Below, one piece after another: positions 1-64,000 of a DNA stretch of 64,000 nucleotides (the first letter of the stretch is position 1; the number at the start of each line of letters is the position of its first letter). The notes below the pieces were generated by a model. The model was not told the origin of the DNA. It was given only the letters and a program-made list of their open reading frames with translations, and did no database searches. This stretch comes from Luteolibacter yonseiensis (GTDB lineage Bacteria; Verrucomicrobiota; Verrucomicrobiia; Verrucomicrobiales; Akkermansiaceae): assembly GCF_016595465.1 (NCBI RefSeq), contig NZ_JAENIK010000011.1, positions 558,001 to 622,000 of the forward strand. The letters run 5' to 3'. The translations under genes were made by a program, and so were the position numbers.

Positions 1-26
1 TAAAGCAGTCAATGCGAGGGGGCTTT

Positions 27-53
27 GAGCAGCTCCTCTAGCTAGAGCTGCTC
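27..53. repeat. perfect 9-bp inverted repeat (hairpin)
   Basis: GAGCAGCTC at 27-35 and its exact complement GAGCTGCTC at 45-53 flank a 9-nt loop. It could be the stem of a terminator for a gene left of the window, but only a weak T-run follows. Apart from this hairpin I see no gene in 1-238. Confidence 0.4.
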
Positions 54-238
54 TTGTTCAGGGGAAGTCAGTACCGATAACTAAAAAGAATTGCAAGAAA
101 AGACTCAGGCTGCGGGCTTTTCTGTTTGTCGTAAGGTCCCGAAGGCACTGTGTCTACTTCGATTAAGAGGTTGCCTGAAAATAAATGATTTGGAACAATT
201 AGGTTGTATTAACCAATTAGTCTAAGGCGATCTGGGTT

Positions 239-1331
239 TGATCCAGCCCCTATAAAGAGGACACTTTCCGATGAGAGTTTTGCAGGGTAAAACCAGCAAA
301 ACAAACACATGAAAAGAAGGCACAGCGCGGAGCAGATCATCCGTATCTTTGGAGAAATCGAAAACGGTGGCCTGAAGGCTTCCGACGCCTGCCTCCGCAC
401 GGGATCAGCGAGCGGGCCTACTTCCACAGGAAGAAGAAATACGGAGGCATGGATGTCAGCAAGGCGACACGCCTCAAGGCTCTTGAGGAGGAAAACTCCC
501 GGCTCAAGCGTCTGGTGGCCGATCAGGCGTTGGACATCCAGATCCTCAAGGAAGTGAACTCAAAAAAAGTGGTGAGCCCCGTGCAAAAGAAAACCGTCAT
601 CGAGACATTGGTGAGCGCGGGCAGTTGCGGCGTCGCACGGGCTTGCCGGTTGTCCTGCCTAGCACGCTCGGCGGTCTATCGGCGGGCGATGCCCGACGCG
701 TCGTAGATGGCTCAGGAGGGATTGATTGTGGAGACGTCGCGCTCTCATCCCAGCCTGGGCTACCGCAAGGTCACCGCCATCCTGGGGACGGGTACGGCGA
801 GACCATCAATGAGAAACGGGTGGCGCGCCTGCGCCGCCGGGACGGCCTGCAGGCCTCTCGCAAGCAGACGAAACGCCGGCGGATCGAGCCCCGGGTGACG
901 TCACGGCGTGTGGCGAAGCGTCGCGACGAGGTCTGGAGCTATGACTTCATCCAGGACTCGCTGGCGGACGGAACCACGGCGAGGATCCTTTCGGTGATCG
1001 ATGAATACAGCAGGGAGTGTGATGCTGAGATCCGCCCGGAGCTTCCCGTCGAGCCGGGTCATCGACTGCCTGGAGGAGGTGTTGGTGACAACCGGTCGCA
1101 AACCGGAGTGGCTCCGCAGCGACAACGGTCCGGAGTTCGTTGCCAGTCAGGTCCGGGAATGGTTGAAGAGCTCGGGAGTGGGCAGTGCCTACATCACGCC
1201 GGGTTCGCCATGGGAAAACGGTTACGTGAAAAGCTTCCACGCGAGCCTGCGGGCGGAGTTCCTGAACAGGGAACTGTTTTTCAGCATGAGGGAGGTATCG
1301 GTGATGCTGGAGGGCTGGCGTCATCACTACT
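239..1331 (+). mobile_element. degenerate, right-truncated IS3-family insertion sequence
   Basis: The element carries remnants of an IS3-type orfA/orfB pair (see the pseudogene entry). The left end is probably near 239, where TGATCC begins a stretch ending in an AAGAGGACACTTTCCG-like terminal segment, similar in style to IS3-family ends. I found no matching inverted repeat on the right. IS homology stops near 1328-1331, just after the catalytic-Glu region, where the usual distal transposase residues are replaced by unrelated sequence. The element is therefore immobile and truncated. It abuts the 3' end of the neighbouring three-gene operon, which suggests island edges here have been rearranged. 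Confidence 0.8.
309..1331 (+). pseudogene. IS3-family transposase OrfA/OrfB, multiply disrupted
   Basis: OrfA begins at ATG 309 (MKRRHSAEQIIRIFGE, the HTH_Tnp_1 start). It loses frame near 400 by about one missing base, then continues in another frame with GISERAYFHRKKKYGGM and a leucine-zipper-like stretch (LKALEEENSRLKRLVADQ). An in-frame TAG lies at 704-706. OrfB resumes at 707 (SHPSLGYRKV), shifts near 785, carries the first DDE Asp in WSYDFIQDSLADGT, and shifts again near 1017. It then shows the second Asp in RSDNGPEF and the Glu in SPWENGYVKSFHASLRAEF before homology ends. At least three frameshifts, one stop and a missing C-terminus mean no functional transposase can be made. The DDE residues are still readable, so decay is fairly recent. 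Confidence 0.88.
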
Positions 1332-1392
1332 TTCCCAAGTGTCTTGAAAGAATGTTACTGTGCGGAGACTGGCGCCGGTCAACAATTTTTGC

Positions 1393-2271
1393 TCAGCTGA
1401 TTCTCTTTAATCGGACATATGCCGAATCAGCTGCCTTCGCTCGCGAGGATTTTTGCTCTGCTTTTGTCTCAAAAAGATTAGTGGAATCTAGAAACTTATT
1501 TAGTTTTTCAAAACCTAATATTTTATAATCAACCGGCGTATAAGTTTTTAAGTATTTGCCGAGGGCTGCCACTGATGCCCATCCATCAGAGTCGGCTAAA
1601 GTAGCTACGGCGCGCGTTAAATAATCGTTTATTTGAGATTTCGATATATTCCTGTCTTCGGCCGTGGCGATGGGGATCTTAATTGTTTCTGGAGGATTTG
1701 CGGGTCCGACAGTTCTCTTTGAGGTATTTTTTTTATCTTTCGCTATCAACTCGGCCGTTTGGGCCAAGATACTATTCATATTAATAGCCAACTGCCTTGA
1801 GAATTTTTGGCGAAAGTCAGGAATGCCAGAATAACTTTCGGTAAGACCTTTGAGACGCATTTTGTCTTTAAATGTCCGGAGTACGGTGAATTGGTCGATT
1901 TCTATTTTTTCGGGATCAACTGGGCTTTGCGAAAAGTATAGCATTACCGGTTTATCTTTCGTGGTGAATTGTTCGATTTCTTCGGCAGTTCCACTAATTG
2001 ATACGCCTGTGTGAGTTCCAATCCGTGTCCAAAAAACTCCTACCAAAATGTCGCAATCATCAACCAACTGGTTATTGATGATTGCCTGTGGCCTGTTTCC
2101 GAGAAGCGGCGCAGAATGGCTTTCCCATTTGATCGGCATGAGAATTGCTTTGGTTTGCAGTGCTGACACGGCATTCCATTCATTTATGATTTCAGGAATG
2201 ACATTTCGTTCGTCACCAACATCACCAGGTGACGCAATCAGAACCTTGAAAACTTTGGCGTCAAATGGCAT
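1393..2271 (-). CDS. DUF4062/SPGDV-like nucleotide-binding domain fused to a C-terminal OST-HTH/LOTUS domain
   Basis: A 292-aa protein and the last gene of a three-gene operon, 17 bp after the CHAT gene. Residues 8-125 form a Rossmann-like domain starting FKVLIASPGDVGDERNV, with DILVGVFWTRIGT and SGTAEEIEQF. This resembles DUF4062/SLOG/TIR-like families that sense or process nucleotides; the Glu in SGTxEE sits where deoxyribosyltransferase- and TIR-like folds carry a catalytic Glu (inference). Residues about 227-270 (DGWASVAALGKYL, then ILGFEKLNKFL and LFETK) fit the OST-HTH/LOTUS winged-helix fold, known for RNA or protein binding. There is no signal peptide or membrane segment, so it should be cytosolic. 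The ATG at 2271 has no clear Shine-Dalgarno. Base composition is more AT-rich than the flanking core genes. Its exact activity is unknown. Confidence 0.72.
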   Translation of the reverse strand: MPFDAKVFKVLIASPGDVGDERNVIPEIINEWNAVSALQTKAILMPIKWESHSAPLLGNRPQAIINNQLVDDCDILVGVFWTRIGTHTGVSISGTAEEIEQFTTKDKPVMLYFSQSPVDPEKIEIDQFTVLRTFKDKMRLKGLTESYSGIPDFRQKFSRQLAINMNSILAQTAELIAKDKKNTSKRTVGPANPPETIKIPIATAEDRNISKSQINDYLTRAVATLADSDGWASVAALGKYLKTYTPVDYKILGFEKLNKFLDSTNLFETKAEQKSSRAKAADSAYVRLKRIS

Positions 2272-2288
2272 ATGTAATTGTTTGGAGG

Positions 2289-3233
2289 TTATAGTAGTAC
2301 GACATTGTCGGAATCCACGCTGGGACGAGAGAATAATTGGAGCAGATGATCCCCGGGTAATCCTTCCATAACTAGGGTTGACCTGGCTTCTCGGAATGCC
2401 CGCTGCACCGAATGTCCAAAGCCAATCGCACTGTAGAAAGATGCGGAGAAAGCTATTGCGGACGAATCATCAATTTCTCCAGATATTCCGACTACGCAGT
2501 CAATAGCTTTGGATATTTCCTTGGCTGCCATATCGGAATAACACGAATTCAGAAAAATAATCCGTATGTTGTCCTTCATAGTTTCAAATGCATCTGCCAG
2601 CGCTTTAGGAGAAACGAGTTTTGAATTGCCAGCAGCATCTTCAAATGCGATTCCGCCATTAGGTGCGCCGTGACCCGATAGATGAACAATTTGAGGATTT
2701 ATTTCATTTAAGTATTGAAATAAATCAGCGGGTCTTACGGCCCACTTGCTTTTGAAATTGAGATTGGCGCGGAATTCTGAAGTTCGGATTTTGTTCTCGA
2801 TCTCTCGAGTTTCTTCATCAAGTCTAAGCCGATCCTCATTTAAAGGGCCTAAACCTAGGAATAGCATATCTATCGACTTGGTGCTAGATTTTTTGGGGGC
2901 GCCGCCAAGGTGGGGAATGGATCCAATCCTTGAAATAAGCCGACTTTCCATTTCTTTGATGCCGCTTGCTGTCAAGCTCCAAGTGCGAGAGTTTTTAGTT
3001 GTGGAGAAATCGACAAAATGTCCACTTTTTCCTAGGCAATCGCTAACATTGATCGAATTTGCCTTTGGTGTCCTAGCTTGCGAAAGGTGCTCTCTAATTT
3101 CACCACTTGAGAGCGGATGCATGCCTTTTGCATGGACCTTGTAATACAAGACATACTGACACCTCTCAACATTGCTTCGCGAGCTTTTAAGGAATTCGAT
3201 AAGCGTCATAGGTGCTTCAATTGGTAGGAGCAC
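2289..3233 (-). CDS. CHAT-domain (caspase-like) cysteine protease with N-terminal winged helix
   Basis: A 314-aa protein counted from GTG 3233; an ATG at 3209 (residue 9) is equally possible. Residues about 22-98 look like a winged helix. The CHAT fold follows: IVHLSGHG supplies the candidate catalytic His (H188) and IIFLNSCYS the candidate Cys (C231). Downstream VVGISGEIDD and AFSASFYSAIGFG match the conserved CHAT C-terminal pattern, where the active-site region is followed by a helix and a FYxAL-like motif. CHAT proteases are caspase relatives, often in prokaryotic conflict systems where activation cleaves a partner or kills the cell. It lies 15 bp after the small winged-helix gene and 17 bp before the LOTUS gene. 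The small upstream protein is a plausible regulator or substrate (inference). Confidence 0.82.
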   Translation of the reverse strand: MLLPIEAPMTLIEFLKSSRSNVERCQYVLYYKVHAKGMHPLSSGEIREHLSQARTPKANSINVSDCLGKSGHFVDFSTTKNSRTWSLTASGIKEMESRLISRIGSIPHLGGAPKKSSTKSIDMLFLGLGPLNEDRLRLDEETREIENKIRTSEFRANLNFKSKWAVRPADLFQYLNEINPQIVHLSGHGAPNGGIAFEDAAGNSKLVSPKALADAFETMKDNIRIIFLNSCYSDMAAKEISKAIDCVVGISGEIDDSSAIAFSASFYSAIGFGHSVQRAFREARSTLVMEGLPGDHLLQLFSRPSVDSDNVVLL

Positions 3234-3248
3234 TTAGAGGATCGAGCT

Positions 3249-3860
3249 TTATTGGCTATCCCCTCTTGCTTGAGTCACTAACGTAATGGCATTTTTGATT
3301 CCTTCTTCGGTGAGAAACCATTTAGAACGACCCTTGCTAGTATCTTCATTTACCCATGCGGGCTTTTTCTTGGTTTTGAAATTGCCAAAATCTCTGGACA
3401 CGTTTGAGGCTCGAATCGTATTCGCTTGTCTGAAGTGTTTGTTGAAAGACGTTGCAATGGCTACTGCTGAAAGTTCTTTGTGCTCGGTTTGTTCAGTAGT
3501 TATATACAAAAACCATAATGCCTTGTCGGCTGTCGACCACTCTTGTTTAGGGCTTCCCCATTTTTCAATATCGTTTCTAAATTCGATGGCTTCCGAATCT
3601 TCCGGGGTGGCAGTTTTAGAGGATCCATTGGATGAAGGCTTGCGTTTTTTCTTTCCGTCTCGGGTGGGATTGCTGGGGATTGCGTCGATATCTATAACTT
3701 TGTCATCCTGAGGTTTGGGAGATACCAAGTTGGCAGAAGGTGCCAAAAGTCCTCCTAATTGATCATTCAGGGTTTTGGATATTTGGTTTGCATCTTGACG
3801 GTCTCCTTCGATCTCAATTTCAAGTCCGGTAAGTTTTAAACGCATTTTGAATTTTGCCAT
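3249..3860 (-). CDS. small winged-helix protein, first gene of the CHAT/LOTUS operon
   Basis: A 203-aa protein with no function I recognise. Residues 1-40 are a beta-rich segment (KFKMRLKLTGLEIEIEGDR, then a helix ending LGGLLAP). A charged, low-complexity linker follows (about 45-95, lysine-rich KKKRKPSS). Residues about 105-195 form a winged-helix-like domain: WSTADKALWFLYI, SAVAIATSFNKHFR, ASNVSRDF, and a wing ending KWFLTEEGIKNA. The same spacing and pattern occur in the N-terminus of the next gene's protein, including the SxTWSLTASGIKEM-like end. This shared module suggests the two proteins pair or compete for one ligand (inference). It leads the operon; 3861-4035 upstream must hold the promoter, but I see no clear hexamers. 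Confidence 0.7.
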   Translation of the reverse strand: MAKFKMRLKLTGLEIEIEGDRQDANQISKTLNDQLGGLLAPSANLVSPKPQDDKVIDIDAIPSNPTRDGKKKRKPSSNGSSKTATPEDSEAIEFRNDIEKWGSPKQEWSTADKALWFLYITTEQTEHKELSAVAIATSFNKHFRQANTIRASNVSRDFGNFKTKKKPAWVNEDTSKGRSKWFLTEEGIKNAITLVTQARGDSQ

Positions 3861-4035
3861 AATGTGATGTTACTTGATTTTGATTGAAGGGGGGGGCGTT
3901 TGTACTGTCAGCGGCAGACCTTAGGCGCGGAGGGATATGTCATCTGACCTGATGAAAGCACACCGAATTCAATGTCCAGTCCTAATATGGATTTTTTTCA
4001 AGTCTAGCAGAAAATCATACCTATTTCATTATCGA

Positions 4036-7000
4036 TCACTGGCACGCCTCGCACGTCCCCCCATTCAGCATCGCATCGATGCTGCACGCGTTCTTCTCCT
4101 CGGCGGTGTAGGTCTTCGCCGCTGGGGTGGCGGTGCCGGCGAGGCCGCGGACTTCTTTTTTGACGTCGATGGTGGATTTCTCGATGTTGGAGGCCTGGAG
4201 GGTGCGGAGGTAGTAGGTGGTTTTCAGGCCCTTGTCCCAGGCGCGGCGGTACATGTGGCTGAGGGTCTTCATCTCGGGGGTGGCGAGGAAGAGGTTCACG
4301 GACTGGGATTGGTCGATCCACTTCTGGCGGCGGGCGGCGGCGTCGATGATGTATTCGTGGGCGATGCCGAAGACGGTCTTGTGCTTGTGCTTGATGGGCT
4401 CCGGGATGTCGTCGATGGCGTCGAGCTCGCCGTCGAAGTACTTGAGCTGGTCGAGCATTTCCTGGTTCCAGAGGTTGGCCTTTTTCAGGTCCTTCACGAG
4501 CTCGCTGTTGAGGACGATGAAGTCGCCGCTGAGGTTCGACTTGACGTAGAGGTTCTTGTAGTTCGGCTCGATGCAGGGGGTGGTGCCCATGATGTTCGAG
4601 ATGGTGGCGGTCGGCGCGATGGCGAGCACGTTGGAGTTCCGCATGCCGTGTTTGGCGATTTTCTCGCGGACGACGGACCAGTCCATCTTGCCGCCACGCG
4701 GGACGTCGATCTTGCGGCCGCGCTCGGCCTCGAGGAGGTCGACGGTGTCCTGCGGGAGGAGGCCGCGGTCCCACTTGCTGCCCTTGTAGGTGCTGTAGGT
4801 GCCGACTTCGGAGGCGAGGTCGCTGGACGCGTTGTAGGCGTAGTAGGCGATGGCTTCCATGAACTCGTCGTTGAACTCGACGGCGGCTTCCGAGGCGAAG
4901 GCGAGGTTCCGCTTGTAGAGGGCGTTCTGGACGCCCATGACGCCGAGGCCGATGGGGCGGTGGCGGGTGTTCGCGGTCTTGGCGGCTTCGGTGGGGTAGA
5001 AGTTGATGTCGATGACGTTGTCCAGCGCGCGGATGGCGACGGTGATGGTTTCCTTGAGCATCTCGTGGTCGAGCGCGCCGTCACGGGTGATGTGGGTGTC
5101 CAGCACGACGGAGCCGAGGTTGCAGACGGCGGTCTCTTCTGCCGAGGTGTTCAGTGTGATCTCGGTGCAGAGGTTCGACGAGTGGATGACGCCGCAGTGG
5201 TCCTGCGGGCTGCGGACGTTACACGGGTCCTTGAAGGTGATCCACGGGTGGCCGGTCTCGAAGACCATCTTGAGCATGGATTTCCAAAGCTCGAGCGCGG
5301 GCATCTGGCGGGACCAGAGCTTGCCCTCGGCGGCCATGCGCTCGTATTCGGTGTAGCGTTGCTCGAAGGCGGAGCCGTAGAGGTCGTGGAGGTCCGGGAC
5401 CTCGTTCGAGCGGAAGAGGGTCCAGGTGCCGCGCTCTTCCATGCGCTTCATGAAAAGGTCCGGAACCCAGTTCGCGGTGTTCATGTCATGGCAGCGGCGG
5501 CGCTCGTCACCGGTGTTTTTGCGGAGGTCGAGGAAGTCCTCGATGTCGTTGTGCCACGTTTCCAGATACGCGCAGCCGGAGCCGCGGCGCTTGCCGCCCT
5601 GGTTGACGGCGACGAGCTGGTCGTTGTGGAGCTTGAGGAAGGGGATGATGCCCTGGGACTCGCCATTGGTGCCCTGGATGTAGCCGCCGGTGCCGCGCAC
5701 GGCGGTCCATGAACCGCCGAGGCCGCCGGCCCACTTGCTGAGGAAGGCGTTTTCGGCGATGCCGCGATACATGATGGACTCGATGGAGTCGTCCACCTTG
5801 TAGAGGTAGCAGCTGGAGAGCTGGCTGTGGAGCGTGCCGGAGTTGAAGAGGGTGGGGGTGGAGGAGCAGAAGCGGCGGCCCTTGTAGAGATTGTAAAGTC
5901 GGATGACCCAGCCCTCGGCGTCGTTCTCCTCACGCTTGAAGAGGCCCATGGCGACGCGCATCCAGAAGAACTGCGGCGTCTCGATGCGGCGGTGCTTGCT
6001 GCCGGTCTTGTCTACGATGAGGTAGCGGTCGTAGAGCGTCTGGATGCCGAGGTAGTCGAAGTCCAGGTCGGCGGTGGGGTCGAAGGCGTCCGAGAGCTTG
6101 TCGAGGTTGTAAACGTCGAGCAGTTCGGGGTTCAGGCGCTTGATGGCGATGCCGTGTTTCAGGTAGCCCTTGAAGGCGGCCTTGTGCGCGGCCTTCAGCT
6201 TGTCGATGCCGTCGCGGGAGATGCTCCAGTCCAGCACTTCCTCGTAGATGTAGGAGAGGAGGATGCGGCCGGCGAATTTCGCGAAATCCGCGTCTTTCTC
6301 GATGAGCGCCTTCGCGTTGAGGATGATGGTGTTCTTGAGGTCCTTCTCGGAAATCTCATTGCCGACGGAGCGGCGGAGCTCGCGCTCGATCTCGACCTCG
6401 GTGAGGTTCAGGTCGAGGCCGATGGAGGCGTAGGAAATGCGCTTGCGGAGATCGCCGCCGTCCCAGAACGAGGAAACGCCCTCGTCGGAAATGACGGTGA
6501 CCATCAGCTCCTGGTTCGGATCCTCGGCGAGGTCCTCCTCCTCCTTGCGCAGCCGGGCGCGCTCGTCGCGGTAGCGCACGTAGTGGGTGGCTGCCTTGAA
6601 GTGGCCCTGGCGCATGAGTTCCTCCTGGACCATGTCCTGCACGTCCTCGATGTGGACGAACGACGAATCCCCCCTGCGGATGCGGTCGGTCACGCCCTTG
6701 GCGACCTCCACGGCGGGTTCGGGGTTTTCCTTGATGGTGAGGAAGGCTTTGCGCACGGCGATCTCGATTTTCGTCTCCGACCATGGGACGACGTTACCAT
6801 TACGCCGGATCAGGCGGACGGGCAAGGCGTGCGGGCCGGTGTGGACGTCCACGGCGCCGGTTTTTTCCATGGAACGGCGGAAGGCGAGGGACTTGGCGAC
6901 GTCGTAGGCCTCGTTTTCGAGCAGGGCTTTTTCGATGAGCAGGTAGAGATCGGCCTCGGAAAGGCGGAGGCGGCCATCGGCTTTCAGGGAATCCGTGAGG

Positions 7001-7305
7001 AAGGAGGCGACGGAGTGGGCGACGTCCGAGACGAACTTGCGGTTGACGTCGGAGAAAATGGATTGCTCGTCCTCGCGGCGGGAAATGAGCAGGTCGGCGA
7101 GGGAATCGCCGATGGCGTCGGCGACGTCCTCAAGGGAGAAGTGGCTGTCGGTATTGCCACGGGTGATGGTGATGTCGGTGACGGGCTGGCGTTTTTCGGT
7201 GGAAAGCACGTCGCGCCATGCGAAGCCGCGGTCGGTGAGGGCGAAGCGATCGGTGACGACTTGTTTGAGAGCCAGGTCTTCGTTGAGGTTGAGAGAGCGG
7301 TACAT
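4036..7305 (-). CDS. nrdA: ribonucleoside-diphosphate reductase, class I, alpha subunit
   Basis: A 1089-aa NrdA that reduces ribonucleoside diphosphates to deoxy forms for DNA synthesis. It is longer than the roughly 760 aa of the E. coli enzyme because the N-terminus carries two ATP-cone-like regions: one about 45-145 with an insert, one about 160-250 (RRNGNVVPWSETKIEIAVRK). The catalytic barrel follows, with SSCYLYKVDDSIES (redox Cys), SSNLCTEITLNTS (Asn/Cys/Glu of the active site), APTATISNI, and the C-terminal radical-transfer Tyr pair in TTYYLRTLQAS. The last residues, GGTCEACQ, are the swinging CxxC pair that takes electrons from thioredoxin or glutaredoxin. Length and cone arrangement recall chlamydial NrdA. 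It lies 85 bp after nrdB, so the two are probably one operon. Confidence 0.97.
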   Translation of the reverse strand: MYRSLNLNEDLALKQVVTDRFALTDRGFAWRDVLSTEKRQPVTDITITRGNTDSHFSLEDVADAIGDSLADLLISRREDEQSIFSDVNRKFVSDVAHSVASFLTDSLKADGRLRLSEADLYLLIEKALLENEAYDVAKSLAFRRSMEKTGAVDVHTGPHALPVRLIRRNGNVVPWSETKIEIAVRKAFLTIKENPEPAVEVAKGVTDRIRRGDSSFVHIEDVQDMVQEELMRQGHFKAATHYVRYRDERARLRKEEEDLAEDPNQELMVTVISDEGVSSFWDGGDLRKRISYASIGLDLNLTEVEIERELRRSVGNEISEKDLKNTIILNAKALIEKDADFAKFAGRILLSYIYEEVLDWSISRDGIDKLKAAHKAAFKGYLKHGIAIKRLNPELLDVYNLDKLSDAFDPTADLDFDYLGIQTLYDRYLIVDKTGSKHRRIETPQFFWMRVAMGLFKREENDAEGWVIRLYNLYKGRRFCSSTPTLFNSGTLHSQLSSCYLYKVDDSIESIMYRGIAENAFLSKWAGGLGGSWTAVRGTGGYIQGTNGESQGIIPFLKLHNDQLVAVNQGGKRRGSGCAYLETWHNDIEDFLDLRKNTGDERRRCHDMNTANWVPDLFMKRMEERGTWTLFRSNEVPDLHDLYGSAFEQRYTEYERMAAEGKLWSRQMPALELWKSMLKMVFETGHPWITFKDPCNVRSPQDHCGVIHSSNLCTEITLNTSAEETAVCNLGSVVLDTHITRDGALDHEMLKETITVAIRALDNVIDINFYPTEAAKTANTRHRPIGLGVMGVQNALYKRNLAFASEAAVEFNDEFMEAIAYYAYNASSDLASEVGTYSTYKGSKWDRGLLPQDTVDLLEAERGRKIDVPRGGKMDWSVVREKIAKHGMRNSNVLAIAPTATISNIMGTTPCIEPNYKNLYVKSNLSGDFIVLNSELVKDLKKANLWNQEMLDQLKYFDGELDAIDDIPEPIKHKHKTVFGIAHEYIIDAAARRQKWIDQSQSVNLFLATPEMKTLSHMYRRAWDKGLKTTYYLRTLQASNIEKSTIDVKKEVRGLAGTATPAAKTYTAEEKNACSIDAMLNGGTCEACQ

Positions 7306-7390
7306 TTTGGGAGAGCGGGTGAGGGTGTAAGGGTGGGTTTTTCTGGGGTGCTAAGGAAAAACAGGTCTCATGAGACCCGGCGGACGTGTA

Positions 7391-8491
7391 TCACAGCTCG
7401 TCGTCGTCGACTGAGGCCAGGGCGGAGGCTTTCTGGTATTCCGTGACACGGCCTTCGAAGAAGTTGGTCTCCTTCTTGATATCCATCATCTCGGCGAGCC
7501 ACGGGAAGGGGTTGGAAACGCTTTCGTTGAGAGGGACGAGGCCGCAGGAGATGAGGCGGCGGTCGGCGATGTAGTCGATGTAGGCCTCGAAGTCGCTGGA
7601 ATTCAGTCCGAGGGCCGAGACGGGGAGGCAGTCGCGGATGAATTGTTTTTCCAGGGTGATGCCTTCCTTCATCGTGTTGCGGAGGTCGTCGCGGAATTCC
7701 TCGGTCCAGACGTCGGGGTTCTCGTCGATGAGGTCCATGAGGAGGTTGCGGAAGACCTCGATGTGGTTCGACTCGTCGCGCAGGGTGTAGCGGAACATCT
7801 GGCCGATGCCGGGGAACTTGTTCTGGCGGTAGAGGCTGAGGATCATGCCGAAGAGGCCGTAGAACTGCGTGCCTTCCATGACCTGGCCGAACATGAAGAT
7901 GTTCTTGGCGAGGGCCTGCTTGTTTTCCGTGATGGTGAGGTCGATGTCGCGGCGGAGGGCGCGGCTGTTCGAGACGACGAAGTTGTTTTTCGCGGTGATG
8001 GACGGCACGTCCTCGAACATGGCCTCGCACTCGTGCGGGTTGATGCCGAGGGAGGAGATCATGTAAACGAGGCTATCCGCGTGGATGTTCTCCTCGTGGG
8101 CGTGGCGGCCGAGCACGAGCTTGAGCTCCGGTGCGGTGACGACCTCGCGGACGACGTGGAGCACGTTGTCCCCCACGATGCCCTCGGCGGCGGAGAAGTA
8201 GCCGATGCCCATCTTGATGATCCAGCGCTCGACGTCGGAGATCTCGTTGGACCGCCATTGTTCCACGTCCTTCTGCATGGTGATGTCCTCCGGCTCCCAG
8301 TGGTTGTTCTTCATCGTCTTGTAGAGGTCATACGCCCACTGGTATTTCAGCGGGAGGATGTTGAAGAACATGGTTTCCTTGCCGTTGATCACGCGCTTGC
8401 CCGCGTAGGCGAGTTCGGCTTTTTCGCGATCCAGGATGAAGGTTTTGTTGCCAAGCGAGACAGTGGTGGTGGCGGAAGAATTGGAGGACAT
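7391..8491 (-). CDS. nrdB: ribonucleotide reductase beta subunit, class Ic-like (no radical tyrosine)
   Basis: A 366-aa R2 from the ATG at 8491; an upstream in-frame ATG at 8575 would add 28 residues with no R2 character. It should provide the oxidised metal centre that starts radical transfer to NrdA. Metal ligands are visible: E103 in FFSAAEGIVG, E134 and H137 in EENIHADSL, a Glu in QVMEGTQFYG, and Glu/His in RDESNHIEV. The first ligand is Glu rather than Asp, as in Chlamydia trachomatis R2. The position four residues after H137, a Tyr in class Ia and a Phe in the chlamydial class Ic enzyme, is Leu141 (codon 8069-8071). A stable tyrosyl radical there is impossible, so an Mn/Fe-type class Ic mechanism is inferred. 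Confidence 0.95.
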   Translation of the reverse strand: MSSNSSATTTVSLGNKTFILDREKAELAYAGKRVINGKETMFFNILPLKYQWAYDLYKTMKNNHWEPEDITMQKDVEQWRSNEISDVERWIIKMGIGYFSAAEGIVGDNVLHVVREVVTAPELKLVLGRHAHEENIHADSLVYMISSLGINPHECEAMFEDVPSITAKNNFVVSNSRALRRDIDLTITENKQALAKNIFMFGQVMEGTQFYGLFGMILSLYRQNKFPGIGQMFRYTLRDESNHIEVFRNLLMDLIDENPDVWTEEFRDDLRNTMKEGITLEKQFIRDCLPVSALGLNSSDFEAYIDYIADRRLISCGLVPLNESVSNPFPWLAEMMDIKKETNFFEGRVTEYQKASALASVDDDEL

Positions 8492-8623
8492 GGACGGAAA
8501 AATGACGGGAAAAGAGGGATGAAAAGAGCGCCCAACAGCTGACTGAGCGGGGCGAAGGCTGACAGCAATTGTCACGCCGGGTCAATTCGATTTTGCCCAT
8601 GTGGTATCAACAAATTATTCACA

Positions 8624-8639
8624 ATACAAGATGTAGTGT
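8624..8639. promoter_or_regulatory. candidate NrdR box upstream of nrdB
   Basis: Read on the minus strand this is ACACTACATCTTGTAT, which matches the known NrdR consensus (acaCwAtATaTwGtgt) at about 13 of 16 positions by eye. It lies 133 bp upstream of the nrdB start at 8491, in the AT-rich non-coding stretch. NrdR boxes normally occur as a pair about 31 bp apart, and I see no convincing partner, so this is tentative. Confidence 0.35.
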
Positions 8640-8949
8640 TTTGGTGTGAGTATTTACAAAGTAAACATAACGCATTGTCTAGGGTTAGCGAAGATCTTTG
8701 AAAGAAATGCGGGGTGTGTCTAGGTGCGAAGATTTTTCTGCCGTGTGACAGCTCTGCCACAAGGATTGGGAAATTTGAAAAAATTGTTTAAGTTTTGCGA
8801 AATTCCAACCATCTAGAGAGATTAACTTTCGCAAGCGATTGGTCTGGAAATGTAAAAGATTTTACCGACGCGCGGGTGGCCGGTTTTGGAAGATCCGGGT
8901 ATGAAAAAGCCGCATGCGAGACAGGCGTTTTGTGGAATATCGGACATCG

Positions 8950-9071
8950 AAGGAGGAGGGCCGCCGTCTGGCGGCGTCGCCTCCCTTGTGAGGCGCGTCG
9001 GCGAGACTGGCCTTCCCTGTATCCTGCGGTCTCGGGCCTGTGAAAGAGCTGGCAGGAACGCCCGTCTCGCC
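8950..9071. repeat. structured intergenic element with two inverted repeats
   Basis: The first stem is AAGGAGG...GCCGCC (8951-8965 region) pairing with GGCGGC...CCTCCCTT (8970-8986); its core GCCGCC-GTCT-GGCGGC is perfect. The second is GGCGAGAC at 9000-9007 pairing with GTCTCGCC at 9064-9071. No protein-coding frame is convincing in 8492-9098. It could be a copy of a dispersed palindromic repeat or a structured RNA. It lies downstream of the broken hepT. Confidence 0.4.
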
Positions 9072-9098
9072 AGTGGATCTGTCGGCCAATCAGAATTT

Positions 9099-9444
9099 TC
9101 AAGTGCCTGGCTGGCTGAGTGCGAGATCCAATTGTTTTCGCAGAGGGGGAATTTTGTTCTTTGTCACATCCCACACCAGCTCGGGATCAACAGAATCGTA
9201 ACCGTGGATCAACCGGTTTCGCAGACCGACGATGCGAGGTAAATCAGGAATGATTTTAGCAAGGGAGCCGTCTTCTTTGCTCCCGCTCCAAGCGCTTCGC
9301 CGATGATCTCGAGCTGGCGTCCACCGCAGATTGAAGAAGCTCCGAGTCAAGGAAGGTCTCCAGCGATACGTTTTTCAGGAATTCCTGAATCCGGATGCAG
9401 GCAGTCTTGGAATCCTCAAGCCGCTTGATGGTCCTGAGATTCAT
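9099..9444 (-). pseudogene. hepT: HepT-like HEPN toxin (DUF86), frameshifted twice
   Basis: The start ATG at 9444 lies inside the end of mntA (29-bp overlap), the usual MntA/HepT layout. The N-terminal frame reads MNLRTIKRLEDSKTACIRI...LLQSAVDA. The frame is then lost: QLEIIGEAL follows in a second frame, and SKEDGSLAKIIPDLPRIVG in a third, within about 45 bases (9265-9310). The HEPN RNase motif RNRLIHGY (Rx4HxY) survives near the C-terminus. In the intact family this toxin is an RNase neutralised by MntA, which adds AMP groups to a Tyr near this motif. Two compensating shifts leave no full-length product, so the toxin is probably dead. A sequencing error is possible but two so close are less likely. 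Confidence 0.8.
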
Positions 9445-9772
9445 AGATCGAAACCGCTTCCTGTGCGAGTGTGGAGGCAAAATGTGGATTACGGATGGAT
9501 CCGGGAGTGAGGAGATCCACCGCTCTCCCGAATAATTGTTCCAAGGATAGGGCGAGATCCAGATAGCGATCCGCATAGCCGGGCTCGCGGGTGGAATTGA
9601 AGACGGCGATCACATCGACATCGCTGGTCTCCGGATCGAAATCCTCTCTCACTGAAGAACCGAATGCCGACAGCTTGAGCACGCCATGCTTTTCGCAAAG
9701 CCGGGCGATCTCGTCCGCATGGATGGAAAACAGAGCATTCAAGGCAGCCCCAAGATGCGGGAGTGTCGGCAT
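9416..9772 (-). CDS. mntA: MntA-type minimal nucleotidyltransferase antitoxin
   Basis: A 118-aa protein from ATG 9772; a TTG one codon upstream is the other option. It has the minimal nucleotidyltransferase signature: FGSSVREDFDPETSDVDVI gives GS followed by DxD for Mg-nucleotide binding. In MntA/HepT systems this protein inactivates the HEPN RNase by adding AMP to it. The frame is intact while its partner hepT, overlapping by 29 bp, is broken. That fits loss of the harmful half first. It lies 37 bp downstream of the M42 peptidase gene. Confidence 0.85.
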   Translation of the reverse strand: MPTLPHLGAALNALFSIHADEIARLCEKHGVLKLSAFGSSVREDFDPETSDVDVIAVFNSTREPGYADRYLDLALSLEQLFGRAVDLLTPGSIRNPHFASTLAQEAVSIYESQDHQAA

Positions 9773-9809
9773 CAAGTCAAGGCGGTGGCCGAAAACCGTT
9801 TCTTGGAAA

Positions 9810-10868
9810 TCAGAATTTCCAGTCGTGTTGGTCCAATTCGCAAACGCAGGCGGCGAGAAGCTGGATGCACGCGGAGAGGTCGTCCTTGTGGCAGGTCTCG
9901 ATGGTCTGGTGGATATGCCGGGTGGGGATGGAGACCGCGCCTGCGATGGATCCGCCGGCGACCATGCGCTGGAGGCTTCCGGTATCGGTGCCGCCGGCGA
10001 TGAGGATTTCCGGCTGCCACTTGATCTTGTGGCGTTTCGCGGCGGATTTCATGAATTCGATCATCCGGTAGTCACAGATCACGGAAGAATCCATGAGCTT
10101 GATGCCCGCGCCCTCACCCAGGGTGGTGCAGCGTTCCTGCGGGGTGGAACCGGGAACGTCGTAGGCGATCGTCGTGTCCAGTCCGATGCCGAAGTCCGGC
10201 TGGATCCGCAGCGCGGCCGCCTGTGCTCCCCGCAGGCCGACCTCCTCCTGGACGGTGAAGACGGCGTAAAAGTCATAGGCGGGCTTGCGTTTGGATTTTT
10301 TCAGCTCCTTCAGCGTTTCGAGAAGGACGAAAACCGACGCGCGGTTGTCCAGGGACTTCACGTTCACACAGTCACCGAGTTCGACCAGCGGCGAGTGGCG
10401 GGTGACGAAATCCCCCACGGCGACGAATTTGTCCACTTCCTTCTTGGGGAGTCCGAGATCGATGAAAAAGTCCGTGATTTTCACCACCTTGTTCTTTTCA
10501 TCCGGAGTCATGATGTGCAGGGGCTTGGAGCCCATCACGCCCATGATGTCCTTGCGTCCGTGGATGATCACGCGCTGGGAGGTGAGGGTCTTCGGGTCAA
10601 ATCCACCCACCGGGTTGAAGCGGACGAAGCCCTTGTCATCCACGTGTGTCACGATGAAGCCGATCTCGTCCATGTGGGCGGCAGCCATCGTTTTTTTCTC
10701 GGATGATCTGCCTTTTTTCAAGGCGGTGACGTTGCCCATGTTGTCCACGCTCACGTCGTCGGCGAGGCCTTTTAGCTCGGTGAGCACCAGATTTCGGATC
10801 TCTTTTTCAAATCCAGGGGCGCCTGGGGCTTCACAAATCCGTGCGAGAAGGGGAACGTCAATGGGCAT
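9810..10868 (-). CDS. M42 family metallo-aminopeptidase
   Basis: A 352-aa cytosolic peptidase of the M42 (glutamyl aminopeptidase/FrvX, tetrahedral aminopeptidase) family, trimming peptides from the N-terminus. Dinuclear metal ligands are visible in order: His in AAHMDEIG, Asp in KSLDNRASV, the catalytic and metal Glu in VQEEVGLRG, Asp in GLDTTIAYD, and His near the end in RHIHQTIE. The ATG at 10868 (MPIDVPLLARICEAPG) matches the family start. An ATG at 10901 adds 11 residues without family character. It is divergent from the yceD-like gene at 10957, with about 90 bp between. Confidence 0.92.
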   Translation of the reverse strand: MPIDVPLLARICEAPGAPGFEKEIRNLVLTELKGLADDVSVDNMGNVTALKKGRSSEKKTMAAAHMDEIGFIVTHVDDKGFVRFNPVGGFDPKTLTSQRVIIHGRKDIMGVMGSKPLHIMTPDEKNKVVKITDFFIDLGLPKKEVDKFVAVGDFVTRHSPLVELGDCVNVKSLDNRASVFVLLETLKELKKSKRKPAYDFYAVFTVQEEVGLRGAQAAALRIQPDFGIGLDTTIAYDVPGSTPQERCTTLGEGAGIKLMDSSVICDYRMIEFMKSAAKRHKIKWQPEILIAGGTDTGSLQRMVAGGSIAGAVSIPTRHIHQTIETCHKDDLSACIQLLAACVCELDQHDWKF

Positions 10869-10956
10869 GGTGCCCGGCAAACTAGCGAATGGCATGCCCA
10901 TGACGAGACGAAATATTGCGACTTGGCGAAGCCCTGCCGGGCGTTACATTCCGCCC

Positions 10957-11460
10957 ATGAAAAAACATCTGGTCATCGACCTCGCCAGCCTGCCGGAAGA
11001 GGGCAAGTCATTCGCCGGCGAGCTGTCGCAGGAAATCTTCGATCTACCCGAGGGGGATGCGCAACCTGTTGGTCCTCTGGTGTATGATCTCTGGGTCCAG
11101 CGCTTCAGTTCCGAGCTTTTGCTCACAGGAACCCTCTCCGCGCCGTTCGAATTCACCTGCGTGCGGACCCTGCATCCGTTCGTCCAGACCATCCATCTGG
11201 AAGGTGCCGCGGTGTCTGTTGAGATCGGTCGGGAGGGTGAACTCGACGTCACCGAAGGCCTCCGGGAAGAGGTCCTCATCAACTTCCCGGTGGATCCCCG
11301 TTGCGAGGAAGGGGACGTGCCGCAGAAATGTGAAATCGATTCTCGATATTTATCAGTGGACAAGGTCCCGGAAGATGGGCTACCCACTCCGCCCCGCGCC
11401 GGGAGTGACGACCGTTGGTCCGCTCTCGACAAACTAAAGGACCAAAAGGACCAACTCTAA
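10957..11460 (+). CDS. YceD/DUF177 family protein
   Basis: A 167-aa protein starting MKKHLVIDLASLP. It matches the DUF177 (YceD) family that is almost always encoded just before rpmF. Visible family features are a leading beta segment, FEFTCVRTLHPF (a Cys retained where the family has CxR), EVLINFP and an acidic stretch with paired Cys (CEEGDVPQKC). In plants and bacteria it has been tied to 23S rRNA maturation, but its biochemical role is not settled. It sits 14 bp before rpmF, so co-expression is expected. Confidence 0.85.
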   Translation: MKKHLVIDLASLPEEGKSFAGELSQEIFDLPEGDAQPVGPLVYDLWVQRFSSELLLTGTLSAPFEFTCVRTLHPFVQTIHLEGAAVSVEIGREGELDVTEGLREEVLINFPVDPRCEEGDVPQKCEIDSRYLSVDKVPEDGLPTPPRAGSDDRWSALDKLKDQKDQL

Positions 11461-11474
11461 CCGAACTAACGACC

Positions 11475-11657
11475 ATGGCCGTACCAAAACGCCGCCAATC
11501 CAAAAGCCGCCAAAAAATGCGCCGTGGCGCCACCCGCTGGCGCGCACCGATCTTCAAGACCTGCTCCGAGTGCGGCAGCAAGGTTCCCTCGCACATCGCC
11601 TGCCCTTCCTGCGGCAGCTATCGCGGCCGTCAGGTGCTCGAAGTCGAAGCACTCTGA
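11475..11657 (+). CDS. rpmF: 50S ribosomal protein L32
   Basis: A 60-aa protein of normal L32 length. It begins MAVPKRRQSKSRQKMRRG, the highly basic rRNA-binding N-terminus. CSECG and CPSCG provide the four-cysteine zinc-binding pair, so this is the zinc-containing form. The start ATG at 11475 lies 14 bp after the yceD-like stop. plsX follows after 106 bp, giving the conserved yceD-rpmF-plsX order. Confidence 0.97.
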   Translation: MAVPKRRQSKSRQKMRRGATRWRAPIFKTCSECGSKVPSHIACPSCGSYRGRQVLEVEAL

Positions 11658-11763
11658 AGCCGGGAAAGACTCCACTTTAGAAAATTACCGCCCGGGGTGA
11701 CCCGTGGCGGTGATTTGTCGTCGTCATGTTTTCCAGCTCCCCCCATACTTGCTTTAAGCTCAA

Positions 11764-12807
11764 ATGAAAGTCGCCCTAGACGCCATGGGCGGGGATCACG
11801 CCCCCGCGGTCAACATCGGAGGAGCCATCGACGCGCTCCGGTACTATCCGAAAATGCAGCATCTTTACCTTGTGGGTATCAAGTCTGTGTTGGAGGAGGA
11901 ATGCAGGAGGCAGGGATTGGATCTCAATGACCCGCGTGTCAGCATCGTGGATGCTCCGGAAGTCATCGGCATGGCGGAGCCGGGAGCCAAGACGGTGAGG
12001 AAAAAGAAAAATTCCTCCATCAACATCGCCATGGACATGGTGAAAGATGGACGTGCCGATGCCTTCGTTTCCGCAGGAAATACCGGTGGAGCCGTCGCGG
12101 CCGCCACTCTCAAACTACGCACCCTTCCCGGTGTGGATCGTGCCGGCATCGCCTCGGCGCTGCCGAACGAGTACGGCATCTGCCACATTCTCGATGCCGG
12201 AGCGAATCCGGAGGCCAAGCCCGAGCATCTCGTCGCCTACGCCGTGATGGGCACCGCCTTTGCCCGTGGTGTGCTGGGGGTTAAGGAGCCGAAGGTCGGC
12301 CTCATGTCGAACGGCGAGGAAGACGAAAAAGGCACCACCTTCACCAAGGAGGCGTTCAAACTCCTCAAACAGACACCCGGTATCAATTTCGTGGGCAACG
12401 TCGAGGGCCGCGATCTTTTCGAATCTGAACTCGACGTGGTCCTTTGCGACGGCTTTGTCGGGAACGTCATGCTCAAATCCATCGAGGCAACCGCGAAGGC
12501 GGTTTCGAAATGGTTGAAAACCGAAATCAAGGGCAACCCTCTCCGCATCGCCGGAGCCATGCTCGCCCAAGGAGCCTTCCGTGCGCTCAAGGAAAAGAGC
12601 AGCTATGAGACCTATGGCGGAAGTCCCTTGCTTGGAGTGAATGGTGTCGTCATCATCGCCCATGGATCCTCCACCGCGCTCGCGGTGAGAAACGCCATCC
12701 GCGTCGGCCTTGAAACTGTCGAAACAGGCGTGAATCCCCGCATCGAGGCCGCTCTCGCCGCGATCCATCCATCCGCACCGGTTGAAGCCGCCACGGTGAC
12801 GGTTTGA
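11764..12807 (+). CDS. plsX: phosphate acyltransferase PlsX
   Basis: A 347-aa enzyme converting acyl-ACP and phosphate to acyl-phosphate, the donor for PlsY in phospholipid synthesis, peripheral to the inner membrane. It starts MKVALDAMGGDHAPAVNIGG, the diagnostic PlsX N-terminus. VSAGNTGGAVAAATLKLRTLPG, SNGEEDEKGT and YGGSPLLGVNG are further family hallmarks. Length is normal. It follows rpmF and is usually joined to fabH; here a 645-bp opposite-strand gene separates them. Confidence 0.97.
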   Translation: MKVALDAMGGDHAPAVNIGGAIDALRYYPKMQHLYLVGIKSVLEEECRRQGLDLNDPRVSIVDAPEVIGMAEPGAKTVRKKKNSSINIAMDMVKDGRADAFVSAGNTGGAVAAATLKLRTLPGVDRAGIASALPNEYGICHILDAGANPEAKPEHLVAYAVMGTAFARGVLGVKEPKVGLMSNGEEDEKGTTFTKEAFKLLKQTPGINFVGNVEGRDLFESELDVVLCDGFVGNVMLKSIEATAKAVSKWLKTEIKGNPLRIAGAMLAQGAFRALKEKSSYETYGGSPLLGVNGVVIIAHGSSTALAVRNAIRVGLETVETGVNPRIEAALAAIHPSAPVEAATVTV

Positions 12808-12841
12808 GCCGCATCGCGATTCGAAACCCCGGCCCAAATAA

Positions 12842-12867
12842 AAACCGCACGGTTTCCCGTGCGGTTT
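12842..12867. terminator. bidirectional intrinsic terminator between plsX and the barrel gene
   Basis: AAACCGCACGG at 12842-12852 pairs perfectly with CCGTGCGGTTT at 12857-12867 around a 4-nt loop. The A-run before and T-run within the arms suit termination in both directions. It stands between two convergent genes, plsX (ends 12807) and the barrel gene (ends 12901). Confidence 0.8.
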
Positions 12868-12900
12868 CATAAAAAGGAGGCGTGCTCCGGACGATCAGGC

Positions 12901-13545
12901 TCAGAAGCTCAGGCGCAGACCAACCGAGTAAAGCAATGTGTCTTCCACCAAGCTGTCATCCGAAGTGTCCAGCTCGTATGAGATGCCGGCGAACGGTTTG
13001 ACGTAATCGATGGCCGTCACATACAGGTTGAGGCCGATGGTCGTGGTGTCGACCGCATCCAGATCGTCATCGGAGACGCCGAAGCTCTGCTCCAGATGTG
13101 GGTTGACTTCCAACCATGACGTTGGTGCCCAGCGGATACCCACATGGAGATCGATGTTGCCCAGCTCCTGTTCGATTCCGGAGGTTTCAAGTTCCGTGTA
13201 TTTATAGCCGATGCCGTAATACACATCCGCGCTGTCGCAGATCGAGCCATAGCCGCCGAGACCTGCGGTGAGACGCAAGGTATCGAGCGACTCGTCCGGA
13301 ATGCCGTTGGCATCCGTTTCGATTTCGCCGTCCTCATATCCCAGATAACCGAAGAAGCCCTCGGCGATCTGGATGCGGCCTTTCGCGACAAAACCTTCCA
13401 GATCCAGATCGATTTCATCAACCGGCGTTTCAGCGGATCCATTCAAATAGCCGAGATCCAGATGTGTGTAGCTGAACTGCGAGGCCGTTGCATTTGCCGA
13501 AAGCAATGCGGGAAGGATGAAAGAAGAAAAAATGAGCTTTTTCAT
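12901..13545 (-). CDS. exported outer-membrane beta-barrel-like protein
   Basis: A 214-aa protein with a clear signal peptide (MKKLIFSSFILPALLSANATAS). The mature part alternates hydrophobic and polar residues (FSYTHLDLGYL, VYYGIGYKYTEL, ADSWLEVNPHL-type strands) and ends in Phe (LLYSVGLRLSF). Ending in an aromatic residue is typical of Gram-negative outer-membrane barrels recognised by BamA. It is acidic, with many Asp/Glu in the loops. No specific family is recognised and the function is unknown; a small porin-like or structural barrel is the likeliest. It is transcribed against plsX and lies within the otherwise conserved plsX-fabH pair. Confidence 0.75.
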   Translation of the reverse strand: MKKLIFSSFILPALLSANATASQFSYTHLDLGYLNGSAETPVDEIDLDLEGFVAKGRIQIAEGFFGYLGYEDGEIETDANGIPDESLDTLRLTAGLGGYGSICDSADVYYGIGYKYTELETSGIEQELGNIDLHVGIRWAPTSWLEVNPHLEQSFGVSDDDLDAVDTTTIGLNLYVTAIDYVKPFAGISYELDTSDDSLVEDTLLYSVGLRLSF

Positions 13546-13981
13546 GCGTTTATATAGACGTAATCGACTGGTTATTATTGTTGTTTGCGGGTTCCCGCGA
13601 GCCCGAAACTGATCACTTCTTCGGATTTGTCCAGAAATGAATGAATGGCTTTCATTTCGCTTCGAGGATCAGAAGAGGTGATGATTTATTATTGAATAAC
13701 AATAGGTTATGTCGATATTGATGCGGCTGGATCGGTGGGACTCACACGGTTTCAGGATGCGCACGTCGACAACCAATACCATGGGGATCGACCCGTCACG
13801 GAACAGCGGAAAGGGGGAGTCCGCACGATGATCGTGGACTGGTGTCGGGAAGATTTCGGACGGCAAGGAGGAGAAGCGCTGCCCGGGCGCTCCACGCGGG
13901 CCAAAACCTTGCTACAAATCCGCAGGCAGGAACCAACTTCGCGCTTGTGAGGCCGTCCCGTCAGTTCCACTCTCCCGCCGC
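13546..13981. other. 436-bp intergenic region, no gene seen
   Basis: This stretch lies between the divergent barrel gene and fabH. It is AT-rich near 13560-13720 and must contain both promoters. I see no convincing coding frame, RNA gene or clear operator. The short frames present lack start context and family features. Confidence 0.6.
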
Positions 13982-14983
<1,002 letters not shown>

Positions 14984-15086
14984 GGCCATCACAGGTCAGC
15001 CGGCGGAAGTCCATCCGGTCCGGTATGGAAATTTCTTCGGATAGGGTTTTCAATCTGCTTCGTGTATCTGTGGAAACAGGATCCGT

Positions 15087-15175
15087 TCGTGCAAAATGCC
15101 GCACCGGGGCGGGTTTTTGACAGTTGACGAAGCATGTTCTTTACCTAGTCTTCTGCTTCTAAACGGATGCGAACG
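15087..15175 (+). promoter_or_regulatory. leader/promoter upstream of the KpsS-like gene (copy 1 of a duplicated leader)
   Basis: TCGTGCAAA at 15087-15095 lies 27 nt before TTTTTGACAGTTGACG at 15114-15129. This contains a perfect -35 (TTGACA, 15117-15122); a weak -10 such as TTTACC follows after 17 nt. The same two blocks occur with nearly the same spacing at 18223-18266. The start codon is about 100 nt further on, implying a long 5' untranslated leader. The paired TTGAC direct repeats (7 nt apart) could be an operator. Confidence 0.5.
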
Positions 15176-15244
15176 CCTGAGCCGGTCGGCTGAAAAAGGT
15201 AATGAAAGGTTGAGCTGAACCCAATGATTTGACGGATAATCTCT

Positions 15245-16645
15245 ATGTTGCCCACACTCTCCCTCGGAGCCTATCGTACAAACGCGGATGCGGAGGAGCT
15301 ACTGGCGATTACTCCCTCCCCTGCGGAGCATGGGGATCGTGTGAACGGGGGCTTGGAAACCGTCCCATCCGTAAAGAAGAAAAAGATTCTTATTGTCCAA
15401 GGTGATTGGGAAAGCGGCATGTCTCTCCTGGCCCTTGACCTGAAGGATGCCGGTCACGAGGTGGGGAAGGTGTTCTTTTGCGCTCCTGATCTTGTCTACC
15501 GGCTGCGTGGAGTGCGGACGCATCTTTTCCGCAAGCCATTGGAGGCTTTCGAAGCGTGGTTGCGGGAACTGGTCCACAGGGAAGGCTATGACACATTTTT
15601 CCTCTACAACCATTACCGACCCTACAATCAGGTGGCTTGGAAAATGGCGGAAGAGCTGGATCTGGGCTGCCATGTCTTCGAGCTCGGACTGATCCGGCCG
15701 AACTGTGTCACCGTGTTCAGCCAGAAAAGCCAGCCACTGCCAACCATGGCGAAGGCCTGGGCGGAGCTGCTCGCCGGGGGTGCGCCGCCGAAGGTGGTGG
15801 AAACCCCGCCGGAAATCTGTCAGGTAAGCACGCCTGCCAAGCTGATGTCTTTTTGTACGAATTTTTTGATCAGCCGGGTGACGTCCCCGCTTTTCCCCAA
15901 CTTCGTCGACCAGCGCAGCATGAAACTCTGGGGGCATTTCAAGCACGGGGTCGTCCACCTCTGGCGTTTCATGGAGCGTAGCCGGGACTTCGAATACGAC
16001 AAGCTGTTCGCCGGTGAAATGTCCGGCACCTACTATGCGGTGCCGCTGCAGGTCCACAGTGATACCCAGATCACCATGTGTTCGGACTTCCGGTCGATCG
16101 AACAGTTCATCAAGATGGTCGTGAAGTCTTTCGCCCATCATGCTCCGGTCGAGACGAAGCTCGTTTTCAAGGTCCATCCGATGGACCGGGGATACAAGGA
16201 CTACACGGATCTGATCGCCGGACTGAACCATCGTGTGGGAGGCGACCGCATTCTCTATGTGGATCGGGTCCACCTGCCCACGCTGCTTTCGCACTCGAAA
16301 GGAGTGGTGAACATCAACAGTTCCGTCGGTATTTCGGGGCTGGTCCACCATGTCCCGGTGATCACCTTGGGGAGGGCGGTATACAACCTGCCCGAGCTGA
16401 CTTTCGAGTCGACTCTCAATGATTTCTGGTGCGAGGCCCGCAAGCCGAAGGCACAGAGAGTGTCGCAGTTCATCAACCTGTTGCTGATGACCAGCCAGGG
16501 GCGGGGGACACTGTCCCAACGTTGCTTTTCGGTTCCGGGGCGATGCAAGATCCGTTGGCCGGAGCCATTCCAGCGGGAGTTTTTGCCAAACCAGGAAATT
16601 TTTCCAGGAGATGCCCATCACAAGAAATCCGAAGCTGATGATTGA
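15245..16645 (+). CDS. capsule polysaccharide synthesis protein, KpsS-like Kdo transferase
   Basis: A 466-aa protein of the capsule synthesis family (KpsS/LipB, Capsule_synth). KKKILIVQGDWESGMSLL opens a Rossmann-like N-terminal half. The second half contains TKLVFKVHPMDRGY (the conserved KxHP) and GVVNINSSVGISGLVHHVP, the family's sugar-nucleotide site with the SSxG motif. In E. coli, KpsS adds the first beta-Kdo to phosphatidylglycerol as an anchor for group 2 capsules. There is no membrane segment, so it acts at the cytosolic face. Its leader is shared with a decayed copy at 18223. The exact residue transferred here is inferred. Confidence 0.8.
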   Translation: MLPTLSLGAYRTNADAEELLAITPSPAEHGDRVNGGLETVPSVKKKKILIVQGDWESGMSLLALDLKDAGHEVGKVFFCAPDLVYRLRGVRTHLFRKPLEAFEAWLRELVHREGYDTFFLYNHYRPYNQVAWKMAEELDLGCHVFELGLIRPNCVTVFSQKSQPLPTMAKAWAELLAGGAPPKVVETPPEICQVSTPAKLMSFCTNFLISRVTSPLFPNFVDQRSMKLWGHFKHGVVHLWRFMERSRDFEYDKLFAGEMSGTYYAVPLQVHSDTQITMCSDFRSIEQFIKMVVKSFAHHAPVETKLVFKVHPMDRGYKDYTDLIAGLNHRVGGDRILYVDRVHLPTLLSHSKGVVNINSSVGISGLVHHVPVITLGRAVYNLPELTFESTLNDFWCEARKPKAQRVSQFINLLLMTSQGRGTLSQRCFSVPGRCKIRWPEPFQREFLPNQEIFPGDAHHKKSEADD

Positions 16646-16862
16646 ATCACGCCTTCGGCTGATGTCGCTGGTAACCAAAGGCAGAACACCTTCGAAATCA
16701 TTCAACGCATTCTTAAATGATCCACAATCAATCGCCTGTCCGGCCGCCGGTGATTACCGGAATTGCCAACCACCAACCAAGGGATTGCCGAATCGCTGGA
16801 AAAACCGCCAAGGCCGCTCCGATGATTGACGGAACCGGGCAAAAACGTTCACAAATTGTCCC

Positions 16863-18014
16863 GTGAAGTGCGTCGCCATCATACCGGCCCGGGGTGGTTC
16901 GAAGGGTCTTGTGCTGAAGAATCTCAGGAAAATCGGTGGTGAGAGACTCGTCGTTCGCGCGGTGAAAGCCGCTTTGGAGAGCGCGTTGATCTCCCACGTT
17001 TACGTTTCCACGGATTGTCCCGAAATCGCACACGTTTCCCGGAATGCCGGAGCAAGGGTGATCGCCCGTCCGACGAATCTGTCCGAGGACGAATGCTCCT
17101 CTGAATCCGCGATCCAGCACGTGCTTTCCGAACTGGGGAAAAATGGTGAAATGCCGGATTTCGTGGCATTTTTGCAGTGCACATCACCGTTCACCACGCC
17201 TGGAGATATCACGAATGTTCTTCAGCCGTTGCTGGAGGGTAGGGCGGAGTCCACATTTCTTGCGGTTCCTTCCCATGGGTTTCTTTGGAGATCCAATGGG
17301 AGCGACGGCGGAGCTACGGGAATCAATCACGACCATCTGGGAATCCGCCAGCGGCGTCAGGATCGTGAACCCGAGTACCGGGAAACCGGAGCCGCCTATG
17401 GATTCGGCGCGGCTGACTTCCTGAAACAGCAGAACCGCTTCATCGGGCGGGTGATGGCTGTGGAGTCGCGAAGCGTGCCCTTCGACATCGATGATATGCG
17501 CGACCTGCTCCAAGCCAACGATACGGTCCAAAGAGCCAAACGGACGACTCCGAACCGCCCGATCAAAGCTCTGGTGACGGACTTCGATGGTGTCCACACC
17601 GACGGAAAAGTCGCGGTGTCCGAAGATGGAACCGAGACGGTGAGGTGCAGCCGCCGGGATGGGATGGGGATCGAAATCGCTAGAAAACAAGGGCTGCCGG
17701 TCTTGATCTTGTCGAAGGAGAAAAATCCCGTCGTCGAAATGCGTGCCAGGAAGCTACGGGTCGAATGCATTCACGGATGCGACGACAAGCTGTCCGCCCT
17801 GTCCGCATGGCTTCGGGAAAAAGAGCTCCATTGGGATGACATCGCTTATGTGGGCGATGACATCAATGACTTGGATTGTCTCCAGTTGGCGGGGCTTTCT
17901 ATTTGCCCGGCTGATGGGGTGGGCAGGGTGAAAAGCTGCTGCGATCTCCATCTGAACACCGCGGGAGGCGAGGGGTGTGTCAGGGAGGTAATTGACTATA
18001 TTGGAATTGTGTGA
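16863..18014 (+). CDS. CMP-sialate/nonulosonate cytidylyltransferase fused to a KdsC-like HAD phosphatase
   Basis: A 383-aa two-domain protein from a GTG start at 16863. Residues 1-225 are a CMP-sugar synthetase: AIIPARGGSKG (CTP-binding), FLQCTSPFTTPGDI and RRQDREPEYRETGAAY, a pattern seen in CMP-Neu5Ac/KDN synthetases. Residues about 235-383 are a HAD phosphatase of the KdsC type: TDFDGVHTDGK (motif I with DxD) and VGDDINDLDCL (motif IV). The same fusion occurs in animal CMAS and in bacterial KDN enzymes, so dephosphorylation and activation of one nine-carbon acid could be coupled. CMP-Kdo activation for the KpsC/KpsS enzymes is the alternative. It follows the KpsS-like gene after 217 bp. 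Confidence 0.88.
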   Translation: MKCVAIIPARGGSKGLVLKNLRKIGGERLVVRAVKAALESALISHVYVSTDCPEIAHVSRNAGARVIARPTNLSEDECSSESAIQHVLSELGKNGEMPDFVAFLQCTSPFTTPGDITNVLQPLLEGRAESTFLAVPSHGFLWRSNGSDGGATGINHDHLGIRQRRQDREPEYRETGAAYGFGAADFLKQQNRFIGRVMAVESRSVPFDIDDMRDLLQANDTVQRAKRTTPNRPIKALVTDFDGVHTDGKVAVSEDGTETVRCSRRDGMGIEIARKQGLPVLILSKEKNPVVEMRARKLRVECIHGCDDKLSALSAWLREKELHWDDIAYVGDDINDLDCLQLAGLSICPADGVGRVKSCCDLHLNTAGGEGCVREVIDYIGIV

Positions 18015-18222
18015 GTGATTTGGTGGCCGCTCCGGAGCAGGCGGGCCGGATGTTGGATTGTTGGGCGGTGGAGCGTTTGATCGCGGCCCGAAGGAAAACC
18101 CACATGAAAACCTTCCGACGCAGGGCACGGTCTGCCCGATTTTCCAGCGCGCAATCGAGACTCGTGGCAAAGCTGCGGTAACCCGGATCTCCGCAGCCAT
18201 GATGGGTCAACGAGTGGGGGGA

Positions 18223-18312
18223 TCGTGCAAATCGCCTCTTTGAACAAGATTTTTTGACAGTTGACGGTACCTATTCTCTATTTAGCCTCAATCCCTTCAG
18301 AACAGATGCAAA
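18223..18312 (+). promoter_or_regulatory. duplicated leader (copy 2), upstream of the decayed capsule gene
   Basis: TCGTGCAAA (18223-18231) and TTTTTGACAGTTGACG (18251-18266) repeat the blocks of 15087-15129, with spacing of 28 rather than 27 nt. Similarity continues weakly through a TTCTxTA-like segment to a GATGC block. TTGACA at 18254-18259 is a consensus -35. It now drives only a gene remnant and possibly the sulfotransferase downstream. Confidence 0.5.
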
Positions 18313-18655
18313 TACAGAGGAGTGGTGAATATTAACAGGTCGGTCTGCATTTTTGAATCCGGCCATTGTGGGCCGATGATCACGTTGGGTCGTGCGGCCG
18401 GACGTTTTCATATCCGGCTTGTGCTGGGGGACTCGAACAATTCCGCACTCTTGTGGGACAATCCGATGGATGGAAGGAGGGTGGTTTTGTCAAACTGCGC
18501 CCAAATACGGGCAGATGCATCGGAGACACCGCGCAATGTCGATCCCACGTGGCGTTTTGTGGTGAAATTCAGCGGGAGGAATCGTGGTTTGAGGTGTTTC
18601 CAACCTGTCATGGACATAACGCGGGGAGTGGTGACTCCCTCATGATTAACTGATC
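18313..18655 (+). pseudogene. remnant of a KpsS-like capsule gene, internally deleted
   Basis: Immediately after the duplicated leader the sequence matches only the 3' part of the 15245 gene. From about 18319 it encodes VVNINRSVCIFESG, then PMITLGRAAGR. This corresponds to VVNINSSVGISG and PVITLGRAV in the intact KpsS-like protein (DNA alignment 18319 to 16301). The rest is out of frame or diverged. A deletion of roughly 1 kb joined the leader to the C-terminal coding end. No functional glycosyltransferase can result. The remainder of 18015-18222 holds no recognisable gene. Confidence 0.7.
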
Positions 18656-18671
18656 GCACGAAACATTCCTT

Positions 18672-19739
18672 ATGCTGGAAAAGGTCATTATCCCGGAACC
18701 GCAGGACAACCCGGACCGGGTGGCAGCCGAAAATCATCTCGTCGGCACCCTCCAGGAACGATCCATGGAGGAGAAGGTCACGATCTGGATGAAGCGCTTG
18801 ACAGCATACATCCATCGGACCGGCTTGTTGCCCAGGAGCCGGAGGATCAGGAAGCCCTTTCATCTTCATCTGGGTGTCCACAAGACTGGGACCACCTATT
18901 GTCAAACGGTTTTGCTTCTCAACAAACACAAGCTGGAAGCCAAACAAATCACCTATTGGGATCTGGCTCATACAAGGAGACATCTTACGCCATACTTGCT
19001 CAGATTATCCCGCAAAAATGGCGAACCTCCGGTGATGGAATGCGTCCAACGCATCCGCTCGCAGGTCTTTGCTCCGGATGTGCTGAAGGGGAAGCGGGCG
19101 ATAATCTCCGACGAAAATCTGCTGGGCTTCATCGTGGACATCGTTCGAAGGAAGGGCTATCACGCTTTGGTGAAAAAACTCGTCGCGATGAGGGACGTGC
19201 TTGGAGGGGAGGTCAGGGTTTTCCTCACCATCAGAAGCTACGCGGACTTCATTTCATCCATGTATTGCGAACTTGTCACCACCAAGCCCTACTTTTCATT
19301 CGAGGAGATCCGGCATGGGAAATTTGTGACCGAATTGTCGTGGCTGAGGTTGTACCGAGCCCTTGCCAAGGTGTTTGGCAGGCATAATGTCGTCATATTT
19401 GAATATGATCTGCTGTTTTCCCAGCCGTCGGAACACATGTGCTATCTCGCGGGTGCGCGGATCGATTTTGAATTTCCCGGAAAAGGGATACGGGTATCGC
19501 CCTCGGCGAAGGCCGTTGAGCACATAGGCATGCTCAGTCAGGATGGGAGCGCCATGTCGGTCAGGAAAATGGTCGTGGAGGCTAACCGGAAATTTCCCAA
19601 GAATGCGGACAACCCGGCCTTTGATCCGTGGACCCCGGAAGAACGCGCCCGGTTGGACGAACGATACCGCAAGCATTTGAAAAGAATCCCCCGTTGGCAT
19701 CCCGGCAAAGCCAGAGCCATCGACAGGGAGGATGAATGA
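18672..19739 (+). CDS. sulfotransferase-family protein
   Basis: A 355-aa protein with both PAPS-binding signatures of carbohydrate sulfotransferases. FHLHLGVHKTGTTYCQ near residue 65 is the 5'-phosphosulfate loop, and VRVFLTIRSYADFISSMYCE near residue 185 the 3'-phosphate site. It would transfer sulfate from PAPS to a sugar hydroxyl, probably on the nascent surface polysaccharide in the cytosol. It has no signal peptide. It lies behind the duplicated leader and its gene remnant, and 72 bp before a second sulfotransferase-like gene. The acceptor is unknown. Confidence 0.8.
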   Translation: MLEKVIIPEPQDNPDRVAAENHLVGTLQERSMEEKVTIWMKRLTAYIHRTGLLPRSRRIRKPFHLHLGVHKTGTTYCQTVLLLNKHKLEAKQITYWDLAHTRRHLTPYLLRLSRKNGEPPVMECVQRIRSQVFAPDVLKGKRAIISDENLLGFIVDIVRRKGYHALVKKLVAMRDVLGGEVRVFLTIRSYADFISSMYCELVTTKPYFSFEEIRHGKFVTELSWLRLYRALAKVFGRHNVVIFEYDLLFSQPSEHMCYLAGARIDFEFPGKGIRVSPSAKAVEHIGMLSQDGSAMSVRKMVVEANRKFPKNADNPAFDPWTPEERARLDERYRKHLKRIPRWHPGKARAIDREDE

Positions 19740-19811
19740 ACTCACGCACCCGGGCAAAATGAATCTTGCTGGTTGATCGCGGCCATCTGACGGACTAAAA
19801 ACAGGAAAACT

Positions 19812-20510
19812 ATGGAAATTGCTGAAACCAAGAATTTGAAGCCGGTGGTCATTTCATCGCAGCGAAGCGGATTGAATTTCCTGCGCGTCTGCATAGAATC
19901 ATTGACCGGCCGGCGGACACCGGGGAAGCCCTTGCTTGTCGAGACAGGCTCGCCGGTGTTTGTGCGAACGCATGATTCGGCGAATATCAGCAAGAAGGGG
20001 GAAGGTTCGTGGAAGGAAATCGACGATGAGCTGGTCCAAGGCAGAAAGGTGGTTCTGCTGATCCGTGATCCTTTTGAAATCTATGCCCGCGAACTGAAAA
20101 TTGCCAATCCGGCCGCCGCCCGGTTCAAGTTGGAAATTTATATATCGAACCTGAACCACTTCTGTTCGCTTTCGGGATGTGAAAAAAGACATTTCCATTA
20201 CGAGGATTTCACCATGGCCCCGGAAAAAATGGCGGAGGTGATCGGGTTCCTCGGAGTGCCCGCCGGCAACGGGCAGAAAGCAGACGAGGTTGGCGTGAGG
20301 GCGGAATGGGACAAGATGCGGCAGATCGGCAAAGATTTGTATGACATCAATCAAAAGAATGCGGGTGGCAGCATGAGCTTGAATGCGGAAAACCGTCTCG
20401 GCTTCCATCAGGCGACCCTGTCCTCGGTGGACCGGAATTTCGTGGCTGGCCATATCCACGAAAAGGTTTCCGTTGCCGGACGAGCCATTCTCGACCGCTA
20501 TCTGGCATAG
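19812..20510 (+). CDS. short sulfotransferase-like protein
   Basis: A 232-aa protein with a P-loop-like segment VVISSQRSGLNFLRVCIES and a 3'-phosphate-site-like segment VVLLIRDPFEIYARELK. This order and spacing is that of small PAPS-dependent sulfotransferases or sulfotransferase-fold proteins. FHYEDFTMAPEKMAEVIGFLG matches the usual region where the family has YEDL and EKMxxxxxFLG. Together with its neighbour this suggests two sulfation steps. Its substrate is unknown, and catalysis is less certain than for the 355-aa protein. Confidence 0.72.
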   Translation: MEIAETKNLKPVVISSQRSGLNFLRVCIESLTGRRTPGKPLLVETGSPVFVRTHDSANISKKGEGSWKEIDDELVQGRKVVLLIRDPFEIYARELKIANPAAARFKLEIYISNLNHFCSLSGCEKRHFHYEDFTMAPEKMAEVIGFLGVPAGNGQKADEVGVRAEWDKMRQIGKDLYDINQKNAGGSMSLNAENRLGFHQATLSSVDRNFVAGHIHEKVSVAGRAILDRYLA

Positions 20511-21156
20511 GTCTGAGACAGTTCCCCGGATAGCATTGGCTTCGGATGTTCCTGCCAAGGTGCTGGCGTCTACAGTTTCGGAAATCGACACTGATCCCGC
20601 CGACCAAGCTGGGTGTGAAAAACTGGATGTTTTTTGAAGTCCGCAATGCCGTCGGCCGGGCTCACGATCCTAACCCGGGAACTACCTTATCGAAGTGACC
20701 AAGCGGTTGCCGCGCGACGCGGTATCTGAACAGACTGTCTCGGCCACACCCGCCCGAATCACTGCTGAACTCCTGACTCCGACCGGGAACGCCAGCCGCC
20801 TGGCCGGAATTCCGATTGAACGATAACCAAGGCGGACGAATTCAGGACGCCTGCGAAAGACTGTCAAACGAACATGTGGGTTTCATGCGAGGTTCCGAGC
20901 GGGCCTTCTTCTCGTTTGGCTTCGTCTATTGCCTCAAGAAATTCGAATATGTTGCCTCGGGGCAACTTTTTAAGTTCATCTATCGGCATTTCCCATCACT
21001 CGCTTGTTGGCAAGCGGTCAGTGACCTCCATTGGAAAACGTACCCGGATCCGGTGCGAAGGCATTTCTCCTGTGATTTCATAGGGAGGGATCGGCGGATA
21101 TGCCGCTGACACGTGGCGTTTTCTGTAAATGCGAAGGGGGATCCCGGCAAAAAGCA
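20511..21156. other. 646-bp intergenic region between convergent units, possible decayed gene
   Basis: No intact gene is seen. Between about 20600 and 20826 the plus strand reads plausibly as protein if one base is restored near 20676: KLGVKNWMFFEVRNAVGRAH in one frame, then NYLIEVTKRLPRDAV in another, ending at TAA 20824. I do not recognise the product. The region separates the plus-strand sulfotransferase pair from the convergent end of the long minus-strand operon, so a terminator is expected, but I see no clear hairpin. Confidence 0.35.
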
Positions 21157-24100
21157 TCACTTGCCGGACAGGTTTCTCGTCTTTTGATAGATCGTCGCGG
21201 ATATCTCTGGGAAGGATTCGGTGATTTCAGATGCTTCTGTTTGGGCGGGGTTCGAGGCGAAAGCGACAAGCTCGGTGAACAGCCTCTCGTAATTACGTGC
21301 CTGTCGATGTAGCGGCAGGTGTTTCTCCGCGTAGTCTCTGCAATTTTTGCTCATGTCGGGAGCTGTGAGCACTTTTGCTATCGCCGACGCAAAACCTTCG
21401 ACATCGCCCAATTCACAGGTGTAGCCGGTCACTCCGTTGATCGCCATGTCGGGAATCGCACCGGTCCGGAATCCGACGACGGGCGTGCCACATGATATGG
21501 ATTCCGCGGTGGTATTGGAGAATGTTTCTTCCAATGAAGGCACGATCACAACGTCTGCGGCGGAGTAGGCGTAGGACAGTTCTTCAGTGTCGTGTATGTA
21601 GCCGAGAATGTGGGTATCGAGAGAGATTTTTTTCGTGGCCGGCGTCTCTCGTCCGATGAGCAAGACGAGGGGAGCCTCTCCCGGCAGCATCGCCTGGAGC
21701 CGCGCCAACGCTTCGGAGGCTTCGCGAAAACCTTTCACTTCACTTGAAAAGGACGGCGCATAAGCGATGATTTTTCGATTCAAGGGCAGCTTGAGACGTT
21801 CACGGGACAGGGCTTTTCCTCTTGGAACAAAAACCTCGGTTTCGATCGAATTGCTGATTACTTCAATCCGGCAATCGCGAAACTCAGGAGCTCTTCGCAA
21901 GATTTCAGCGGTATGATTGCTGAGGGCTACGAGGGTCAGGTTCTTGAAATTGTAAGATCTTCGCTTTGCCTTGAGCGTCCTCGCGGGAAGATTATCCATG
22001 TCGTCAACCAACTGCGGACAATCATCACATTCCTTGGTCCATCCGTCGCAGCCGTGGAAGTAATGGCATCCGCCTGCGATGGGGTGCATGTCCCGGACGG
22101 TCAGAACCACGGGCTTGCCGCTGTGGGTCAGAGACGCGATGTTCTCGATCGACAGAAACCTCGCGGTCCAGTGCAGGTTGATGACGTCTGAATCTTCGAT
22201 CCAGCTTTTCAGGCGGCTGTTCAGAATGACAGGCTGATCGACTGTAAAGATGGTCAGATTCGGCCAGCTGTTCGAAGGGGCCTGCAGGCTTTTCCATCCC
22301 GCCGCCTTCATCGTCGGATGGGGAATGTAGCGGACACCGGTCTGACCACGGTGGCGGAGACTCGTGGTGTGGAGTGTGGGGTTGACAACCGGGCCGAGAA
22401 CCAGACCCCGGTGCAACCTGTAGGCCGCATAGCCCGCTCCCTGCGAAGTGCTTGTGCTGAACAGCGCGGCTTCTATCTTGCGCCGCGTGATCCGCAAGAT
22501 CGATTCACTCAGGGAGACAAGCTGTTCCTTTTCATCGAAACAGGCGAGCCGCGAGTCGGCATAGCCTCCATTGTCATCAAACGTTGAGGGATCCGCCACT
22601 GCCGCGAGAATGGCCTCCGCGAGAGCGTTCGAATCGCCGTGGGGAACGATACGGGCGAATTGATTGCACCCGCCGATCACTTCGGGCACTCCGCCGGCAT
22701 CGGTTGCGATGACGGGCAGGCCGGCCGCGATGGCTTCAAGGACAGACATTCCGAAGGTTTCCGTGCGCTTCTGACCATCACTGCTGTGTGTGGAGGGGTG
22801 GACGAACAGATGGAACCGGCTGTAAAAGTCCGGGTCATCTTCAAAATTGACAAAGGGAATCAGGTTTACCTCTTCGAGCAAATCCAACGCCGCGATCTGA
22901 TCGCTGATTTCCTGGAGCAAGTCCGCGCCGTTGGCATAGACGATGGTCAGTTCGAATTTCGCCGGCGACCGTCCCTTCAAGAGAGATAGCGCCTCGATCA
23001 GATGTTTATGGCCCTTCCATTCGATAAGCCGGCCGACCGCCAGTATTTGTAACGGCTTTTGGGGAGATGGAGCCACCGCCTCACGCCGATGCGATCGGAA
23101 ACGTGGGTGAATGCTGTTGTGGACTAGGTCGATTTTCTCGCGAGGAACTCCAAAAGAGATCAATTTGTCGCGGAGATAACCGGAAACCGTGGTGAAACGG
23201 GTGTCATGGCGGGAAATGTAATCCCTTGAAATGTAGTCGTGGTAATCCTTGTCCTGTCCCAGTGAAAAGACATCTATCCCATGCGTCATGCTGAGCAGCG
23301 GTATGTTGATGCCAAGCGGGCCGATGCGCTGTGCCAGTTTCCAGGTGTTCAGGGCGAAATGGCCGATCACGAGATCGGGGGCCAGGGAGGCAAAAAGGTG
23401 CTCATAGAGGGCGTTCCTGACCGGTGCCCGCAGATCTTTCCAAGGAATGTGGATGGCCTTGGCATACGGGCGCTCCGTTGCGAGCTTCTCATGTTCAAAC
23501 AATACAAAGTTGTCGAACCGGGTCTGGTTTTCCAGACGAAGAACCAGATCATAGATGAAGGTTTCGGATGGTGCGGAAAAAACCGTCACAAAATGCAGGA
23601 TTGTCCGCAGCGCGGTTTTTTTCCGTTTCTCCAATGCCCGGTTGATTCTGGAAACATGTTCGGAAAAGCAACCGTGTCCGGCACGGTGGCGGATTGCGTC
23701 CAATGGAATGCCGAGCTGTTTGCAGGCTGTCAGGTATATCGGGAAAAATCCCCGCGGGTCCTTGTCCGGGATGATGAAGTTTTCACGATCGCGGAAGCAG
23801 TATTCCATGTAGCAGGACAAGGCCTCGGTAAAAGATGTCTGATCCCGATGCCTGTTTGCGATGGTAAGGACGGCGTTGATCCGATTCGGATTGAAACGCA
23901 GAAGATAGATCTCCTTCGCTTTCTCCTCATCGAGGAAGTCGTATTGCGAAAGGTAGCCTCTGATCGCCTCGGTGATGAAGAGATCACGGGTCGCGCCGGA
24001 AGAGCCTGACGACAGTCCGCCTTCCGAGAAGACCAGCAGTGGTTCGGACAAGTGGTCGAACGGGATGTTTTTTAAAAAAGCTCCACGCATCCACATGGCA

Positions 24101-24978
24101 TCTCCCATGATGGTGTAATTTTCCGGATAGGGGCCCACAAGGTCATAACAGTTGCGGTGGGCCAGAAACGTGCCGTGGTTGAGATTCAGGTGGCCGAGGA
24201 GGATTCCGGGATTCGCGCCGCGGCTCTTTACCGGTTTTTCTCCATGGATGTAATCGGTGGAAACCAGCAGGCTTCCTCTTTCCATGGCGAGGGCCACGGT
24301 CTTGCTGACAAACGCGGGGTCGTACTGGTCGTCGGAATTCAGCAGGCAGATATAGCGGCCGCGTGCGAGCCGGATGCCTTTGTTCATCGCGGGATATATG
24401 CCGAGGTCCGGTTCGGAGACGAAATAGTCGATCCGGTGCGCGTTTTCCCGGATGATTTTCAAAGTGGGTTCGTCACTTCCGCCATCGATAACGATGGACT
24501 CCACGTTGGGGTAGTCCTGTGAGAATACCGAAGCGAGGCAGCGCTCCAGTGAAACGGCGTTGTTATACACTACCGTTATTATGCTTACGAGGGGGCTTCC
24601 GGTGGCGCATGATCTTGCTTTTCCCTGCAGCCGGAGACCGCCTTCCGCCTTGCGCCGGCGGGTTGTGTCCGGACAGCGGTCGTGGATTCCGCAGAAGGTG
24701 GACTTGGGACCGGCGGGATGGACCGGCGGTGTTGTTGCCGGCTGGGCGGCATGTGGTCGGGGGCCGCCGTTTCCCGAGGCCGGGTCCGCCATGCGAAGCT
24801 TGGTTGCCTTGTCGTGGAACCGATCTGATTCCCGCTGCCTTCCCAGCAGGCGCATGATTTCGGATTTCTTTTCGTAATAGATGAAGAATTTGTCGTGTTT
24901 CGCGATCGCGTTCTCAGTCAGCTCGAGAGCCGCGGTGTGGTCTCCGCAGGCGATCAGTCGGTTGATTTCCTGAATCAT
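21157..24978 (-). CDS. three-module glycosyltransferase (GT2 + GT4 + GT4)
   Basis: A 1273-aa cytosolic protein, last of the long capsule operon. Residues 1-60 look like a TPR-like helical cap. About 129-400 is a GT-A (GT2) domain: PLVSIITVVYNNAVSL, IDGGSDE and LLNSDDQ with the Asp pair. About 478-830 is a GT4 domain: MTHGIDVFS, AVGRLIEWKGHKHLIEAL and the EX7E-like TETFGMSVLEAIAAGLPVIA. About 860-1235 is a second GT4 domain: VISNSIETEVF and SLEETFSNTTAESISCGTPVV. One polypeptide may therefore add three successive sugars, consistent with repeat-unit assembly (inference). It lies 25 bp after the FkbM gene. Donor sugars cannot be deduced. Confidence 0.88.
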   Translation of the reverse strand: MIQEINRLIACGDHTAALELTENAIAKHDKFFIYYEKKSEIMRLLGRQRESDRFHDKATKLRMADPASGNGGPRPHAAQPATTPPVHPAGPKSTFCGIHDRCPDTTRRRKAEGGLRLQGKARSCATGSPLVSIITVVYNNAVSLERCLASVFSQDYPNVESIVIDGGSDEPTLKIIRENAHRIDYFVSEPDLGIYPAMNKGIRLARGRYICLLNSDDQYDPAFVSKTVALAMERGSLLVSTDYIHGEKPVKSRGANPGILLGHLNLNHGTFLAHRNCYDLVGPYPENYTIMGDAMWMRGAFLKNIPFDHLSEPLLVFSEGGLSSGSSGATRDLFITEAIRGYLSQYDFLDEEKAKEIYLLRFNPNRINAVLTIANRHRDQTSFTEALSCYMEYCFRDRENFIIPDKDPRGFFPIYLTACKQLGIPLDAIRHRAGHGCFSEHVSRINRALEKRKKTALRTILHFVTVFSAPSETFIYDLVLRLENQTRFDNFVLFEHEKLATERPYAKAIHIPWKDLRAPVRNALYEHLFASLAPDLVIGHFALNTWKLAQRIGPLGINIPLLSMTHGIDVFSLGQDKDYHDYISRDYISRHDTRFTTVSGYLRDKLISFGVPREKIDLVHNSIHPRFRSHRREAVAPSPQKPLQILAVGRLIEWKGHKHLIEALSLLKGRSPAKFELTIVYANGADLLQEISDQIAALDLLEEVNLIPFVNFEDDPDFYSRFHLFVHPSTHSSDGQKRTETFGMSVLEAIAAGLPVIATDAGGVPEVIGGCNQFARIVPHGDSNALAEAILAAVADPSTFDDNGGYADSRLACFDEKEQLVSLSESILRITRRKIEAALFSTSTSQGAGYAAYRLHRGLVLGPVVNPTLHTTSLRHRGQTGVRYIPHPTMKAAGWKSLQAPSNSWPNLTIFTVDQPVILNSRLKSWIEDSDVINLHWTARFLSIENIASLTHSGKPVVLTVRDMHPIAGGCHYFHGCDGWTKECDDCPQLVDDMDNLPARTLKAKRRSYNFKNLTLVALSNHTAEILRRAPEFRDCRIEVISNSIETEVFVPRGKALSRERLKLPLNRKIIAYAPSFSSEVKGFREASEALARLQAMLPGEAPLVLLIGRETPATKKISLDTHILGYIHDTEELSYAYSAADVVIVPSLEETFSNTTAESISCGTPVVGFRTGAIPDMAINGVTGYTCELGDVEGFASAIAKVLTAPDMSKNCRDYAEKHLPLHRQARNYERLFTELVAFASNPAQTEASEITESFPEISATIYQKTRNLSGK

Positions 24979-25003
24979 TGTTAGATTGGGATGTTGTGCC
25001 GCA

Positions 25004-26296
25004 TCAAGAGTGCTCCGGTTTGAAATACCAGTCGTCCCATTGCGCCTCCTGGCAACGGTAGCCCCGGCTTTCGAGCAGCTTGCGGATTTTTTCGCGTTGG
25101 GCGGTGAAATTATGCTCGATGGTCAGATATCGAATATCCCATCGTTCGAATGGAAATGTTTCGAGAATGGAAAACTCGCTGCCCTCGGTATCGATACTGA
25201 GATAGTCAATGATCCTGGGGGCGCGGTGCTCGACCAGGAAGTCATGAAGAGATATGGTTGTGAGAATGGCGGTATTTCCATTGTCCGCATAAGCTTGGCG
25301 CTTGTCCTTGTGATTGTCGCTATCCGCATCACGGGCCATGCCGCCGTAGGCCTCTGCGAAGATGAATTCCACACGCTCGCCTGTGATGGGACCGATGCAG
25401 GCTGGCGATACAATACAACCGCGGTTCTTCTCCAGCTCGCGGAATGACGTGGGATTGGGCTCGGCGCAAATGCCGTTCCACCCGAATTCCTTTTCGAGCA
25501 TGTGGGTATTGCTGAGCAGGATGCCGTCGGTGGCTCCGAACTCGACGAAAAAGCCGCCCCGCTTGTAGCTGGTTTTTTCAAGCACCCAAAGTTCCTGACC
25601 AATCTGCGAACTTGCGCGGTTGCTCAGATTTTTCAGCCAGATTGCTTCGGATTCCGCGATATCTCCGTCAGGCGCCGGTTCGTCGGATGTATGGCCGCGC
25701 AACTGGCCTCGTTTCAAGGCCATTGCGAGTTCGTGGTTCAGGAGTCCGACTTCGGATTTCAGGATCGCGATGAGCGCTCCCTCCCGGCTGGAGTCTGGAG
25801 ATAGGTTTTGAAGGGCGGTGATCTGCCTTTCCACGATTGCTGTCGCCTCTTGCAGCAGGTTCAAGTTCGCAAGCTCCCTGATGGTGCGGTCCTGGCTTGT
25901 GAAGAGACTTGGCGGCTCGTTATTGCGCATCACGGCCTGTTGGAAATGTGATGCCATCCGCTCGTGATCCGCCGCGAGGGCCGAGCAACGGCCCAGCGTG
26001 TTATGAACACCGGAAATCAGTATTCGGGCGAGATCGGTTTCTTCCGCCCCCCAGCTGATCGCGAGGCGTGCCCAAAGCAACGTGGCCTCGCGGTCTCCCA
26101 GTTGGTGGTGGGATGACGCGACGAGCAGCGCCAACTGGGCGCGCCTTGGATGCTGCTCGACGGTTGGTTGGGAGATTCCGCTCAGAAGTTTCCATTCCCC
26201 CTGGCGCCATTGTTCCAAGGCTTGCTCCGGCAGACGATCCGGGGATGCGGCCGGGGAAACCCGCGGTCTTGCAGCCACTGAATGAGGTTGGTTCAT
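25004..26296 (-). CDS. FkbM-family methyltransferase with N-terminal helical repeats
   Basis: A 430-aa protein. The start ATG at 26296 overlaps the TGA of the gene before it (ATGA), a typical coupled start; an upstream start at 26353 would overlap further. The N-terminal half is alpha-helical and TPR-like (LALLVASSHHQLGDREATLL). The C-terminal half, from about residue 220, is FkbM-like: GGFFVEFGATDGILLSNTHM binds S-adenosylmethionine, FGWNGICAEPNP follows, and IDYLSIDTEGSEFSILE is the family signature. It would O-methylate a sugar. It is part of the polysaccharide operon. Confidence 0.85.
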   Translation of the reverse strand: MNQPHSVAARPRVSPAASPDRLPEQALEQWRQGEWKLLSGISQPTVEQHPRRAQLALLVASSHHQLGDREATLLWARLAISWGAEETDLARILISGVHNTLGRCSALAADHERMASHFQQAVMRNNEPPSLFTSQDRTIRELANLNLLQEATAIVERQITALQNLSPDSSREGALIAILKSEVGLLNHELAMALKRGQLRGHTSDEPAPDGDIAESEAIWLKNLSNRASSQIGQELWVLEKTSYKRGGFFVEFGATDGILLSNTHMLEKEFGWNGICAEPNPTSFRELEKNRGCIVSPACIGPITGERVEFIFAEAYGGMARDADSDNHKDKRQAYADNGNTAILTTISLHDFLVEHRAPRIIDYLSIDTEGSEFSILETFPFERWDIRYLTIEHNFTAQREKIRKLLESRGYRCQEAQWDDWYFKPEHS

Positions 26297-27081
26297 TGAG
26301 GTTCCGGTAATAACAGCTCTTTGATGGACGCAAGCTGGCGTTCCGCCAAGCAAATCTGCTCACGCTGCGATTCCATCCGGGACTTCACCTCTTGTAATTC
26401 GCTTTCCAGCTGGTCGATGCGGGACTCGTGGGCCTTGAAGCTCCTGACATAAATGGCGGTGTGAAACGCCGGATGGCGTTCTGGCTCCAGCAGAACGCAG
26501 TGAAATCCCTGTGCCGACAAGCAGCGATCAACCGCTTTCTTGTTGGAGTTAGGAACGGAGTAGGACGTGTCCGCCACCACCCGGGCCATCACCACATCCA
26601 GCCGGTGAAGGGCCGGATGTATTTCCTGGAGAAGCAGTGCCGCCGGCAGGCAGTCGATGAAGAGCCAGTTGGGTGGCGTCTGGCGGTTCCGGATGAGTGC
26701 GGCCATTGTCACCTCCATTGTTTCACTCCCGGTCCGATCAGCCGGAACTTCACACACGTCAGGCCAGATTTTCTGGAGTGCGGCCGCCGGCAAGAGGCAG
26801 CTCTCGGCGGAGTTGCTCAACTGGTAAAAGCGGGAGGAAACGGATTCCGTGGTGACGACTCTGTTCAGTGTCTCCCAATCCGCTTTGATCATCGGGTTTT
26901 TCCGCAGGGCGGAGAATCGGTTGGGATCGGCTTCAACCAGGCAGACCTGGTCGGGAGACTGTTGCCGGAGCCAGCGGATGAACGGACTTGTTCCCGAGCC
27001 GGATCCAACCACGAGGACGGTCTTCGGGGGGGCTACCAGACCCAGGATGTCCAGCAAGGAGGAATGTGATACGGTGGACAT
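26293..27081 (-). CDS. putative SAM-dependent methyltransferase-like protein with C-terminal coiled coil
   Basis: A 262-aa protein. KTVLVVGSGSGTSPFIRWL is a Rossmann glycine-rich loop, with an acidic residue at the end of the next strand (CLVEADPNRFSAL), as in class I methyltransferases. The catalytic half is weakly conserved and no family hallmark is found. The last roughly 45 residues (SRIDQLESELQEVKSRMESQ) form a coiled coil, suggesting dimerisation or docking to the following enzyme. It starts 3 bp after the preceding gene's stop and overlaps the following FkbM gene. A methyl-transfer role is inferred from context. Confidence 0.6.
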   Translation of the reverse strand: MSTVSHSSLLDILGLVAPPKTVLVVGSGSGTSPFIRWLRQQSPDQVCLVEADPNRFSALRKNPMIKADWETLNRVVTTESVSSRFYQLSNSAESCLLPAAALQKIWPDVCEVPADRTGSETMEVTMAALIRNRQTPPNWLFIDCLPAALLLQEIHPALHRLDVVMARVVADTSYSVPNSNKKAVDRCLSAQGFHCVLLEPERHPAFHTAIYVRSFKAHESRIDQLESELQEVKSRMESQREQICLAERQLASIKELLLPEPQ

Positions 27082-27084
27082 GTG

Positions 27085-28470
27085 TCAGGAGGGGCGCGAG
27101 GTGGGTTTTGAAACCTTGTTCCGGGATGCGTGGAAGTCCCGGTATTCCCGATGGATCAGGAACGGCAATTTCAACCAGGAAAGCGGTTTCGCTCCATGTT
27201 TTACCAAGACGTTGCCGACGCGGTATGACAACTGGTTTTTGATGCGGTCGGCTTCGGCCGCGTCCGCGGATGTTTGAATTGGCTGGAGCTTTTTACCTGG
27301 AGATTTGCGAAGTTGCCGGCGGTGCGCGCTGATCACCTTGGCTAAGGCAAAAGGCATGCTCAGGCACCCGCCGGGTGTGCGGGATTTTTCAACAACTGTT
27401 TTGCCTACTTTGTAGGATAACTGTTGTTTGACGCGATCGGCCGCCTCCGAGCATCGCCCATCCCGAGAGATGGATACTGGCTTCTGCCACCTCTTGTCTT
27501 TGAGGTAAAATTTTTCGAATTCCTCCTGCAGCTGATGGAGCTGGGTGATGAGCAAAAAGCGTTCGTTGTGGAGTTGTGTGATGGTGGCACAAGTCGCGCG
27601 ACGCTGTGCGATCAAAGCCAGCCATGCCGCCGCACCCCGATCCGCCGTGGGTTTGAAGGCTGGCAAAGGAAAGTGAGCGTTCGCTTGAAGCTCATCGTAC
27701 ATCTGTAGACAGGCGGTCTTGTCTGAAAGGACATGATCGAGGATAAACGACTCGGCGGCTTCCGCGCGGAGGGATGTCATGGCGGCGTCCGGGTCGACCG
27801 TATGAACGGCCAAGGCATCCTGCAGGGCCGGGGTTTTTGGCATGGGCGGCATGGAACGCGACGATGCCGGAATGTTGGGGGAGGAGGGAGAGGGGGAGAT
27901 GGAACTTCCGAGTTTTTCCAATTCCGAAAGGAAAAAATCGGGTGCTGCCAGAATTTGGCGGGCATTTGCCAAGAGGCAGCGATCTGGATTACGCAGGAAA
28001 AAACGGAGAAGCGCGCCATTGTAGGCGGTCCAATTGTCCAATAAAAACCGGAGGCGGGTTTCGTCAGGCTCGGCGGCTTCGTAAAGCATCGATTCCGAAA
28101 GGGAATGATGGGGCTCGTCATAAATGAGCGCGAACACCGTCTTGGAATCAAACGAACTCCAGTATTCCAGACAAAAAATCGCCTGGGTATCCGCCCATCC
28201 CCAAAGGCCCTGGCCCACGTTCCCCAGCGTCAGATCAAGAGGAAGGTCATTCCATAGCGGATCAGCGGGAATTTGCTGGAAATCTGCTTCGTCCGTCAAA
28301 TTCCCAGCCGGAGGTATTTGATAGGCGGAACACAGGGAGCGTGTGATTTCTTTTGGGAGCAGGCGCTCGCGTCGTGATGGCCGCGGTGGGTTCATCCCGC
28401 TTTTCTCCAGACATTCCTCTACATCCGTAGCCGTGGTTTGCGAGTGTCCGATGATAATGACCTTGTTCAT
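27085..28470 (-). CDS. uncharacterised capsule-locus protein with duplicated C-terminal motif
   Basis: A 461-aa protein that I do not recognise beyond its setting. It begins MNKVIIIGHSQTTATDVEEC, a nucleotide-binding-like first strand as in sulfotransferase-type proteins, but no 3'-phosphate site is obvious. TVFALIYDEPH and FFLRNPDRCLLANA suggest a sulfotransferase-like or sugar-processing fold. A helical segment (ATITQLHNERFLLITQLHQL) precedes two related C-terminal units: ADRVKQQLSYKVGKTVVEK (about 345) and ADRIKNQLSYRVGNVLVKH (about 410), each followed by a short basic hydrophobic tail. Such LSYxxG units occur at the ends of other glycan enzymes and may aid membrane association (inference). 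Confidence 0.55.
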   Translation of the reverse strand: MNKVIIIGHSQTTATDVEECLEKSGMNPPRPSRRERLLPKEITRSLCSAYQIPPAGNLTDEADFQQIPADPLWNDLPLDLTLGNVGQGLWGWADTQAIFCLEYWSSFDSKTVFALIYDEPHHSLSESMLYEAAEPDETRLRFLLDNWTAYNGALLRFFLRNPDRCLLANARQILAAPDFFLSELEKLGSSISPSPSSPNIPASSRSMPPMPKTPALQDALAVHTVDPDAAMTSLRAEAAESFILDHVLSDKTACLQMYDELQANAHFPLPAFKPTADRGAAAWLALIAQRRATCATITQLHNERFLLITQLHQLQEEFEKFYLKDKRWQKPVSISRDGRCSEAADRVKQQLSYKVGKTVVEKSRTPGGCLSMPFALAKVISAHRRQLRKSPGKKLQPIQTSADAAEADRIKNQLSYRVGNVLVKHGAKPLSWLKLPFLIHREYRDFHASRNKVSKPTSRPS

Positions 28471-28545
28471 AGAGAAATGTTTGGAATTTGAGACTGCGGT
28501 GCGAGGCTCCCCACCGAGACACTTGTGTGGCAGAAAGGAATGGTT

Positions 28546-31500
28546 TTAAATACCATTGGCAAGGCAATTAATGGACGATCGTGTGTCGCTGGAAGCTGTG
28601 TCAGAATGTCCTCGTTGAAAGAGCAGCAGCTCGCCGGTTTGCCCAAAGTCCGGAGGAGTGGGGACATGGTGGAAACCAGCGGAGAGCATGTCGGTTTGCA
28701 TGGATCCGGCATTCCCTATTCCATGTCGAGTGTGGCAGTTTGAGACCCTGACGGCGATCCACTGGAATCTCCGCAGCACTTCATGTGGAGTTGCTGCGAG
28801 CGCGGATGCTTCAAATTCGTTGAGTTCGAGCACGAGCAGATTGCCAGGTCCGGCCATGTCGATCCCGTCACAGATTTCACTTATGGTTGTCGTTGTTACA
28901 GTGATTTTTTCGGCAGCTTCGAAATTGGGAAGATGCTCCAGGCATGGGCGGGGTGGATCCAACGACAAGAAGATCTGATCCCTGCTGTCTTCCCTGACAT
29001 TCCTGTAAATTACGGCCGTTTTTTCGCATGCTTTTTCGGCCACCACGGCTTGCCGAACCCGGATGCGGCCTGCGGCGTCTTCAAATTTCCGGAGCTTGGC
29101 AACCTCCTCCCCGAGTGCCTCCACCAAAACCATCCGGCGGGCGCCCAACCGGAGATAATCCTCCAGTTCTCCGCAAGGCCCCGCGCCAAGATGGACGACC
29201 GTATCGAGACAGTATGTTGTCTCGGATACCTTGAGAAGCGCGCTCCGCATGCTTGCTGGCCGGCTGTTCCGGCCATAGGGCAGCAGCAGGAGTTTGACGT
29301 TCGCTGTGAAATCCGATTGCTCCTCGGAAGGAACGATGCTGTCTCCGATCCGCCGGCCGGGTGTCGCCAGCAGCGTGACGATTGCGTCCTTCAAATCGGC
29401 GGCCACCAGATCACTGTCAAAGTTCGCCAGCGCGTAATTTTTTCCATTCCGTCCGACTCTGGCACGAGTCTCAGGTTCCGTGCTCGCGGCGATCCCTGCC
29501 GCCCATGCTGTAGGGCTGTCGCCGTCCATGAGGAAGGCATTCACGCCATGTTCCAATGACTCGCCGAACCCGCAGCGACAGGTGAGTATCGGCTTGCCCA
29601 TGGCCATCGCCTTGACCAGCCGCGACGGCAGGCGGAACCGGTTGAAAGTGTCGGGGAGGCCGGGCGAACAAACAATGTCGCAGGCCTTGAGCATGGCCAT
29701 GTAGTCGCCGTCGTCGGCCAGATCGGGTGATGCGAATTCAATTGTGGAATGGAGGCGTTCGCGCGCCATGCCTGCCACAGGCAGCGCGGACCGGCCCGGG
29801 GTGACCACGAGCGCCAATGGAGTGCTCGTACCGGTTGCCGCAATGTTAAGCGCGGTGAGAAAAACCGCATATTCATTGGAGTAATTATATAAGGCTCCTC
29901 CGATAAAGATGACCACCCTGTCGGAACTGATGCCATGACGTGCCAATACGAGGTCCCGTTCCTCGCCGCTCAACGGGGTGCGGTTGAAGTCTTCTTTCGA
30001 TGCCACGGGAGGGACCACCAGGGTGGGGACCCCGTATTCCCTGGCGAGTCTTTGTGCGAAGGGATGCCAAATCGCCGTGTGAAGCGACGCAAGCCGATAG
30101 CATAAAGCGCGCGTGACCGGTTCAATCCATCTGTCGTAGCTGGGGTCGAGAAAGACAGACAGGCTGTGTTTGAGGTCGATGGCCCCCAGATAGTGGATGA
30201 TTTCATCCTGGGTGATGACCGGTTTATCCAACAAGGGCAGGACTTTGCCGGCGGCGGTTCCCTGCCTGATCTCGTAAATCTGAAGGTCATCGTCCTCGGA
30301 CTGCATGACGAGGCGCGCGCCGGTGAGGTGGATGATTTCGAGGGCCGCTCGTTGGACTCGGGAGCGCACGCCATTGGCATATACGATATGAGGCGAAAAG
30401 CCGATGACATCCGCACGGACCTCCGGTGAGAGCGATGCGCCTTCGAAGGGATAGGAGCGCCATTTCAGTCCGTTGTCGAAAGGTTTGCAGTATCCCTCCG
30501 CCAGGACATTGACTTCGCAGCCCAGACGCAACAGAGATTCTCCCAAGGTTTGGATATAGCGTCCCGTGGCTCCGTTTCTGGCGCTGGGAATAACAATCAG
30601 AATCCGTATCGGAGAAGTCGGCTGGACGGTAGGAGAAGGATGTGTTGTATCTCCGTCCTCCGTATGGTGGTCGCTTGTTGGCGGGGAGGCATCGGTACGG
30701 TCCCGCGTGTCGGCGAGATGTTGGAGGTAGTCTTCAATTTCAACGCAGCCCTTCCCGGGAAGGGAGTATCTTGAATGCCTGATGTAAAGGAGATGAAATA
30801 TCTCCTCCAGGGAACGGTTTCTCCTACGTGCCGGTGCGGGTATGTGATCGCGGGTCAGCCCCCATCCCGCGTAGAATGGAATTCCGAAACAATGAACTTC
30901 CTTTCCTGCCATCAAGGCTTCGAATCCCAAATGAGATGTGCAGACAAATACCAGATCGACCGCCTCAAGCAGGCAGTAGGGATTCACGTCGAAGTCAATG
31001 ACAGCAACCTGGGGAGGAAGGCTGGCGGGTAGCAGTTTCGTTAGATATGATTCCGAATTTTTGTTGATTGTCTCGGGATGGAGCTTCACCAGGATATCAA
31101 AATCCGAATGTGCCAGTGCGGATTTCCACATCCTCAGAAAACTCATGCCGCAGCCGAATCCGTGATTGACGGTGGGGGCTGAAACCGGTTGGTCGACCAA
31201 TAGAATCCGTTTCCGCCCCTTGCTCGCGATACGGCTGTGGAGATCGATGCGGGGATGGGACTCCAATTTTGAAATACGCCACGAAACAATTTTCTGTGAA
31301 ATCCCCGTGGCCCGGAGCTTCTGTTCATCGGTCAGACGATACTCGTCCGAGTTGAGTGCCGACTGTATTGAAGATGGATTGGATGCATCATAATATGCCG
31401 CTCCCGTGGTGATCAGGATGGATCTTTTTTGCGCGGGTCCCGCACCTTCTTCCGGTGGGCGGACGAAACCGTCCTGCAAAATGAGGTGTGTCTTCCCATC

Positions 31501-32307
31501 CCTCTCCGCTTGTTGGGAGGCCAGGAGATTCATGTCGTGATTTCCGCCCGCCCAGCTGGTGAAGACGTTGATCCTGCCAGCTTGCATATTGCTGTCATAT
31601 GGGGCGACATAGTCAGCGAAATCCAACAACTCCGGCAGCGGATGATATGGATTTTTCAGCGGGAAGGGAAGCGAGCACGTGCCTTGGGAGAACGGCTCGA
31701 AGAAGTCTTCAAACAGGTGTTTTGTGTAAGCTCCATCCGGGATTCCAGATGGCGGGGGTGTCATCGGCCGCTTGCGGAAGGAGATGCGCGCAAGTTTTTG
31801 CTTCAGAGCGGCATCGTCCGGGTGAATGGCCAGGCCTAGTCGAAGGATTTCTCCGGCCTGTGAGAATTCCGCTTGGGAGGACGAGATATCCGCCAAGGTC
31901 GTGAATGCCTTGACCGGAGCTTTGTCCCCTCCCATCTCGACAACGCGTCTCCAACGCTTCTGACGCGTCGATGAATCCGAGGTTGAATCGGCTATCCTCG
32001 CATGAATTTGAGCGAGCCATAAATTGTCCGGCTGGCGGGCAAGTCCCTTCGAGCAGAAGTGTTCCGCCGTTTTGAAATCCCCGGCCATCCGGGCTTCTTC
32101 GGCGAGTTGGCGGAAAATTTCCGGTGGACAATTCTGATCACCCTTGTTTGTCAGAATGGTCCTCCAATCCAGGGTGACAAGGTCTTCGGGGGAGGAAGTC
32201 TTTGCTTTCCGTCCGAGCATCCTGCGAATGAATGCCGCGAGGCGGGCGGGTGTGGATTTTCCGTGAATCTGGCCTAGCTTGGAAATATCCTTTTTACCAT
32301 GGCTCAT
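28546..32307 (-). CDS. modular capsule enzyme: TPR + KpsC-like + GT4 + FkbM-like
   Basis: A 1253-aa protein from ATG 32307; an in-frame ATG at 32412 would add 35 residues and overlap the preceding sulfotransferase gene. Residues up to about 180 look TPR-like. About 240-530 is a KpsC/capsule-synthesis domain: LILQDGFVRPP, ILLVDQPV, DILVKLHPE and FGIPFYAGWGLTRD. After a proline/threonine linker, about 566-980 is a GT4-type domain (IRILIVIPSARNGATGRYIQ; LPSRLVKAMAMGKPIL). From about 1070 an FkbM-like region (VVHLGAGPCGELEDYL, MVLVEALGEEV) completes the chain. It combines Kdo-type transfer, a second sugar transfer and possible methylation in one polypeptide. The methyltransferase region is degenerate. 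Confidence 0.82.
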   Translation of the reverse strand: MSHGKKDISKLGQIHGKSTPARLAAFIRRMLGRKAKTSSPEDLVTLDWRTILTNKGDQNCPPEIFRQLAEEARMAGDFKTAEHFCSKGLARQPDNLWLAQIHARIADSTSDSSTRQKRWRRVVEMGGDKAPVKAFTTLADISSSQAEFSQAGEILRLGLAIHPDDAALKQKLARISFRKRPMTPPPSGIPDGAYTKHLFEDFFEPFSQGTCSLPFPLKNPYHPLPELLDFADYVAPYDSNMQAGRINVFTSWAGGNHDMNLLASQQAERDGKTHLILQDGFVRPPEEGAGPAQKRSILITTGAAYYDASNPSSIQSALNSDEYRLTDEQKLRATGISQKIVSWRISKLESHPRIDLHSRIASKGRKRILLVDQPVSAPTVNHGFGCGMSFLRMWKSALAHSDFDILVKLHPETINKNSESYLTKLLPASLPPQVAVIDFDVNPYCLLEAVDLVFVCTSHLGFEALMAGKEVHCFGIPFYAGWGLTRDHIPAPARRRNRSLEEIFHLLYIRHSRYSLPGKGCVEIEDYLQHLADTRDRTDASPPTSDHHTEDGDTTHPSPTVQPTSPIRILIVIPSARNGATGRYIQTLGESLLRLGCEVNVLAEGYCKPFDNGLKWRSYPFEGASLSPEVRADVIGFSPHIVYANGVRSRVQRAALEIIHLTGARLVMQSEDDDLQIYEIRQGTAAGKVLPLLDKPVITQDEIIHYLGAIDLKHSLSVFLDPSYDRWIEPVTRALCYRLASLHTAIWHPFAQRLAREYGVPTLVVPPVASKEDFNRTPLSGEERDLVLARHGISSDRVVIFIGGALYNYSNEYAVFLTALNIAATGTSTPLALVVTPGRSALPVAGMARERLHSTIEFASPDLADDGDYMAMLKACDIVCSPGLPDTFNRFRLPSRLVKAMAMGKPILTCRCGFGESLEHGVNAFLMDGDSPTAWAAGIAASTEPETRARVGRNGKNYALANFDSDLVAADLKDAIVTLLATPGRRIGDSIVPSEEQSDFTANVKLLLLPYGRNSRPASMRSALLKVSETTYCLDTVVHLGAGPCGELEDYLRLGARRMVLVEALGEEVAKLRKFEDAAGRIRVRQAVVAEKACEKTAVIYRNVREDSRDQIFLSLDPPRPCLEHLPNFEAAEKITVTTTTISEICDGIDMAGPGNLLVLELNEFEASALAATPHEVLRRFQWIAVRVSNCHTRHGIGNAGSMQTDMLSAGFHHVPTPPDFGQTGELLLFQRGHSDTASSDTRSSINCLANGI

Positions 32308-32387
32308 AAGGTCGGTGAGAGAGAGGCGTAATGGATCCTTGGATTGTGGTGTGATCGCATGATGGCATCTCCCGGCGGCTTGGCAAG

Positions 32388-33077
32388 TCAAGGACTGTGT
32401 TTGCCGGCCCATTTCTCCCGGATGTCGTCAAAAGAATAGAATCTGCTCAACAGCCGATAGTCTTCCTGATAGTACCGGCGTAGCTTTTCAAGTTCCGAAG
32501 CGGCGAGGCTGGAAACATCGATTTTGGGACCTCCGGATTGCGAGTGGCGGATCGGAACCGCGTGATTTGTTATTTCAGAGAGATCATCGCCGAGCTCATC
32601 CATGGATTCGATGCGATAGACTTTTGAAAAAAAGCCAAGGTCGGTGACAAGTGAGGACTGAGGGCGCGTGTGAATGAGGATGGAAGGGATTTTTTGATAT
32701 TTCTCCAAGTGCCTGATGAAGGTGCTCAGGTCCGGATCCAGCTCGAAGTCCCCAGGCTTGATTTTCAGACGTTTTTTCTTGTCCGCCAACAAGCGGACCT
32801 TTTCTTCTGAAAGCTCCCGATGGTGGATGACCCTGTTCGAGTAGGCGGAGAGGAAGCGCTTGATAGGATCCCTGATCACAACAAAGCGGAATGCGGCCTT
32901 GTCGATTTCCACGGAGTTGTGTCTGTAGTAATGATGAATATGGGGCACGCCGGTGGCCGCGCTGGAGAATCTCACGCCGTTCTCCAACATGAACATCGCA
33001 TGCTTGAGGGAGGTGTTCGCAACTTTCGGCAAAGGCAGGTAGCCAATGGAATGCTTGGAGCAGAGGATGCCTTGCAT
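32388..33077 (-). CDS. carbohydrate sulfotransferase (Sulfotransfer_2 type)
   Basis: A 229-aa enzyme. YLPLPKVANTSLKHAMF near residue 14 is the 5'-phosphosulfate site typical of Sulfotransfer_2 proteins (PKVANTS). FRFVVIRDPIKRFLSAYSNR near residue 63 is the 3'-phosphate site with the conserved RDPxxRxxSxY. It would sulfate a polysaccharide acceptor. It lies 19 bp after the GT2/KpsS-like gene in the kps operon, so the exported glycan is the likely substrate. Confidence 0.88.
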   Translation of the reverse strand: MQGILCSKHSIGYLPLPKVANTSLKHAMFMLENGVRFSSAATGVPHIHHYYRHNSVEIDKAAFRFVVIRDPIKRFLSAYSNRVIHHRELSEEKVRLLADKKKRLKIKPGDFELDPDLSTFIRHLEKYQKIPSILIHTRPQSSLVTDLGFFSKVYRIESMDELGDDLSEITNHAVPIRHSQSGGPKIDVSSLAASELEKLRRYYQEDYRLLSRFYSFDDIREKWAGKHSP

Positions 33078-33096
33078 GGAACAGAAATGCTGGAAT

Positions 33097-35310
33097 TCAG
33101 GGCTTCAGGCGGGCGATGAACCGTCTGTAGGGACGTTTGAAATAATTCAGGAAGAACGACTTGAACGGGCCGCGTTTGTGGATTCCGAGGTTTCCGAACC
33201 AATCCGGACTGGTTCCGATGGCGAGTCCCAGGCGTCCGTTGATGTAGGAGTCTTTTTGAATCCGGCTCATGGCGGAAGTCCTGCCCAGCGGCATGCTTGT
33301 CCCGTTCCAGTTGAAGTGGGTCACCATGATATCCTTATAGCCATGGGAGTTGCGGTGCTGGAATGACCTGATGTGATCGTCCGCCTTGAAAAACGAATAT
33401 TTCCGGGTGAGAAGCCAGGCGAGGAATCTTTTCAAAACGGCGGGATCGGGGGGGGGGCAGTTCCCTCTGGCGATGAGATTGACCGCTTCATTGAAGCTGT
33501 CGGCCCGGTGGCCGGTGCCATGGACATTGTAGAACGCGTTGCCAATCGTGACGGTCGGTTTGCCGTGGATGAGGGAGAGCAGTCCGACCCCGGAGTTGTA
33601 ACAAACGGTGAAGTCGCAGGTATCGATGACGGCATGCACGTTCTCCTGATTGTTGCAAACGATGATGTTTGGTTCACTTCCAGAAAAGACGTCCCGATTC
33701 AGGGGGTGGGCTTTCACCACGAAAACAATATCACCGTGAATTCGGGCGGTTTCGCGGATGGCTGCCTCGAATTCCGGATAATTCTGTGCCGCGCGGACAA
33801 ATTTCGTGACAGCCAGGTCATCCGCCAGTTGCAAGGGGATGAAGATCTTTATTTTGTTGCCGGCCTCCAGCGGAGCGTATTTGCGGCGGGTTTCCCAGTA
33901 GCCATCGAGGGTTTCCAATGTCCATGCGCCGGTGCGGATTTTCTTGCAGATTTCTTCGGCCTTGCCGGTCGCCTCGTCATCAATGGTGAACGGGGCCGCA
34001 TCATAATCCAGGAAATCAGGATCGTTGTATGAGACGTCCGGAGCGTAATAAATCGTCGAGGGAAGCGCGCCGCGTTCAACCACCACCACTTGAACCCCGC
34101 GCTCTTTGGCGAGCTGGTAAAGTTCATGAAATCCCGCATGGGATTTCATATACGGGTTGAAAATCATGAACGCATCTACCTGGCGGGAGTCGATCAGCTC
34201 GCGGGCCCGCTGGATCTCCTGTTCCGAATCGTCTTGTAGCACACTTAGCTCGTAGCCAAGCACGCGGAAAGGCAGGAAATATCCGTAGTGCTCGGGGTCT
34301 TTACAAACGCACAGAGCCTTTCGCTCCCGCGACAGGTGATCCACTTTGGCGAGATTCGAGGGAGGCCCGTCGTATTTGGCGACGGATTCCCGGAAGGTGT
34401 TCCTGTTCCAGTCGTTGAGATCCCGCCAAGGATCTCCAACGGGCGTCGGATGCCACAAGTGAAAGGTCTTGAAGCCCGTGGCTTCGGCGCGGTAGGACAC
34501 CGCCTCACCGAGCCGCCGGAAACCCTGGTACGGGCGGGGTTTGAAAAAGCTGTCACGGACGGGGGACTGGCAGTCCGTGGTCAGGTCTTCAGGAAGCTCG
34601 ACGCTCCGCGTATGCCGTGCGAAGCGGATCATCAGCTCGAAGTCTTCCGAGCCGTGGCCTCTGAACGTCGTGTCGTAACCACCCGAAATCATGAAAAAAT
34701 CCCGGGTGCAAAGAAAATTGTTAGAGTATGGGGCGATGAATTCCGCGAACTCCCCCTTGGGGCCCTCCATCGCCAGGGCGCCGAGCTGTGCGAGGTACCG
34801 CGCGCGGCTTTCCGCAGGAACCTCAAAAAATTCGGCGCTCCGGTTTTCCGTCAGGTGATAGGCCGGGATATTGAGGACGATGTCCCGGATGATGGAATAA
34901 TCATGCTGGATGGCATATCGCGCGAGATCTCCGAAGTGACCGGGCGTGCTGACGAAGTCGATGTCCGTGAAATAGAGTAGATCGGTGGTGGCTTTCTCGG
35001 CTCCTTCGTTTCGTGCGATGCTGAGCGAGAAAACCCCGTCGTCGTCGACCCGGTGGTAATCGAATCCATTGATTTCACATAGATTCCTGAGTGAATCCGA
35101 ATAGGGCTCCTGAGAACCAAAATCCACAATTTGGAATCGCGGAGCGGGATCATAGAATCCCGGCAGCTTGGCCAGGCGATCAAGGACCCAGGGATTTTTG
35201 GCGTGAGAGCGGATGCAGATGACAGCGGTGATGTCAGCGCTGCTGTAATCACGTGGCGGGGTGAGGGTCCAAGCCGCGAAATTCCCTGATTGTTCCTGAT
35301 AAGAAAACAT
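33097..35310 (-). CDS. bifunctional GT2 glycosyltransferase plus KpsS-like capsule domain
   Basis: A 737-aa protein from ATG 35310. A GTG at 35367, overlapping the kpsE stop, is the other candidate start. Residues about 25-330 are a GT2-like domain of the chondroitin-polymerase type: ITAVICIRSHAKN, LSIARNEGAEKATTDLLYFT and a DIDF metal site, then ISGGYDTTFRGHGSEDFELM with the second acidic motif. About 370-690 is a capsule-synthesis (Kps) domain: IVFVVKAHPLNRD and TVCYNSGVGLLSLIHGKPTV. This pairing suggests a polymerase coupled to an acceptor-linking domain. It follows kpsE directly, as capsule polymerase genes often do. Confidence 0.83.
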   Translation of the reverse strand: MFSYQEQSGNFAAWTLTPPRDYSSADITAVICIRSHAKNPWVLDRLAKLPGFYDPAPRFQIVDFGSQEPYSDSLRNLCEINGFDYHRVDDDGVFSLSIARNEGAEKATTDLLYFTDIDFVSTPGHFGDLARYAIQHDYSIIRDIVLNIPAYHLTENRSAEFFEVPAESRARYLAQLGALAMEGPKGEFAEFIAPYSNNFLCTRDFFMISGGYDTTFRGHGSEDFELMIRFARHTRSVELPEDLTTDCQSPVRDSFFKPRPYQGFRRLGEAVSYRAEATGFKTFHLWHPTPVGDPWRDLNDWNRNTFRESVAKYDGPPSNLAKVDHLSRERKALCVCKDPEHYGYFLPFRVLGYELSVLQDDSEQEIQRARELIDSRQVDAFMIFNPYMKSHAGFHELYQLAKERGVQVVVVERGALPSTIYYAPDVSYNDPDFLDYDAAPFTIDDEATGKAEEICKKIRTGAWTLETLDGYWETRRKYAPLEAGNKIKIFIPLQLADDLAVTKFVRAAQNYPEFEAAIRETARIHGDIVFVVKAHPLNRDVFSGSEPNIIVCNNQENVHAVIDTCDFTVCYNSGVGLLSLIHGKPTVTIGNAFYNVHGTGHRADSFNEAVNLIARGNCPPPDPAVLKRFLAWLLTRKYSFFKADDHIRSFQHRNSHGYKDIMVTHFNWNGTSMPLGRTSAMSRIQKDSYINGRLGLAIGTSPDWFGNLGIHKRGPFKSFFLNYFKRPYRRFIARLKP

Positions 35311-35356
35311 CTGCTGCGTTGGGCCGTGGCGGTTGAATGATTCCTTGGCGGTTGGA

Positions 35357-36481
35357 TCAGGGCGCACGTTCGAGAACGGAATGGACGAGAGCCTTCAGCA
35401 CAAGAAAAAACAGGAATCCCACGACCAGAATGGTAGCGGTGGTATAAGGCCGTTTCGGCAGGTTGACGTCTTCGGGCAGGAACGGGGTCTGGATCACCGA
35501 AAAGAACCGGGACTGCGCTATGGCTTCCACACGGTTTTTTTCAAGAAGGGTCTCGGTTCCTGTCCGGAGCCTGATGGCGAATTCCAGCCTCAGCTCGAGT
35601 TGTTTGTATTGTGAAAGGATCTGGTTCAGGCGGTTTTGTTCAGGGCCCGAGAGTTTCGCCATTTCCACGTCGATCAGCTCGTTCAGGGAACGCAGCCGGC
35701 TGTTCAATGTTTCGACGCGTGGGGAGCTTGGCGAGTCCCGGCTGAGAGAGTCCACTTCGGCTGTCATCTTCAACTGCTCCATGCGGAGTTCATGCACGGT
35801 CTTCAGTTTGTCCATGATGACCTCATCGGGTCTGATGATGTTGTGCTTGTTTTGAAGGGCGATCAGCTCCGTGTTGACATCTTCAACGTGTTTGGCGGCC
35901 CGTGAGAGCTCGTTTTGGATGAAATCAAGACGCTGGTGGGCGATATTCTGATTCAGTTGGTTGATGAAATTTTCCGCCCTTTTCAGCACGTAGTCGGCGA
36001 TGCGTTCCGACAGCACCGGATCAAAGGTGTCCACAGATATCTTGGTCAGCCCCGTATCTTTGTCATAGTGCGCCCTGATGCGGGAGCGGTAATATTTGAG
36101 GCGTTCTTCCAGCGGGGAATCCGCAGGAAGCCGGAAAACGAAGTCCTTCTCAGGCGAGCTGTAGTGTTTGATCAACGAAAACTCCTTTTCCAGATCCAGA
36201 AGAAGATCGGCGGAGTCGACAAAGCCTATCGCCAGTTGGGAATCAGAAGAACTCGAGTCCGCAATGCCGGGGATGACAAGCTGGGCCAATCCGGCCTCGG
36301 TAGCCGAAGAATCCTGCCTCGCGATTTTGAAGGAGGCGGACGACTCATAGCGGTCCTGCGTCATTGTCCATAGATAGCCGATGGCGGCCAGTATCAGGAT
36401 CACATAGAGGACTGCCAAAGTGCGCAGCACGGCATGAAATTTTCCGGCCTTTTTGCGGGTGTGGATATAGGTGGCGGTCAT
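35357..36481 (-). CDS. kpsE: capsule export inner-membrane/periplasmic protein KpsE
   Basis: A 374-aa polysaccharide co-polymerase family 3 protein. A transmembrane helix near residues 19-40 (LRTLAVLYVILILAAIGYLW) and another near the C-terminus (ATILVVGFLFFLVLKALVHS) bracket a long periplasmic region rich in coiled coil (about 180-320). KLPKRPYTTA-like PNLPKRP before the second helix is typical of these proteins. It links the KpsMT transporter to the outer-membrane KpsD. Its start overlaps the kpsT end by 4 bp. Confidence 0.9.
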   Translation of the reverse strand: MTATYIHTRKKAGKFHAVLRTLAVLYVILILAAIGYLWTMTQDRYESSASFKIARQDSSATEAGLAQLVIPGIADSSSSDSQLAIGFVDSADLLLDLEKEFSLIKHYSSPEKDFVFRLPADSPLEERLKYYRSRIRAHYDKDTGLTKISVDTFDPVLSERIADYVLKRAENFINQLNQNIAHQRLDFIQNELSRAAKHVEDVNTELIALQNKHNIIRPDEVIMDKLKTVHELRMEQLKMTAEVDSLSRDSPSSPRVETLNSRLRSLNELIDVEMAKLSGPEQNRLNQILSQYKQLELRLEFAIRLRTGTETLLEKNRVEAIAQSRFFSVIQTPFLPEDVNLPKRPYTTATILVVGFLFFLVLKALVHSVLERAP

Positions 36482-37308
36482 TGCGGTGGTTGAGAGTTGC
36501 TATCGGGGTCCACGGCCGGTTGCGTGGATTGTGAATTGATCTGGGCTTCCTGTGCTGTCTTCTGAGCGAATTTGCTCTCGGCCATGCGGGTTTTCTTCGA
36601 ATCGAGGCCCCGCATCGCCCCGTCCTTGCCGACCTTGTGGTTGTGGGCGCGGGCGTATTCCGCATAATGCGCGATCGCTTCCTCGATGTCCGGGTAGAAA
36701 TCAGCCTTGCCATCCCGCAGGAACAGGCCGGATTGGCAGGATTCGCGGAGGGTGTTGATGTTGTGGGATACGAAGATCAGCGACGCATGACGGGAGATCC
36801 GGTTGAAAGCCTGTTTCGCCTTATTCTTGAAATTCGTGTCGCCTACGGACGTGAGCTCGTCGATCAGATAGACATCGAAGCGAAAGGCCATGGAGAGACC
36901 GAATCCCAAGCGTGCGCGCATTCCTGACGAATACGTCTGCACGGGCATGTCGAAATACTCGGCGATTTCCGCGAACTCACTCACCTGCCGGATCACCTGG
37001 CGGGTATCCCCACGGCTGAGGCCATTGATCTTGCAGACGAACATCACATTTTGTCGTCCCGTGAGAACTCCTTGAAAACCAGATGCCAGGCCAAGAGGCC
37101 ACGAAATTTCGGAATCTGTCAGGATCGTACCGCTGTTGGCAGGTTCCGAACCGCCGATGAGACGGAGGAATGTCGATTTGCCGGCTCCGTTGGAGCCAAT
37201 GACGGCGACGTTGGTGCGGCTTGGGATCGTGAGCGAAACATCGTTGAGAATGTAACGGACTCCGTGCCGGACCTCGTAATACTTGGTGACGTTTCGCAGT
37301 TCGATCAT
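36478..37308 (-). CDS. kpsT: capsule export ABC transporter ATPase KpsT
   Basis: A 276-aa ATPase. Walker A is GSNGAGKST (from residue 38), the ABC signature YSSGMRARL, and Walker B FDVYLIDELTSVGD, the wording usual for polysaccharide ABC-2 ATPases. FVSHNINTLRES holds the switch His. A roughly 50-residue charged tail after residue 225 is beyond the KpsT core. It powers export of the finished lipid-linked polysaccharide with KpsM. kpsM ends 12 bp upstream; kpsE starts with a 4-bp overlap. Confidence 0.96.
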   Translation of the reverse strand: MIELRNVTKYYEVRHGVRYILNDVSLTIPSRTNVAVIGSNGAGKSTFLRLIGGSEPANSGTILTDSEISWPLGLASGFQGVLTGRQNVMFVCKINGLSRGDTRQVIRQVSEFAEIAEYFDMPVQTYSSGMRARLGFGLSMAFRFDVYLIDELTSVGDTNFKNKAKQAFNRISRHASLIFVSHNINTLRESCQSGLFLRDGKADFYPDIEEAIAHYAEYARAHNHKVGKDGAMRGLDSKKTRMAESKFAQKTAQEAQINSQSTQPAVDPDSNSQPPQ

Positions 37309-37320
37309 GGCGATCCGTTG

Positions 37321-38118
37321 TCAGTTTTGGGTGAGGAAGTTGCGGTTGAGCTGGAAAAGCGTGAGCCCCACCGCGGTGGTTACGATCGCAAATATGGCCG
37401 GGTAAAGCAGGTTGGCACCCTCGGCATGATAGAGTGGAAATAGCGCCTTTCTGCTCAGTTCGATCGTATGGACCAACGGATTCCAAAGCAGCCATTCCTG
37501 GGCCTGCCCCGGCATGGCGGAGATGGGAAACATCACCGCGGAGACAAACAGGAGCGGGCGCTGGATCACCAGCAAGATCTTCTCCACCTCGTTATAATGG
37601 GCCGCTCCGACGCCGAATATCAGCCCGAGACCGCAGCCGCTGAGCCAGGTCAGCAGATAGCAGATGGCAAGGGTGTCCAAATCCATGAAAGATATGTCTA
37701 TGCCGACCCAAAGCCCGATCAGGCAGAAAACCGCGAAGGCCAGCACTGTGTTTATCAGATGAAAGAGAAAACGCGCGATGATCGGGTCCAATGGCCGGAC
37801 GGTGGGGTAGACGAGCAGGCTTTGGCTTGACTCAAGGGCCTTCACCCCTCCTCCAAGCGGGCTGGTGAAGAGCCTCAGCAGGAGCATTCCATTGAGCACG
37901 AAGTAGGAGTATGGAATCTCGGGGACCGTGCGCCCGGCGATGGAGCCGATCAGCATGCCTACGATGACCACGCCCACCAGCGGTTCAAACAGCATCCAGA
38001 AAAAACCGAGCTTGTATTGGCCGAACTTGGTGGCCGTCTCACGGTTGATCAAGGCGCGGATGACCAGTATCTGGCTTGCCCAAGGAGATCGTTTGGGGAT
38101 GGAAACCTGTGCACGCAT
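37321..38118 (-). CDS. kpsM: capsule export ABC transporter permease KpsM
   Basis: A 265-aa ABC-2 permease with about six hydrophobic segments (for example GVVIVGMLIGSIAG and LAFAVFCLIGLWVGI). The N-terminus SQILVIRALINRETATKFGQYKLGF is the typical cytosolic ABC-2 lead-in. PLVHTIELSRKALFPLYH near residue 220 matches the end of KpsM/Wzm proteins. It forms the channel for capsule polysaccharide with KpsT. It sits between the DUF1353 lipoprotein gene and kpsT. Confidence 0.95.
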   Translation of the reverse strand: MRAQVSIPKRSPWASQILVIRALINRETATKFGQYKLGFFWMLFEPLVGVVIVGMLIGSIAGRTVPEIPYSYFVLNGMLLLRLFTSPLGGGVKALESSQSLLVYPTVRPLDPIIARFLFHLINTVLAFAVFCLIGLWVGIDISFMDLDTLAICYLLTWLSGCGLGLIFGVGAAHYNEVEKILLVIQRPLLFVSAVMFPISAMPGQAQEWLLWNPLVHTIELSRKALFPLYHAEGANLLYPAIFAIVTTAVGLTLFQLNRNFLTQN

Positions 38119-38139
38119 AGGGATTGGCTGGGAAAAATG

Positions 38140-38640
38140 TCAACGCAGGCTCTTGGAAAGCGAGTAAGCGGAAACAGTGGCATGCATCAATCGGGCTTTG
38201 TGGGGAGGGACCCCGTATGCCAACAACAACTCATGGAACAATTGATCCGCCTGTGTCCGGCTGATGCCCGGCTGGGTGAAAAGCCAGTCATGGAAGACCG
38301 CGGCCCAGGTGGTGGAGTGCTCCACTCCGTCTCCGAGCATGCTTTTCATTTTCACCGGAGCCGTGATTCCATTTGAAGTGTAACCCGCGGGGACGTGCCA
38401 GTCACGCCCACCGACGCGGACGGTCCATGGCTTGCGAACCCGGTAGTGGCCGTTTTTCAGACGTTTGAGTTCAGGCGCATCAGGTGTTCCTGCGATCGTT
38501 GGTCCCGTGGCGGGACGGCTCTGGGCCGGCGTGCGATGGATTGGGATGGGCCGCCCCTCCGGGATGCAGCCTGACAGGATGAGCCAGGGCAGAGGTACAA
38601 GCAATGGCGACAGTTTCAACATTTCCGATGGTTTGGTCAC
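38140..38640 (-). CDS. DUF1353 lipoprotein in the capsule export operon
   Basis: A 166-aa protein. The GTG start at 38640 overlaps the kpsD stop (GTGA), suggesting coupling; an ATG at 38622 is the other option. Its N-terminus is a lipoprotein signal with a LILSGC lipobox. The mature part matches DUF1353: WHVPAGYTSNGITAP, then AAVFHDWLF with a conserved His/Asp pair, and ADQLFHELLLAYGV. DUF1353 is best known from phage and some Gram-negative genomes and its function is unknown. Placed between kpsD and kpsM, it may be a periplasmic or outer-membrane accessory for export (inference). It is not part of the standard kps set. Confidence 0.82.
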   Translation of the reverse strand: MTKPSEMLKLSPLLVPLPWLILSGCIPEGRPIPIHRTPAQSRPATGPTIAGTPDAPELKRLKNGHYRVRKPWTVRVGGRDWHVPAGYTSNGITAPVKMKSMLGDGVEHSTTWAAVFHDWLFTQPGISRTQADQLFHELLLAYGVPPHKARLMHATVSAYSLSKSLR

Positions 38641-39704
38641 TGACGGATGCGATCCAAGTTATAGGCGGCTTGAGAGAATTGGGAAACCGGCAACAGTTGC
38701 GAAATCAGCCTGCTCCAACGGGTGAGCGGAGCCTCGGTGACATAAACGATGTCTTCTCCCTTGATCGCGAACCGCTGTGTCAGCAGTACCGAGGCCGGGT
38801 CTTTCAAGTTGAGGGTGTAGACGGTGTCTGGGTTGCCCTTGCGGAACACGAAAACGCCGGAGGGGTCGGAGCGTCTCTCGTCAAATCCGGAGGCGGCGCC
38901 GATCGCATCCGCCAAGGTTGGGAATGGAACGGGAAATGGAACTGTCATCGGCTTGTTGATCGCTCCCATCACATGGAACCGGTGCGAGGTGTCCGAGTTC
39001 ACGGTCAGCAGATCCCCTTCTTCAACAGGAAACGGGTTCGTTCGGAATCCTTGATAATCAAATACGTAATCCTGGCCATTCCGGCGGAGCGTGTATTTGT
39101 AAAGATGATCCGCCTCTATGGGGCCTCCGGAAACCGCGAGCAGGTCCAGCGAGGTGATCGAGCTCTTTTCCAAGGGGACGGGTCCGGGGTTCCTCACCTC
39201 GCCGATGACGTTGGCGGTGTGCGGGATGCGGGCGGTGCGGCCGACGGAGCCTTGGGCGGTCTTGGAAACCGGTCTCAATTTTTCGTCAAGTTCGGATGAA
39301 ATATCGGCGGTGTCCCTGCCGATGACCTTCAGTTCGCCCACGTAGGGGATGTTCACTCTTCCGTCTTCCGGGACTTCGATCGGTCCGAAGGTGAACGGAG
39401 AGCCGTGGGTGGAGAACGGACTTTGTTCGGAAAGATCGGTGATGACGAACCGCAGGGAGTCTCTTGCCCTAACCTTATCCGAGTAAGCGCTTCCCTTGAT
39501 GGGGGGTGGGGCATGTCCGATCCCGTAGTCGGAAGCAGGGCTGGGAAGATCCGCGCGGGAATGGATGTCGACGAGGTTGTAAGCAACCTGGCCTTCCTTG
39601 ATCGCTGTTTTCTGCGGGCCTGGCTGGGACATGAACGCACATGACGCGAGAGGAACCAGAATTACCAAATTGACAATGCTTAGCGTGAACCGGTAGTGGG
39701 TCAT
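38637..39704 (-). CDS. kpsD: polysaccharide export outer-membrane lipoprotein (KpsD/Wza family)
   Basis: A 355-aa protein from ATG 39704. A longer frame back to 39908 runs into the divergent kpsC start and lacks signal character. The signal ends in a lipobox (LVPLASCAF). Residues about 75-160 form the Poly_export domain (RARDSLRFVITD, DGRVNIPYVGELKV). SLBB-like beta-grasp units follow (TANVIGEVRNPGPVPLEKSS; SHRFHVMGAINKPMTVPFP). It forms the outer-membrane exit for the capsule. It heads the minus-strand operon and is divergent from kpsC, with about 200 bp between them for both promoters. Confidence 0.92.
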   Translation of the reverse strand: MTHYRFTLSIVNLVILVPLASCAFMSQPGPQKTAIKEGQVAYNLVDIHSRADLPSPASDYGIGHAPPPIKGSAYSDKVRARDSLRFVITDLSEQSPFSTHGSPFTFGPIEVPEDGRVNIPYVGELKVIGRDTADISSELDEKLRPVSKTAQGSVGRTARIPHTANVIGEVRNPGPVPLEKSSITSLDLLAVSGGPIEADHLYKYTLRRNGQDYVFDYQGFRTNPFPVEEGDLLTVNSDTSHRFHVMGAINKPMTVPFPVPFPTLADAIGAASGFDERRSDPSGVFVFRKGNPDTVYTLNLKDPASVLLTQRFAIKGEDIVYVTEAPLTRWSRLISQLLPVSQFSQAAYNLDRIRQ

Positions 39705-39906
39705 GGAATGGGATTCAGTGGATTCTTCAGCAAGCACGAAGCTCGCGGTTTGCAATGTGCTTGCTCTACCAGGATGGCCGCTCAACGGCAGGCCCTTGAA
39801 GATGTTTTCGGACTTGCTGTCAAGCCTAGCGCGATAGCCCTTTTCACAATTCCGGCGGGCAGGAGAGGATTGACAAGCGGTGGCGCCGGGAGGGACCTTG
39901 TGGCTC

Positions 39907-41949
39907 ATGTCCGCCCGTGAGGAGCTTCAAATCAAATGGTTGTTCCGTAAATTGCGGAGTCACCCGCGATTTGACGCGATGGTCTCGAAACTTGGTGTCG
40001 GCGGGTCCACCGTGTCGGCGGGATGGGGATACCGGCCGAGCGGCCGGTCCGCGGTCCGTGCCGCCAGGAAGGATGGGACACCGCTTCTGGTAATGGAAGA
40101 TGCGTTCGTAAGGTCCGGAAAACCGGGAAAAAGCACGGTGTATGGATTGGTCGCCGACTCGAAGGGGATCTACTACGATGCCTCCGGGAACAGCGATCTG
40201 GTCACCGCTCTGGAGACAGGAGAATCCGTCGGATGGATGGATCGTGCCCGGAGCCGGCCGGACGAAGTCGAGTCCCTGCTGGCGAAATTCCGGGAAACCC
40301 GGGCTTCGAAATACAATTGGTACCCCGGAGATTTCCGCAGCGACTGGCTCCCTGGGGAGTCCGGAGTCATGGTGGTCGATCAGACAAAAGGGGACAAGTC
40401 GCTTGAATGTGGCGCGGTGGCTCCCTCGGACTTCGATCGAATGGTCCGCGACGCGTTGGATGAACATCCCACGGGAGTGGTCTATCTGCGGGCGCATCCG
40501 GACCATCGCTACCGGGGCAAGCATTCGTGTTTTTCACCCTGGGTCTTTGAAGAACCCCGGGTGCGGCTGCTCCCTCCGGACATCTCGCCCGCCCGGTGCT
40601 TTGAATTCTGTGATGAGATTTACGCGGCCACTTCCCTGATGGGGATGGAGGGCCTCATTCATGGACGCCGCGTGAAAACCTACGGCTGGAATTTTTACGC
40701 GGGTTGGGGACTCACCGAGGACCGTTGCCGGGGCGAGGTGGCCAGGAGGCGCGGCGTTGTGAGCCTTTCCCGGCTTTTTGAGGCCGCCTATCTTCAGTAT
40801 TGTCATTATTTCGATCCCGACAGCGGTGAGCCATGTGGATTGGAGCGCGTTCTCGACCATGTCGCGCTCCAGCATTCCATCTCCGCCGAGGATGCCGGAT
40901 CGCGGGTGACGGTTGGCTGGACGCCATGGCAACGCGCGCTGGCGGCCGGATTTTTTTCAGCCCCCGGGACCGAACTCATGCATGCCGACTCGACCGCGGG
41001 TGCGGTGGAAATGATGAAATCCCTCCCGGGCGGCAAGTGTCTGCTCTGGGGTGGGGCTCCGGCTTCCGAATCCATCCAGACACCTGTGGTCCGGGTGGAG
41101 GATGGATTCCTGCGCTCGTCCGGACTCGGGGCCACCTTCCATAAACCGCTTTCCTGGGTCGTGGATGACGAGGGGATTTACTTCGATCCGAGAACGCCGA
41201 GCCGTCTCGAATCAATCTTGGAAAAGGGATCATTCACTTTTTCCGAAATGGCGGATGCCCGGGAGTTGCTACAGTTCCTCCGGGAAAAACGTCTGACGAA
41301 ATACAATGTCGGCGCGCACGGGATCACGTGGGATGGAGCCATGGCACAGGGACGAAAGGTGATCCTGGTGCCGGGTCAGGTGGAGGCGGATGCGTCGATC
41401 AAGGCCGGAAGCCCCGACATCAAGTCCAATGGCGAACTGCTCCGGCGGGTTCGGCAGCTCGAACCGGAAGCGTATCTGATCTTCAAGGCCCATCCGGACC
41501 TGGTGGCCGGTGCCCGTCACGGGAAAATCATTCCGGATGCGGCTGCGGGAGTGGCGGATCTGATCGTCACCGAGGGGAACGTCCTCGATTGGCTGGATAT
41601 CTGCGATGTCGTCCACACGATGACATCCACCGTGGGATTCGAAGCGATCCTGAGGCAGGTGCCGGTGGTGACGCATGGGATGCCCTTTTATGCGGGATGG
41701 GGCCTCACGCTGGACCATCTCGCCTGTGGCCGCCGGTCCAGGCGGCTGACCGTCGAGGAACTGGTTTGCGGTGCCCTGATCCGCTACCCCCGTTATTTGA
41801 ATCCGCTCAGCGGTGAGTTCACGACAGCCCTCCAGGTGGCGAAGCTCATTGCCGGCGGTGTGGCGAACAGCGAGCCCCCCTGGTACCTGCAGGGATTGTC
41901 GATTTTAAAACATGGCTGGGTGAAAATGGCCCGCCGGGGACACCCATGA
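39907..41949 (+). CDS. kpsC: capsule polysaccharide Kdo transferase KpsC (two-domain)
   Basis: A 680-aa protein from ATG 39907, with GGAGGG about 12 nt upstream; a GTG at 39880 would add 9 residues. It contains two copies of the capsule-synthesis domain, as in E. coli KpsC, which extends the poly-Kdo linker. Copy one has LVMEDAFVRSG, GVVYLRAHPDHRYRG and YGWNFYAGWGLTEDR. Copy two has VVRVEDGFLRSSGLG, AYLIFKAHPDLVAGARHG, TMTSTVGFEAILR and HGMPFYAGWGLTLDHL. It acts in the cytosol at the inner membrane with the KpsS-like enzyme. It overlaps the next gene by 4 bp. Confidence 0.94.
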   Translation: MSAREELQIKWLFRKLRSHPRFDAMVSKLGVGGSTVSAGWGYRPSGRSAVRAARKDGTPLLVMEDAFVRSGKPGKSTVYGLVADSKGIYYDASGNSDLVTALETGESVGWMDRARSRPDEVESLLAKFRETRASKYNWYPGDFRSDWLPGESGVMVVDQTKGDKSLECGAVAPSDFDRMVRDALDEHPTGVVYLRAHPDHRYRGKHSCFSPWVFEEPRVRLLPPDISPARCFEFCDEIYAATSLMGMEGLIHGRRVKTYGWNFYAGWGLTEDRCRGEVARRRGVVSLSRLFEAAYLQYCHYFDPDSGEPCGLERVLDHVALQHSISAEDAGSRVTVGWTPWQRALAAGFFSAPGTELMHADSTAGAVEMMKSLPGGKCLLWGGAPASESIQTPVVRVEDGFLRSSGLGATFHKPLSWVVDDEGIYFDPRTPSRLESILEKGSFTFSEMADARELLQFLREKRLTKYNVGAHGITWDGAMAQGRKVILVPGQVEADASIKAGSPDIKSNGELLRRVRQLEPEAYLIFKAHPDLVAGARHGKIIPDAAAGVADLIVTEGNVLDWLDICDVVHTMTSTVGFEAILRQVPVVTHGMPFYAGWGLTLDHLACGRRSRRLTVEELVCGALIRYPRYLNPLSGEFTTALQVAKLIAGGVANSEPPWYLQGLSILKHGWVKMARRGHP

Positions 41950-43085
41950 CCCGAGATCTGATGATGCGTGAAGAATGCCTCCATATCGAAGTTGTCACGG
42001 ACACCTACGCGCCGGATGTCAACGGAGTCGCGTTTTCATTGCACCGCCTCTGCTCCGGATTGCGGGAACTTGGACACGAGGTGGAGGTCATCCGCTCGGG
42101 GAGGGCGTGCGGACCCGGCGAGACCACCGTGTTTTCCTGGCCTCTTCCCGGCTATTGGGAGATCAAGGTCGGCGCGCCATTGCCTGGAGAGCTTTTCCGC
42201 CGGTGGCGGAAAAAACGGCCGGATGTCGTCTATGTCGCGATCGAGACGCCGCTCGGGTTTTCCGCCGCCGGTGCTGCGATCCGGTTGGGCATCCCGCTGG
42301 TCGGTGGTTTTCACACGAACTTCCGTGAGTACCTTCAGAAATATGGAGTCGATTGGGTGGGACGGCAGGTCTGGCTTTATCAGAAATGGTTCCACGAGCG
42401 CCTGCACCGCACGCTCGTGCCCTCGCCGGACGCCCGGGACAAGCTCGTGGCATCGGGTTTCACCAAGGTCGCGGTGCTGGGGCGCGGGGTGGATACCAGG
42501 CTGTTCAACCCGGGGAAACGGAGTGAGGAATTCCGTCGGAAATTCGGCGCGCAAGGTGCTTTGCCCATCGCCCTGGTGGTAGGACGCGTCTCTACGGAAA
42601 AAAACATCGGTCTCGCCCTGCGCGCGTTCACCCGCATGCGGGAGACGTGTCCCGACATGGTCTGCATCGTCGTGGGAGATGGACCGGCGCGCGCCAGGCT
42701 GGAGAGGGACCACCCCGAAGTGCGGTTCTCCGGCTATCTTCTGGGTGAGGAACTCGCGACCTGCTACGCTTCCGCCGACATCATGCTCTTTCCCAGCGAG
42801 ACCGAGACCTTCGGAAACGTCCTCATCGAAGGCATGGCCAGCGGTCTTGCGACGCTCGGTTACGACTACGCCGCCGCAGGCTGGCACGGCACCGACGGCG
42901 GAAATCTGCTGAAGGTGGAAAAAGGAGATGAAACGGCCTTCCTCGCCGCCGCTGAAAGGCTGCTGGATCCGGACCTCCGCGCGAAGCTCTCCGCCGGAGC
43001 CCTGGAGACCGCCGGCACGCTCGGCTGGCCCGGCATCGTCTCCCAGTTGGAAACCGTTTTTCGTGAAGTGACCTTGAAACCATAA
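41946..43085 (+). CDS. GT4-family glycosyltransferase
   Basis: A 379-aa enzyme whose ATG overlaps the kpsC stop (ATGA). The N-terminus HIEVVTDTYAPDVNGVAFSL and VGGFHTNFREYLQKYG are characteristic of GDP-mannose-dependent alpha-mannosyltransferases and SqdX/MgtA-like GT4 enzymes. VVGRVSTEKNIGLALRAF and PSETETFGNVLIEGMASGL (EX7E) form the donor site. It could build capsule or a glycolipid. Coupling to kpsC suggests the former, but sulfolipid-type or mannosyl transfer cannot be excluded. Confidence 0.88.
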   Translation: MTRDLMMREECLHIEVVTDTYAPDVNGVAFSLHRLCSGLRELGHEVEVIRSGRACGPGETTVFSWPLPGYWEIKVGAPLPGELFRRWRKKRPDVVYVAIETPLGFSAAGAAIRLGIPLVGGFHTNFREYLQKYGVDWVGRQVWLYQKWFHERLHRTLVPSPDARDKLVASGFTKVAVLGRGVDTRLFNPGKRSEEFRRKFGAQGALPIALVVGRVSTEKNIGLALRAFTRMRETCPDMVCIVVGDGPARARLERDHPEVRFSGYLLGEELATCYASADIMLFPSETETFGNVLIEGMASGLATLGYDYAAAGWHGTDGGNLLKVEKGDETAFLAAAERLLDPDLRAKLSAGALETAGTLGWPGIVSQLETVFREVTLKP

Positions 43086-43091
43086 AACCCC

Positions 43092-44930
43092 ATGTCCCAC
43101 CGCACCGCCCCTCTCGAAACTGAAAAGATGCCGCCCGGCATCCCCTACATCATCGGAAACGAGGCCGCCGAGAGGTTCTCGTTCTATGGCATGCGCACGA
43201 TCCTCGTGGTGTTCATGCTCCAGTACCTGCACTTCATGGATGGCACCGGTGGTCGTGAAATGAGTGCGAACGAAGCGGTGGAGAATTACCACCAGTTCGC
43301 CAGCTGGGTTTACTTCACCCCCTTGCTGGGCGCGCTCGTCGCGGATGTTTTATTCGGCAAATACCGGACCATCCTCTGGCTTTCCGTCGTTTACTGCCTT
43401 GGCCACGCCGCACTTGCCTGCATGGGGTCGTTCGGGAACTCACCCTGGTGGCTCTACTCGGGCCTGTTCCTCATCTGCGTCGGGTCGGGTGGCATCAAGC
43501 CCTGCGTTTCGGCACACGTGGGAGACCAGTTCGGGAAGAAAAACCATCATCTCATCACGCGGATCTACAACTGGTTCTACTTTTCCATCAACTTCGGGTC
43601 GTTTTTCTCCACCCTCCTCACTCCGTGGTTGTTGAAATGGCATGGCCCCCACTGGGCCTTTGGTGTCCCCGGTGTGCTCATGGCCATCGCCACCTTCATG
43701 TTCTGGCTCGGGCGAAACAGTTTCGTCCACATCCCGCCTTCCGGTGCGGGATTTTTCAAAGAAGCCTTTTCGCGTGACGGCATCGTGGCCCTCGGAAAAC
43801 TGATTCCGCTCTTCACCTTCATCGCGGTCTTCTGGTCGCTCTATGACCAGACCGGCTCTTCCTGGGTGCTCCAGGCCGAGCAGATGAACCTGACATTCCT
43901 CGGCGTCACCTGGCTGGAATCGCAGATCCAGGCGATCAACCCGATCCTCATCCTCACATTTATACCGCTCTTCACCTTCGTCATCTATCCGTGGCTGAAC
44001 AGGGTGTTCCCCCTGACACCGTTGCGGAAGATTGGCCTTGGCATGATCCTGATGACCGCGTCGTTCGCGCTGGTGACCCTCGTCCAGACATGGATCGACG
44101 CCGGCCAGCGTCCTTCCATCGGATGGCAGATGGCCGCTTTTTTCATCATCACCGCTGCGGAAATCATGGTCGCCATCGTCGGTCTGGAGTTCGCCTACAC
44201 CCAGGCTCCCAAAGCCATGAAGTCCTGGGTCATGTCCCTCTTCTGGCTCTCCGTGTGGGGAGGCAACCAATTCACCGCCCAGGTGAACCACTTCATCGCC
44301 ATCCCTTCCGCCGCCAACATCCAGCTGGAAGAAGCCATCGCCAAACTCCCCGCCGACTGGCAGAACTCGCCGCGCAACGTGGTCCTGCCGGGGTATGACG
44401 CGGTCACCGGCACCGCGGACGATTTCGTCGCCCGCTGCAGCCAGGGGCGTCTCGATTCATTGGAAATCCCGGATCGCCAGAATTTCCTCACCGCGGCGGA
44501 GCGGATCGAAGCGGCCTCGGCTGAACAGTTTCCTTCGAAAGAAAAAGGCAGGGAGATTCTCCGGGACTTCAAGGACCCATGGGGAAATCCGCTGGTCTAT
44601 GATGTCATCGACTCCTCCCACGCCCGCATCTCCAGTGCCGGTCCGGACCGGACGGAGAAGACAAAGTGGGACATCGGCATCATTATTGAAAAAGTCAGCG
44701 GCAGCGGGCCTTCGTCCGAATCCAGCTGGCTGAGCCGCCGCAAGGCCGAACTGGGTGTTCCGGAAAAGATCACCGAAGCGGGCTTCCAGCGCACGGAATT
44801 TTCCGGCGGCCAGAGCAAGTTGGAAGGCGCCGCTTACTTCCGCTTTTTCACCTGGCTGGTCCTTGGAACCGCCGCGGTCTTCATTCCCTTCGCCTGCTTC
44901 TATCGTCCGAAGACCTATCTCCACGACTGA
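43092..44930 (+). CDS. POT/PTR2 family proton-coupled peptide transporter
   Basis: A 612-aa membrane protein with about 12-14 helices. [21 protein letters not shown] is the POT N-terminal signature (ExxERFxFYG), and [17 protein letters not shown] is PTR2 signature 2. It would import di- and tripeptides using the proton gradient. A long soluble insert occupies about residues 430-575, before the last helix, larger than in typical bacterial POTs. It starts 6 bp after the GT4 gene, which may be accidental co-transcription. Confidence 0.93.
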
Positions 44931-44983
44931 TCTTCCGGCTTTGGCCGCGTATCCGAACCCGTCACGGTTACCGAATCGTCAGA

Positions 44984-45382
44984 ATGTCTCCACGCCCGGC
45001 TTCAAGGAATTTTCATCTCGCTCTCACGATTCTCATCGGATCCGTCTGGGTGTTTCACGGACTTTTCAGCAAGCTGGCGGACGGCATCCCGAGGCACCGT
45101 CAGATCGTGGAAAGGATACTCGGAGAGTCCGTGGCGGGCACCGCGACGACCGCCATCGGAGTGATGGAGATTTTGTTGGGGCTCTGGGCATACAGCCGCT
45201 ACCGGCGGAAGTCGTGTGCCTTCGTGCAGACGTCGGCCATCATCTCGATGAACTTCCTGGAGCTACTCCTCGCGCGGGACCTGCTGATTTCAGCTCCGGG
45301 AATGGTGGTGCTGAACCTCGCGTTCCTCACGCTGGTATGGATCTGGGCGCTCGGATCGCCAAAGACAGGTGTCAGCCGCTGA
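44984..45382 (+). CDS. DoxX-like small membrane protein
   Basis: A 132-aa protein with about four helices (LTILIGSVWVFHGLFSKLA; TTAIGVMEILLGLWAYSRY). The GVMEILLG segment and overall layout match DoxX-like proteins. Function is unknown; family members have been tied to quinone or thiol metabolism. Its end overlaps the convergent gene at 45372 by 11 bp. The pairing with a second small membrane gene and a methyltransferase gene is described at those entries. Confidence 0.7.
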   Translation: MSPRPASRNFHLALTILIGSVWVFHGLFSKLADGIPRHRQIVERILGESVAGTATTAIGVMEILLGLWAYSRYRRKSCAFVQTSAIISMNFLELLLARDLLISAPGMVVLNLAFLTLVWIWALGSPKTGVSR

Positions 45383-45800
45383 TCCACGCCTGCCACATTC
45401 CACAGAGGGCGAAAAGGGCCGCGAGTCCGATCCAGACGAAGGTGAACCACCAGTGCATGGCTGTCTCCAACCGTTTGCCCCGCCAGAGATCCGCCCGATA
45501 GACGAACCATTGGAAATAGAGCCGCAGTCCCCAGAATGCGGAGATTGACCAGGCGAGCCACGAGCCCGCCCGGGATGGTTCGAGGAAAATCCGGGGCTCC
45601 AACAGGCAGGGGAGCCCCATCATCACCAGCACCACGCAGATGAAAATCGTATGCACGTGGAATATGGACCGGTTTACCGGGGACATTCCTCTCGCATCCT
45701 CGGTCCATTTCAAATGACGGCCGATGGGGATGTGCGACACCGCCAGCAGGACCAGTCCGGCTCCGGCCAGCCTCAGCAAAAAGGTCAGTATTTCCATCAT
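45372..45800 (-). CDS. conserved small membrane protein
   Basis: A 142-aa protein with four predicted helices: ILTFLLRLAGAGLVLLAVS, TIFICVVLVMMGLPCLL, GSWLAWSISAFWGLRL and TFVWIGLAALFALCGM. It contains a hydrophilic loop with HLKWTEDARGMSPVNRSIFHVH that may be conserved. I do not recognise a characterised family. It overlaps the stop of the methyltransferase gene by 4 bp (45797-45800), so the three minus-strand genes 47303-45372 probably form one operon. Confidence 0.7.
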   Translation of the reverse strand: MMEILTFLLRLAGAGLVLLAVSHIPIGRHLKWTEDARGMSPVNRSIFHVHTIFICVVLVMMGLPCLLEPRIFLEPSRAGSWLAWSISAFWGLRLYFQWFVYRADLWRGKRLETAMHWWFTFVWIGLAALFALCGMWQAWISG

Positions 45801-46552
45801 GGTTTAGTGATCACAAAAACCTTCACCCAGGGTGTCACCCGGAACTCATCGGTGACATGCAGGCCCGCCCGTTGCCAGCATGTCCGCCAGCTCGCGGCAC
45901 TGTGGAAATGCAGGAATCCGGGACCGAACGCAACGAAGTTCGCCAAGTCGCGCGTGTGCTCCGCGAGGATCACACGCCCGCCGGATCTGAGACAGCGCCC
46001 TGCTTCCGCAAACCAGGCGATGCGTTCATCCTTACTCCTCAGCTCGTGGATCGCGAGCAGGCCCATCACCACATCGGCGGATCCGCCATCCACCGGCCAC
46101 CGGTCATAAGGTGCCGTCAGATTGTCGGGTGTGGGCGGGTGCGCCTCACGAGCTCGCCGGATGGATGCTTCCGTCATCCGGGATTTGTCGTAGTGATCGA
46201 GCACCGTCCATCGTGTCCCGGTGAAACGCTGCCGCAGTTGGCCGGATGCCTCGTCGAAGCCCGAATGGCAGAAAATGATCCGCTCCATTCCCGCCCCGCG
46301 CATGGCACGGACCAGCCACGACCACCGGTACAGGTCCGAGCGGTCGTAGACCCAATGGGAGACTCCCAGCGAGCCTGCCAGGAAATACAGCGAACCCGCC
46401 ATGACCACTCCGCAAGCGATTTCCAGCTGCAGGTGTCCGCTGGCAAGACACCCGTAGGCCGCGACCAACATGACCGCGAGAGCCGTGACGTAGATCGGCC
46501 AGTTGAACCTGACAATCGTCCACATGCCCTGCCACCTGCCGCGCTCATTCAT
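45797..46552 (-). CDS. membrane-anchored class I methyltransferase
   Basis: A 251-aa protein. Start ATG 46552 overlaps the DUF2071 stop by 8 bp; the longer frame from 46675 lies within that gene. Two N-terminal helices (WPIYVTALAVMLVAAYG; LEIACGVVMAGSLYFLAGS) anchor it. The rest is a Methyltransf_11-like domain: AMRGAGMERIIFCHSGF, VDGGSADVVMGLLAIHEL and LRSGGRVILAEH. A SAM-dependent methyltransferase acting on a lipid or membrane substrate is inferred. The glycine loop is poorly preserved. Confidence 0.72.
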   Translation of the reverse strand: MNERGRWQGMWTIVRFNWPIYVTALAVMLVAAYGCLASGHLQLEIACGVVMAGSLYFLAGSLGVSHWVYDRSDLYRWSWLVRAMRGAGMERIIFCHSGFDEASGQLRQRFTGTRWTVLDHYDKSRMTEASIRRAREAHPPTPDNLTAPYDRWPVDGGSADVVMGLLAIHELRSKDERIAWFAEAGRCLRSGGRVILAEHTRDLANFVAFGPGFLHFHSAASWRTCWQRAGLHVTDEFRVTPWVKVFVITKP

Positions 46553-47303
46553 ACGCCCCTCCCGGTCTGACAATCCGCCCCCGTTTCCACCGGTAGGGGA
46601 TGTTTTCCACGGTGAACGCATTGGCGAGGATCGGTGCAGTGCCGGCCAAAGGGGGTTCCTCGAACAGTCCGACATGCCAGTCGCGGATAGCGACGGGACG
46701 CGGTGTCCAGTCCGCCCGCCTGCCTTCGATCACGACGAACCGGCCATCATTTTCCGGGCTGAAAGTGAAAGGCATGGGGCCTGCGAAACGACGCGCCGTC
46801 CGCCAATCCGCGAAGGGTGAGCCGTGTGGCAGCGCCGCATCCCTTGTCCCGGTATCATAAGTGATGTCGAGCGTTGTCCGGCCGTCGGGAAGTGTTGTGA
46901 TGATCCGTGTGCCTGACCCTGACGTAGTGGTTTCCAAGGTGACTCTCCGGTAATTGTATCCGGTCATCAGATTTCCGAGGACAACCATGCCACGCTTGTC
47001 CGTCTCACTATGCAGAATTCTGAGTCCTCGTAATTTTCTTCCGGATCCGTCGCGCATCCGGGTGAAGATACGGTAACCTGCGAGAAAAAAATCCCGCCCC
47101 AGGATTCCGGGAAAACCGGCGGGCCGCAACCCCTTGGTCCAGACCAGGGCGACGGTCACGAAACCGTAGCCGTCATGGGTGTCGATTTCCAAACCCGCCG
47201 GGACCAGAGGGGCGAGTGTCGTTTCTGGAAAAGCGAAGGACAATGCCACCACCCGCTCGAAACGCGCGAGAACGGGGAAGGGATGTCGTTTGAGGAAATC
47301 CAT
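46545..47303 (-). CDS. DUF2071 (YqjF-like) family protein
   Basis: A 252-aa protein. PFPVLARFERVVALSFAFPE and APLVPAGLEIDTHDGYGFV match the DUF2071 N-terminus, including the LVPPGLxxD-type loop. FHVGLFEEPPLA-like IRDWHVGLFEEPPLAGTA and IPYRWKRGRI follow. The family has an acetoacetate-decarboxylase-like fold but no confirmed activity. It is the first gene of the three-gene minus-strand unit ending at 45372. Confidence 0.82.
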   Translation of the reverse strand: MDFLKRHPFPVLARFERVVALSFAFPETTLAPLVPAGLEIDTHDGYGFVTVALVWTKGLRPAGFPGILGRDFFLAGYRIFTRMRDGSGRKLRGLRILHSETDKRGMVVLGNLMTGYNYRRVTLETTTSGSGTRIITTLPDGRTTLDITYDTGTRDAALPHGSPFADWRTARRFAGPMPFTFSPENDGRFVVIEGRRADWTPRPVAIRDWHVGLFEEPPLAGTAPILANAFTVENIPYRWKRGRIVRPGGAYE

Positions 47304-47378
47304 CTCTGGGCGGTAATTTCAGGTCTCAGGCCTTCCGCGCAAAGCAAATAAGCGGAACGCATGCGGCGTTTCCGTTGC

Positions 47379-48605
47379 TCAGAGTTTCGAAAGCTCCGTC
47401 GCCGCGATGTGTGCCGTCGTCCACGCCGCCTGGAAATTGAACCCGCCGGTGATGCCGTCGATGTCGACGCACTCGCCGACGAAGAACAACCCCGGAACAT
47501 TGCGGCTTTGCATGGTGCGGAAGTCGATGGTCTTGCGATCGATCCCCCCGCAGGTGACGAACTCGTCCTTGTTGGTCGTTTTCCCCTGGGCCTCGAAGCG
47601 GGCTGCCTTTAGCGCGTCCAGCAGGTTTCTGACAGAGGCTTTCGGCAACTGGCCCCAGGTTGTCTCATCCGTGATGCCGCAGCAGCTGACGATTCGTTCC
47701 CACAGCCTGCGCGAGATGGGCGGGATGGGACTGTTCCGCACCAGCTTGGCGCCATGGGTCCGGCGGCTTTCCTCGAATTTTTCGAGGACCGTTGAGGATC
47801 CCATTTCCGGCAACCAGTCGATGAGGAAGGGAAAGTGGTGGTTCACCGCGGCGAGATCCCGCGCCTCCCACGCGGACAGGCGCAGGATGGCCGGGCCGCT
47901 GAAACCACGGTGGGTGATGAGGATTGGTCCGGAGCGGGGTTTTCCCCCCGTTTCGCAACGTACGGAGACGTTCGGGTGGGAGACACCCGCCAGTCCGCTG
48001 ATCCGCCGGTCCGAGACGTTGAATGCGAAAAGCGACGGTACGAGTGGTTGGAGCGTCTGTTCCAGTTTCAGGAGATGCTGGAGCAGCGAGCTGCCTTTCA
48101 AGGAACCCGTGGCGATGCACACCGCCCGGGCCCGGACCGGCCCGGCGGTATTTTCGAAACCAAGCGTGAAGCCGCCGTCGTCCTCGCGGGTGATGGCGGT
48201 GAGCGCGTGGTTCTGATGGAGGGGGATCCCTGCCTGGCGGGCTTTTTCGAGAAAGCAGCCGATGATGGTTTCCGAACTGTCGGTCACGGGGAACATGCGC
48301 CCGTCGGCTTCGGTCTTGAGTTCGACTCCGCAAGACCTGAACCACCCGATGGTGTCCGCAGGTTGCCAGCGGTGGAAGGCGGCGCGGAGTTCCTGCGCGC
48401 CGCGCGGGTAGTTTTTCGACATCTCCGCAGGATCGAAACACGCGTGGGTGACATTGCAGCGGCCTCCGCCCGAAATGCGGACCTTCTGCAGGAAGTGGCT
48501 GCCTTTCTCAAAAAGCGCGACGCGTTTCCCCCGTGTCATTTCCGCGTATTGCAACGCGGTGAAGAAGCCGGAAGCTCCGCCGCCGATGATGGCGAGATCT
48601 AACAT
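47379..48605 (-). CDS. HI0933/YhiN-family NAD(P)/FAD-dependent oxidoreductase
   Basis: A 408-aa flavoprotein. LDLAIIGGGASGFFTALQYAEM is the FAD dinucleotide motif, and KVRISGGGRCNVTHACFDP is the hallmark of the HI0933 family. The C-terminus VTCGGIDRKTIDFRTMQSR and VPGLFFVGECVDIDGITGGF binds the flavin. Characterised relatives reduce steroid-like or unsaturated substrates (BaiN). The physiological substrate here is unknown. Length is normal. Confidence 0.93.
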   Translation of the reverse strand: MLDLAIIGGGASGFFTALQYAEMTRGKRVALFEKGSHFLQKVRISGGGRCNVTHACFDPAEMSKNYPRGAQELRAAFHRWQPADTIGWFRSCGVELKTEADGRMFPVTDSSETIIGCFLEKARQAGIPLHQNHALTAITREDDGGFTLGFENTAGPVRARAVCIATGSLKGSSLLQHLLKLEQTLQPLVPSLFAFNVSDRRISGLAGVSHPNVSVRCETGGKPRSGPILITHRGFSGPAILRLSAWEARDLAAVNHHFPFLIDWLPEMGSSTVLEKFEESRRTHGAKLVRNSPIPPISRRLWERIVSCCGITDETTWGQLPKASVRNLLDALKAARFEAQGKTTNKDEFVTCGGIDRKTIDFRTMQSRNVPGLFFVGECVDIDGITGGFNFQAAWTTAHIAATELSKL

Positions 48606-48696
48606 GATCGGGATGGTCGGGTGGTTCGGTCTTCTTGGCAGGAAATTGGTATTCCACGGCGTGTCCCGGCCGCGAGGCCAACCGGGTTTCCGGTGG

Positions 48697-49152
48697 TCAG
48701 GCGAGACGTTTCATCACCGCTGCGGAAAGCAGTTTTCCGTCGGCGCGGCCTTCGGCAAGTTCCTGGGCGCGTTTCATCACCTTGCCCATGTCCGCCTTGC
48801 CGGTTGCTCCGGTGTCGCCCACCGCCTGCTCGATGATGGCGAGAAGTTCTTCCTCCGTCAGGGCTGCGGGAAGGTAACGCGAGAGGATCCCGATCTCGAC
48901 CTTCTCGGTGGCGGCGAGCTCCGGGCGTCCGGCTTTTTCAAATTGCTCGCACGAGTCCACCCGCTGTTTCAGTTGCTTTCTGACGACGGCGAGCACCTCG
49001 GATTCATCAAGCGGAGTGCCGAGACCGCCTTTTTCGATCGAGGCATTGGTCAGGGCGCTCTTCAGGGCGCGCAAGGCGTTGAGCGCCGTGGTGTCCTTCG
49101 CCTTCATGGCCGTTTTGATGTCTTCCGGGATGCGTGTTGCCGTGTCGCTCAT
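48697..49152 (-). CDS. GatB/YqeY domain protein
   Basis: A 151-aa protein from ATG 49152; the frame runs back to 49191 without family features. The helical YqeY domain is evident: AMKAKDTTALNALRALKSAL, EVLAVVRKQLKQRVDSCEQF and KADMGKVMKRAQEL. It is similar to the tail of the GatB subunit of Asp-tRNA/Glu-tRNA amidotransferase, but stand-alone forms have no settled role; tRNA binding is likely. Confidence 0.9.
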   Translation of the reverse strand: MSDTATRIPEDIKTAMKAKDTTALNALRALKSALTNASIEKGGLGTPLDESEVLAVVRKQLKQRVDSCEQFEKAGRPELAATEKVEIGILSRYLPAALTEEELLAIIEQAVGDTGATGKADMGKVMKRAQELAEGRADGKLLSAAVMKRLA

Positions 49153-49295
49153 GGCCTTGTGGTAGCACGGAGACCCGACCCGCCAAGGCAAAATAATTTG
49201 ACGGCAACGAAGATTTTTTTCGATTTCGTTGAAATAGTCGTCACGTCGTCGGAGTATGTGTCTGGTTCTTACCCCATCCTACGATCATTGCCCAT

Positions 49296-50048
49296 ATGAA
49301 AAACCTGCCTTCACTCATTGTCGCCGCCATTTCGTTGGCCGCTCCCTCGCTGGCTTCCGGAGCCTCTGTAATCGTCAACGAGATCAATGCCGCCGGCACC
49401 ACCACGCCGGGTGACTGGTTCGAGCTGGTTGTTGTCGGAAACGGCACCGCCGGCTCGACCGTGGACATGCGTGGATGGTCGGTCAGGATCGATAACGCTG
49501 GCACGACCAATGTGGGCTTTTTCACCCTTTCCAACGCGTCCTATTGGTCGAACGTGCTGGCCGGAACGATTCTCACCTTCCATGAGGATAATACCGCCGG
49601 CGGCGGCTTCGACTCCGCAATCAACACCGTCAATAATTTCACGACCCTCGGCTGGGCGCACACCAATATCTACATCGGCGACGCCACCTACGTGAACACC
49701 AGCGGACCGGGATACGACGGCAGCTTCCCCATCGACCAGACCAACACGCAGGTCGCTATCTTCGATGCCTCCTCCGCTCTCGTATTCGGACCGGCCGGAG
49801 AAAACCACGTGGGTTATGTGGGTAGCGGAGTGGGTTCCGGCGAGATATTCAAGCTTGAGGCGAATCCTTCGCCATCGATCACCTTGACCTCTCCTTATAA
49901 CGACGGGTCCACCAGCACCTTCGGCGCTCCCAACCAATGGAGTTCCGGTGCGAACACCCAGGACTTCTCGGCCTACATTGTTCCCGAGCCTTCATCCGCT
50001 CTGCTCGGCTGCGTCGCTCTGCTTGGTCTTGCGCGCCGTCGTCGCTGA
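49296..50048 (+). CDS. PEP-CTERM sorted exported protein with lamin-tail-like domain
   Basis: A 250-aa protein with an N-terminal signal (MKNLPSLIVAAISLAAPSLAS). SVIVNEINAAGTTTPGDWFELV begins a lamin-tail-like beta domain. The C-terminus VPEPSSALLGCVALLGLARR is a PEP-CTERM signal: a PEP motif, a hydrophobic helix and arginines. Exosortase would cleave it and help anchor the protein at the surface with exopolysaccharide. An intrinsic terminator follows. Confidence 0.92.
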   Translation: MKNLPSLIVAAISLAAPSLASGASVIVNEINAAGTTTPGDWFELVVVGNGTAGSTVDMRGWSVRIDNAGTTNVGFFTLSNASYWSNVLAGTILTFHEDNTAGGGFDSAINTVNNFTTLGWAHTNIYIGDATYVNTSGPGYDGSFPIDQTNTQVAIFDASSALVFGPAGENHVGYVGSGVGSGEIFKLEANPSPSITLTSPYNDGSTSTFGAPNQWSSGANTQDFSAYIVPEPSSALLGCVALLGLARRRR

Positions 50049-50072
50049 ACAGCAGGCCTCGTCTTCAATCTG

Positions 50073-50105
50073 AAAAGGGATCACGCCGGGTGCGTGATCC
50101 CTTTT
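50073..50105. terminator. intrinsic terminator downstream of the PEP-CTERM gene
   Basis: AAAAGGGATCACGC at 50073-50086 pairs perfectly with GCGTGATCCCTTTT at 50092-50105 around a 5-nt loop, followed by TG and three Ts. It also lies just beyond the end of the convergent GH81 gene, so it probably serves both. Confidence 0.85.
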
Positions 50106-50124
50106 TGTTTCGCGGGTTGAAGAC

Positions 50125-52383
50125 TCAGGGTTTCATTTTCACACTTTTCGGCGGGCATTCCACCGAAGTCCCATCGCTGAACTTCACGATGATTGGCGCG
50201 GAGCCGAGATTCCAAGCGACGTGGTGCCGCTTGCCTTCCTTCTGAAACACCGCCGCGAACGGCGTGTCCGCAGTGACGTCCTTGTCCAAGGTTCCAAGAT
50301 CCTTGAAGGCATTCAGCCAGGCGTAGGTGGCGGAGAGGGAGTTGCCGGCTTCCGGTTTGAAATCGGCGGGACGTTTTTCCCACATCCGCAGGGCATCGGC
50401 AGGAGAGGTGAGCGCGCGGTACATCCACATGACATCCGCCCATTGGTCGAAGCCGGTGCCGTCGTGGGAGGGAGCGGGCTTCTTGTCTTTCAATGCGGCG
50501 GCGGTGTCGCCGGCCAGGTTCTCCTTCACGAGGGCGGTATAATTTTTCTCCGCGTATCCGGGCCAGCGGCCGAGGTAGAGCGAGGCCCCCGTGACGGGCA
50601 GGAAATTGATGCCATGCACGGCCTCGGGGTTTCCGCTGAACCAAGTGCCGTTCGCGCCTTTTCCTCCCCACACCATGGTGACGACGGAGGGAGTGTAGCT
50701 GGCGGGATGGAGGTCGTCCCGGACGTCGAACCAATAATCCTCGATCGCGGAAATCTCGGTGGCGTAGAGCCACGCGCCGAGATCCCTCAGAGCCTTGTCC
50801 CCCGTGGCTTCTCCCAACAGAAGCAGTCCGAACCACGCGTTCGCCGCTTCGCTGGAGGACTCGTTGTTGTTTCCATCGCCGAATTTGGCATGTCCGCTCG
50901 CCCATGAATGCCCGGCGTAGGGATCGAAACAGCGGAGGAAGGGAAACATCTTGTCCTGGCGGTTCGTGCCGACCACGTCCCGGGTCAGCAGGTCCAGCAT
51001 TTCCTTCCACTTCGCCGCCCATGCCGGATCACGGCGGGCCAGCTCTCCGGCCGCACGCAGGAAATAGCCGTAATGGAAATGGTGGTCGTTCAGCTCCTGG
51101 TCGCTGCCATAGCTGGCGGGGTAGCCGATGAGGGTGCCCCACTTCGGCTCATAGGCGAAGACATCCGTATCGGCAGGGTCTTTCGCGGTCAGGAAGCTTT
51201 CCATCGCCGTGCGGATGCGGCGGGTGCATTCCTCCACCGCGGCGGTGTCGCCCGCCTGCTCCGCCAGGGGAATCATCGTCGCCCACTTGCCCAACTGTTT
51301 GCCGAGCCAATAGGTGTCGCCGGTGAGTTGCGGCGGGTCTTTCAGATCGAGCGCCAGATTTTTCCGGAGTTCGGTCTTATCCACGCTCGGGGTCAACGGC
51401 AGGGAGGGCAATACGGCGGGCAGTGCCGCAGTGGTGGAGAACCCGGCACCCGCCGCCAGCTTCATCGGACCGCGCACGCTCTGATAGGTTTTGCCGCTCA
51501 GCGAGGCATTCGTTTTCCGCCATTGGTGCGGATAAAGCGCGAGCAGGGTGCCCGGAGCGCTGGCTTCGTGGGGCTTTGTCGTCACGGAAAACGTTGTCGT
51601 CACCGTGGCGGATTTTTCGTCATACGACCATGCCACCTTGGAATCCGTCACAGGAGCGTAGGCGTGTTTGCGGAAAAGCTCCAAGGTGGCGGCGGAATCA
51701 TCCGGCAGCAGGGCGATGGAAAAATAGGACTTTCCATGGGTGACCGCCACCAGGCTTTTCGTGCCGATGCCTTTCCACGTCGATCCGGCGGGAGCGAACA
51801 GGCCATAGTATCTCGCGCCCATCTTCACTCCCAGCACCGCGTCCTTTTCCCCACCGTGAAACAACGTCGCCTCCTGGTTCAGCGTCACCACCGGATCGCC
51901 GCCCGCATATTCGGCAAAGACGAAGGGAGAGCCGTGGCCGAAGGTGAGCCGCATGCCCTTCGTCTTTTCCCCCATCTGCGCTGTGACAAACCAGTCGCTC
52001 CAGTCCGCCACCCGGGCTTCGGAGAATTCAGCCACCGCCGAGTGACCGATCACCAGGTCCTCACCACCGCCGCCCATGATGGCCGCCTCGCTCGCGGCGA
52101 TGGCGGAGCCGGGATACCAGACGCGCAGGCCGGATTCCACCGCCTTCACCGCCAGCGGATGGGGAAACATCGCATCTGACAAGGGCATCCACGCCAGCGA
52201 ACTCCACCAGTCGTTCGTCGGCATCGGACCCTTCGCTTCATCCGTTTTATAGATCATTTCCGGCGGCCCCTTCACCCCTGCGGGCAGGCCGTTCAGGTAG
52301 GAGCCGGCCCCGGCCTTCACCACCTCGGCGGCGGGGAGCACGGGTATCAACAAAACAGACAAGGTAAGGATCGGGAATCTCAT
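50125..52383 (-). CDS. secreted glycoside hydrolase family 81 endo-beta-1,3-glucanase
   Basis: A 752-aa enzyme with a signal peptide (MRFPILTLSVLLIPVLPAAE). GH81 hallmarks are clear: TNDWWSSLAW near the N-terminus, YPASYGSDQELNDHHFHYGY carrying the catalytic Asp, and GDGNNNESSSEAANAW carrying the conserved Glu pair. It should degrade beta-1,3-glucan such as laminarin or fungal cell wall outside the inner membrane. Length is typical. It is convergent with the PEP-CTERM gene. Confidence 0.95.
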   Translation of the reverse strand: MRFPILTLSVLLIPVLPAAEVVKAGAGSYLNGLPAGVKGPPEMIYKTDEAKGPMPTNDWWSSLAWMPLSDAMFPHPLAVKAVESGLRVWYPGSAIAASEAAIMGGGGEDLVIGHSAVAEFSEARVADWSDWFVTAQMGEKTKGMRLTFGHGSPFVFAEYAGGDPVVTLNQEATLFHGGEKDAVLGVKMGARYYGLFAPAGSTWKGIGTKSLVAVTHGKSYFSIALLPDDSAATLELFRKHAYAPVTDSKVAWSYDEKSATVTTTFSVTTKPHEASAPGTLLALYPHQWRKTNASLSGKTYQSVRGPMKLAAGAGFSTTAALPAVLPSLPLTPSVDKTELRKNLALDLKDPPQLTGDTYWLGKQLGKWATMIPLAEQAGDTAAVEECTRRIRTAMESFLTAKDPADTDVFAYEPKWGTLIGYPASYGSDQELNDHHFHYGYFLRAAGELARRDPAWAAKWKEMLDLLTRDVVGTNRQDKMFPFLRCFDPYAGHSWASGHAKFGDGNNNESSSEAANAWFGLLLLGEATGDKALRDLGAWLYATEISAIEDYWFDVRDDLHPASYTPSVVTMVWGGKGANGTWFSGNPEAVHGINFLPVTGASLYLGRWPGYAEKNYTALVKENLAGDTAAALKDKKPAPSHDGTGFDQWADVMWMYRALTSPADALRMWEKRPADFKPEAGNSLSATYAWLNAFKDLGTLDKDVTADTPFAAVFQKEGKRHHVAWNLGSAPIIVKFSDGTSVECPPKSVKMKP

Positions 52384-52645
52384 GGGTTATGGGTTGGAGA
52401 AATGATGGTGCCATTCCGCGGAGGGGCAAGCGATACGACCCGGTGTTTCCGGTTATTTCCCCGGAGCTCCGGATTCCACCGCCCCCTGATCGGCGGCTCC
52501 CGGATGGTTGGTCTGTCGCGGCGCGGGAAAACGGATAAAATGAAAAACTTCGGATTCCCTGTCCTGTTTGCGATCCGCCGTTCGTTGTGCTACTGAATGG
52601 ATCGATCTGATCCATCGTTCCAACCACAACAATTGCCAAAAAGCC

Positions 52646-53143
52646 ATGAGCACCACTGAAGAAACCACGACCGGCAGAGCCGAATCCGAGCTGTGCATGC
52701 ACACTGTCACCCCGCATCTGGTTTGTGCCGGAGCGGCGGACGCCATCGAGTTCTACAAAAAAGCTTTCAATGCCGAGGAGGTGCGCCGCATCCCGACGGA
52801 GGATGGGAAAATCATGCACGCGGCGGTCCGCATCGGCGACTCGATGGTGATGCTGGTGGATGAAATGCCGGACTGGCAGTGCCTCGGGCCGAATGCCCGT
52901 GGCGGTTCGTCCGTGACGCTCCACCTCCAGGTGCCGGATGTGGACGCGCTTTTCGCCCGGGCGGTGGAGGCGGGAGCCACGGCGAAGATGCCACCGGCGG
53001 ACATGTTCTGGGGAGACCGCTACGGGCTGGTGGTGGACCCGTTCGGGCATGCATGGTCCATCGCCACGCACGTCCGGGACGTGAGCGAGGAGGAAATGCA
53101 GAAGGCCGCGCGGGAAATGACCTGCGGCGAGTGTCCGGGCTGA
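52646..53143 (+). CDS. VOC-superfamily (PhnB-like) protein
   Basis: A 165-aa protein from ATG 52646. TPHLVCAGAADAIEFYKKAF begins the beta-alpha-beta-beta-beta unit, and VVDPFGHAWSIATH ends it, as in the glyoxalase/bleomycin-resistance PhnB-like branch. MFWGDRYGLVVDPFG is diagnostic of this branch. The molecular role is not known. It is followed after 25 bp by another VOC protein. 52384-52645 upstream, between divergent genes, holds no gene I can see. Confidence 0.87.
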   Translation: MSTTEETTTGRAESELCMHTVTPHLVCAGAADAIEFYKKAFNAEEVRRIPTEDGKIMHAAVRIGDSMVMLVDEMPDWQCLGPNARGGSSVTLHLQVPDVDALFARAVEAGATAKMPPADMFWGDRYGLVVDPFGHAWSIATHVRDVSEEEMQKAAREMTCGECPG

Positions 53144-53168
53144 TTCCGGATCCAACCGAAAAACGGCC

Positions 53169-53669
53169 ATGCAACCTAAACAAAAGATCACGCCCTGCCT
53201 GTGGTTCGACGGCCAGGCGGAACAAGCGGCGGAGTTTTACATCTCCATCTTCAAGAACTCGAAGATCACCCATGTCAGCCGCTACGGCGAGGTGGGAAAA
53301 GAGCATCACGGCCATGAAGCGGGCGAGGTGATGGTGGTGGCGTTCGAGCTGGATGGACAGGCGTTCACCGGATTGAACGGCGGACCTCTCTTCAAATTCA
53401 CCGAAGCCATCTCCTTCCAGATCGATTGCGAAACGCAGGAAGAGGTGGATCATTTCTGGAATCATCTCGCAGAAGGCGGTCCGGTCGAGGCCCAGCAATG
53501 CGGCTGGGTGAAAGACAGGTTCGGCGTGTCCTGGCAGGTCGTTCCCTCGATCCTGCCGGAATTGCTGGGTGACCCGGACGCCGGAAAATCGAACCGCACG
53601 ATGGCGGCGATGCTGGAGATGAAGAAGCTGGACATCGCCGCGCTGAAAGCGGCGCACGACGGTCGGTAA
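53169..53669 (+). CDS. VOC-superfamily protein (3-demethylubiquinone-methyltransferase-like fold)
   Basis: A 166-aa PhnB-like protein. KITPCLWFDGQAEQAAEFYI, FTGLNGGPLFKFTEAISF and CGWVKDRFGVSWQVVP are the family motifs. Despite the database name the group has no shown methyltransferase activity. It is co-directional with the preceding VOC gene, so the two may form an operon. Confidence 0.9.
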   Translation: MQPKQKITPCLWFDGQAEQAAEFYISIFKNSKITHVSRYGEVGKEHHGHEAGEVMVVAFELDGQAFTGLNGGPLFKFTEAISFQIDCETQEEVDHFWNHLAEGGPVEAQQCGWVKDRFGVSWQVVPSILPELLGDPDAGKSNRTMAAMLEMKKLDIAALKAAHDGR

Positions 53670-53794
53670 AACAGGGATCAAGGTCAGCCCGCTACCAGGG
53701 CTGGGCAAATTCCTTGGATCTGCCGGCTCTTTTCCTCCGATCCGGTTCACCCGTTGGCGCATTCCGCGCTGATGGGTGAACCCTTCGGGACACT

Positions 53795-54895
53795 TCAGCC
53801 GTTCAGCTTTTCAAGAGCCTTCACCAGGAAGACGCCGTCCTTGCGGATGAGTTTGCCATCGAAGTAGATCTCACCGCCGCCCCAGTCCTTGCGCTGGATG
53901 TTGACCATGTCCCAGTGGACCTGCGAGCGGTTGCCGTTGTCGGCATCTTCGTAGGCCTGGCCTGGAGTGAAGTGGAAGGACCCGGCGATTTTCTCGTCGA
54001 ACAGGATGTCGCGCATCGGTTCGCGGATGGCCGGGTGGAAACCGAGGGCGAACTCGCCGATGTAGCGCGCGCCTTCGTCGCTATCGAGGATCTTGTTGAG
54101 CTGGGCGGTCTTGGATCCGGCCTCGGCCTTGATGATTTTTCCTTTGGAGAATTCCAGCCGGATGGAGTCGAAGGGGATGCCTTGGTAGATGGTGGGGGCG
54201 TTGTAGGAAATGACGCCTTCCACCGAGTCACGCACGGGAGCGGTGAAGACCTCGCCGTCCGGGATGTTGTAGTTCCCTCCACAGACGATGGAGTTGATGC
54301 CCTTGATGGAAAACCGCAGATCCGTGCCGGGGCCGGTGATGTGGACGCTGTCGGTCTTGTCCATGAGCTTCTTGAGGGCGTTCATGGCCGGGATGAGCGC
54401 CTTGTAGTCCAGCAGGCAGACGTCGAAGTAGAATTTTTCAAATGCCTCCGTGCTCATGCCGGCCTGCTGGGCCATGGAGGACGACGGCCAGCGCAGGACG
54501 CACCACTTGGTCTTCTTGACACGGTGGTCGATCACCGGGCGCAGGTGTTTCATCGAGAGACGCATGCGGTCGGCGGGGACGTCGGAGTTTTCCGCGATGT
54601 TGTTTCCACCCCGGATGGCGATGTAGGCGTCCATGTCCTGCATCTCGGCGAGCAGGTGCTTGGCCATTATTTCGTATTGGGCGTCCTCCGCGCCTTTCAT
54701 CATCTCGCGGGTGATGCGGCTCTGGTGGATTTTCACGAACGGCAGCGCCCCCTTCGCCCGGACTTCGCGGATGAGGGCGAGTCCGATGGAGTCCGGCACG
54801 TCATACAAGTCGATCAGGACTTTTTCGCCCTTTTTCAAAGTGGTGGAATAGCGGACCAACTGTCGGGCGAGGGCGTCAATGCGGGCGTCGTGCAT
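53795..54895 (-). CDS. M29-family metallo-aminopeptidase
   Basis: A 366-aa enzyme from ATG 54895; the frame extends to 54961 without family similarity. It matches the thermophilic aminopeptidase family (AmpS/PepS, M29). Metal ligands are suggested in [10 protein letters not shown] (Glu), RLEFSKGKI (Glu), [11 protein letters not shown] (Glu and His) and HWDMVN (His, Asp). It would release N-terminal residues from peptides in the cytosol. It is divergent from purN. Confidence 0.93.
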
Positions 54896-54995
54896 GGGCG
54901 ACTGGTTAGCGGGTGGAATGCCAATTTCCAAGCGCCAAGTAGATCCGCCGGCAATTGGCACTTGGCAGGAACTTTTTTGTGCCTAAACCACTGGC

Positions 54996-55571
54996 ATGCG
55001 ACTCGGTATTCTCGGTTCTGGCTCCGGCTCAAACATGCAGGCGATCCTCGACGCGATCGGAGACGGGTCGCTGGACGCCCGCATCGCCCTGGTCCTGTCG
55101 GACAATCCGGACGCGTTCATCCTCGAGCGGGCGAAGAAGCACGGCATCGAAACCGGCATCATCGACTGCGGGGGATTCAAGACGAAATTCCCGGATGAGG
55201 TTCAGGCGGAAACCGCGCTGCGGCTGAAGCAGGCCGGGGTGGAGCTAGTGTGTCTCGCGGGATTCCTGCGCCTGGTGAAGCGGCCGCTGCTGGACGCCTT
55301 CCCCAACCGCATCCTGAACATCCACCCGTCCCTGCTCCCGGCATACCCCGGACTGGAGTCGTGGAAACAGGCTCTGGACGCGGGGGAAAAGGAAGCGGGC
55401 TGCACGGTGCATTTCGTGGACGAAGGCATGGATACCGGTCCGGTGATCCTGCAGGAAAGCGTGCCCATTTTGTCAGATGACAGCGCGGAGGTATTGCACG
55501 CCCGCATCCAGGTGCTGGAGCACCGCCTCTACCCGGCGGCGATCAAGAAGGTGGGCCGGGCGGTCTTGTGA
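54996..55571 (+). CDS. purN: phosphoribosylglycinamide formyltransferase
   Basis: A 191-aa purine-pathway enzyme transferring a formyl group from 10-formyl-THF to GAR. LGILGSGSGSNMQAILDAI is the GAR phosphate loop. The catalytic triad is visible: Asn and His in LNIHPSLLPAYPG and Asp in HFVDEGMDTGPVI. Length and motif order are normal. No other pur gene is in the window. Confidence 0.96.
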   Translation: MRLGILGSGSGSNMQAILDAIGDGSLDARIALVLSDNPDAFILERAKKHGIETGIIDCGGFKTKFPDEVQAETALRLKQAGVELVCLAGFLRLVKRPLLDAFPNRILNIHPSLLPAYPGLESWKQALDAGEKEAGCTVHFVDEGMDTGPVILQESVPILSDDSAEVLHARIQVLEHRLYPAAIKKVGRAVL

Positions 55572-55641
55572 CGGCGGCCACCGGTTTCGAAGAAAGTTTA
55601 TATATCTTGCGAATCCGATGGAGAGGCCGCTAGGCTGACGC

Positions 55642-57507
55642 ATGTTTGGCTTGAAGTATCATTGCGGGAGAAAGGGAGTCCTGCTGTTTTCCCTCGGGCT
55701 GTTTTTTCCCGTTAATGATATCACCGCTGGCATTGTCGCCTTGTCGAGCCACACGATGGTGGTAGGAGCCGACGGACGTCTTATCGCGTCGGGGCCGAAC
55801 ATGGGTGGTCAACTCGGCGTAGGTGATATTTTCACCCGTCGGACATTCTGCCCGCCGCTGGGAAACGGTGTGTGGGTGGATGTGTGGGCCGGATCAAGGG
55901 CGACTTTCGCAAAAATGGCGGATGGATCACTATGGGGCTGCGGTATTCCGGATTTAGGGATGTTGGGTGTCGGGGAGCCGCCGCCCGGCGATGGGAGATC
56001 GTTCCTTCGAGTGGGCACGGACAACGATTGGTTGGATGTTTCAATCGGGGAACGCCATGGAATCGGCCGCAAAACGAATGGGTCGCTTTGGGTCTGGGGC
56101 TATGGTCCTTCCGGACAATTGGGGTTGGGACCTGACTTCTCCTATCAGATTTCCCCGATCCAACTCGGGACCGATACCGGCTGGCTTGGATTTGACGCGG
56201 GAAACAGCTTCAACGTCGCCATCAAGGCGGACGGCAGCCTTTGGTCGTGGGGCCAGAACAGTTACGGGCAACTTGGAACCGGTGTCTCGGGCAACCGTTA
56301 TACTCCCGGCCGTATCGGCGCGCTGGCTGGCTGGGCGAAGGTATCGGCAGGAGATACGCACAGCCTGGCGATCCGGTCCGATGGAACTCTCTGGGCATGG
56401 GGCTCGAATGGCACGGGCAAGCTCGGCATTGGCACGACGACTGGAACGAATGTTCCTGTACCGGTCGGCACCGACACCGATTGGCTGGCGGTAAGCGCCG
56501 GTTACGCCCACTCTCTCGCGCTCAAGACCGACGGCTCGCTATGGGCATGGGGAAACAACAGCCGCGGGCAGCTTGGAACAGGCGATACTGTCAGCCGGCT
56601 TTCCCCGGTCAGGGTCGGTACGGCCAACGGCTGGCAGTCCGTCAACGCGGGCAACCTTCATTCCTCTGCGGTGCGCTCCGGAGGGACTGTCTGGCTCTGG
56701 GGCGCGAACGAGGGCGGCGAACTCGGAGTTTCCGGTGGAGATCGTCTTGAGCCGTCAGCGGTATTTTACACGCCGACTCCGGATATTTCCGTCTCGACCG
56801 TCGCCATCCCGTTACATGACTCCCATTTGGCTGTGTCCGGAGAACAAAAGTACACGTTCTCGTCCACCACCGAGGGTTCACCGACATCGGCGAATTTCAC
56901 GATTTTCAACCATGGTTCTTCCACGCTGCAAATCAGCAACGTGCGAACCGCCCCCGGTTTTTCGGCAGGTCTGGCCGTGCCCGCCACCCTCGCACCCGGA
57001 GGCTCGGTGGTTTTCCCCGTGACTCTGGACGCGACGCGTGCCGGGCTGCTTTCCGAGAGCCTGGTACTTTCTTCGAATGATCCTGATGAAGCCGAATTCG
57101 TGATAAATCTGACGGGAAGAGTCTATTCATTCACCGACGACAATGATGGCGACGGACTGAGCGATGCGGCCGAGGTGAAATTGGCGGAAATGGGTTTCCG
57201 TTGGGACACGCCCGATCCTGGGTTGCTGGCCGTATTGCGTGCCGAAGGACATCGCGCCGGATTGGTGACCGAGGCGGTATTGCGCGCGGCGCATCAGGGT
57301 GGAGCCCTTTTCAAGCAAAACGAGGTGACCCGGAAGGCGACGTTTGAATTGAGGTTGGAAAAATCCACCGACCTCTCGGATTTTATCGGAGCCGGCATCA
57401 CAGGTGCGAGCGTTGATGGTGGCGGGCGTTTGCTGGTTCCTCAGCCGCTTGATGGCCAGAAGTCATTTTTTCGTTTTGCCACGCAGTCCCCGCTTTCCAC
57501 CCCATGA
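55642..57507 (+). CDS. exported RCC1-repeat protein (copy A)
   Basis: A 621-aa protein with an N-terminal signal-like segment. Residues about 35-375 are at least six RCC1 repeats with the core SLWxWGxNxxGQLGxG (for example GSLWSWGQNSYGQLGTG), likely a seven-bladed propeller. About 385-490 is a choice-of-anchor/ASPM-like Ig domain (ANFTIFNHGSSTLQISNV). It is followed by an acidic calcium-binding-like loop, DDNDGDGLSDAAE. This fits a cell-surface or periplasmic binding protein; no ligand can be named. Its stop overlaps the next gene's start by 4 bp. Confidence 0.85.
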   Translation: MFGLKYHCGRKGVLLFSLGLFFPVNDITAGIVALSSHTMVVGADGRLIASGPNMGGQLGVGDIFTRRTFCPPLGNGVWVDVWAGSRATFAKMADGSLWGCGIPDLGMLGVGEPPPGDGRSFLRVGTDNDWLDVSIGERHGIGRKTNGSLWVWGYGPSGQLGLGPDFSYQISPIQLGTDTGWLGFDAGNSFNVAIKADGSLWSWGQNSYGQLGTGVSGNRYTPGRIGALAGWAKVSAGDTHSLAIRSDGTLWAWGSNGTGKLGIGTTTGTNVPVPVGTDTDWLAVSAGYAHSLALKTDGSLWAWGNNSRGQLGTGDTVSRLSPVRVGTANGWQSVNAGNLHSSAVRSGGTVWLWGANEGGELGVSGGDRLEPSAVFYTPTPDISVSTVAIPLHDSHLAVSGEQKYTFSSTTEGSPTSANFTIFNHGSSTLQISNVRTAPGFSAGLAVPATLAPGGSVVFPVTLDATRAGLLSESLVLSSNDPDEAEFVINLTGRVYSFTDDNDGDGLSDAAEVKLAEMGFRWDTPDPGLLAVLRAEGHRAGLVTEAVLRAAHQGGALFKQNEVTRKATFELRLEKSTDLSDFIGAGITGASVDGGGRLLVPQPLDGQKSFFRFATQSPLSTP

Positions 57508-59273
57508 GACATTTCTTAAAACCAGCGTTTACCGGCGGACTTGGAATCGCGATGGCGGCGCTATCCTTCATCACCCATGGAGCCGCCGCCCCACTGGTGG
57601 GTGCCGGGAGCCATTCCTCAATAGTCGTCCGGGACGATAATTTTCTCTGGAGCGCCGGACCTTACGGAAGCCACGCGCCCCCTTCCGCCCTGAAACTCGG
57701 CACCGCGTGGTCCGTCATCGACTGTGTGGATGACAGAACGGTGGGCATCGACTCAAACGGAGCATTGTGGACCTGGGGATCCGCAATCGGACTCGAACGC
57801 CCGTATTCATCGGTTTATCCTGTTCAAGTAGGAACGGATTCCCACTGGCGGTCCGTTTCAGCCGATGACAGGTATACGCTTGCAGTCAAGGAGGACGGAA
57901 CGCTTTGGGGGTGGGGTAATTTTTACGTGGGATATGTCCCGATTTTTGACTCTTGGGTGCCCGTTCAGGTGGGCAGCGCCAGCAATTGGTCGTTCGTGAC
58001 CGGCTCCGGCTACAATCTCGGCATCCGCAAGGACGGTTCGTTATGGGCATTGGGCCACAATGGTCACGGCAACCTCGGCGACGGCACAAACGTAAGCAGG
58101 ACCGAACCGGTCCGGGTGGGCAATGCCACCAATTGGAAATCGGCCGCCTGCGTCGATTGGACCAGCTTTGGAATCAAGGAAGATGGCAGCTTGTGGGTTT
58201 GGGGCGGGAACGGGGGAACCTATGGAAATGGCGGCACCGGGGGAAGCTCGATGGTTCCCGTCCGGGTGGGCACGGACAACAACTGGCGGAAGATTTCCGG
58301 GAAAAATTCCGCGGTGCTGGCACTCAGGACCGACGGGTCATTGTGGAGCTGGGGCGTCAATTCCGGCGGCATGCTCGGACTCGGAGCCACCACCGCCCAA
58401 TATTCTCCCGCCCGTATCGGCACAGATAAAAACTGGGCGGACGTGTCCGCAGGCGACGGGCATGTCATCGCCGCGCGGACCGACGGCTCCATCTGGGCAT
58501 GGGGAAACAACGCGATCGGGCAATTCGGGATCACCGGAGTTTCCTCAAGCAATGTTCCACTCGATGTCAGCACGGCTTTCGTGGCCGTGCCCCGTTTTGT
58601 GATTTATGATGATTACGGACCTGTCGTGAACTATCCCCAACAATATTGGTCGGTCAAAACCGCGATTGAACATGAGCCGACGGATCTGGAGATCAGGATC
58701 AGGAACGACGGCTTCATTCCACTGGATTTGTCAGCCAGCAGAGCGCAAGGCTTCACCGCCACATTTCCGCCGACGGTCGCGGGATTGTCGGATGCCACCA
58801 TCAAGGTGCGGATGGATGCCGGGACGGCTGGAAATTTTGTCGGACAATTGGTGCTCAACTCCAACGATTCCGCCCGACCGATGTTCACCGTCAACCTCGA
58901 CGGCCGGGTGGTTTCCGCCGCGGACGACACGGATAACGACGGCATGAATGATGCGGCCGAAGTGGCTCTCGCGCCCTTGGGGTTTGTCTGGAATTCCACT
59001 GAGACCACCAAAGTCGCGCAGTTTTTCGAAAATGCCGGTCTGGCAGGTCTTTTTCAAGCGAGCGAAATTCAAGCGGTGGAATGGAAGGCCGGGGCTCCGT
59101 TCATCAATCTGCCCGCCCAGACGATCCGGATTCCATTGGAATTGAAAAGTTCCGCCGATATTTCAGCGCCGTTGATCACTCCGGAGAATCTGCTCGAATC
59201 TGCGGGTGGAGGCTTGGAAATTTCAGTTCCATTGCAGCCCGGCAAGCGCTTCATTTGGTTGAAAAAGCCCTGA
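57504..59273 (+). CDS. exported RCC1-repeat protein (copy B)
   Basis: A 589-aa paralogue of the gene before it, starting within its stop codon (ATGA). The signal is MRHFLKPAFTGGLGIAMAAL... followed by AAA. RCC1 repeats run from about residue 40 to 350 (LWALGHNGHGNLGDG; SLWSWGVNSGGMLGLG; SIWAWGNNAIGQFG). An Ig-like domain (DLEIRIRNDGFIPLDLSASR) and a DDTDNDGMNDAAE loop follow in the same order as copy A. Translational coupling suggests equal amounts of the two, perhaps a heteromer (inference). Confidence 0.85.
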   Translation: MRHFLKPAFTGGLGIAMAALSFITHGAAAPLVGAGSHSSIVVRDDNFLWSAGPYGSHAPPSALKLGTAWSVIDCVDDRTVGIDSNGALWTWGSAIGLERPYSSVYPVQVGTDSHWRSVSADDRYTLAVKEDGTLWGWGNFYVGYVPIFDSWVPVQVGSASNWSFVTGSGYNLGIRKDGSLWALGHNGHGNLGDGTNVSRTEPVRVGNATNWKSAACVDWTSFGIKEDGSLWVWGGNGGTYGNGGTGGSSMVPVRVGTDNNWRKISGKNSAVLALRTDGSLWSWGVNSGGMLGLGATTAQYSPARIGTDKNWADVSAGDGHVIAARTDGSIWAWGNNAIGQFGITGVSSSNVPLDVSTAFVAVPRFVIYDDYGPVVNYPQQYWSVKTAIEHEPTDLEIRIRNDGFIPLDLSASRAQGFTATFPPTVAGLSDATIKVRMDAGTAGNFVGQLVLNSNDSARPMFTVNLDGRVVSAADDTDNDGMNDAAEVALAPLGFVWNSTETTKVAQFFENAGLAGLFQASEIQAVEWKAGAPFINLPAQTIRIPLELKSSADISAPLITPENLLESAGGGLEISVPLQPGKRFIWLKKP

Positions 59274-59277
59274 CGCC

Positions 59278-60381
59278 TCACCCTTGATTCAGCCCCACGA
59301 TGATCAAAATCACGATCAGCGCCGCCAGAATCGCCAAGGTGATCTTCACCCAGCTCAGCGGATGCTCTCCCGCCATTTTTCCGGTGTAGCCGTTCGCCAC
59401 GACCTGGAAGGATTTGCTGCCGTAGGTGTAGGTGGCGAGCCAGACGGGAACAAGGATGTGCTTGAAGGTGCGGCCTTGGTAACGGGAGGTGACCTGCAGA
59501 TTCCGGTGGGTGTCTCCCGGCACGTCGCGTGAGCAGAGCTGGTGGATGGTGTCGTCCATCTGTTGCTTGCTGGTTTGGGATGCCTGGCGCAGATCGACCT
59601 GGTATCGCTCCACGGTCCAGCCTCGGACAAAGGCGGGTTCGTAGGGTTTCAGATCGCTGGTGGTGGGGAAGGGTTCCACCTTGCGCAGAAGCTGGGTATG
59701 GATGCCGACGGTTCCGGGGACCATGTCGTCATCGAAAAAATGAGCGAGCCGGCCTTCGCTATATTCCCAACGTGTTTTTTGAACCTGTCGGGTTTGGGTT
59801 TTGCCGTCGGAGTCGCGGTAGGTCTCCGTGACGTAATAATGATAGCCGGACTCGGCGGTCCACTCCGCATCCACGTGCGCGTCGAAGGTCCAGTAGGGGA
59901 GATAGATGCCGTGGAGGGTGTCGGTCAGGGCGGCGCTCTTCAGTTTGTTCGGCGCCCACCAGCGGCTGCGGTACCACGTGCGGAGGAGGTCGCGCACCTG
60001 GGTCGCGGGGATCACGACCGGCAGCAGGCTTTCGGGCGTGATGACATCGGTCATGCTGTCCACCGGCACGATGGCGGGGGAGCCGCAGAAGTCGCAACGC
60101 TGTGCGGCGCGGTCCGGATCGAAAATGCTGATCGCCCGGCAGCTTTCGCATTTGACGGATTTCTTCTCCGCCCGGAGCCCGCGATCCTGGATGCCGACGG
60201 ATGCGAGGGCCTGCTCCAGGTCGTGCTCGACGATTCCCGCTCCGGTCGGCTCCACGCCGTCCGACCACGGCAGGACGGTGCCGCAGTAAGGACAGGCGAG
60301 AGCCTGCTTGGCTGGATTCCATTCCGCATCCCCGCCGCATTCCGGGCAGGGATGTTTCCGCAGTGCGCTGACTTCTGCCAT
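59278..60381 (-). CDS. membrane-anchored double zinc-ribbon protein
   Basis: A 367-aa protein. Two TFIIB-like zinc ribbons lie at the N-terminus: CPECGG...CPYCG (about 11-33) and CESCRA...CDFCGSP (about 79-100). A long central region follows, with VHTQLLRKVEPFPT and YLPYWTFDAHVDAEW. A single C-terminal helix (ITLAILAALIVILIIVGL) anchors it. Such proteins are encoded near SPFH proteins, as in Bacillus subtilis ydjG/ydjI beside pspA (analogy from known biology). It starts 9 bp after the SPFH gene's stop, so they form an operon. Confidence 0.78.
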   Translation of the reverse strand: MAEVSALRKHPCPECGGDAEWNPAKQALACPYCGTVLPWSDGVEPTGAGIVEHDLEQALASVGIQDRGLRAEKKSVKCESCRAISIFDPDRAAQRCDFCGSPAIVPVDSMTDVITPESLLPVVIPATQVRDLLRTWYRSRWWAPNKLKSAALTDTLHGIYLPYWTFDAHVDAEWTAESGYHYYVTETYRDSDGKTQTRQVQKTRWEYSEGRLAHFFDDDMVPGTVGIHTQLLRKVEPFPTTSDLKPYEPAFVRGWTVERYQVDLRQASQTSKQQMDDTIHQLCSRDVPGDTHRNLQVTSRYQGRTFKHILVPVWLATYTYGSKSFQVVANGYTGKMAGEHPLSWVKITLAILAALIVILIIVGLNQG

Positions 60382-60390
60382 GGCGAGGAT

Positions 60391-61446
60391 TTACTCCGCG
60401 AGGAATGCGTCGAGCGCGGTGCGGGTGATGCGGTAGGCGGAACCGATTTTCTTTCCTTTCAGATCCCCGGCGTCGATCGACGCGATGACGTCCGCTTCGG
60501 ACACGCCGAGAATTTCCGCCGCCTGTGCCGGGCTGAGGAGTTCGGGGATTCCCGTGCTGCCCGCGCCGGGCAGCGGTGGCGGGGTGGATTGCATGGATTT
60601 CATCATTTCCTGCGCCATGCCGAAGCCCATCGCCATCTGCCCTGCGGCGGCTGCGGGCGATCCTCCGCCGTCGGCACCACCCTTGGTCATGGACTCGGCC
60701 ATCTGGAATTTCACGTAGTCATTGAGATTTCCGATGACTCCCATGCTCGACCGCTTGTCGATGGCGGCCTCCACCTCGGGAGGCACGGAGACATTCTCCA
60801 CGATGAAACTGGTGATTTCGATGCCGTACTTCGAGATCACCTGCGGATTGATGATCGGCAGCAGCGCTTCGCCGAGTTCGGAATAACGGGAGGCCACGTC
60901 GAGAGCGGGCACTCCGGCCGAGGCGAGGGCGTCGCTGAACACGCTGACGATCCGCGAGCGCATGGTATCCGCGAATTCATCCAACCGGAAATGATGATCC
61001 GTCCCCGCGACCTCCCTGAGGAAAACGGGCGCATCGACGATCTTGAAATCAAAGGTCCCGAACGAGCGCAGGCGCACCACGCCGAAGTCCGCGTCCCGCA
61101 TCATGATGGGGTTCGCGGTACCCCATTTGTTGCCGGTGAAAAGCCGGGTCGTGATGTAGTAGACGTCCGCCTTGAAGGGGGACTGGAAGCCGTATTTCCA
61201 GCCTTTCAACCGGGTGAGCACCGGGATGTTGTCCGTGACCAGCGAATGTTTTCCCGGCCCGAAACAATCCCCATACTGGCCGAGATAGACGAACTGGGCC
61301 GCCTGGCTTTCGCGGACGATGAGCTGCGCGCCGTTCTTGATCGCCTTGTCCTCGTCCGGAAAACGCCACGACAGGGTGTCGCGCGAGTCGTCGTTGAATT
61401 CGATGATTTCCAGCAGTTCGCCCTTGATGAATCCGAGAATGTCCAT
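60391..61446 (-). CDS. SPFH-domain protein with C-terminal excisionase-type HTH
   Basis: A 351-aa protein of the YdjI/virion-core-like SPFH branch. Residues about 15-235 form the SPFH part (LIVRESQAAQFVYLGQYG, DAPVFLREVAGTD, YGIEITSFIVENVSVPPEV). A Gly/Ala/Met-rich linker precedes residues about 298-351: LLSPAQAAEILGVSEADVIA and GSAYRITRTALDAFLAE, a helix-turn-helix of the excisionase/MerR type. The HTH may bind DNA or serve as a protein contact. It precedes the zinc-ribbon protein by 9 bp. Confidence 0.85.
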   Translation of the reverse strand: MDILGFIKGELLEIIEFNDDSRDTLSWRFPDEDKAIKNGAQLIVRESQAAQFVYLGQYGDCFGPGKHSLVTDNIPVLTRLKGWKYGFQSPFKADVYYITTRLFTGNKWGTANPIMMRDADFGVVRLRSFGTFDFKIVDAPVFLREVAGTDHHFRLDEFADTMRSRIVSVFSDALASAGVPALDVASRYSELGEALLPIINPQVISKYGIEITSFIVENVSVPPEVEAAIDKRSSMGVIGNLNDYVKFQMAESMTKGGADGGGSPAAAAGQMAMGFGMAQEMMKSMQSTPPPLPGAGSTGIPELLSPAQAAEILGVSEADVIASIDAGDLKGKKIGSAYRITRTALDAFLAE

Positions 61447-61518
61447 GGTCGTTGAATTGAAATATTGACCTATGGATTACACCTCATCCCGGAGGATAGA
61501 AAGTGGAAACCGCACGGC

Positions 61519-61884
61519 TTATTCCAAACCGCGCGCCGCGACCTCATCCTCGTCCCAGCCGAGGTAGTGGCCGAGCTCGTGGAGGAAGGTGGTGCCTACC
61601 TCGTCCCGATAGTCCTGCTCGTCCTCGCCCACCCATTCCCACAGGTTGGTGAGGAAAAGACGGATGCTCGGGATTTCCGCCGAATCGTTTTCGTCCATCG
61701 CGGACGGGCCTTCGAAGAGTCCGAGTTCGTCGCCCTCCAGCTCCTCGTCATAGGTGCCGCGTCCGGGTTTTTCCTCCATGGAGATGGTGACCTTGTTCGC
61801 GGCTTCCTGAATGTCCGCAGGCAGGATTTTCACCAGGGATTTCAGTTCCTCGTCCGCCCACAGGCTCAGTGTTTCAAAGTTCAT
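61519..61884 (-). CDS. minimal zincin metallopeptidase
   Basis: A 121-aa protein of the small zincin (metallopeptidase, DUF1025-like) family. Its C-terminus has FLHELGHYLGWDEDEVAARG: HExxHxxG followed by an acidic third-ligand candidate. Family size is about 110-130 aa, so this is full length. Targets of such proteins are not known. It lies 72 bp upstream of the SPFH gene and is read in the same direction. Confidence 0.88.
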   Translation of the reverse strand: MNFETLSLWADEELKSLVKILPADIQEAANKVTISMEEKPGRGTYDEELEGDELGLFEGPSAMDENDSAEIPSIRLFLTNLWEWVGEDEQDYRDEVGTTFLHELGHYLGWDEDEVAARGLE

Positions 61885-61962
61885 GGGGATGGCTTACCCG
61901 CTTCGTGCCCGTGATACAAGGATCTTGCAAATGTCCCGCGCCGCCGCCAGAAAGCGCGACGG

Positions 61963-63162
61963 ATGAGCGTTGCTGGAAATGTCGCCCTGGAGTTGCTGAC
62001 CTCGTGTTGGGTGCTGCAATCCGCCGCCGCGCTGGTGAAGACCCGGAAGGCGGCGCGCTTGTTTGGCGAGCACCGGCGCTGGCTGGATGGCAAGGTGAAG
62101 CCTTATGAGAAACGCCGTGTCGCGCTGGTGATCGCGGTGAAGGGTGTTTCGGAAAATTTCGAACGTTTCATGGATTTCGCACTCGGACAGGACTACCCCG
62201 ACTACCGGGTGATCTTCGTCACCGAATCGGAGAACGATCCCGCGCACCCTGCGATCCGCGCGCGGATGGAAGGCTCCGGCCGTGCGACGCTCATCGTGGC
62301 GGGTGCCGCCGCAAACACGGGACAGAAAGTCCATAACCAGCTCGCCGCTTTCAGGGCATTGGAAAATGCCGACCGCATCGTCGCGTTCGCGGATGGTGAT
62401 CTTTTCGGTCGCAAGGACTGGCTTTCATGTCTTGTGCTGCCGCTGAACATGGCCCAGGCGGATTGCTCCACCGGCTACCGTTGGTTTGTCCCGGCGGATC
62501 AATCCATGCCGAACAGGGTGGTGACGCTCATCGGCACCGCCATCGAGCCGCTCATCGGCCCGAACTGGCGGATGTGTCTGTGGGGGGGCTCCATGGCGGT
62601 GACACGCGAGATTTTCGAAGAATTGGAGATCCCGAAGAATCTCGAAGGCAGCATCAATGACGATGCGCGCATCAGCCAGTTGGCGAGGCGTGCGGGAAAG
62701 CGCATGCGCTACGTGCGCTCGGTGGCCGCGCCATCTCCGGTGGACTTCGACTGGGCCGCGTTGTTTGAATTCGGACGCCGCCAGTATTTCCAACTGCGTA
62801 TCTATCAGCCGCTGCTGTGGTGGATGGCGCTGATGATCCCGCTGCTTTTCCTGGCGAGTTTCTCCACCTGCCTGGTGCGGCTGGGCATGGGCGAACTCCA
62901 CATGCTGGTCTTCATCGGCGTGGCGGTTTTGTTGAATCTGAAAAGGACGGAAGTCCGGCGTGGTTACTTGAAATACCGCTTCGACCAGGGAGAGGCGGCG
63001 CCATTGGATGAAGCTGTCAAAGGAAGCTGGTGGTTGGATCCGCTGATCAATGTCGTCCACCTGCTCATCATCCTCAGCTCCGCCTGCGGGCGGCAGATCG
63101 TCTGGGCCGGTATCCGCTACCGGGTGACCGCCCCACAGAAGACGGAAATTCTCCGCAGGTAG
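61963..63162 (+). CDS. ceramide glucosyltransferase-like GT2 (HpnI/GT21 type)
   Basis: A 399-aa membrane glycosyltransferase. YRVIFVTESENDPAHPAI is the D1 region, RIVAFADGDLFGRKDW the D2 region, and CSTGYRWFVP the D3 region. A GRRQYFQLRIYQPLL segment resembles the (Q/R)xxRW motif that binds the acceptor. Hydrophobic helices near residues 285-335 and 360-380 anchor it. It would add a sugar to a lipid such as a hopanoid or ceramide-like acceptor. Confidence 0.85.
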   Translation: MSVAGNVALELLTSCWVLQSAAALVKTRKAARLFGEHRRWLDGKVKPYEKRRVALVIAVKGVSENFERFMDFALGQDYPDYRVIFVTESENDPAHPAIRARMEGSGRATLIVAGAAANTGQKVHNQLAAFRALENADRIVAFADGDLFGRKDWLSCLVLPLNMAQADCSTGYRWFVPADQSMPNRVVTLIGTAIEPLIGPNWRMCLWGGSMAVTREIFEELEIPKNLEGSINDDARISQLARRAGKRMRYVRSVAAPSPVDFDWAALFEFGRRQYFQLRIYQPLLWWMALMIPLLFLASFSTCLVRLGMGELHMLVFIGVAVLLNLKRTEVRRGYLKYRFDQGEAAPLDEAVKGSWWLDPLINVVHLLIILSSACGRQIVWAGIRYRVTAPQKTEILRR

Positions 63163-63213
63163 TCCGAGGCCTGCGGGCGGCCTTTGGTGCGGCGCGGAGA
63201 CAAGCTGTTTGCC

Positions 63214-64000
63214 TCAATGAAACGGGCACTTGGCGGGGGCCGCGGCCGCTTCAGCCGGCTCGTCGGGGATCGTCTGTTCGTGCTTCACCTGCGGTCGTTT
63301 CCAGACGCGGAGTGAGATCCCATCCAGCGAGCGGATCGTCAGGCGGGATGTCGGCTCCGGCTCCGGACCGGGGGCGGGTTCGAAGCGATAACGTCTCGTC
63401 AGGGTCGCCAGAATGAGCATGGCCTCCTGCATGGCGAATGCCGCGCCGATGCAGATGCGCGGTCCCTGGCCGAAGGGAATGTAGGCGCAGGGCGGTTGGT
63501 CGAGCCCGCCTTCGAAGCGGTCGGGATCGAACTCGTTCGGCCTCTCCCACAGATCGCGATGACGGTGGACCAGCCATGGAGAGATCACGATGGGCGAGCC
63601 ATCCGGCAGATCCTTCTTCTGCAGCTTCTGTCCTCCCGTCGCCTTGCGGAACGTGAGGAACCCGACCGGCGGATAGATCCGCATGGTCTCCCGGAAGACA
63701 TTCCGGATCTGGCGGTGGCGGGGGATGTCCTTGAACTCCGGTTGGCGGTCGCCGAGAAGCTGGCAGGTTTCCACATGCAGCTTTTCCTGGATCTCCGGGC
63801 ACTTGGAGAGGAGGAACAACGACCAGGAGAGCGCGCTGGCCGATGTTTCGTGACCGGCCAGGAAAAGCATCGCCACCTGGTCCACCAGTTCCTCCAGCGT
63901 GTAAACCGAGCCATCCACCGGATCGCTTGTTTCGAGCAGCGACTGCAGGATGTCCTTGTGCCCCGCATTCTCGCCGCGCTGGTGCGCTTCGTAACGCTTG
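63214..64000 (-). CDS. cytochrome P450 (5' end beyond the window)
   Basis: At least 262 codons are in the window; the frame stays open to 64000, so the N-terminus is missing. The I-helix motif AGHETSASALSWSL carries the oxygen-activating Thr. ExxR is in VFRETMRIYPPVGF, and the heme-binding loop is PFGQGPRICIGAAFA with the axial Cys. The C-terminus ends KCPFH after an Ala-rich tail. It is a monooxygenase of the CYP102/fatty-acid-like group by style; the substrate is unknown. Confidence 0.93.
   Translation of the reverse strand, partial: KRYEAHQRGENAGHKDILQSLLETSDPVDGSVYTLEELVDQVAMLFLAGHETSASALSWSLFLLSKCPEIQEKLHVETCQLLGDRQPEFKDIPRHRQIRNVFRETMRIYPPVGFLTFRKATGGQKLQKKDLPDGSPIVISPWLVHRHRDLWERPNEFDPDRFEGGLDQPPCAYIPFGQGPRICIGAAFAMQEAMLILATLTRRYRFEPAPGPEPEPTSRLTIRSLDGISLRVWKRPQVKHEQTIPDEPAEAAAAPAKCPFH

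Follow-up and report, generated by a model that had tools for sequence, protein, structure and literature searches.

The window, a 64,000-nucleotide stretch of Luteolibacter yonseiensis DNA, carries three adjoining minus-strand genes for which a role in conflict or defence, as first proposed, is likely, and the domain calls behind that proposal proved right. Our preferred reading, to which we give about an even chance, is that they were acquired horizontally and serve abortive infection through two functional pieces, an NADase and a protease module, in one likely operon. The features concerned are:

3249-3860, minus strand: P0001 gene, intact ORF of 203 aa
2289-3233, minus strand: P0002 gene, intact ORF of 314 aa with a GTG start
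1393-2271, minus strand: P0003 gene, intact ORF of 292 aa
approximately 240-1347, plus strand: IS3-like insertion sequence with broken ORFs, adjoining the 3' end of the operon

The original observation of three tightly spaced genes was confirmed by the ORF coordinates, which leave 15 bp between P0001 and P0002 and 17 bp between P0002 and P0003. Translation of P0002 may instead begin at an ATG at residue 9 (position 3209), because its alignment with the phage protein P0005 (see below) begins there, and this start would widen the first gap to 39 bp. No terminator-like site was found on the minus strand in either gap, and the three genes are likely co-transcribed as one operon. A simple promoter scan yielded two sigma-70-like sites in total (4.9 expected), both on the plus strand and none on the minus strand, and 14.5 kb of the locus gave no Rfam match to a structured RNA. 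With a GC content of 0.424-0.444 and a GC3 of 0.397-0.406, the three genes are, as had been claimed, AT-richer than core genes, the GC3 of the two neighbouring ribonucleotide reductase genes being 0.907 and 0.868. The adjoining IS is likewise broken, its reading frames being disrupted; it is the sole long copy in the genome, where two short similar stretches occur elsewhere. The AT-rich stretch continues to the left of the window for about 2 kb at 39% GC, and besides the IS remnant the region has a second AT-rich gene pair. Beside the ribonucleotide reductase gene, P0001, P0002 and P0003 gave no match in any of the eight related genomes compared, in stretches of 9.7-12.2 kb each, mostly downstream; the eight were chosen from 27 genomes, out of 41, in which the reductase gene itself was matched. 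Past this gene, all that links the relatives to the far left flank is a set of weak protein matches.

P0003 consists of an N-terminal DUF4062 TIR-like, NADase-type domain, a long helix, a linker and a C-terminal LOTUS/OST-HTH domain, in agreement with the DUF4062-like plus LOTUS architecture first proposed. It matches the PADLOC model PDC-S60 (3e-31), which recognises all 32 DUF4062 proteins scanned, and its Pfam DUF4062 score (22.2 bits) falls just below the cut-off of 24.7, which is also missed by three of the five plasmid relatives scanned; the LOTUS domain scores 34.5 bits (cut-off 23.8, E 1.9e-8). In a preprint of May 2026 (PMC13174449), DUF4062 is presented as a TIR-like NADase and as the executioner of the antiphage system Swarozyc (Swz), which acts by NAD+ hydrolysis and abortive infection, is activated by the phage portal and has E97 as catalytic glutamate in KpSwz; the preprint measured antiphage and NADase activities for DUF4062 proteins, and one Swarozyc gene on its own protected E. 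coli, its auxiliary domain being required for defence. The counterpart of KpSwz E97 in P0003, within the motif SGTxEEI, is either E98, invariant in 32/32 DUF4062 proteins, or E97, present in at least 90% of them. The predicted fold is TIR/NDT-like: with pLDDT of at least 90 in all but two of the first 17 blocks of ten residues, it aligns with the nucleotide hydrolase DNPH1/Rcl (120 residues, Z 12.7, rmsd 2.5) and with TIR domains (129 residues, Z 10.7, rmsd 3.1), which agrees with the published finding. Since DUF4062 is the Swarozyc NADase, an effector of this type fits P0003 better than the nucleotide-binding sensor first suggested, LOTUS being its candidate sensor.

The structure model is of low confidence in the LOTUS part and in residues 186-206, the stretch that leads from the long helix to LOTUS. 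Over 21 viral-contig relatives the DUF4062 part is 38-58% identical (58%, 55% and 52% in the nearest three); a single-protein scan of viral contigs returned none, and an alignment-based search was needed. A DUF4062 profile matched no PDB sequence at E≤0.1, and P0003 alone matched 2kpm (E 0.0029) and 2kzv (E 0.021), both through LOTUS. Among the 32 DUF4062 proteins scanned the fusion to LOTUS was found in P0003 alone, it was seen in 0/29 loci that other members of the phylum provided, and the P0003 C-terminus stands apart among the 31 DUF4062 C-termini compared. The LOTUS domain of P0003 has look-alikes in proteins from its own genus and order; it showed no sequence similarity to the winged helices of P0002 (z 1.1) or P0001 (z -1.5), and a kinship with them was set aside.

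P0002 comprises an N-terminal winged-helix-like region and a C-terminal CHAT cysteine-protease domain (PF12770, 27.8 bits, cut-off 24). The predicted dyad H188/C231 was borne out, being unchanged in 7/7 aligned CHAT domains, P0002 included. The nearest PDB chain is 8tl0 (E 2e-9), named 'CHAT domain-containing protein' in its entry, which we take to be a SAVED-CHAT protein. Here too, relatives in viral contigs were found only by an alignment-based search and none by a single-protein scan. In local alignments with shuffles (segments cut by hand, 10 pairs compared), the P0002 N-terminus matched the C-terminal part of P0001 with z 7.4 (0/1000 shuffles as good) and, more weakly, the phage P0001 homologue (z 3.9, 5/1000), while hhalign with two-row profiles gave P0001 and this segment a probability of 25% (P 8e-4). 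The P0002 N-terminus is probably a winged helix related to that of P0001.

P0001 itself is predicted to contain a conserved N-terminal strand-strand-helix, a variable linker and a C-terminal winged helix. The probable winged-helix assignment is based on secondary structure, taken from a model of low confidence (mean pLDDT 35), and on the similarity to the P0002 N-terminus. P0001 matched no known family in Pfam, PADLOC or NCBIfam at E≤1; PHROGs gave one weak match (E 0.29), plasmids none even at E 10, and a profile search of the PDB nothing. Five phage records matching at E 4 to 10, four of them annotated as baseplate hub, were judged to be chance, and so were matches outside this genome, in eight others, and an additional match within it (search at E≤0.1), which were short, had E values of 0.015 to 0.09 and in three cases contained internal stops; two scans of genome contigs relying on short exact peptides confirmed nothing. 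We regard P0001 as a candidate sensor or adaptor.

A phage contig (L040) encodes a full-length P0001 homologue, P0004 (tblastn E 2e-30, 34%), whose gene lies 2 bp upstream of that of P0005. Identity between P0001 and P0004 amounts to 18/23 in residues 1-23, 4/22 in residues 24-45, 8/47 in residues 46-92 and 40/111 in residues 93-203. The N-terminus of P0005 aligns with that of P0002 (z 8.7, 0/1000 shuffles as good), a match not seen by BLASTP, and is without direct similarity to P0001 (z 0.2) or P0004 (z -0.9). Its C-terminus differs from that of P0002 and is weakly DUF4145-like (14.8 bits, below the cut-off of 23.1). Homologues of P0004 were found neither in plasmids or phages (E 0.01) nor in viral contigs beyond L040, and the same was true of P0005. 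Because P0002 and P0005 have similar N-termini, different C-termini and a P0001-family neighbour, P0001 and a winged-helix effector may form a two-gene module with exchangeable effectors, CHAT in our case; the idea draws on two loci, and the P0001 family on two sequences. As first suggested, the small protein may plausibly hold or feed the protease, and the phage pair lends this idea mild support.

The abortive-infection reading can be put as follows. The first piece would be P0003, a Swarozyc-like protein whose DUF4062 domain would stay inactive until the C-terminal winged-helix domain meets its trigger, whereupon NAD+ would be hydrolysed and the infected cell would stop. As the trigger-reading domain would be LOTUS, a winged helix predicted to bind RNA, it probably responds to a phage protein, to an RNA or to an assembly of RNA and protein. 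The second piece would be P0001 with P0002, a sensor or adaptor with its effector, in which the winged helix of P0001 would pair with the related one of P0002; behind it would lie the effector, which is a CHAT protease in our locus and, in the phage, a DUF4145-like domain that is perhaps HEPN. What was observed are the domains, the catalytic residues, the common composition, a phage pair whose second protein ends differently and the scattered distribution of the parts; co-transcription, the winged-helix pairing, the triggers, the catalytic activity of these proteins and defence are inferred.

We surveyed the co-occurrence of the three families in 99 sources: besides the window these were 98 loci, a good number of which span no more than about 3 kb; some overlap, and many of those from whole genomes reach just 1.5 kb either side of the match. 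Seven sources represent the region of the window itself. Elsewhere, DUF4062 occurred alone in 34, CHAT alone in 21 and P0001 alone in three, these three being one phage contig retrieved three times. No retrieved locus outside this genome held even two of the families. Among these sources, therefore, the expected co-occurrence of homologues of the trio in other genomes was not seen, and a three-gene system conserved elsewhere is unsupported; as for a single undescribed system, the three genes are real and tight, but support for it does not extend beyond this locus. The neighbourhoods read comprised 6 of 59 CHAT and 9 of 192 DUF4062 plasmid records, and in viral contigs 21 DUF4062 loci (among the matches listed) and four of six CHAT loci.

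Compared with described systems, P0003 shares with Swarozyc the N-terminal DUF4062 domain, the catalytic-type glutamate and the long helix, and it ends in a domain of the winged-helix family that may correspond to the Swarozyc auxiliary domain; this domain is LOTUS, in the place of the sensor, and the P0003 gene adjoins a protease pair. The claim that no described system has this set is thus contradicted in part, by the DUF4062 gene; the trio itself occurred in no other locus retrieved. Stand-alone CHAT proteins of phages and plasmids carry a CHAT domain 39-42% identical to that of P0002 (five aligned), with the same catalytic motifs, but by eye they begin with what looks like a coiled coil, and a P0001 partner was not found alongside; both of the two scanned matched the PADLOC candidate PDC-S66. 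SAVED-CHAT and TPR-CHAT (Csx29)/Craspase also use a caspase-like CHAT protease as a plug-in effector in bacterial immunity, but P0002 matches neither SAVED (Pfam) nor TPR at E≤1, and the SAVED_CHAT model matches it only at positions 308-452 of 498. LOTUS domains are known from bacterial NYN-LOTUS proteins (OST-HTH family, PMC2848206), but P0003 has an NADase-type domain in place of their NYN nuclease; NYN gave no match in P0003 and was present in 3/3 related LOTUS proteins scanned. Nuclease-protease pairs and canu (caspase-nuclease) are bacterial immune systems in which a protease, encoded next to a second effector enzyme, activates its partner (PMC12799240); our locus differs from canu in having an NADase-type domain instead of an MBL nuclease, and Pfam, PADLOC and NCBIfam showed no nuclease family in P0001, P0002 or P0003. 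Among open-licence PMC papers, whole-word searches found none with CHAT and DUF4062 together and no mention of PDC-S60 or of Swarozyc in this spelling, a name that probably takes an accent; among the matches listed, judged by title and abstract, nothing fitted a winged-helix-CHAT pair or a bacterial LOTUS in conflict or phage defence.

The preferred reading must be weighed against a looser and a tighter arrangement of the same parts. That two unrelated defence units landed side by side in a hotspot, functionally unconnected and perhaps each with its own promoter, is in our view rather unlikely, though it is the strongest of the rivals: in the neighbourhoods read, relatives of the DUF4062 and CHAT parts move independently of each other, either on their own or in different company, the phage carries the P0001-family pair without DUF4062, and the region contains the remains of an IS as well as a further pair of AT-rich genes. 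Against this stand the short gaps (15, or 39, and 17 bp) on one strand, the nearly equal GC3 and the lack of a minus-strand terminator-like site in the gaps. The close co-directional spacing and nearly equal GC3 are also what a single three-part system would lead one to expect, in which P0001 and/or LOTUS sense infection and the CHAT protease cuts P0003 or an inhibitor, freeing the NADase. The low-confidence stretch at residues 186-206 of P0003 could be a cut site in the model, and the partner-activating proteases mentioned above offer precedents, as does the CHAT protease Csx29, which cleaves a partner protein (PMC10028731). However, none of the other loci retrieved combined the three families, and a lone Swarozyc gene protects E. 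coli; its auxiliary domain is needed for that, and therefore removing LOTUS by cutting might inactivate P0003. We consider such a cascade improbable.

Very improbable, to our mind, is a regulator accompanied by stress or housekeeping proteins, the winged helices being ordinary transcription factors without a role in defence. P0001 by itself does resemble a small DNA-binding protein, but this reading is at odds with the activities measured for DUF4062 proteins (PMC13174449), the occurrence of relatives of all three parts on phages or plasmids, the foreign composition, and the failure to find the genes at this site in 8/8 relatives.

At its most far-reaching, the locus would be a three-part suicide circuit: a CHAT protease gated by winged helices would cut a LOTUS NADase that reads RNA or particles, or else the inhibitor of that NADase, together with an undescribed P0001-family platform that swaps protease and HEPN-like effectors; for this combination we see a slim chance, marginally below that of the cascade. 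We know of no earlier pairing of a protease with an NADase, and a working link here would be the first. LOTUS is a predicted RNA-binding fold that has been studied mainly in animal germ granules. If P0003 is active, Swarozyc, whose winged helix reads the portal, would be extended to sensing by LOTUS, and a role of bacterial LOTUS in immunity would become directly testable. The P0001-family pair, if true, would represent a new adaptor presenting exchangeable killing domains.

The original prediction of three tight minus-strand genes was borne out, since all are complete ORFs separated by gaps of 15 bp (P0001/P0002) and 17 bp (P0002/P0003):

3249-3860, minus strand: P0001 (203 aa), complete ORF
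2289-3233, minus strand: P0002 (314 aa), complete ORF
1393-2271, minus strand: P0003 (292 aa), complete ORF

As had also been proposed, the block is AT-richer than the core genes: GC is 0.42-0.44 and GC3 0.40-0.41 in the trio, versus a GC3 of 0.87-0.91 in the adjacent ribonucleotide reductase genes. The broken IS expected beside it lies to the left and is IS3-like, its reading frames disrupted. This AT-rich stretch looks foreign to the genome, beside a core gene; the ribonucleotide reductase gene was matched in 27 of 41 genomes of the genus, and no match to the trio was found next to it in the stretches fetched from eight of those 27. Just past the left edge of the window lie two further AT-rich genes (39% GC; L039:8108-9992, minus strand), possibly another mobile defence pair, one encoding a P-loop ATPase weakly similar to AriA/AAA_15 (Pfam AAA_15 E 0.002, under the cut-off) and the other a 171-aa protein without any family match.

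In Pfam, P0003 matched LOTUS (OST-HTH) over the cut-off and DUF4062 just under it, while the PADLOC candidate model PDC-S60 matched at 3e-31. With the limits used, PDC-S60 matched 32 of 32 aligned full-length DUF4062 proteins and Pfam DUF4062 25 of them, and E98 in the SGTxEEI motif was invariant across the alignment. The AlphaFold model of P0003 has a pLDDT of at least 90 in 15 of the first 17 ten-residue blocks. Among 1000 chains realigned, its top PDB match was the nucleotide hydrolase DNPH1/Rcl (Z 12.7), followed by other deoxyribosyltransferase-like enzymes and TIR domains (RPS4/RRS1, Z 10.7; SPARTA TIR, Z 10.4). These matches agree with a May 2026 preprint (PMC13174449), which describes DUF4062 as a TIR-like NADase distantly similar to TIR and NDT domains, and the Swarozyc antiphage system as made up of bacterial DUF4062 proteins whose auxiliary domain, at the C-terminus, is of HTH/winged type. 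By sequence and predicted fold, P0003 is thus a DUF4062 NADase-type protein. Relatives of its DUF4062 part are spread over 192 plasmid records among 72,556 (E<=1e-3) and over 21 loci in viral contigs. In the phylum, 29 of 387 genomes matched P0003, the window's own counted; in the rest the match lay at one end of the protein, either DUF4062 or LOTUS.

Where P0003 differs from Swarozyc is in its auxiliary domain, a LOTUS. Grouping the DUF4062 proteins by C-terminal part (31 of them, one of the 32 being too short) gave 12 groups, with P0003 the sole member of its own; OST-HTH/LOTUS was present in P0003 only, and besides DUF4062 no Pfam family was found in more than two of the 32. The phylum search with P0003 yielded 32 match rows besides its own copy. 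Loci were available for 29 of these and contained the DUF4062 part only (15) or the LOTUS part only (14), never both, and the three rows without loci span the DUF4062 part only. All three LOTUS relatives scanned in the genus were NYN-LOTUS proteins, the usual bacterial LOTUS arrangement according to PMC2848206. Given this solitary fusion and these relatives, P0003 probably arose when a NADase of Swarozyc type acquired a LOTUS domain, possibly from a host protein of the NYN-LOTUS kind. Another DUF4062 auxiliary domain recurs in six proteins (L064-L066, L068, L071 and L072), with a G+W...GG..W.FSK-like motif by eye.

With packaging proteins as queries, relatives were found near DUF4062 in a Salmonella record and in 6 of the 21 viral loci, several of the six being near-identical phages. 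Terminase or portal genes adjoin Swarozyc-type DUF4062 genes in prophage loci L054, L068, L069, L071, L072 and L078. The published Swarozyc senses portal, the activator in the case studied being a phage portal protein (PMC13174449). Proximity to packaging genes, found also for the phage gene pair described below, identifies a common cargo site in phages; by itself it is no guide to what is sensed. The discussion of that preprint mentions that some DUF4062 genes share operons with diverse enzymes. Two-gene layouts with the DUF4062 gene second and differing partners were seen at L053:3642-6578 and L060:4227-5852. In Caulobacter a TIR gene ends and a DUF4062 gene starts on consecutive bases, and in Amycolatopsis an RHH-YfbU gene precedes one by 3 bp.

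The CHAT protease anticipated for the middle gene was confirmed, the last ~195 residues of P0002 belonging to a CHAT subfamily in which a His-Cys pair is invariant (7/7). P0002 had matches in 59 plasmid records among 72,556 and, in the phylum, in 7 of 387 genomes, its own included; neighbourhoods were read for six of the 59 and some of the genomes. The N-termini of the relatives differ from that of P0002. They are coiled-coil-like, by eye, in Halobacillus, two Shewanella, Cytobacillus, genome G184, Rhodococcus and prophage loci L113, L114 and L118 (PADLOC candidate PDC-S66 matched both relatives of this type scanned), and of STAND-WD40 type in L117; in G269 the N-terminus is a helical domain associated with pAgo. 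With N-termini so varied, the CHAT domain is, on sequence comparison, a module that behaves as a plug-in. Fourteen staphylococcal plasmid records (H18-H28) partially matched the subfamily, covering roughly half of P0002; the single record looked at (L024) has an annotated CDS of ~141 aa near metal- and drug-resistance genes. The G269 relative, from the same genus, belongs to a three-gene row (L035:4375-10771, plus strand) that starts with a class II prokaryotic Argonaute (PADLOC pAgo_II, 2e-201), continues with a protein whose N-terminal half matches pAgo-associated 'Helical-REase' models and whose C-terminus is the CHAT protease, and ends with an NB-ARC protein with PPR repeats; the best 12 of 17 literature matches on pAgo-CHAT held no fitting description.

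A winged helix akin to the C-terminal part of P0001 appears to make up the first ~100 residues of P0002 (local alignment 7.4 s.d. over shuffles, 0/1000), although the hhalign probability of 25% counts against this kinship. P0001 matched no described family, was found only in its own genome in the phylum (1/387) and the order (1/288; both E<=1e-3), and was not found in plasmids. One viral contig (L040) carries a full-length homologue, P0004, with 78% identity over residues 1-23, 18% over 24-45, 17% in the linker and 36% in the C-terminal part, so that constraint is strongest at the N-terminal tip. Two bases downstream starts P0005 (241 aa), whose first ~90 residues resemble the P0002 N-terminus (8.7 s.d., 0/1000 shuffles; not detected by BLASTP) but not, in direct comparison, P0001 (z 0.2). 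Its C-terminus is weakly similar to DUF4145/DUF5677 (E 0.02-0.03, below the cut-off), which we take to be HEPN-like. A layout like P0001 plus P0002 thus appears to recur in a phage, with another effector in second place. Right after P0004 and P0005 come a terminase gene, itself a weak match, and then a clear portal gene (E 2.7e-53; L040:7986-14304, plus strand). The picture of P0001 is the one that could change most under a wider profile search.

Whether the trio is one system, as originally predicted, is a separate matter: tight spacing and shared strand and composition speak for it, but in a census of 99 sources (overlapping loci counted separately, many short) no two of the three families were found together besides the window's own seven, the others including 34 DUF4062-only, 21 CHAT-only and 3 P0001-only sources (one contig). 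Whole-genome searches covered one phylum, and the contig scans rely on short exact peptides. No terminator-like site was found in the trio's gaps on the minus strand; a promoter scan, which says little outside the sigma-70 consensus, gave no minus-strand site.

The lack of pairing elsewhere would suit unlinked neighbours, a reading that we consider less likely than the favoured one in view of the spacing, common strand, shared composition and terminator-free gaps. These same features, as marks of one system, would fit a true protease-NADase cascade, for which protease-activated bacterial effectors are precedents (PMC12799240 and PMC10028731) and a flexible stretch of the P0003 model (186-206) offers a possible cut place. 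Against such a cascade stand the missing co-occurrence and the protection of E. coli by single Swarozyc genes (PMC13174449), and we regard it as the least probable of these three readings. Weighing spacing, strand and composition against the lack of co-occurrence and single-gene protection, we favour, with about an even chance of being right, a likely operon that combines two abortive-infection pieces and in which P0003 would be the NADase-type piece beside a protease piece.
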